Shown piece by piece: positions 1 through 64,000 of a stretch of DNA of 64,000 nt. A model generated the notes under the pieces. That model was not told the origin of the DNA. It searched no databases and saw only the letters and a list, made by a program, of their open reading frames with translations. Both the position numbers and the translations under genes were made by a program. Origin of the DNA: Sclerodactyla briareus (lineage: Eukaryota; Echinodermata; Holothuroidea; Dendrochirotida; Sclerodactylidae); NCBI GenBank assembly GCA_026419785.1, contig JAODTK010000333.1, forward strand, positions 124,001 to 188,000, in the 5' to 3' direction. Position 1 is the stretch's first letter. Each line of letters opens with the position of its first letter.

Positions 1-352
1 ACTCCCTTGTTACAATTGCAGCCAATGATCAATTTAAAGAACCTCAAGGAAGTATATGCTTCCTAATTACATCCAAGGCCTCTAAACATGCAGCATTTTC
101 CTGACCGCTCAGTTACAATTGGAACGATGGCCAGAATTCATCGAAGAAGAATGATGAACGTCATCGAGATCGATTTTACAATTTCAGAGTAATCCTGCTG
201 ACGGGCATGCACACACATACACACAACAAAGTGAATCGCTGAGTCTCAGGCAAGAGGCCGCAAGACACCCGAAATACTTTGAAGAAAAAAAAAACATTTT
301 CAAAGCATGCAGATGACCAGACCCTTGTTGTCTTATCAGTAGATTGACAAAC

Positions 353-539
353 CTGTATCAATAGAGCATGCACTGTGCTAGCCAGCTCTTCTTTCAAAAC
401 ATCGTTCACCATTCGATGACGTTTGATCAGGGCCTGATTCTCAAAGAGGGGGGGTGACGATCACCACTTTGAAGTGACTCTCAGATCTTTGGGAACATTG
501 TGCATGAAGATCTCATTAATGACCATCGAGGTGTGTTGG
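353..539 (-). CDS. BOLA1: BOLA1 exon: core of BolA fold
   Basis: The acceptor is ttttcttgcag read on the minus strand just above 539; the donor is CAG|gtttgt at 353/352. To follow the protein one must allow an extra base near 'CTCGATGG', a missing base after 'CCCAAAG' (restoring G-S-E-S-H-F), and an indel in the C-run before F-E-N-Q-A-L. After that the frame stays open through RHRMVNDVLKEELASTVHALLIQ to the donor. No remaining coding exon is recognisable in positions 1-352, so the gene continues off the left edge. Confidence 0.88.
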
Positions 540-3500
540 CTGCAAGAAAAATAGAAAAATAATGTCAATATAACAAACAGGGCAACCCCCCCCCCATGTC
601 TCGCCTGGTTTGCACGATCAGTGTTTACTTCTATTAGTCACCATGCAGACAATTACAAGCAATCCATGTGTCGCTCTAAGATGGTCGGTATTAGCATTAA
701 CCAGAAACAGCCTACTAACAAGTGACCAAGATTCGAAAGGACTGATTATTGACTTTTTGTGGAAATGTGACTGAAATTGCCTAAATTATGCAAATTCAAA
801 GTTTCACGAAAATCTGGCAAACGTTGAAATACAGACATGAATTATGCAACTTAGACACGTTGAATGACCTCCAGTGACCCATGACACCCATGCAAAGACA
901 TTTTGGAACTCAAGGTAAACCATACCCACCAGGTTTCATGAAATTCCAAGCAACTTGAACATATCGCTTAATTAGCAAATTAGGTACATGAATAACCTCC
1001 ATTGACCCTGATTCTTCGTTAAATAATTTTTGGGACTGAAGGTAAGACCATAATCACAAAGTTTCATGAAAATCTGAAGAATTCCGCACAAATTATGCAA
1101 ATTAGACAACTTAATTACCATATTTTATGCTGAAAATCTAATCAGTTATCTACCTTATATCCTGCATCTATGTGCCAAACAAATCCCATTCTAACGACGG
1201 TTTTCCGTAATTTGATGAACGAGCCTAACAATTAAAAAGTAAAAAGGCTAAGTAATGCCTTACTTAATTTGTGACTTTTGTGCCCAAAATCCAATCAATT
1301 GTGTTCACCCAACCCCGAGGCTACCCTGAAAATTTGTCGCAATTGAACCTACCGTTCGAAAGATATCCTGCTAACGAGAAAGTGTGACATACACACACAC
1401 ACATACACACACGCCATAGTGACCACTAAAAGCTTACATTTTATTCTTTCAATACACATGAGCTAGCCACACTTACTATATAGAACTCCATTTTGGCAGC
1501 ATTCTTACATACGGCTCTATTAGAAGAAACATGACATGACATGACCTGTTTTTACCATGGATACCTGGAAGAAATTATGAAACAGCTATCTTGGCAGTGA
1601 ATAGAGAAACATCAGCTGCCAAAAATCAACTGAGATTTGATCAATAATGATTAACCAGACACAGCTCAAAAAATTAATCCTAGTAGGTATGCCAAAAGCT
1701 TTGTCCCCTGCTAGAGATGATAGAGATTTCGCGCTGCAATCACGATGGATTGTGAAACTTTCCCAGATAGAATCACACGGTCAGCTTCCATCGCTGTGTC
1801 AATGTTACCTATTGAATTTGTACAGGGGGGAGTCACATTTATTTGAATATTCACTGGTTCTGTTGCCAATTGTAATCCGATCATGGTGGACAAGAGTGAA
1901 ACAAGGTGATCGCCCCCCAGTGGTCTCACCTGGTCGCACGATCAGTGATTTCTTCTTTTAGTCTCCAGGCAAACAATTACAAGGGCATTCCATATGTTGC
2001 TTTAAGATTTCAATATTAGCATCTAACAGAAAAAAAGTCTACTTATGTACCCTGTACTCTCCCATTATAAACCAATAATTACTGAGTTAATAGTTCCCTT
2101 CAGATTACTGTATTGTCCATACAATGTAAACGGACCCTATGCCCCACCGTAACTCACAGTGGGTATTGGTCCTAAATCTAATTAAGTTCAATCCTAATTC
2201 ATCAAAGAGTAATGGCCCTTTAAGATATACATCTACTACTTCCAGTAACTCCCTAGGGAGTTTCACACCCACCCCTCTCACAGCTACTTGCAGCATCCCC
2301 TGTCTAGAGTGAATAAGCCCTCTAATTGGGCTCGGTCTCCTGCGGCGTACCTGACACCCTCAGGCTGGACATGGCCTGTGGACATGTAGGCCCTACTGTG
2401 TGACTGAAGCTATGACTATGTAAGTGATTAGGGGAATTCCACTGTAACCCAGCTGCTCATCAATTGTGCAAACCATGTCCTCTAAATTCTGTCAACAGGT
2501 ATGCCCATGAAGTTGATATGAATAAGAACAATGCATGAATCTCTGTCTGTTACAGATAGGAATACTAGTTAAGATGAATGAAAATACCATACCTGAGGGG
2601 TTGAAAGTTGAAATGGTAAAAATTCAATAGATATAGTTCTGCTATAATAATATTGTGCTGTGGCTTAACTATAAAAACCAGTCTTAATGGTAATAAGAGG
2701 GTAATAATATTAATAAAAAATGTATGGAGTTTTGTAGGGGCTATTTACTCATTTCAAAACTTCTCACAATTAGGATTCGGATAATTGAATGGCCTTTGGA
2801 TATGACAGTTTTATGAAATATTTTATATTCCCATCATAAATGAGCACCTTGTCTCGAACAATCAGCCATATCACATACAGTAGTTAGGGGGGGGAGGAGC
2901 TGTTGACAGGAAATGTTATTTATGGCATTATTGGTCCATAAGTGACCTTTAATGACCTTCAATGACATACGGTTTTATGAAAATGCTTACCTTATAATAT
3001 GCTGCATGTCCCCAACTTCCAGCCATATCACACACAGTCACTAGAGGCTGTTGCAGGAAATGTTACTATTTGGCAGTTCTTGGTCCATGAATGACCTTAA
3101 ATGACCTTTGATGACATGACGGTTTTTATGCAAAATGCTTGCCTCGATGGTGATGCACCCAAGCCCCAAAAGCCTTATTAATCAGATACACCACGCCCTA
3201 TCTATTGCCAAAAGTATCCAAATCGATCTTTGGCCCCTTGTAACTTTGAAGAACCAGGTGTAGATCGAAGCGGAGTTGGTTCGTCTATTTCCACAGAGCT
3301 CTATCACATATCTCAAAATTGACGGTTTTTATTTCTTTGGCCTGTAACTCCTGAAATTAAGCACATTTTCTTAAAACTTGACCTTTGACCTTTTGACCTT
3401 GTCTTTAGATGTTGTTTGATCCAATGAACCCCAAAATTACCATGACAAATCTCTACGAGCACCCTAAAGGCACTCATTCCAAGGGTTATGGCCATTTAAC

Positions 3501-5951
3501 AAAACCTCGAAAAATTGCGTAATTTATGGAAATTATTCACATTAAATGACCTTAATGACACTTACACTGTTGTTAAATATATTCAGGCATCCAAAGGTTA
3601 ACCATCTCCACCAAGTTTCATGAGGATTCACCAACTTTAAATATGCTAAATTCTGCAAATGGACTAGGTAAATGCGAAATTCTAATTAACATTAAATGAC
3701 CTGTGGTCCCTCTTTGTGTCCCTAATGTAAAATTCATTGGGACTACAGATGACATCTCCACCGAGTTTCGTCAAAATCCACGAACTCAAAATATTCGCAG
3801 AAATTATGCAAATTAGACTACTTAATTAGCATATATCATGCCAGGAATCTGATAGTTTTGTGTACTCTTCATAGTGTTTATACTCCGACGGCATCACCAA
3901 TGCATCTACCGATCAGGATGTATCTTGTACACAAGCTTCCGGGACAATTTTCATTAAATATTGCAAATTTATGCAAATGAGTATGGTCTTTCGGGCGAAA
4001 AGTGGATGCACATCGGCAACTCTTCACCGCGCACCTCCACAAAAAGGTCCAGCATGATGGCTTTCACGGTCCAGGAGATATCGAACCACACATACAGACA
4101 GACAGACAGACAGATGGACAGACAACCACACACAACTAAGTGACCACTATGTCTCTCCTTGAACAAAGTTCAGGCGAGACAAAAAGGAGGAGAGTAATGA
4201 GGGCAGGAAAGAGGCTGGCTAAAACCTGGGAAGTTGGGGGAAAACAGAGAAAATGCTCGGGAGGTCAGGAATGGTCCTCCACGCCTGCACGAAGTGGACA
4301 GGGAGCTGGCTGGCATTGTACATCTTCACTAGATGGAGTGGGTGTCTGATATCAAAAAGTGACCAGCATGGGGATGATACTTTCCACTATTTTACTGAAT
4401 AGGATGCCAAAAATGCAACTCTTCAAAGTGCTTCCTTGCCACAACCAGCTGATTGTTCATTGCTCCTGAAGCATACAAGTCTATCTTCCTCATGAAACCT
4501 CTCTCCATCGCATGGAGTACAAATAGATTGGACGCTGTCTCACTTTCTGTCATGACAAAACCATGTTACATATCCCAAGGTCACTAAACACAAACTAACC
4601 AATTGTGTGTCAATTAAATACTTCATTAATCACTTTACAAATACCTCAGTCAACACGGTGACAATAGTTCTAGTAGACAGCTCAGGTCTGTGGTACATAG
4701 TGTCTCCAAATTGACCGAGTATCTAGCCATTCCTAGTGAAGTGATACAGGCAAACGCAACCTATATTGGTTATAGGCTACTGTGAATAATGGACTAGAGT
4801 TAACAACCAAAAAAACACAACACAGACATGAGATACCGCTCATACCTAGTCTAGTTGCTCTGTAGACAGAACAGCGGGTCAATCAGGTCTACATTGAACC
4901 ACCACAATTTTTATGGCAATTTGTACGGAGCAAAAAAACAATTGCCAAGATTGTGACGATTAATATATGAACATATCAAGTACGGGATTGGCTAACGAGA
5001 GGGTGATCATGATCATTGTTTGAAGTCCAAGTCAAGTCGCTAGGTAGAGAGTATGATAGTTCAAGTGAAAATCACAAAGTCATTCGCCTCAGCCCATAAG
5101 TCAAGTCGAAGCAGTAGCAAGTCAATTAAACTTTTTGTACCATGAGGAAGAGCATTCAATTCTGATTTCCGAACAAATAATGTGTACTCTGAGTTTTGGA
5201 TGGACTGCATTCTCTTTGCCAGAATCATTATAGAAAACTAAGACTGTGGCATGTATCCAAAAGTGGGCGGCAGTAGGAAGCACCCCCCAACATAGAAATC
5301 GCTGGCATTGAGAGGGTTAAAACAGAGATCTCTTAAAGAAACCTCCCAGAGGGAGATATGTATGAAATGAATGTGAGGCACCATAGAGAGCTTGTTAATG
5401 TGGTCAAAATTAGAGATCCAGGCCAATTGGGGAAACAGGAGAAGGCAGTGACATAACAATGGTTGCATTTCAGTCAACTGTGATGGATAATTTTGCACAG
5501 CGACTCAAACACAAAATGATCCACATGATCAGTAATTAGCTGCGTTGTCAAGGATGTGATAAATTTGTATACAAACATCAGTTGCTGGCATGGCATGGCT
5601 AACGGATCAGTCTCCTGAGAGTGGACTGTTAGCTTTGATAGATGATGTGTTGTAATGGTGTCACATGGCTTGTCATCCTCCCACCACTCACCGCCCTTTA
5701 AGTGAGGGGGAATTACATTAGTATCCACCAACAGTCGTCTAGGACCCACCCGTAATGACAATCTATTAAAACATGAACCTGATAATTCTTCAGAATGATG
5801 TACAATACCTTCAGTGATTCGGTCAGTTTTGCCTTTATAGCAGCTTCCACTGGAGCTTGCATCATCATGGAGCTACTCCTCTCCCCCGGAGGAAATGTTT
5901 TCCAAGATGGCCGATGGGACGACTGCAAATAAAGATCTTCTGCATTGACCA
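353..5951 (-). CDS. BOLA1: BolA family protein, best match BOLA1 (partial, two exons)
   Basis: BolA proteins partner monothiol glutaredoxins; animal BOLA1 is mitochondrial and assists 4Fe-4S cluster maturation with GLRX5 (family knowledge). Two minus-strand exons are seen, 5809-5951 and 353-539, separated by a 5.27-kb repeat-filled intron. The first ends in PVEAAIKAKLTESLK, matching the conserved start of the BolA fold. The second encodes PTHL.VINE, then MHNVP, SHFKVVIV and LIKRHRMVNDVLKEEL, then STVHALLIQ, covering the rest of the fold including the RHRMVN helix. Both junctions are phase 0 with AG/GT sites. The HNVP/SHFKV block and RHR helix favour BOLA1 over BOLA2 or BOLA3. Three one-base indels break the second exon; with intact introns these look like assembly errors, not a processed pseudogene. 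The last exon (the usual A-x-T-P-x-x-W tail) and the 5' exon with the transit peptide were not found. Confidence 0.87.
598..1441 (+). mobile_element. HINE-like family A element, copy A1
   Basis: The 5' end reads gtctcgcctggtttgcacg. The body is TGACCT-rich with 'ccaggtttcatgaaattcc' and 'aattatgcaaattag' blocks, followed by a (CA)n tract at about 1388-1412 and 'agtgaccact'. Copies A3 and A4 share the block 'gtgttcaccyaacccc' through 'tcctgctaacgagaaagtg'. The usual terminal hairpin is missing here, so the 3' end is degraded or truncated. It has no coding capacity. The class assignment (Helentron-associated) is inferred from architecture only. Confidence 0.6.
1923..2060 (+). mobile_element. 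HINE-like family A, 5'-end fragment
   Basis: gtctcacctggtcgcacg followed by 'atcagtg' and 'caaacaattacaag' aligns with the start of copy A1 (598 onward), including the later 'tattagcat..aacagaaa' block. The similarity stops near 2060, so it is a truncated copy. From 2061 to about 2810 no gene or recognised repeat is seen. Confidence 0.55.
2820..3150. repeat. Two tandem copies of a ~170-bp repeat
   Basis: The blocks 'cagccatatcacayacagt', 'aggaaatgtta', 'ttggtccat' and 'tgaccttyaatgac' followed by 'gacggtttttatg' occur twice in the same order, about 170 bp apart. The first copy has a G-run insertion near 2887. It is probably part of the TGACCT-rich repeat complex that continues to 3540. Confidence 0.6.
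3540..4180 (+). mobile_element. HINE-like family A element, copy A2, with 3' hairpin
   Basis: The TGACCT/'tatgcaaattaga' body is followed by a CAGA/CA microsatellite (4096-4137), 'agtgaccactat', and an imperfect terminal hairpin at 4151-4180 (gtctctccttgaac / gttcaggcgagac). The right arm of the hairpin is the inverse complement of the family's 5' end, gtctcgcctg. This layout of 5' end, microsatellite and 3' hairpin resembles Helentron-type nonautonomous elements. The 5' half is missing. Confidence 0.6.
4185..5808. other. BOLA1 intron, no recognised feature
   Basis: This is intronic sequence of BOLA1. Open frames at 5238-5498 and 5474-5761 on the minus strand show no family motif and no paired splice sites that I can support. 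Nothing else is identified. Confidence 0.4.
5809..5951 (-). CDS. BOLA1: BOLA1 exon: start of BolA fold
   Basis: The exon is bounded by acceptor tttttactctag (alternative internal acceptor tttgcag at 5923) and donor AAG|gtattg. The open frame ends SSSMMMQAPVEAAIKAKLT then ESLK. The segment before MMMQ (VNAEDLYLQSSHRPSWK) has no known match and could be transit peptide or 5' leader; three consecutive ATG codons just before the conserved block could serve as starts if upstream sequence is untranslated. The frame is unbroken here. Confidence 0.82.
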
Positions 5952-6739
5952 CTAGAGTAAAAACAAGAACACAAAGTTGTGTAGTGATTCATTGCCCACT
6001 AGAGTAAAAAAAGAGGAATAGAAGAATACCTTCAAATTGAGATAACGTCTCATTTATCTGGACTCGTGAGTAAAGACTTTACTTGGGTATGACAACTTTC
6101 CATTGACCAAGTTGACAATCTGGAGGCAACCCTAATAATGGAGCTGGTGTCTAGGTCAGTTATATAATTTCAAATTCCTATAAACCACCCAAAATGCCCC
6201 TCAAATTAGAATTTGAATCCGGGTAATTACAATGAAGGCCTGAACAATAATGGACCACCACCAATAACCAATTATAGGATAAAATATACCATTAGGCCAG
6301 CCCAACAAGGAAAATTGACGCGCACGCAATGAGAAATGATATACAATATGTTGTGCATTCTTGCAGAAGTTGAAGCTAGTGTTTCATCTTGGTTTCGAGT
6401 CTGTGGAGTAGAAAAAGGCAAGTTTTAATCTTAATCTCAACTATGCAAGTGGAACAGCAAATTTAACATTACTTCTGGGAACAATTCCAAAACAGAGTGG
6501 AGAAAGAGTTATTTGCAGGCTTTATTCAGGTTTATGTAAATTGCTCATAGGGCTACACACATGTATGTGTGCAAACTTGGCATTTCATTCGACATATTTG
6601 TTACTGTTTTAGCTGATTTTCGCCACATGTTTGGCCGGTGAATGATGGTAAAAAAATTCAATCTGCAACCCTGTTGTGTAAGCCTGGCCCAGGTGTGGTC
6701 ACAATAAAAAGGCCAGACTAATTAAATCCCCGCCACACG

Positions 6740-7330
6740 TTGAAGTGTTCGGGGATATTATGGTATTATGGTGTCAGGAAGTAGCCGACGCCGCCACCGC
6801 GGAAACTTTAGGCGTTAGTGCAAACACTCTTTAACGCCTATCCGATTGATCTGAATTTAAACACATAGGTCGTCCCTAGTGAACTTGAAATAAGTTGAAA
6901 GAGGGTCCGTTGCATGTCTGATTGCCTTGCATTTTGCAGATTTCACAAAAAAAAATACAAAATCAGTCCGATTTACATGAAACTTGGTGGGTGGGGGACA
7001 ATAGTGATCCCAAAAACATGACAGTCATTTCAAATGTGGGTTTTTGGCAAAAATACAAGTAAGTTGATTTACACGGTAAGCGTCTGGGGGTGGGGACTGG
7101 GGACAAAAGTTTATTCTGAAGAACATGAGAGTGATTCGAAGGTCAGTGTTTGTTCTACTTTGTCGGATTTGAACGAAACTTGTTGAATGTGGACTACAGT
7201 TGGTCCTGAACAACAGGTAGGGCATTTCAAAGTCATCAGAGGTCAAATGGACATGATTTGAAAAGAGGCTCACAAGGCCATTTCTGCGAGGATATACACA
7301 TCAGCAGTTTAACCGCCTTGCACATGTCTA
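6740..7330 (+). mobile_element. Family C repeat, 5' part
   Basis: It begins near 'gttcggggatattatgg', then a GCC-rich patch ('gacgccgccaccgcgg') and 'gaaactttaggcgttag', matching the start of the larger copy at 16285. It continues with 'acttggtgggtggggg'-type repeat sequence and 'gaggtcaaatgg'. No coding capacity. Positions 5952-6739 hold nothing I can name. Confidence 0.5.
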
Positions 7331-7734
7331 GTTCCAGGATGAAGTAGGGAAGATGTTAGGAGTTTGTTTGTAAATGTCTGAGTGGATGATTTTTTCCCCA
7401 CAACTTCTTAGCCATTGGAGCAAGAGTGCGATAGGCCATTAGGGGAGCATGCCCCCTTCCCTCTCCGGAGAGATTGCCAATCATATAGGAGAGGCTGCAA
7501 GCAAGCCAAAAATATATGTAGCATAGAAGTGAAGACATTTTGGATTAAAACAAAATGAGAGTTCAGGAAAATTTAGGAGGAATGGAAAAAAGTCAGTCTC
7601 GAGGAACTATTAAGTCAGACACGCACCCCCTTTTTGGGAAACTCGGACCTCTCGGGGAAGATTTTGACAACAGCCTTTTGGTAAAAACAATGAGTACTGA
7701 ACCCTGCCGACAGACAGAGAAAAGATTATTTATA

Positions 7735-8000
7735 CATTATTCACATTCTAAACAGTATGCAAGGGAAAATTAACATCAAAGCGGAGGATTATGTCGAGTT
7801 CTTGGGAGAGAGCACTACCAGAGGGCACACAAAGAAATTAGACCCACACGAGTACGGATGGAAGTAAGCAGAACTCCTGTTATAAAAGAATATGAAGTCT
7901 TGGAATATCCTGCCACAGGAAGCCATCACAGCCCAGACACTTAAACAAATCAAGAACTGTATAGCAGATTGTGGATCCTTTCACGGGTCCGTTGAGACCT
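7735..8000 (+). pseudogene. Non-LTR retrotransposon RT C-terminal remnant (CR1/L2-like)
   Basis: In the plus strand one frame reads GKINIKAEDYVEFLGES then TTRGHTKKLD, followed after a frame break by WNILPQEAITAQTLKQIKN. This matches the C-terminal tail seen after the RT of CR1/L2-type elements ('TRGHSxKL ... WNxLPxxVVxAxTVNxFKxxL'). Stops and frameshifts show it is dead or mis-sequenced. The catalytic RT core is not visible upstream; 7331-7734 has no other recognisable feature. Confidence 0.7.
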
Positions 8001-9182
8001 CCTATCCCGACGAAGCCTTTCCTTCAATAGACTCGACTGAGCTAAGTTGAGGGGATGGCTGTCCAGGTAAAATCCAGGTGAATACCATAAAATCACCTAC
8101 ACAAAAGATCATTTATTTAATTCATTCTGGTTTTGATGGGAAAGCTTGGAAACAGGTCACTTTTTGCTACATGTAACATATGTACGCCAACTCCAGAAAT
8201 TGCAGATATATTATTAACAGATGTTATATTGAAAATAACTTTCACGTGTGCATTAAGCCACGTTGCCAATAGCCTACACAGGTGCTGCAGTCTATTTAGC
8301 AGTCTATATAGCGGAAGGGGACATCTTTCCTCTTAGACCTTGAGTATCAATCACGTTGCTGTGCCACTGCCCTCCCACTTGCTCTATTTAGCAGCATGCT
8401 CAAATCAATTTTAGGGTTGAAAGGAATAGGATTTAAATCGGAATTTTCCACCCCCAAATTTTATGTTGACGTAGCATAAACAAGAACTAAGAACAAAATA
8501 ACAGGATTTGGTTGGACCGGATACTTATCTCATTTGGTGTACTCCAGAGCGCCCCCGAAGGGCATTTGATGCAGGATAGTTAGTTTGCAGGAAAGACTAT
8601 ACATTGGCTCAACCAGGTGTCCACTGCCCTCTTGAATACATCTTCACTTACCAGTCCAGCATGTTTGGGGGCAAGGTTTGTGGGGACAATTCATTTATCT
8701 GGTTTGAAGATTTTGTGACACGTCACAATATCTGTAAAATCTCTCCTATGTTCAAGGGTATTCCATTCTAGGGAGGACATGATTTCACTAACACTATCGG
8801 TGCATGAGAAACGCCTGGTAACAAATGTACCAGCTCTGTTTTGGACCATTTCAGTTTCCTTTATTCCTTGACCGTGTAAGACCACACTTGGGATGCATAC
8901 AGTTGGGGGCGAACTATATGTTTGTAGGCGTTTGCTTAACTTGTTGGGGGGGGCAATGGTGAAAACTCCTGCGTAGGAAGTTCAAAGACTTAGTGGCTTT
9001 AGCAGCTATGGAGTTTAGATTATGTGTGGGGTCCATGACAATTTGGAGTCCAACTGACTCCAAGATAGGGGTGAGACGTTGACAGGGGCAAGGGGGTGGC
9101 CAGAGAGACTATATTCAAATTTATAGGGTCTTGTTTTGAGCGTGACCTGTGAGGACATGGCATTTTGTGGGGTTAAAAGACA

Positions 9183-10181
9183 GGTGACAGCCCGATGTTC
9201 ATAAGGGTTTTTATTCATTAGGTCCGTTTGTCATAAGGCCTTTTTATTTATAAGGCCTTTTTGTTCATAAGGCCCGTTATTCATAATGGCCGAAAAGGTT
9301 CTTTATTCATAAAAGTATATTCATATTCACAACAGAAGGTCCGATATTCATAATAGGAAAAAAGGTCCGTTATTCATAATAGGAAAAAAGGTCCGTTATT
9401 CATAATAGGAAAAAAGGTCCGTTATTCATAATAGGAAAAAAGGTCCGTTATTCATAATAGGAAAAAAGGTCCGTTATTCATAATAGGAAAAAAGGTCCGT
9501 TATTCATAATAGGAAAAAAGGTCCGTTATTCATAATAGGGAAAAGGGTCCGATATTCAAGAAGGAAAAATGGTCCGTTACTCATAATAGGAAAACACACC
9601 GGTCGTGGATCTGCCATGGGGATCGCAGCTGACAAAAAGGTGCAGTTTTAGGTTTGCATCCTTTCCGGACCTCGCATAGGTAGAATCATCTGTTTGGCAA
9701 GTATATTATTGAAAAGAAACACATTATGAATAACGGACCTTTTTTCGCGATTTTGAATAACGGACCTCTTTGCTATTATGAATAACGGACCCTTTCCACT
9801 ATTATGAATAACGGACCTTTTTTCGCGATTTTGAATAACGGACCCTCTTTTGCTATTATGAATAACGGTCCCCTTTCGCTTTTATGAATTACGGACCCTT
9901 TTCGCCATTGTGAATATCGACCCTTTTTCAACTATTATGAATATCGACCTTTGTGCTCTGTTATGAATAACAGACCCTTTTGATAATATGAAACCGTGCC
10001 CTTTTTGGTCATTATGCATTCGGACCTTATGACCAAGCCCCTTTTTCTATTATGAATATCGGACCTTTTTGTGTCATTATCGAATACGGACCCTTTTTCC
10101 GAATGTGCCGTATTGAATAAGGGCCTTATGAACAAGACGGCCTTATGAATAAAAAGGCTTAATGAACATTGGGCGGTCCCC
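9183..10181. mobile_element. 999-bp foldback element with long inverted repeats of tandem subunits
   Basis: The left arm (9183-9600) is made of 'ggtccgttattcata'-type units and the right arm (about 9716-10181) of their inverse complement ('tatgaataacggacc'), around a ~115-bp centre without repeats. The termini are inverted: GGTGACAGCCCGATG on the left against GGGGACCGCCCAATG from the right, 12 of 15 identical. It is flanked by an 8-bp direct repeat, aaaagaca (9175-9182) and gaaagaca (10182-10189). It sits inside an RT gene, and removing the element and one repeat joins the RT codons for GMSF and NPTKC. It has no coding capacity, so it must be mobilised in trans. Sea urchin TU elements have comparable architecture (from memory); hAT or Merlin relatives also make 8-bp duplications. 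Confidence 0.85.
9364..9545 (+). repeat. Seven near-identical 26-bp units in foldback left arm
   Basis: Units beginning ggtccgttattcataatagg and ending in an A-run start at 9364, 9390, 9416, 9442, 9468, 9494 and 9520. The seven are identical or nearly so, while flanking units in both arms have diverged. This implies recent local expansion or homogenisation. Confidence 0.9.
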
Positions 10182-10345
10182 GAAAGACATACCCCAGTCC
10201 GTGACAATTGTCGAGGGCTGGACACTTGAAGAGTCATCCTGGAATGCTAATTGGTCTTGAGGGGAGAGATCTATCTGTACAGGGGCAGGGCGTCATCGGC
10301 AAATAGCCAAACATTTGAAGAACACACTCACAAAAGAGGAAATAT

Positions 10346-11240
10346 CATGAATTTAATGGCTTGCTCCATGGCTGCAACACAAAGTTGCCCTACTGACGGA
10401 TTATGAAATGAGTTTCGCCGTTGCCTATGCAGTACCACAGCGATAGTAACGTTTTAGATAGGGCTCCACCTATATATAGTCAACGACACCTAAATTTCGC
10501 GCCCTGTCTAGACCTAGCCACACTAAGTTTCGTAGTCCTAAGCTGGTAGCCTAACTCCGAAAATCGGCAAATGGTTTTTCAGTCTTCGTGACTGTTTCCA
10601 TCGTTCTTCATTATCAATCGCATTTTTCAGTAAAATTGAGTATCTTCGTACCTGTTATATTAACTTCCCAGAAAAGTCTGATTTAGTGGCAGGTCCGACT
10701 CAGTTCCAACTGCGCAAATTGAGGGGGGTTCAAATACAATTACTGATTTTGGTATTCTTCACATAGTTTTTCTGAATTTTCCACCGGAATGGCCCGTTTA
10801 GTATCATTTAAGAGCGTGAGGAAGGTGATTCCAATGGTTGTATTAATCATTGGATCGGAGTCATACAAAGAAAATTATTTGGCAGTCAGAAGTGCTAGGT
10901 GCGCAAATTTGCAGTATGACCATGCTACACATGTATACAAGTGGGAGCCTTCCAAAACGGACGAGCGCCTGTGTGCATACACTGTAGTGGATATGGACCA
11001 GGTCCCACGATTTTCGCGGAACTAGCCTGACATAGTACTTACTGTGAATGTGTAAACAGGGTAAAGCTCCCAAGGATAAAACCTCTGTCATCGCACTGTC
11101 ACGACGAGACAACGAAGATGAAACATATCAGTGTGTGCCGGATAGTGTGGCGGTTGCAAGAATACTTCTTCTAAGAGAGAACTGACGTTTTCCCATTCAC
11201 AATCCCTATTTTTTCGGTCAACACACCAGGCCCTAGCTAT
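10346..11240. other. No recognised feature
   Basis: This is sequence between two RT remnants. Reading frames on both strands near 10789-11112 show no family motif. It may be decayed retrotransposon 3' or 5' sequence, but I cannot support that. Confidence 0.35.
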
Positions 11241-11945
11241 TCGACTGCAAAATAAGACCATGCTTCTGCTCTGCTTGTATGCTGTGCAAACACCTCCAGA
11301 TGGCGGTTATCACGCACAAGGCCAGTGTGGAAGTATGGCAACTAAATTTTAAATGTTGGGCTTTTATATCAAAGCTGTAGGTCAATGGCTGCCACTGGAT
11401 GTGTAATGACTCAATAGTAGGTGTTTCGCGAATCTCAGAAGGGGTAAGTTCCATTCCTCTAATAGTTCTATGATACAACGAGTACTGATAACTATCTTTT
11501 TTAAACTGCGGTAATAAATCTTTTTAAACTGCGGTGTAACATATAGATGTTCCCTGACTTTCCTAGTGCTCCTAATTGTTTCTGTTTGCTGATATGCCTC
11601 ACCTAGGGGGAGTGATGTTATGTATTCTTTTGAAGATAGAAATGAGCCGACGTCTTGTGCGTCTCTCTTCAAGTGGCTCGCCACTGAAGTTCTTCCAGCA
11701 TATTCGATACACTACTACACTACTACGCTATAATTATCATCGTTAAGAACGAACGAGCTGCACGACTTTGAACTTTCTCCATGGTGAAATATCGGTTTGT
11801 ATTATGGGTCCCAGATAAGATGCACACTAAATTCCATCTTGAACGAACTCATACTTTATAATGCCGTTTCTTCACTGATTTACTGCATGAATTACGTTTC
11901 TCTCTCCTTAGAGCATTTTGTTCGCTTTATTCCCTGTCAGGCTAA
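11240..11945 (-). pseudogene. Second non-LTR retrotransposon RT C-terminal remnant
   Basis: Minus-strand frames in order: a segment like ANKML..RR then a Y-K-x-x-V-R-like patch, MEKVQSRAARSFL, VSNMLEELQWRA, LEERRTRRRLISIFK, RIHNITPP, then TPQFKK, YHRTIR and LTPSEIRETPTIES. This is the usual RT-thumb plus C-terminal tail of CR1/Nimb/L2-type elements (RRAARFV, LGWxxLxxRR, RTIxxWNxLPxxI). Frame changes occur at least four times. It ends at 11945 without the catalytic FADD box, so it is 5'-truncated, as is common for these elements. It is distinct in sequence from the remnant at 8690-10345. Confidence 0.78.
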
Positions 11946-14640
11946 GAATTGGTGCTGGGACCAACTAAGTTAATTGCTCAATTCGATGCAATAGCGCCCT
12001 CCTACGCCCCAAATTTGAGCATGACCTGCCACTTACAGACGGCATGTCTTTTCCTGATCCTACCCCACCTTCGGATCATCTCCCTATCTTGGATAAATGT
12101 GATGATATGATGCGCAATCACGGCGGGTGATGTGTGTTTGATGATTGGGAGAGGGGGGGGGGGGGGCGGGACAAGTGAATACCTATCTACAGTGAGCGCC
12201 ACCACTGTTGGCGCATAGCGCACAAAAAGAACATTTTCCCGTGCCTCATATGGGACGTAGGCAGCATAATAAATCGACAACGATTTGTATTTTGGGAAAG
12301 GGTCTCCAAAAACTTATCACTTTAGGGATCAATTTCAGGGTTTTGCGTTGGGTGCTGTGACATTCTATAGGAGACATGCAAGTGAGGTTAACGGTCATGA
12401 AGGAGGCAATGGGAATGCATGGGCAATGGCAACGACCTCTACGTTCGCACGAAACGCGAATTTACAGGATCCAATTTGACAACGACATTGCACTGACCCC
12501 TGACCTATCACTCAGATAGCCCTGCTACTTAGTTTTTTTACTCAAGATTACAGATAACGGCCCATAACGGCCCCCCATTTTAAATCCTCTCTTCCGATCT
12601 GCTATTTTATGGGGTTTCACCCGCACCGTGTGCCGGCCCTCTTAATATGTGCACCGTGCACGCACCGCCACATTCGACATTGCAGGTCGCACCCATAATG
12701 AGAAAAAAAAATCTCGCCAGGTGGTGGTGCCCAACCCCCGTCACCATCACCCCCCTTCACCCAGATACGATTGTTTTGTAGGTTAGTTTATTATAACTGA
12801 TCTCCTAAAGGAATCGACAACGTCCAATGAAGGAGTGCAACACACAAAGTTGGTAAAGACAGTCTTAACGCAAGCGTTGGAATGAAGGAGAACCATTCTT
12901 TCATTGAAAATTATAACAACCCAGAAGTAATTCCAGGCCCGAATAGCAGTCGGCCCCAATATTGGCGGGGGGGGAACAATTGCAATGTCAGGCCCCAACC
13001 CAATTTTTTTTTTTTTTTTTTTGGGGGGGGGGGAGCCGTCTCCCCGCCCCCCATGATCGCCGCACATTAATGTTACCTAAACAGAAATAGGGAAAAGTCG
13101 CACTTGTTGACTTGTTGAAAAAATTCCTGTGACTTGCTTCATGATTGAGTGACCTGTTTCTATTGAAGTTTGTCCAGTGATTTGCCTAAAAATAACTTGT
13201 ATTAACCACCTAGCAAGCGGATGACTGCCAAGGAACGGGGCCCAAGACTCGGTCAACACCGACCACACATATCATTTCGAGACGCTTGGTATCAGCTTTC
13301 GACAGAACCCAGGCCCCCGCTAAGGGGGGGTGGTGCTGGGGGTTTGGCTACAGCCCCTGCAATTTTTCTGACGGGGTGCGTATCACCCGACCGATTTTCA
13401 GGTCACTGTGTCCAGCACCCAGTCGTTTTGAGCTTAGGCTGTCATGAATCAATATTTGCAGAATTTGGTATCCCGGCTTTATTCGATTCCTGGCGCGCGC
13501 GGTAATTTTTCTTCCTTTACTTGAGGCAATTGAATTGAAGAATATCCTAATAATGACCCCAAATCACTCGATTTTTTGATGCTTGGTCTGATAGTATTGG
13601 AAGAAGATCTCTTGATGTTTCCTTATAATTGTTTTATAAAATCCTCAAGGCACCTAAACAACTTGATAAAATACCTAAAAGTGAATTTTTCAGAATGTTC
13701 CTCTGTATATAAACATGCACGTATTTGTATGTTGGCTCGCAGCCCCCCTAGCGTCAACATTCAACCTTGGGGTTGGGTTCGCACAATTTGGCCAGATTCC
13801 TCCCGACCGGTAGTGGGAGGTTGCCACTGTAAAGATTTCCCTTGACGAATCTCATCAATTTTGTTTTTTAAAATCGCCGTAGTTGTGCTCTGTTAATCTT
13901 GTGTACTGGACGTTAAAGGTCGAATCAGCAGCACTGGCCTTTTCCTCCGGTGGTCTGTGAGGCCTGATTTGTTCTAAATTCTTTGGCCTCGCTTTCGCGA
14001 TCAACTGATGACATCCTGCTTTGACGGGCACATCACCATTAAAACCACATACCTACCCCGACATAGGCCTACTACGTTCACAACCCGGGCCTATGCAAGC
14101 CTTCGTATGCACATAGGGGTCTGCACCATGACAAATTTTCAATCATATTTGGATCCGTAATACATAAAATCATACCATGGCGGCGATCAGGAACGGGGTG
14201 GACAATTTGTTCCCCAATATTTGGTGGGGGGATACGATCAAGATACCCCCCCCCCACAAGATTTTGAGCGGACTGGCGAAGACAAACCAAATCCTATGAT
14301 CATATGGCTCGGTAATACGGACAAAACAAAAATGTCCCAACTATATTTGCGTATTAGATTGTTTAATTTTTGGTGGAAGGCCGAAATGCTGGGAGAAAAA
14401 ATAGCGCTGCGGCGATGTATATATATGAAGAAAAAAAAATGACCAAATGTCTGCTGACTGGCTTAATTCCTTTCATTCAAATGCCCTAAAAAAATGCACA
14501 CATTTTCCATGACAGTGATGTTCAAGCAAATTTTTCAATCTGCGCAGCGTCCAACCCAATTGGAAGGGTCCTCGATTGAATATCTCTAAGACAAAAAAAA
14601 TGACTATGGTAAGGAATGGAGACCACGATAAGAAATGTAA
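11946..14640. other. Intergenic, no gene; several G and T runs
   Basis: I see no supportable coding region. There are long homopolymers, notably a G-run near 12153-12166 and a T-run followed by a G-run near 13003-13031. The open frame at 13221-13505 (94 aa) has no recognisable motif. Confidence 0.4.
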
Positions 14641-15450
14641 CTGATTACATCGATCAGTTTTTGGATATTTACTGTCCAATTTCAAGTGATTGCATACTGC
14701 CATGAGTGAATAATGAATTAACGAAGATCAGTTCCTTCAAGCGTGGTTTTCTTGAGATTACATTTTAGAAATTTATTTTGGTCAATTTTGGGGATGTTGC
14801 TTACTGCCGAGTAAGACATGGGAAGTACACGTTTCAGGCATCTTGGGTATTCGTAGGCTCAAACTTTCATCATTGTACCTATACGAGACCACGGAATCTG
14901 GCCCAAATTGTGAGGATTAAACATCAATTATTTTGTTCCTTGTCAGAGCATTTCTTGAAATACAAATTTTAAAAATATGCCAATTTTAGAGACGTGGTTG
15001 ACTCACCCATAATGTGAAAATGAAAATTCCCCTTGTACCTACGCGTCCAATGATGGTGGCGGCTGGCCGAATTGTAAGGAATACACATTGATCAAGTTCC
15101 TTCAAGAACTTTCTTGAAATTGTGAATTGACATTTTAGCCAATTCTAGCCGAGACGTTTTGCTTACTGCCTACGTCCGGGGAAATGCCGTTTCCGTCAAT
15201 CTGGGGTCTGTAAAACAAAAACTTTTACTTGTGCCCCTAGCGTCAACAAACCGACGGTGGACCGAATTGTACGTAAGAACATTGATCAGTGCCTCGCGGA
15301 TATGTTTCTTGAAAAGAAATAAAAATGGGAATTATTGAAGATTTTTTGGATGTTAATTACTGCATATAACCCCAGAAGTACCGTTTCCTGCAATTAGGGG
15401 GGTCTGTGAAACCAAAAAAAATTTATTGGGACGCTAAACACGCGCCAACC
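14640..15450 (+). repeat. ~185-bp tandem repeat, about four diverged copies
   Basis: The recurring block 'gatcagttccttcaag'/'tttcttgaaat' appears near 14727, 14921, 15092 and 15275. The blocks 'ttgcttactgcc', 'cgtttc..gcatcttggggtc' and 'cctagcgtcaac..accgatggtgg' recur in between. Copies differ by substitutions and small indels. It could be a local satellite or the internal repeats of a larger transposon. Confidence 0.6.
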
Positions 15451-16284
15451 CATCGGTGGGCTCCGCTTAGATGGGCTCACCCTTATATTCTCACCCATAT
15501 CCACAGATCGCCCGCCCCTGATCATTAACAAAACGAAAGACAGTGAGTTAATTATATCAAGTTCAATAATATGAAAAGCCAGGGACTTTTCAGCTTCATT
15601 GATCTAGTTATGAACCAAATTTTGCATCTTCGAAGCAGGCCAGGCATCTTCAAAAGTGGACGTTGGAAACTCCTTTCCTTATACCCTCACGGACGGCGGT
15701 CCATAATGGGCGGATCCTGAGGTAGACGTTTCCCCGTACACCAGAAACAGCTAATACCCCGCTGTTCACTGTTATTTTGCTTTCGCTCATGGTTGCCACT
15801 GACTCGGCTTGCTATTAACGATTAGGATACTGTACCGCGGGGACATTCAGGGTGTTTGTACTGTTCTACTCGGAATCACAGTTTTTTTAGCGCGATCGCT
15901 ATGAAATAACAACAACAAAAAAGTTATAAAAAAAAAAGTGAAAGAGAGAGAAAAAAATCTGAAAAAATGAAAAGACGAAAAGTAGGTTTCTGGCAGGGGG
16001 TAGGTGGATAGGTGTCTTTAGTCAGGAGAGCTCAGCACCCCAGTATAAAATCGTTCGCAGGGGCCTGACAGTACCCCAGATTTTTTCGAAAGATGTGCAT
16101 AACTTGACCTTAAACTTATATGCCTACAGGAAGCATCAGCTAATATGAATCTTGACACACACAGGACTTGTCTTTAATTTCTCTGCAATTGCATACACAT
16201 CATGTGTTATGAGCCCCAATATTACCTCAAGTTCACAAGTTGATATTGAAACAAGATGTCATGCGGAGTTATCCCGCAACACTG
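15451..16284. other. No recognised feature
   Basis: Unclassified intergenic sequence with an A-rich simple tract near 15906-15980. No ORF, RNA or repeat family could be assigned. Confidence 0.35.
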
Positions 16285-18160
16285 TAAGGGGTCGGGGATA
16301 TTAGGTTTTGGCCGGGCCCGCCGTGCGCCGCCGCCGGCTCCGCCGCCGCCGCCGCCACGCCGGAAACTTTAGGCGTTAGCGCTTCATTCTTTAAACACTT
16401 TATACGATTGACCCAAAACTTGGTACACATATCCGTATGAGTAAAATCTCGGATAAGTTCGAAAAGGGCTATATCGTTTATTTGTTGCCCTCTTTTTGCA
16501 GGTTTTTCGCCAAAATTTTAAGTTCGTGCGATTGACACGAAAAGTTTGGTGGTTTGGGTAGTTGTGAGAGGGCGAAAAACTGGTGACAATTTCAAGGTCA
16601 TCCGAGGTCAAGTTTGATTTTCTTTGGCCAGTAGCTAATTATAGCAGAAATGTATGTGATTATTTAAACTTCAATTGGATTTCATGGAAACTTGGTGAAT
16701 AGGCGCCAACTACAATGCAGAGAATTTCCCCAATGTGGCCGAGGTCACATGGAGGTATCATGAGGACTAATTGCATAATAGTTGGCCAAACTAGCAATTA
16801 GGCAAATTTATAAACTTGTTGTATTCTCACGAGAAACTTGGTGAGTAGGACCTTCTAACAGATCCCGATAAACTTTATTCAATTGCGTTGAAATCACTGC
16901 TGAAGGTATATGTGTTTTTTTAATTTACATTATTCTTTAGCATAATTAGAATAATTGAATGCAATTATTTTCTCAACTTTTAGGGATTTTGACGAAACAT
17001 TGAAAGGACCTACTACCAGTCCTGATAAAGTTATTCAAGAGCATCAAGTTCACTGAGGGTAAACTTGTGGGACTAATTTGCATATTAGTTTTCCTGATTC
17101 AGTCAAAAATGATGAGTTTAATACTTTTTTTCGCATAAACATTGGACATGTTCTTGTAATGCTATGCTTCAGATGGTGCATCACATGGAGTGTAACACTT
17201 TTCATAATAACCGCCATGTCCATTGAAGGTCATTAAATTCACTTATGGGTCAAAAACTGATTTTAGTACTTTTCGCCAATAGCACTGGGTGTGTTCATCA
17301 GAATGCAGAATGCTCCTATGAGTGGATTTATCACATTGGAAGTAACAATTTTTCATAAAAACTGTCAAATAATTAAGTTCTTCGGGGTCACTTAGGGGTC
17401 AAAAACTGTTTTTTTGGCTATAATCGAGAATTGAATATCTGCTAAAGCTGGATGTTTCACCGTTGTTATATAATTGTTGACCTGCCTGTGTTGACCTCTG
17501 ACCTGAATTTGACCTCTGCGGTGTCATGTGGTTAAAGGTCTTATCTTGAATAAATGTGCTTATTTAGGAAGTTACGACGGGCAAAAAAAAAAAAAACTGT
17601 TATTTGTTGGATATGTTATGAGAGTTTTGTGTGCTTTTATGGGGGAAAACACACCTCCCGCTTCGATCGGACAGTTACTTTGGGAGTTACAAGGTGTCAA
17701 AGCTTAATTTAATACTTTTTCCGCATCATTGGACATGTTCATTTTGGAATGCACTTATGCTTCCAGGGTGGAATGCACACATGATGTAACAATTTCATAA
17801 CCGCCATGTCATGAGGTCAAAGGTTACTTAGGGTCAAAAACTGATTTTATATTTTTCCGGCAATAGCAACTGGGTATTGTTCCAAATGCAAAATGCTCCT
17901 GCGAGTGGATGTATCACATGGAGAGTAAACAATTCTCATAAAAACTGTCCTAATCAATAGGTCTTCGAAGTCACTTAGGGGTCAAAAACTGTTTTTTGGC
18001 TATAATCGGAAAATTGAATATCTGCGAATGCTGGATGGTTCACAATTGTGATATCATTTTGACCTGCATGTGTTGGGACCTCTGACCTGAATTTGATCTC
18101 TGTCGGGTGGTCATGTGGGTGAAGGTCAATCTTGAATAATGTGCTTATTAATGACGCACC
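16285..18160 (+). mobile_element. Family C repeat, long copy with two internal tandem units
   Basis: It starts with 'gtcggggatattaggttttgg', a (GCC)n tract at 16318-16362 and 'gaaactttaggcgttagc', as in the copy at 6740. The body is the 'gaaacttggtgagtagg'/'gaggtcacatgg' type. Two ~440-bp segments, 17139-17580 and 17722-18156, are tandem copies about 583 bp apart, sharing 'ggtcaaaaactgattt', 'tgctcctrygagtggat' and 'tgacctctgacctgaattt'. Inverse-complement relatives of the 5' end occur near 43200 and 54000, so the family may have terminal inverted repeats. Confidence 0.55.
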
Positions 18161-19130
18161 TTGTCCGGGGGCTGTAGGGGTGCCTCAAAATTAACCATTG
18201 CATTAGAATGACCCATTTTAAACTGTGACACTTGTTGCTTCACAAGTCTATAAATTCTTCTTTCCACGAATATTGTCCGGTTTCTTGCTCACCTAATTTC
18301 TTGAATAGGAGATGCGGATATATCGTCCTGGCGGTTTACCCGCCCGACAATTTTCTAGTTCCACTGAATTATTCCACTCTCTTTCTCATTACCACAAGAA
18401 GTACTATTTACCGCGTTTCTTTTTTTGGAGGGGTCAAGGGCGAGATCTAGACCGATACATAGGAGGGGACCGTTTTTCCCAGGTGGGCCAAATGATAAAA
18501 TAGTGGGGGCGTAATACTTTGCTATATAGCTGAGCCATTGAGGCTGTTCGCCGTCATTCGATTGCGATCCCAGAGGAAGTTATTTCATGTTTTTTTCCTC
18601 AATTCGTGCCCTCCGAAGGGGATGTTCTTGGGTATCCCCATTTGGGCTTCCGCCCATATATGTAAGAAGTATGGAGAGAAAAGTGCCCTCCTTGGCCTTC
18701 CACGACTGTGGTTATGCGCTGGGGTTATGTTCATGTTATAAAATCATAGGCGCTGCCCATTACCCCCAATCTTGCAGCTTTGCCTGCAGGTGCGCGGAAC
18801 GAATGAGCGACTGCTCGCAAAAACGTCAAGCTGCTGCATGGCGGTTAATTCCAGGTCACTGCCCACTGGGCACGAATTCCGGTGATTCAGGTCGCTTTCC
18901 CTGTTCAACTAGTCCATTTTTTCGCCCAGTCGTTGTCGTTTTTGCCGGTCTCTCTTTCCCCCGGACCACATACTCTCCTTGTTTGCTTTTCGCTGCCTAC
19001 ACACCTAACCTAATTCCTTGATTTTTGATGTTCCATTGTCCATTGGAATTGCGGTAACCACAGTCATTGAATCACTCCCCCACCTTTTCCAACAAACCAA
19101 CAACTGCATTTTTTTTACATCTGCAAACTA
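18161..19130. other. No supported gene
   Basis: Contains a 144-aa plus-strand open frame (18587-19021) with cysteines and prolines but no recognisable domain. It may be 3' sequence of the retrotransposon remnant that begins at 19132 on the minus strand. Confidence 0.3.
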
Positions 19131-19131
19131 T

Positions 19132-19925
19132 TTAGCTTCGTACAAAGTTGAATCTGTGGCGTCCTGGATATATTGATCTCTTAAATTTAGAACCGTTTCC
19201 ATCTTTTGCACAGTGCTTACGCAGGCTAAACAGTTTAGTGTAGTGAAGCGGGGTTAGGAAGGTCAAAATCCTCACGAGAGACCCTGAGCCACAACATCCC
19301 ATAAGCAATAAGAACAACCCAGATGCCCCAAGGATTTCGCCCACAATTCTTTCAAAATAATCGAGACTGTTCTTGAATGCAGTCAACACTCTGAGACAGA
19401 ACAACTATTCAGGGAAGGCTATTCACTCCATCAATAACTCTTGCGAGGAAAAAATATTTTCCGAATGTCCAATCATCAGCGCTTGCCACGAGCTTGAGGC
19501 AATGCCACCATATTGGTGGAACCTTAGAAAGCTCAAACAAATAGTGGAAGGAAAGGTCCCCCATTCATGAACAATTTAAAACTGAATCCCCCAATAATCG
19601 CAATTACGAAACGCCAGAAAAAGTGAAGACCCACGAACCGATCCTCGAGGAACACCACTATTGACCTTTTGCCGAGGAACTACTCCCATTGTGACATCTC
19701 GTTGTTCCCTAACCCCATTGAGAAGCCCCTAGAATCCTTCAACGACCATTCCCCTTAATGCCAAGACTTTCCAATTTAGGCAAGAGACGTTCATGAGGAA
19801 CCTTGTCAAAACTTTTCTGAAGTCTAGGAAAATATATCAACAGCACTGTCGTTTGTCATTTTGCAATACTACAACTTCTATGGATCTAAGTAGATTGTTC
19901 AAAAAACGATTTTTCTGAAACTCTC
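19132..19925 (-). pseudogene. Non-LTR retrotransposon RT remnant with internal deletion
   Basis: On the minus strand, from about 19880 down, frames read DIFLDFRKVLT, FDKVPHERLLPKLESLGIKG, VREQRDVTMG and VNSGVPRGSV, the classic RT 'DFxKAFDxVPHxxLLxKL ... SGVPQGSVLGP' region. Soon after, at 19460-19350, a tail motif appears: FF..RVIDGVNSLP and VLTAFKNSLDYF, like 'FSxRVINxWNxLPxxVV ... VNxFKxxLD'. Normally over 200 residues separate these, so most of the palm and thumb is deleted. A possible trace of I-N-D-L..F-K-L-F-A-D-D near 19590 is weak. Multiple frameshifts are present. Confidence 0.78.
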
Positions 19926-20930
19926 ACTCACAGGGGGCACATGCCTGGAAGGCACCTTGCCGCGTCCTCCCGCCGCTTCTAGTCCAGTCAACCCGGCCTC
20001 CTCCGGGCAAACCGCAGGCCTTGGCCTTACCCCATCCCACCCTTACTCCCATGAGTTACCCAGAAGCTGTTTTACCAAGAGCTACTAGCCGTCCAGGCAG
20101 GCGGCCCCAACTCAACGAGTCCTGTATAGCCAGAATTCGGTGAACAGGATCGTCTGCCGTAAGGCGCGCCATATCCCAAAGAAGCGCAGTTGTCGATCAC
20201 GAGTCAGGCAGCTGACCTTCACCATCCCGCCTCCTCGACCCCCTGGCATTAGACACCGGTTCCTGCCAGCGGTGACAAGAGGCGAGAGCAGGGTAGTCCA
20301 AGGAAATAATTCAGCTAAGCTCAGCCCAGCACCGTGAGCGTCAAAGAGTCGCTAGATAAGCAAGACTGGAAGCACAACAGAGCCAAAAACACTTAGCTTG
20401 GTATTTGATAGATAGCGTGATCGACCAGACGCCATATCCAGGACTCATGACCTACACAAACAAGGCCAAGGCCGTCGACTAACCACGTTCCAAGCCACCA
20501 AATCGGACGCCCACCTCAGAGCGAGCCGAGGGACCGGGCGGAGAGGTGGACAACAACTCGGCACCACCGCACAGTGCCCACCACGAGACCACAACTGTCT
20601 GGGTCTTCTCCTTCTCCAGGAACGAGGGTCCAAAGAGGGCTTTGCCCCGAACCTTCGTACGGAGAGCTCCTATGACGGGCAGCGGCGTCAGGAGAATTCC
20701 CACACAATCAATGTTGATGATTTCTATGGTGGAACCTGACGAGGTAAAGAAAGAGGAGGGGGTGCCAACCCCACCTACCTGGCTATCAGATTCGGGAAGG
20801 GATGCAACCCCGTGGGCGGGAAAACCCGAAGGATCCGATCCTGAAACTGATGATGCGGAACACCGGCGGATTAGGCTATATTCGTTGAACAAACTCGACA
20901 ATACGATCCCGGATGATGGATTCTAACATC
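19926..20930. other. GC-rich island of unknown nature
   Basis: This kilobase is visibly richer in G+C and CpG than its surroundings. Overlapping open frames exist on both strands (plus 20546-20926, 126 aa; minus 20479-20901, 140 aa), neither with a recognisable domain. It directly abuts the 5' side of the RT remnant at 19132-19925, so it could be a retrotransposon 5' region or ORF1, or an unrelated insertion. No splice sites or catalytic motifs support a cellular gene. Confidence 0.35.
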
Positions 20931-21723
20931 TTGCAGATAACACTTACAATAAAACTCACTGTTATTACACGGAAGACCGGGTGCTACTGGCATGCCTTAT
21001 TCGCGCGCCGATGCCTTATTAGCGTTGTAGCGCGAGATTTTTCAGAGAATACCCATGATGAATATGTAAAAATTACCCTCTACGAGTTACATGTCTAATG
21101 GGCGCATTTTGCTGGTACAGGATGGACGCAATCAAGCAACTCATGCTAAATGTTATAACTAAATCATTGGACCCGCCCCCGCTTAAATCACAACATTTAC
21201 GTTAGTTATTTTATGATATATTTACGGAGGTGCCAGACTAGAAAAGTTTCAATTATTTCGGGTTCCTCTACTTCCTCAGTGTACGTTTTTGAGCCGATAC
21301 GACACTTTTTTTGATTTTTATAGTGGAGATTGTTAAGCCTGTATTTGTTGTAACAATTGTTTTTGGGGATAGTAGGAAATACAATTGAAATAAAATTGAA
21401 ACCACATCCACGCTCAAAAATCATGGGGGGGGGTGGAAGGCACTAGTCTCCCACTGTATGGCTCTTTGGGTGGTTGTAAAGATTGCGCAATCGGCAACCC
21501 ATCCATATAAACAATACATATATACATACAATTTAACCGCTTAACAATAAACTTAAGTTCTTCCTAGATGTGGAAGTGCATATTTAAAGAAGAACAAATG
21601 TAGGTATATTTCATTACACTCCATTACCAGTTTAAGTACAATTGTTGAGATATTACGTTATATTCATAGTTAATGTTTGTATGTAGCCCGTATTCGAAAT
21701 CGAGAGAAAGGCAATAAACAGGC

Positions 21724-21970
21724 GAAAAAATTATATAATAATACAATTATAATATAATATGTATAAAAATATAATATATCTATATAATATAATATAATAA
21801 AATATAATATAATATAATATAATATAATAAATATAACGATAATATAATTAATATAATATAATTAAGTAAATAATATATATACTATAATTTAATATAATAC
21901 AATTATAATATAATATCATATAATATAATATAATTAAAAATATAAATAATATAAATAATAGTTTATACTA
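21724..21970. repeat. AT-rich (ATAAT)n-type tract
   Basis: About 245 bp composed almost wholly of 'ataatataat' variations. Simple-sequence DNA. Sequence on either side (20931-21723) is AT-rich with no recognised gene. Confidence 0.85.
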
Positions 21971-22019
21971 CAATTTGATATTAGTAATTCACACAAAAAA
22001 CAATCTTCAACGCACCTTA

Positions 22020-22540
22020 GAAAGTCGTCTTCGCCTCATACAACTCAACTTTTACGAACGCGAAAATCGAAATTAATTCTGTGTTTGGTGAACAAATTGA
22101 ATAGTACCTTATCTGGTAATCCCCCGAAAATTTATTCTCTTCTTAAACAGTTCAAGGTCATTTGTCCGTTTCATTCATTCATGTTTCAAACCATTTAGTT
22201 ACATGTCTATTTTACTCGACTATTCATATGCATGTGTTTGGCAACGTTTTATCGTTTGTACTGTCAGTTGTTTGTATCAGGGGCCTCGGGGAATTAGTTA
22301 CATGCTAATCGAGTAAAGTAACCCATTTGAAAGTTAAAAAAAAAAAAAAAAAAAAAAATAGGATAGACGACAGATGCAGTCAAGTAAATACAACGTTGTA
22401 TTAACGACGCTAGCTTTGGAACATACATATTGTGGGTTTCGCTCCCAACCATGTTGTTTTTCTAACACTAAACATGTTGTTTGTATAACACTAGGCTATA
22501 ATATCGTGAAAAAGTGGCTATGAGGGGGGCATTCATTTTA
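22020..22540 (+). repeat. Left member of a diverged direct repeat pair (contains poly-A)
   Basis: The blocks 'acttttacgaacg', 'ttgaatagtacctt', 'aacgacgctagctt', 'caaccatgttgttt' and 'aacactaggct..gtgaaaaagtggc' recur in the same order at 24160-24400. A 20+ A-run lies near 22337-22360. The two copies bracket a family A element. They may be duplicated flanking DNA or ends of an unrecognised element. Confidence 0.5.
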
Positions 22541-22864
22541 CCCTCGAGAACATCAACAATATACGAACGTCCTAGTATGCACTGTTCACGTAATGATGCT
22601 GGGATGATACTATTCAGGCTGATTACACATTCTTCCCTCTGAAATTACGAAATTGATCCATTGGTTGTTCGTTTGATTACAGTCATTTGTCAATAGAAGG
22701 TGGTATTTTGAATATTCGACCATATAATCAGCATTAATATTAATTGACACAAGTTTCATTAATAATCCCGACAATTTAAACATACCATTGATATAGATAC
22801 ATATATGTAATATATATATATATAAGATCCATTTGAACATAGTGCAGTAGTGGTTTAATTTGAA

Positions 22865-24108
22865 GTATTTAAACGAATTGTTAGCATTAAACAGAAACAG
22901 CACTAATCAGTGACAATTTCGATTAATAAGGACTGATTCTTGTCCATGTCTACAAAGAAGTCTAAGTATTGGGGAAAGATGGACTGATATGCCTAAATTA
23001 GGCAACATTAGACACAACACTCAACTTCCATTGTCCCATTTTCTAATTTCAAAATATTATCAGGGCCAATGGTGGACGCACACTTGTAATTTCATAGGAA
23101 TCTCAACAAACGCGAACATTGCATAAATGAGCAAACTATACACATTGAATTTTCCCAATGACTCGAGTCAAGGCTAAAAAAAAATAATGGACGAAAAGGA
23201 GACTATACCCCCACGGCTCCATACAAATTAAAAACTTTGACATTTGAGAAAGAAAACTATGCAAATAGACACACTGAATGAATCCACAGGTAAAAATATG
23301 TGGAGAGTAAAAGGTAAACCATTCCTACGGAAGCTTTCATGGGAAATCTGGCTAAAACTTCAAAATTATGCATAAATTATGAAAATTAGCATGTTGATAT
23401 GACCCCCCAGTGGACCTGAATCCATGATAAAAATGTTCGGAACTAAAGGATAAACCATACCCACCAGGTTTCATAAAAATCAAACTAACTTCAGATTTCG
23501 ATGAATATGGAAATTAGAATATTGAAGCCTGGAATGACCCAGGAATTCTTCCTTAAAAAGTTTTGCGGGCCTGAAGTAGAACATATTCAACCAAGGTCGG
23601 GAAATCGGACGAACTTTGAAATTTCGCTTAAATTATTCAAATACTAGACGTCTTGATTAGAATATTTCGCGCTGGAAAAATGAATCAGCCCCCCCCCCAC
23701 CTTTACCCCTTATAGTCCTTATATCCTGCAGATTCGCACCAAACCAAGTCACATAGCACCTACTGTTCATCCGCTTAATCTTGCTAATGGCTAAACGATA
23801 AATTACAGAAAATAGGCTAATTTACCCTACTTAATTAGTGCCTTGTGCGCTCAATAATCTAATTAGATAGTGTTCACCTAACCCCAATTACTACATACAA
23901 AATTTTACCAAAGTTGACCTTACCGTTTCGGCGAAATCCTGCTACGAGGAAGTGGGACACACATACATACCAAACACACACATACACACGCACACACATA
24001 CATACAGACATACACACACACACACACACGCACACACACACACCCACACAACAACACCACAAACGACCGTGATCGCGGAGTCTCCTTCTGAATTTTGTTA
24101 AGGGAGAC
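22865..24108 (+). mobile_element. HINE-like family A element, copy A3
   Basis: Starts internally at 'gttagcattaaacagaaac', as in A1, and runs through TGACC-rich blocks, 'accaggtttcataaaaatc' and 'gtgttcacctaacccc'. It ends with a CA/CATA microsatellite (about 23957-24049) and a terminal hairpin at 24080-24108 (gtctccttctgaa / ttaagggagac). It is the most complete 3' half in the window. The CA tract gives spurious cysteine/valine-rich frames on the minus strand. Confidence 0.65.
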
Positions 24109-24159
24109 AAACAAACACGTCTCCTCAACGCCTCCGTAGGAAATCGTTTTTGATACCAA

Positions 24160-24400
24160 TTCTCGACTTTTACGAACGAGAATATCTAACTTATTGGCGG
24201 TGTTTTGTGAATAACTTGAATAATACCTTTCTATAATCGATTATTATAGCAGATGCACGTGAATTCGAACACCATGTTCGCCTAAACGACGCTAGCTTGT
24301 CAAACACTTACACAGTTTAGGCGTCGTCCCAACCCCATGTTGTTTTATAACATTAGGCTGTACATTGTAAAAAAGTGGCCTATCAGCGCATTTTTTTTTT
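24160..24400 (+). repeat. Right member of the diverged direct repeat pair
   Basis: Matches blocks of 22020-22540 in order, but shorter and without the poly-A. Followed by T-runs (24390-24424) and a cluster of 'gatcgatc' palindromes near 24527-24552. Confidence 0.5.
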
Positions 24401-24899
24401 TGTTTTTTCATTTGTTTTTTTTTTATCCGATAACTGACAACGATACTACGGAAATCTTTGTATGGCCTGTCCGTGATGATGCAGTCAGTGACTCTAAAAT
24501 CCGTGAAAAATCTCTCTGAAATTACTGATCGATCGATGGTTGATCGATCGATTATAGTGGGTTGTCTTCCTTCGCCTTTTTGCATATACATAGTACTATA
24601 CCCTGGTCAAACTCAAGACCATGAGAGAGATCAACAAGCGCTCCCTTCCCATCTTGTAAGATCTTAAATTATCTGGTTGAATCATGTAATTTTCGTACTC
24701 CCGTTTTATTATCTTATACGCTTTGAAGCTCTGGAATTTGTTTCCGAGAAACGTGCATGCTAACAATAGAAAAGATCCGATCTGTGACCTCCAGCGTGCA
24801 CCAGAAATTCTTGGCTTCCAGGACTTCGCCCTAGACCTAAAACAGGGGACCTTTCCCGCGGTCCCCGTATCCTGGCAGGAGGCGCAGGTGCCAGAGCCT

Positions 24900-25720
24900 T
24901 AATGTCCCCACAATATTACAAATCGCCCGCCTCTGGCCCACACAGTTTCCAGGGTGGCGGGCCCTAGGATTTCCCCGACGGGGGGTCCGAGTTTCCCCGA
25001 CGGTGGGGGGTGGGGGGGGGGGGGGCCAAGTTTCCCCCCCGACGAGGCTCACCCTGCCCCGAAGTTTTTCTTGAAGAGGAAAAAAAACGTAAAAAGAAAT
25101 ACACATTTGTGGAGAGAAATGTTACTTTCAATAGCTTCCCACTTCAAATCAGGACGCCCTATCAGTAGAATAGCGCCAGGTATTCCCGAGAAACTGCACG
25201 GAAATAAACCTGGGCACTGCGTCGTGAAAGCACACCACTCTACACAGAGGCAAAACAGTGATAGACGACAGAACGAGCCATCCTCCCCAAAAGAACTAAT
25301 CTCTTGCAGGGACATTTCGCGATATCCATACGGCTTGTGTATCCTATCTATATACCACATTTTATAGTCCTGTAGGAAGATGATTACTCTGATCTTAAAA
25401 CTCGACGAGGAACTTGGCAAACTATAGAAAAACATGAGCGCTCGAAGCGCGCCAGAAAATTTTCAGCCTCAATATAGAATTTTTCACTATAAAGAAGTTT
25501 GGAAAATATATACTGTCGTGGCAAACAAGGCCCCGTCGGGGTGTGTACATTTTAGCGTACCCCAGCGTACCACTCGGGCTTCCCCGAGAGATGGAAAAAT
25601 TCCCGAACGGCGGGGGGGGCCAGGTTCCCCCGGCGGGGGGGGGGGGGGGGGGCATGGCCCCCTGCCCTCCCGCTGCGCCACCCCCCTGACATTTTTTCGC
25701 GGGCACATCCATAGGAGACT
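24900..25720. other. G-run-rich patches, no gene
   Basis: Contains two similar G-rich patches (about 24950-25050 and 25560-25690) sharing 'ttccccgacggggg'-like motifs and runs of 14-18 G. The glycine/proline-rich open frames here are consequences of the G and C runs. The sequence between is unrecognised. Confidence 0.5.
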
Positions 25721-25770
25721 TTGGCCCAACCTAATCTACCCATCCATCCGTACACACATAATGAAATACT

Positions 25771-26547
25771 CAGTGGCGTAGCCAGAAGTTTAGGTACAGG
25801 GGGGCGTAACCTGTAACCCAGGGTACCGCAGGCACCCAACCTCGGGGTCTGGGGGCAGCTCCCCCCAAATTTTTGAATCATGAAAAAACCTTTTTCCTCA
25901 ATCTGAGAACATATTCTGGGTGGCTTTTCTGCGGTCTGTGATACATTTTGATTGTTGTAACTCCTCTACATTTACATTTTTTCCCAGGACTGGAAACAGT
26001 GTGATGTCTTTCACGTGCAGAAACAGGAGCAGAAGGGCATTCAGTTTGCTTACCCACCCTCCCTGTTTTTTTTTTTTTCTTTTTCTCTCCGTCTTGACAA
26101 ATTTCAGGCGTAGTTGACCTCTCCTATATTGAAGCGGGACGTCACAGGCAGGAGTTATAGAGATGGAGGGACGTGATGACATTAGAAAACATGTTTCCGC
26201 GGATGCTCTGCTTCATTCCCAACGTTTCTTTGATTGTTTTGGGAAGTCCAAAATTCAGCTTTGGTTCCTGACCCCGCATTTTCCACTTTTTGTGACATCT
26301 GGTGGTACGTGTTTGACGGATAGGTCACGTTCGAAGAGATTCAATATGGTGTTCTCCATATCAGGGTTATATTGTTTTCCGTCGAATGCGCGTTGTGGAA
26401 TGGTCCTGAAATTGGTCCCGTCGGTGAGTTATGAGAGAATTACTTGTTGCCTAATTAGTTTCATTTGGTTTATTTTCCTTAGACCGGCAAAAGGGGGGGG
26501 GGGGGGGGGGGCGTACGCGGCTCAGCCCTAGGATGCGTACGCCACTG
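25771..26547. mobile_element. hAT-type nonautonomous element, 777 bp
   Basis: The left end is CAGTGGCGTAGCCAG; the right end, read inward, is CAGTGGCGTACGCAT. The shared CAGTGGCGTA is a common hAT terminal inverted repeat. The flanks gaaatact and attactct share only part of an 8-bp duplication, so target-site evidence is weak. No transposase motif is visible inside; a G-run of 19 lies at 26493-26511. Confidence 0.6.
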
Positions 26548-27312
26548 ATTACTCTTCGTGTTCAAAAACATTCAAATAGTTAGAGATATATAGTTCCGTG
26601 AAAGCTGCAATTACTAGATTTGTAAAGAAGATGGGATTGATGCGCTTACCGAGCCAGTTAATGAAAGCCTCTCGTATAGAGTCGAATACTGCCTCTACGT
26701 GATCTTACAAGGCAAGGTTTTTTCCGCATTTTCAAATGTGATACCTTTCGGATGGTGGTCGCTCAGCCGACGATATTATAATATTTAGTCATTTATTAAG
26801 CTCTAAAACTGCGCCTGGCAATCGTGTCGAATCCACACCTCGTATTATGGTTACAACGCTGAACACAATCATTTCATGCCCCACCCCTCACACCTGTAGG
26901 CCGTTCCTGGAAACATAAATTAGTCTGATTTTTTTTCTACCCAGTTGGAATTTCGGAAGCGCCCTCCTCACCCCCCCCCCCCCCCCTTGGTAGGCGCTGT
27001 GGGTCCCCGAATGCCGACTTGCACGGCCATAAACTTCACTCAATAGGTATGCAAGGTGGAGAAACGTTCAATCTTTACTGTAGGTGTCAATTCTGAACCC
27101 CCACCCAAACCAAGCGGGGCGGCATGAAGGGGTGGCTCCGTATTCACACCACGAGCTTCTGATGAGTTATACCATTTTCGGTAGTATAGAAAACTATAAA
27201 AGATCCTTACAGTACCCTCTGGACATTTACTGAGCGATCAATTCCACATATAAACCCATATCCTTGGCAGTCTGACACAGGGTACGATAATAGCGCCTAG
27301 CTGCCCAAACAA

Positions 27313-27681
27313 TTGGTTCCCCCTCTACAGGGCCCCCATGTAAGTATTGACATCAACATACACAAATATGAGGGTAGAAAGAAACTGTTCAGAGAAAGGC
27401 GAGATTGGAAAGTAAACTCAACTTTCGAGTGCACGATGGAGGAAGAGAGAGGAATTCAGCAACGCCACGTCTCATCTTTGAGAATCCTGGATGGCATATG
27501 CAGCCGCATCATCCGGAGATCAGATGATACAATATCCAGGGCCTTAGTACCACAAGTTTTAAGTGTCCTTGGGGTTAGTGGAGGAATAGCGTCAGCATTT
27601 TACAACCAAAACATGCGGGCGCCACACTATACACATGGACCACTTTTATGTTGCATCCTTACAACCCCCCCTCCATGCTAA
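27313..27681 (+). CDS. Open frame of 122 codons, unrecognised
   Basis: Plus-strand frame with a charged segment (MEEERGIQQRHVSSLRI) followed by LVPQVLSVLGVSGGIASAF. It looks more protein-like than its neighbours but I recognise no family and see no flanking splice sites. Chance or transposon origin are both possible. The surrounding 26548-28150 region holds no other supportable feature. Confidence 0.12.
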   Translation: MVPPLQGPHVSIDINIHKYEGRKKLFRERRDWKVNSTFECTMEEERGIQQRHVSSLRILDGICSRIIRRSDDTISRALVPQVLSVLGVSGGIASAFYNQNMRAPHYTHGPLLCCILTTPPPC

Positions 27682-28149
27682 CAGTGTGAGGTGTATTTCA
27701 GATAGTATCATGTGCAAGGGTGCAACCACCTGTTGAAAATGGAGGCGGGGGGGGGGGGGGTATTAAGCCTATAGCAGGACCTTCACAGATCACTGACTGA
27801 GGTGGATTGATGTCAAGGTGAATTCGAAATGTGAGAATGGCTATTTAATTGACCATACATGCTTTATTGGCCAGAGGCATATGGGGAAGCCTCCTTGGCA
27901 GGGTGTACAATGCTGAACCCGCTTAAAGTACCCTTACCCCCTCTCCTCACCACTCTCTCCCACCCCCTGGTGTGGCAATTTCTGGTCGCCGCCCCGCCTT
28001 TGCTAGTACCAAGTAGCAGTTTCTGGACTTTTCTCCCTAACAATTTTCCATTAGTCTTTGGTCTGACTCCTGATCACCTGGTTGCAAGCAGCCTATTAGA
28101 TGCAATCAAATGAAATAACAAAATAATAGGAAAAGAGGAGGAGTATGCA

Positions 28150-31100
28150 AAACTTTTGTTCTTTAATTTCTTTTATATTGACTACAAGTGAGTGTCTGTG
28201 ACAATATAAACAATGTGCCAAGTGTCTGCCCATCACACGTTCCCATCGTAACGTAGGGGTAGTTCCCATTCCCCTGGTCGTAAAATACCACTATATATAT
28301 AATAACATTTCTTCTGGAAAAATCTACAAAAATAAACAAGATAAATAGGAAAATGAGGAACCCCAGGGGTTGGCAACCCACTGTACAATAAATTAACTGG
28401 CAGTATATTAAAGAAAAGACAAAGTTACATGTTCCCTAATAAGCCAAACTGAGATACAGACTGCAGTTGTGACAGTTGATGAGATACGCAACTTGTGATA
28501 CATAATGGGAATAACTGCGTTGCCCTAGAAGAAATTATTTCGAAATTTAGGTGGCAATGGTTTTTTTGGTCGTTTCCAATCTGTACGATAGTATGTATTT
28601 AATGTTTTAGATGATAATTTTGGGTCAATAAACACCGTAGGAAATTCTTCCCACTATCTCTTAGACATTTTTCAATGTGATTGACACAAATTTTGTTTGA
28701 AACAGACTCACACTGACTGGCATATAAACCTCTGCTGCCTTCCAGCACTACATCACTGCCTCTCAAGCAATAAAGTCTGCCCTCATTTGAAACCTCCTGA
28801 ACACAGTGTCAAATCAGTGTTTGAGACTGAGATGCACTAGAGCAACATTAGTTTGAAGGGGCAGGGTGGTGTCTGAATATGCAGAAAATAAATGAAAACT
28901 AGTCACTGGGTGTTTTTTTTCCTTCTTCTCAGAAGTGCAATACGAGGAGGGAGGTGGGAAAAAAGAACTGGCCAATATGTTGTCAGCAACAAATTGGGAT
29001 TTACGCCAGCAGCCACCCATAATCAACATGATAGTTCTCAAAGAAAAGGCATCTGTCACATCCATGTGACATATCTGACAAAGAATTAATTAAACTTTAA
29101 AAGGGGTGGGGGGAGAACTTATTTCATTACTTTCCACATACGGATCATTGTTTAGGGGAAAAAATCATGAATATCTGTCAGAAAGTCCTAGACGAAGTAA
29201 TCTACTCACCTAGAATCCCTTACCTGCTGAATTATAGCTAATGCCTGACACATGTATCCAGCCTGGGGTGAATTTGAATATCAACAGAAACAAAACCCTC
29301 CACCAATATTGGAAGGTTTTTTTCTAATACAAATATAGCTTTGTTCTCCATTTACTGTTGAGTTGCATTGAGATTGTCAATAATACTACGTGTTTGAAAA
29401 AGAAAAGAAAAAAAAAAGAGGCATTTTGGGTTTTGAACAATTTGAAGCCAATGTTACTGTTAGTTCTATGTGTCCTGTCTGTTCAATGTATCAGCAGCAG
29501 CAGATGACTGTTCTCGAGGAATAAAATACACAGCCACATCAATAATCATGTCACAACCGTTCTCGTCAATGATGAACAATATAATTCTGTCCAGTTAGGT
29601 AAATCAATGAATGTGTTTTTGTCGTCTGTTAGTTTCCAAATATAGGCACGTTTAGGCCCATATATGAAACAGCAAACTGAAAACTGAAAAGCACCTTATG
29701 TCACTTTACATCTCTCAGGATTAAACAGAACAAAACAAAACGTTGCCCGGTAAATAATATGCAGACATCTCAAAACAGGCTGATTAGAAGTTCTTCTCAA
29801 AAAGACAGAAGGACGCGTGAATATGGAAAAGTACAGGATTAACTAAAAGTTGTGCATAACTATAAGGTTTAGAGCTTGGTCAATGAGTAGGAGTCATGAT
29901 ATTTCATCACCTTTATAAAATGGTGGAAAGGTTACAAACTTACAAACACAACAGAAAACCCTGGGCACATCGATTACAAGATTCTCTCAAATTACCAGTA
30001 AAAAATACCTGACCAGACAATGTGATTGACAAGGGTAGCCACTTCTCATTCCATTTTTCTTCTTCAAATCCCAGTATTCATATGATCATTGAGTGGCAAT
30101 GCTTACATGTCACCACTGATTGTGGAACCCTAGTCAAAAGTTTTTCAATATAATTTCAATAATGTTTGGACCAACAATCAACTTAACCGCGAGAGTAGCA
30201 AAACACAAACGCAATGTTGATATAACTAATGCAAGCTAAGGGGGAGCCGCAACCATGGCAACAGTCCACAGAAGCGTTCAACTTTCTGGTGATTTCTGGC
30301 TGGAATTATTGGGGGTCACACACACTGGGTTACCTGGAGTGGCAACCTTTCTATCCAGCGTAGCAACACAACACAGATGTATAAGTACAAAGTCCAACCC
30401 CCAAAACACCACCGATTTAAAAAGCAGTATCAAAAATATCTATCAAAATAAGAACTTCCGAAAAATTTTACATGCAACTAGACACTATGTCAGGCCCTAA
30501 AACTACACCACGCCCCATAACGCGTGATCATTTCCCTCTGCAATCTGCATAAACATACACTCATGTACAGCCTAACGGTAATGTACGTGTTGTCATTTAT
30601 TTACAAATGACATGATCGAACGGTAAAAAAAAAAAAGTGATCTGATACGAGATACAAGACATGATAAATAAATACACCACTACCACTCTTAGTTCTACTC
30701 TATATGAAATGGACGAGTTCAAATATAGGCCTTTCTTCAAAATCAGTCGTTAGAGTGCTTCATCCGATCATTTTGTGACTCGCTTGAAGGAGACAAATGA
30801 GAAGAGGAGCACAGGTCACTTCAAGCTGAGCAGAAACATGCTGCAGCACCAATAGCACAGCGCCTACCCACTTCAATCAAACTGCGAGTTGAGCCTTGCT
30901 CCACCCCTGATTGGCTAATTAGCACCCACCTCCTGACCCGCTTCCGCATTCCTACATATGATAGAATCAGATGGCATGGTCATCTTCGACAACGGAGAAG
31001 AACAACAACAGTGACTTACCTAACCTTCACTATGCACATTTTGCAAGTTACCAAGCTATTTTTTGCAGCACATACTATATATCATACAGAGGGATGGGTA

Positions 31101-34100
31101 GGGGTCAGGTGACAATAGATTTCAACTGCTGTGCTAACATGCACACCGAAATGAGTACAGTACTGGAGGAATCTTTCAACCCAGAATATGACTCTTTTAG
31201 AGGTAAACTGGAGGACATTCGTGTCTTCTTTGGGTCAACTAAAGATTTTGAGTAATAATTGGCTCACAATCCATCAAGTGATGGCACCTTTTCTGAAAAA
31301 TATATGCATGCCACCCAAGCACATGAATATTGATCTCTTTGCCATGATGGAACGAACGTGTCAGTCACTGGTGTCTACAAATGAGAATTTGCGGAGATGA
31401 TGAGGCCGAAAAAATTCCTGCAGTAATGACAGATGTTCAGAGAGTGCATGCATATTCAACAAGCTCTAACAAATGTCCATCGCCCATGGCAAGATAGGAC
31501 ATGTCAATCATTCAGGTTTACAATCAACCACATGATGATAATGATGTCACATTGGTTATATCAACCAAGTAATGACAAATTCCCATAAAGGGTATACGTA
31601 TCATCCAAGCTCGTGAATATTCATTGTCTTCGCCATGATAGATCAGACTTAGGTGGCACTGATTGGCTATCTTTCAATCCATCATTAATAATAAGAAGGG
31701 TGTGTCACATCCATTGTTTTTCGTGACTCAGAGATGCGTCACACTCCAACTGTGGTTGAAATTGGACCAAGGGGTGCTTCAAACGTTCAAATTTGTACAG
31801 CACACTTTAATATGTATGGGGTGTGTCAGGTGGTCCATCAATATTCACAAATGGAGAGTCAAAGAAGTGTTTTGGAAGTGGGTCATGTGCATGGAAAGAT
31901 CGTCATTACTACGATGCATGGGTGGGTCATTCGACACAACCACTAGCTACTATTCCCGGGGGTTATAAATTGCGTTATGAAATCAATGAACGCAATCAGT
32001 ACAACTTCTCACAATTTCTTTTCTACAGCCGTTTGCAACACTGAAACCAGAGAGTTGCCAGTTGGTGTGGCGATGGTCAGACATGGGCATGTTATATTAC
32101 TCAAGAATGTTGCCAGTTGGTGCGGCGATGGTCAGACTTGGCACAAGACAGACGAGGGCATATTATAGTACTCAAGAATGGAAGATTGAATCTATACCAG
32201 GGAAAGAATGCTTAAATAAAATAAATAATCCTCTGTGTAAATTTTTATACAAGAAGGTGACGATTTCACTAACAGAAGTACCTGGAAAACTGCTTAAACA
32301 ATTCCAAATGACAAGTATAGTAGCAACGGTTGTGAGAGCTGCGGATCATTAGCAAGAACTTAACAGCCTCTGGATCGGTCAATGACCTAATAAATACCTG
32401 GAAAAATCATCCCCATCGAACAAAGGAATGTTACTTTCTCGAGCATATTATATATGCTGACTCGTAAATAAACAAGACTAGTCATGAAAATTGGCAGATT
32501 ATCAAGCCTTTTGGGATAACTTTCGGCAGAAAATATTGTAGCAATGAAAACCAACTTAGAATATTCAGGATTTCTTCCTTCAAATCAATAATCTTTGAAT
32601 GACAAAAAAGGAACAACAGAAAAATGTTTTAACGACAGATATATATAGAAGACCCTGAATAGCCCATTTTAAGAGTTTGGGAAAACCAACAGAACAGAAA
32701 ATCCTGGTGAGGGCTTATTCCAGATGGAACATTTGTTGTGCGACGTACATTACAGAATGCTGAATCCCTTGCCATGTACCACACAGTGCTATGTGATTAT
32801 GCAGCATGCCTAACATGTCATATGGTATGAAGTTATACTCGTGGAGACGGGCGCATATCATTACTACACACAATCAGGATATCCGGAATCCCATGCGAAA
32901 AGATATTGGAAGGCTACAGAAAGGTTGCTGAACAATGTTCCCTCACCCAAGGTATCAGATTTTTTTAATGGAATGGCAGCTCTGGCCAGGTCCTATATTA
33001 ATGAATAGATACCATTCGGTCCATGGTTCCGAAATCCACATCCTCTGTGCTGCTATAGTACTGTACAAAAGGGTCAAATATAAATTATACAACCAAAATA
33101 AGTTCCTCTGTTATGTAACTACCACGCTATACTGGGTTTTGATCCCAACGAGCCCCTGGTCAGGCCTGGTCACTTACCAGGCGAAAATGTCTCTGAACAT
33201 GCAATCCAACATTCAGCAACAATGAAACATTAACTGCATGATTGGATGCTACATTCAATGCTCATAACAGATCCGACTTACCATGATGTCTGTACCAAGT
33301 TGATAGCCACACTGAAGAAAGTGTGATCACTGTTCCATCCAGGGTGATTATTATTTAGTGAATTTCCCAGACAGACATGTTGACATAAGGCCATGCATAT
33401 GCGAACCATGAAGTTATGAATCCTGGAAGATACCATGTGGACAGGAAGATATGCACACATCACAGGCCTCAATCTGCATGAACTGATGCAGTCATATATT
33501 CATAAAATTTGTTTTCCATGTGTCCAACTAGTGAAGTCACCGTTCCATGTGTCCAACTAGTGAAGTCACCGTTTCTTTCGAATGCTACTGCAAAGTTTAG
33601 GAAGAGGCGTTTGCAAAAAAATATCACACAGCAGATTTAGGCTTCTCATATTCTTATATGCTGTACACTCCAGTCCCACTACAGCAGCCCCCCTCTGAAT
33701 GAGAGGTCATTGCATAATGGTGTCACTGTTGAGGAGCACTTGATATCCCTCTTCTGGATTATGGGCCCATTTAATGCTGGTAAAGCTTCTATTTTTGTTT
33801 TGGGCGGGGAGGGGGGGGGGGGGGGGAGGGTAAATCATTGATGAGGATTGGTGCTCTGTCCTAACAATGATCATACAATCATATTGATGAGGGCACAACA
33901 AATGAATAAATACATGGTTGATTTGACTGCAATCCTAGCGGGTCTTTGAGCAATTTCTTTTTTCTTTTTCACAGTGTTGAATGCAAAATGATGCTGTATG
34001 GAACACATATTTTTCAGGTGTTCATTTATACTCTTTTTTTTCCAGGTCCAATGTTTTATGTTGCATTGCTGTCAACAGTGGTTGCAACCCTCTTGTGTCA

Positions 34101-34380
34101 ATTCCACATCTCCCACTGCATTGTTGTCATTCAATCATCAACATATTTCAAAGTCAGTGCCAACCTGACTTGTACACCAATTCATTCAAATCCCACCACC
34201 AACGACACCAGTCCTTGAAGAGCTTTGTGAAATATGATTTCCGAACAAGGTTTTAACACCGAGCCCACACCAAAATGACAACAATCATCAAAAAAACCAT
34301 TGTAAGCTATCGCAGAGGCCGAGGTAGCACACAGAAAACGCCCTATAGAGGGTCTGCTGCTCACATGCAGGTTGGTTAAA
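28150..34380. other. Long unrecognised stretch, small duplications only
   Basis: No gene or named repeat could be supported. It includes a ~60-bp tandem duplication near 32046-32165 ('gttgccagttggtg'...), a 31-bp tandem duplication near 33514-33575 ('ccatgtgtccaactagtg'), and a G-run at 33811-33826. Part of it could be the PTEN 3' untranslated region or downstream DNA, but no polyadenylation site was identified. Confidence 0.4.
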
Positions 34381-34384
34381 TTAG

Positions 34385-34640
34385 AGGTTTAACGGCACTG
34401 ACACCTGCGTGCTGTATAGTGTCCTTCGAGAAGCAAGATGAGATGAGTCCTCCCTATTGGTCATCTCTCAGGACAAAGACAAACACTATTGGTTATAACA
34501 GTATATACTGACTGCATATTCCCTACATGCTCTGTTGGTGATGTTTAACGACACATGTGCTAGCTACACAGTGTCTTTATGAAGTATGAGTCAGCGCGCC
34601 TCCTGATTAGCAACCTCTCACAGCAGATGGGGAGCACACG
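34385..34640. repeat. Diverged ~170-bp duplication
   Basis: Blocks 'gtttaacggcactgac..gtgctgtatagtgtc' and 'gtttaacgacacatgtgct..acacagtgtc' followed by 'cctattggtcatctctca' and 'cctgattagcaacctctca' suggest two old tandem copies. Similarity is weak. Confidence 0.4.
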
Positions 34641-35039
34641 GATTTTTTAGAATACCCCAGATCACTGGGAAACATGTGGAAAGACTGGCTGCTACTTTTA
34701 CTGTACAAACTAAGCCACACACCTGTAATATGCAGTAAAGAAATGGAGCACGAGAGGCTATTTAAGCAGCACCGACATGCATTCCCACACTCTGGGAGGC
34801 TAGACGGTCACTTTAGGCTCGTCCAGACGTATGCGCCTCTGGAGGCACCACTAGTCCAGCCGGCCTTCGCAGAGGGCCGCCCGCACAACAAAACATACTG
34901 CTAACAAAATGGACCAACCGTGATTTTCTGCATCATGAGCTTTTGTTGTGTTTGCAGGAACACAAGCTCCCCATGGAATCACTGTTCTTCTACATACCCC
35001 GGTATCACGCCGCACCCTACAGAGTGAACTCTGAACTAA

Positions 35040-35963
35040 TTCCCTGACTTATGGATTACCTGCTGTCATGTAGCCTCTGCTGCAGTGACACAGCGCCTTC
35101 TAATGTGACAGACACCGCACACGCTCCAAGGTTCTCTTCATATGGCTACCACCAGATATTATTCCACCCACAGTGGATTTTGTATAGACACTGCTATATT
35201 GGCAGCTACCAATAATAAGCTACTGGCCTTGGACAGGGACACAGCGCCCTCTGATGGCTTCACATATGAAACATGAGATAGTAAACCACACATTGTAGAA
35301 AATGTTGGTCTAGGCACTGCTATCATGAAATCTTTGCTGCCTAGGCAAGGGATGACTTCCACTAGCACGACGCCCTCTAGGTACGCTGCCTCCACACTCC
35401 TGATCACTGAAGTATTCAGCCACACAGTGGAGAGTGGAGATTGGTCTTGACATTGTCGTGGACTTGACAGACTTCCAGCTGTCACATGATCTTTGCTACC
35501 CTCGCATAGACACAGCGCCCTTATGAACACTGCCTCCACACGCCTGAATCTGGATGTTCAACCGCCACCGGGAGTGGGATATTGGTCTTGCAATCGTCGA
35601 GACTCGATGAACTTCCGCTGTCACATGATCCTTTGCTACCCTCGTAGAGGCACAGCGCACTCTATGGAACAGCTGCCTCCACACGCCTTACTGGATGTTC
35701 AACCACACCGTGGAGTGTGGATATTGGTCTTGACATCGTCGAGGACTCGATGTCTCCCAGCTGTCACATGATCTTTGCTACCTCAGTAGAGGCCCACGCC
35801 CCTATGGAACAGCTGTCCCTCACGCTTTATGACCAGATTTTCAACCACACATTGAGAGAGGGTTTGGTCTTGACAATTGTCCCAACTCAATGGACTGCAG
35901 CTATCATATAAGTCCTCTGCTACTTTTTGCAGAGACACAGCGCCCTCTAGAGTCCAGCCGATG
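35040..35963. repeat. ~140-bp minisatellite abutting the PTEN stop codon
   Basis: Blocks 'gctgtcacatgatctttgc', 'agacacagcgccctct' and 'tggatattggtcttgac' recur about every 140 bp (near 35480, 35620, 35760 and 35900, with more decayed copies back to about 35040). The unit nearest PTEN runs up to the stop codon at 35964-35966, so the array would form the first ~900 nt of the 3' untranslated region if transcribed. Confidence 0.75.
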
Positions 35964-62236
<26,273 letters not shown>

Positions 62237-62239
62237 CTG

Positions 62240-63500
62240 TGAGTTAGCTTGGTCAAGGCAATATCTTTTTTGATTTTTGTTTCATATTACATTCGTTACA
62301 TATTACATAGATTAAATCATCATAGGAGAAATCTAAAATCTTCTAGACATCAGCTATCCTGTATATATCCCCACATGATCAATCAGTGGACGAATATGTC
62401 AATTTCCTTTAATACAAAAGGGTTTCGTGACTCGAACGGTTTCGTTCAATGCTGTCAAGAGTTGGAAAAAAAAACTATGCATGATGACCTAAAAATGACC
62501 TCTACATCCAACAATCTAGCAAGTTATGAAAATCAACAATTGTGACCTCTATGCGAATTACTAGGCCACATCATGTGGCCCTGTCCACTTTCAAACCCAT
62601 TGGAATTTCTAATGTTCGAACGAGTATGCTAATCTGGGTAATTCTGAATTCTGGGAGTGTTGACTTGCAAAAAGTGAAAATATTCCAGTAGACCCATTGG
62701 ATTTAATTTGATTTGAATTTTATGGGTTCGGAAAGCCAAGTAAGATTAACAAGAAACCCTGGCCATAATAATCATGGATGAGCACCGGCGATAAATTGCC
62801 TCCTCTACTTGACCCATGCTCATATGATAGCGAGCAGGAGTTTAACCAATCCCAACCTACTCAGTGATGATCAGTGAACTCCAGGACACGACTATGTTTT
62901 TTTGTAACCTGGAGTAGCAGCAGAAGTTCTAGTTCGACACTGTCGACCGACGAGAGTCTACTGTCCACATTACAGAGTAATCAGTGAAGTGAAGACCAAG
63001 ACCTTGCCCATCACAACTGCAAGTACCGCCCCCTCTTGAAAAACGTTCAGTGACTGTGCTGAATTTGAACCAGTATGTGTCTTGCAAAGCATCACTGATA
63101 CCACTTGACTGTTCTTCCAACTTCTGCCGATCTTCCCCCTGACAGCAGCAGAGATGGCGAAGGACAAAACCATAATAAATATATCCTCAAAGTACTTGTG
63201 ATATATTCATGGTGCCATCTACCAATACACAAAGTCTATGCATTTGTACCACTACCTACATTCAGGAATGAATTTAGAGTCATTTTGGATCCCACTCAAT
63301 ATTATATTTGAATACCACCAAACATTGAAGGATTGTGCAGCCCTCACTGCTGATACTTCTGGTAATGTTTGTATTACATGTACCTGTAGCTTTGTTCGTT
63401 TCCTATATTTCTGAAACGGAAATAATTGTTCAAGATGATTGGTTAACGATTGCACGTAATTATTGAAAATGTTCAAATTTAATGAAAATGCATCACTCCC
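62240..63500. other. Upstream of PTEN exon 2, no recognised feature
   Basis: Expected to be PTEN intron 1. Searching both strands by eye I find no segment matching PTEN residues 1-26 and no other gene motif. Confidence 0.35.
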
Positions 63501-63514
63501 TGGATATAGATATC

Positions 63515-64000
63515 CCCAAACCTCCCAATCCTCTTGTCCATTAAACCAACATACCCAACCCTCCCAAATCCTCTTGTCCATTAAACCAACCTACCCAAAC
63601 CTCCCAAATTCTCTGTCCATTAAACCAACATAACCCAAACCTCCCAAATCCTCTGTCCATTAAACCAACATACCCAAACCTCCCAAATCCTCTTGTCCAT
63701 TAAACCAACATACCCACACCTCCCAAATCCTCTTGTCCATTAAACCACATACCCAAACCTCCAAAATCCTCTTGTCCATTAAACAAACATACCCAAACCT
63801 CCCAAATCCCTTGTCCATTAACCAACATACCCAAACCTCCCAAATCCTCTTGTCCATTAAACCAACATACCCAACCTCCCAAATCCTCTTGTCCCTTAAA
63901 CCAACATACCAAAACCTCCCAAATCCTCTTGTCCATTAACCAACATACCCCAAACCCCCAAATCCTCTTGTCCATTAAACCACATACCCAAACCTCCCAA
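63515..64000. repeat. 40-bp tandem array continuing past the window
   Basis: The unit 'acctcccaaatcctcttg' + 'tccattaaaccaacatacc' repeats about twelve times with single-base losses. The tryptophan/glycine-rich open frames on the minus strand (for example 63700-63975) are products of the repeat, not genes. The array is cut by the window end. Confidence 0.92.

Follow-up and report, generated by a model that had tools for sequence, protein, structure and literature searches.

The DNA between positions 9183 and 10181 of the 64,000-nucleotide Sclerodactyla briareus stretch analysed here (the window) is a real, cleanly bounded copy of a foldback-type transposon. With moderate confidence, it is read as one copy of a non-autonomous foldback-type TIR DNA transposon that most likely belongs to the MULE superfamily. 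The foldback-TIR reading is based on features that were directly observed, namely inverted tips, an 8-bp target duplication, an empty site, long arms composed of oriented units and the absence of a long ORF. The coordinates of the element, of its parts and of the putative LINE RT remnants on either side are given in Table 1.

Table 1. Positions of the foldback-type element, its components and the flanking RT-like pieces in the window
Feature	Position	Strand	Description
Whole foldback-type element	9183..10181		999 bp; boundary scan; tips found only here in the window
Left target-site duplicate AAAAGACA	9175..9182
Right target-site duplicate GAAAGACA	10182..10189		7/8 identical to the left one
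Left tip GGTGACAGCCCGATGTTCATAAGG	9183..9206	+	holds first motif copy 9189-9204, 12/16 to inner core
Right tip, inverse complement GGGGACCGCCCAATGTTCATTAAG	10158..10181	-	motif copy 6 bp inside, 10/16 to inner core
Left outer array	9198..9291	+	TTCATAAGGCCTTTTTA type, spacing 16-17 bp, 5.6 copies, 73% matches; TRF, 17-bp period
Left inner array	9336..9594	+	26-bp unit, 10 copies, 94% matches; TRF
Middle domain outside arrays	9595..9722		128 bp; GC 0.46 vs 0.34 and 0.39 in the arms
Right inner array	9723..10028	-	26-27-bp unit, ~12 copies, 73% matches, inverse orientation; TRF
Right outer array	10122..10168	-	17-bp unit, 2.8 copies; TRF
Putative LINE RT remnant, downstream of insertion (FNPTKC to C-terminal part)	8709..9182	-	frame changes and stops; tblastn, generic query
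Putative LINE RT remnant, upstream of insertion (FADD motif to TDWGM)	10190..10321	-	FADD match weak alone, E 5.1

Ends of the insertion and the interrupted RT-like sequence

The ends of the element were determined in a boundary scan that covered left ends from 9150 to 9214, right ends from 10150 to 10214 and duplication lengths of 4-11, with one mismatch tolerated at duplication lengths of at least 8 and none below. The highest-ranking placement combined inverted tips matching at 17 of 20 positions with an 8-bp duplication containing one mismatch, and ranks 2 and 3 were occupied by the same site displaced by 1 and 2 bp. Among 200,000 pairs of positions drawn at random from the window, 8-mer pairs with at most one mismatch were found at a fraction of 0.000455, and not a single pair reached 17/20 or more in inverse. 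A degenerate tip pattern with up to three mismatches occurred twice in the 64 kb, both occurrences being the ends of the element, where the pattern is present by construction; 0.01 occurrences were expected by chance as judged from shuffles. No second insertion with the same tips was detected within the 64-kb window, which holds one copy. These results agree with an earlier note on this DNA, which had proposed the same coordinates, a length of 999 bp, a 12/15 match of the tips and exact ends for a foldback element: the proposed boundary ranked first in the scan and its tips are unique in the window. The 8-bp target duplication described there is present at the full length of 8 bp, but its two copies are not identical and differ at one position (AAAAGACA / GAAAGACA). 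The tips, the duplication and the empty site described below show that the insertion was of the cut-and-paste type. From established knowledge, an insertion of the Helitron or LINE type is ruled out by inverted tips together with an 8-bp duplication.

When the two flanks were joined without the element, the LINE-type RT residues TDWGMSFNPTKC were read through in one frame, and the scripted join of the flanks yielded TVTDWGMSFNPTKCHVLTGHAQN in one frame of the minus strand. The junction is free of stops in two of the three minus-strand frames and the third frame contains a stop. Since two frames are open, it is the RT-like residues and not a missing stop that support the empty site. The empty site could thus be reconstructed as had been proposed, with an RT-like reading that crosses the joined flanks. 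The further statement that removal of the element restores the RT applies to the local frame across G-M-S-F-N-P-T-K-C, but does not extend to the gene, as stops and frame changes are present in both flanks; the LINE was therefore either already dead at the time of insertion or has died since.

The RT-like pieces were located with tblastn, using a generic LINE RT sequence as query and 50 shuffled queries as control. To the left of the element, the region 9164-8709 matched query residues 66-215 with 28.8% identity (E 8e-10, 50.1 bits; best score of the shuffled queries 26.9 bits), interrupted by internal stops and a frame break, and a match to query residues 58-128 was obtained in another frame on the same side (E 0.019). 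To the right, a short FADD piece at 10321-10274 aligned with query residues 17-31 and was not significant alone (E 5.1). The pieces flanking the element follow the same order as in one RT query, and the gap between the matches amounts to 27 residues in the query (31 to 58) and to ~31 codons in the DNA (10274 to 10182). This order fits a single RT that was cut by the insert. The Pfam RT model was detected neither in the RT pieces nor in the six frames of 8000-12001, which is compatible with heavy decay, yet counts against an easy RT reading. The RT assignment consequently rests on tblastn with the generic query and on the FADD and FNPTKC motifs. A further piece resembling the C-terminal part of a LINE RT was found on the minus strand at 11681-11911 (query 125-197, E 1.5e-4, tblastn) and also contains stops. 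Located across the element from the main match, it either belongs to another LINE copy or is a rearranged segment of the interrupted one.

Architecture of the arms and coding capacity

The inverted arms of the element measure 412 and 459 bp and are built from oppositely oriented short tandem units of 16-17 and 26 bp. The right outer array mirrors the left outer array, as 45 nt of the two arms (9231-9275 / 10121-10165) are 89% complementary. Inverted-repeat pairs of 40 nt or more were also sought across the window, and the 25 among the matches listed are all located within the element. As single-stranded DNA, the element was predicted to fold with -253.8 kcal/mol, compared with a mean of -100.1 for shuffled versions, none of which (0/20) folded as well; this strong self-folding is due to the inverted arms.

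The units are centred on a TTCATAA motif that is spaced ~16-17 bp apart close to the tips and 26 bp apart further inside. With at most one mismatch, 18 of the 19 forward sites of this core fall into the left arm and all 17 inverse sites into the right arm. The rest of the window holds 2.3-2.4 sites per kb per strand under the same tolerance. The first motif copy starts 6 bp inside each tip, and the match of these copies to the inner core (12/16 on the left and 10/16 on the right) was reached by background fractions of 0.0001 and 0.0018, respectively. Core-to-tip distances agreed between the arms within 2 bp for 16 of 17 left and 16 of 19 right sites, which were hand-picked and compared without a null; because the period is shared, much of this agreement follows from the shared phase. 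The left sites comprised the 19 forward matches minus 9320, 9326 and 9980, plus 9555, and the right sites the 17 inverse matches plus 10077 and 10111.

Six of the 12 listed left units are identical over 26 bp. For 12 left and 11 right hand-picked units, a sample that left out the right sites 9986, 10012, 10027, 10077 and 10111 as well as the outermost ones, the mean unit distance was 0.151 within the left arm, 0.272 within the right arm and 0.233 between the arms. The left inner array is near-homogeneous and the right one has diverged, which suggests that, once the arms had formed, one of them underwent re-amplification or conversion. No array of the 26-bp unit was detected outside the element in the 64-kb window. 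The window also contains other tandem repeats, which were identified by TRF: a 140-142-bp unit at 35371-35923 (~3 copies), a 296-bp unit at 38727-39769 (3.5 copies, 87% matches), a minisatellite of 53-bp units at 49256-49773 (9.8 copies, 92% matches) and a 40-bp array that extends from 63515 up to the window end at 64000 (12.4 copies, 92% matches).

The longest stop-free stretch within the element comprises 81 codons, and no transposase was seen in it. Of the 20 ORFs in the window that span 120 aa or more, 18 were scanned with Pfam, where no transposase model reached its cutoff, and scans of the window for Rfam families and tRNAs were empty. A 130-codon ORF on the minus strand (37593-37982) showed a weak match to the PTEN C2 model (Pfam E 4e-4, 20.5 bits, below the cutoff of 27.1) and matched the PTEN structure 1d5r with an E of 0.016; judged by these similarities, it is possibly an exon of a PTEN gene.

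Proposed transposition and alternative readings

The length of the target duplication, 8 bp, lies within the range of 8-11 bp given for MULEs (PMC6446971). The arms exceed 400 bp and the tips start with GGT and GGG, in line with the G/C-rich first three bases described for most arthropod MULEs (PMC13359780), although one of these bases is a T and the feature is not specific to MULEs. Long inverted arms of short tandem units, with a target duplication (7/8) at the exact tips, are what characterizes foldback elements. Rehavkus, a minisatellite-bearing relative of the MULEs, is described with 9-bp duplications (PMC6446971) and differs in this from the 8 bp of the element. MULE is the likeliest superfamily, with Merlin as a real rival. 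Points that speak against the MULE-foldback reading include that a single copy was seen in 64 kb, that no transposase was found and that the duplicates differ at one of eight positions.

For a MULE foldback, a transposase from an autonomous relative elsewhere in the genome would act in trans on the element by binding the subterminal motif with the putative core CCG-TTATTCATAA. The bound transposase would bring the two arms together and cut at the GG tips, after which the element would be pasted with an 8-bp stagger, and gap repair would give rise to the duplication. By analogy with other foldback elements, we infer that the arm arrays are transposase-binding sites: they would represent iterated copies of the recognition motif, also found once just inside each tip, and more units in an array would provide a stronger platform for the transposase. 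A point against this role is that in Galileo two of the four arm repeats carry no binding site (PMC3688188). Slippage or unequal exchange may lengthen and homogenise the arrays, and would have done so more recently on the left than on the right. The outer spacing of ~16.5 bp would correspond to ~1.5 helical turns and the inner spacing of 26 bp to ~2.5, by arithmetic on the spacings of hand-picked sites, so the two might be about one turn apart, as though the unit had acquired an internal spacer.

An element of this kind might instead be moved by a transposase of the Merlin superfamily (IS1016-like DDE), which we regard as unlikely, albeit with some real weight. The element starts with GG at both ends (GGTG / GGGG) and carries an 8-bp duplication, and GG tips were reported for all Merlin families counted, along with 8-9-bp duplications and arms of 24 to 462 bp (PMC8101967); with respect to tip and duplication, Merlin fits equally well, which argues against the assignment to MULEs. 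Internal tandem repeats are also present in several Merlin families, and the 5' region of Sy.m_F1 contains an oppositely duplicated tandem-repeat block (PMC8101967). However, arms filled by opposed arrays of short units are not described for Merlin in the available parts of that paper (PMC8101967), whereas they are described for MULE foldbacks. A distinctly unlikely alternative is mobilisation by a P-superfamily (THAP), hAT or Zisupton-like transposase. Galileo illustrates that P-superfamily elements can turn foldback-like with transposase sites in their arm repeats, and target duplications of 8 bp occur in hAT, P and Zisupton; the tips of the present element are GG, however, and CA-type ends would be expected for hAT and P elements, which may count against this alternative. 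We attach a similarly small probability to the idea that the element is the founder of a foldback family belonging to neither MULE nor P, driven for instance by a Merlin or an unclassified transposase, with a two-tier recognition array in which tip-proximal sites ~1.5 turns apart and inner sites ~2.5 turns apart would be in register in both arms and transposase units would alternate faces.

A further idea, that the arms now serve chiefly to produce hairpin RNA or to seed satellite DNA, with transposition being secondary, is compatible with the other readings of the origin, but very improbable. It would agree with the very strong self-folding (calculated with DNA parameters), with the higher homogeneity of the left array and with the finding that a satellite of Drosophila virilis was seeded by foldback units (PMC4079207), but the window contains no unit array outside the element. 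Hardly any probability remains for a minisatellite that grew locally, underwent inverted duplication and is flanked by similar 8-mers by chance. In its favour are the homogeneous, array-like character of the left inner array and the mismatch between the duplicates, but this explanation is contradicted by the RT-like reading that is restored at the junction, by the outer 17-bp block that is mirrored in both arms and by the tips inside the duplicates, whose 17/20 match none of the 200,000 random pairs attained.

Relatives and comparison with known foldback systems

Relatives of the element were searched for in several collections. In viral contigs, neither the exact unit pattern nor the tip pattern was found, and the whole element had no match in phage records. 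The exact unit pattern was present in four stretches of prokaryote contigs with one match each, compared with an estimated ~3.7 expected matches for 257 billion bases on two strands, which is about chance level. For the LINE, two queries against viral contigs returned 8 and 4 stretches with the peptide pattern, none of which passed tblastn. The missing relatives say little, as viral, phage and prokaryote collections are not expected to hold a eukaryotic transposon. Six strings from the element were sought in paper texts and none was found. In the foldback literature, no title named the family of the element, judged by titles and abstract openings among the matches listed, which is weak evidence.

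The exact tips and the empty site provide a precise probe pair for finding the autonomous partner; one copy without a partner adds little beyond these probes, and the element is otherwise a well-preserved example of a known foldback plan. In the parts of the respective papers that were available, this plan is already in print for Muta1, Tm1, Galileo and Tetris, of which Muta1 and Tm1 are the published MULE foldbacks that share it. Sea urchin TU elements carry tandem units in their arms and have 8-bp duplications, and the arms of Drosophila FB elements contain tandem units whose length grows inward. In the literature searched, TU elements led only to the Tetris paper, in which foldback elements in sea urchin are mentioned (PMC4079207), and nothing was found on the unit lengths of FB. 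Tetris of Drosophila virilis resembles the element as a non-autonomous foldback with tandem units in the arms, 8-10-bp duplications and a transposase that was not found, but its units of ~220 bp and arms of up to 1,735 bp are different (PMC4079207). Among foldback-type elements, Galileo has been associated with chromosome inversions and Tetris with the birth of satellite DNA (PMC4079207).

Galileo of Drosophila differs from the element in belonging to the P superfamily and in having 1.2-kb arms with few long repeats. Its target duplications are 7 bp long. The two have long, internally repetitive arms in common; of the four arm repeats of Galileo, the first two were reported to hold sites bound by the THAP domain of the transposase and the remaining two to lack them (PMC3688188).

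Tm1 of root-knot nematodes was described as a Mutator/Foldback family with a Phantom-like MULE transposase, in which 45 of 53 elements have 8-10-bp duplications and the tandem units are 13-15 bp long (PMC3169594). Similar to the element, Tm1 includes ~1-kb members without obvious coding potential, its arms are composite with a variable number of tandem units, and an empty site was shown alongside 8-10-bp duplications (PMC3169594). It differs in the sequence and length of its 13-15-bp units, in asymmetric 7-bp end motifs, in 9-bp duplications being the commonest and in the histone-hairpin middle present in one Tm1 group (PMC3169594).

Muta1 of Aedes aegypti, a MULE with a type 2 foldback structure, was active in a yeast assay; it makes 8-9-bp duplications, and its 145-bp arms consist of a terminal motif and nine 12-bp units (PMC5225508). 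According to the same study, duplications of 8-9 bp are common to all 14 Aedes MULE families, and subterminal tandem units of 9-15 bp are present in 10 of the 12 families with long arms (PMC5225508). Unlike the element, with its arms of 412/459 bp, units of 16-17 and 26 bp and no transposase seen, Muta1 encodes a transposase and has shorter arms and units. The duplications of 8-9 bp and the inverted arms composed of a short terminal motif followed by subterminal tandem units are shared. Natural non-autonomous copies of Muta1, which differ in arm length, middle part and unit number, were mobilised in trans in yeast (PMC5225508), and among the systems considered Muta1 is the strongest analogy for the mechanism by which the present element may have moved.
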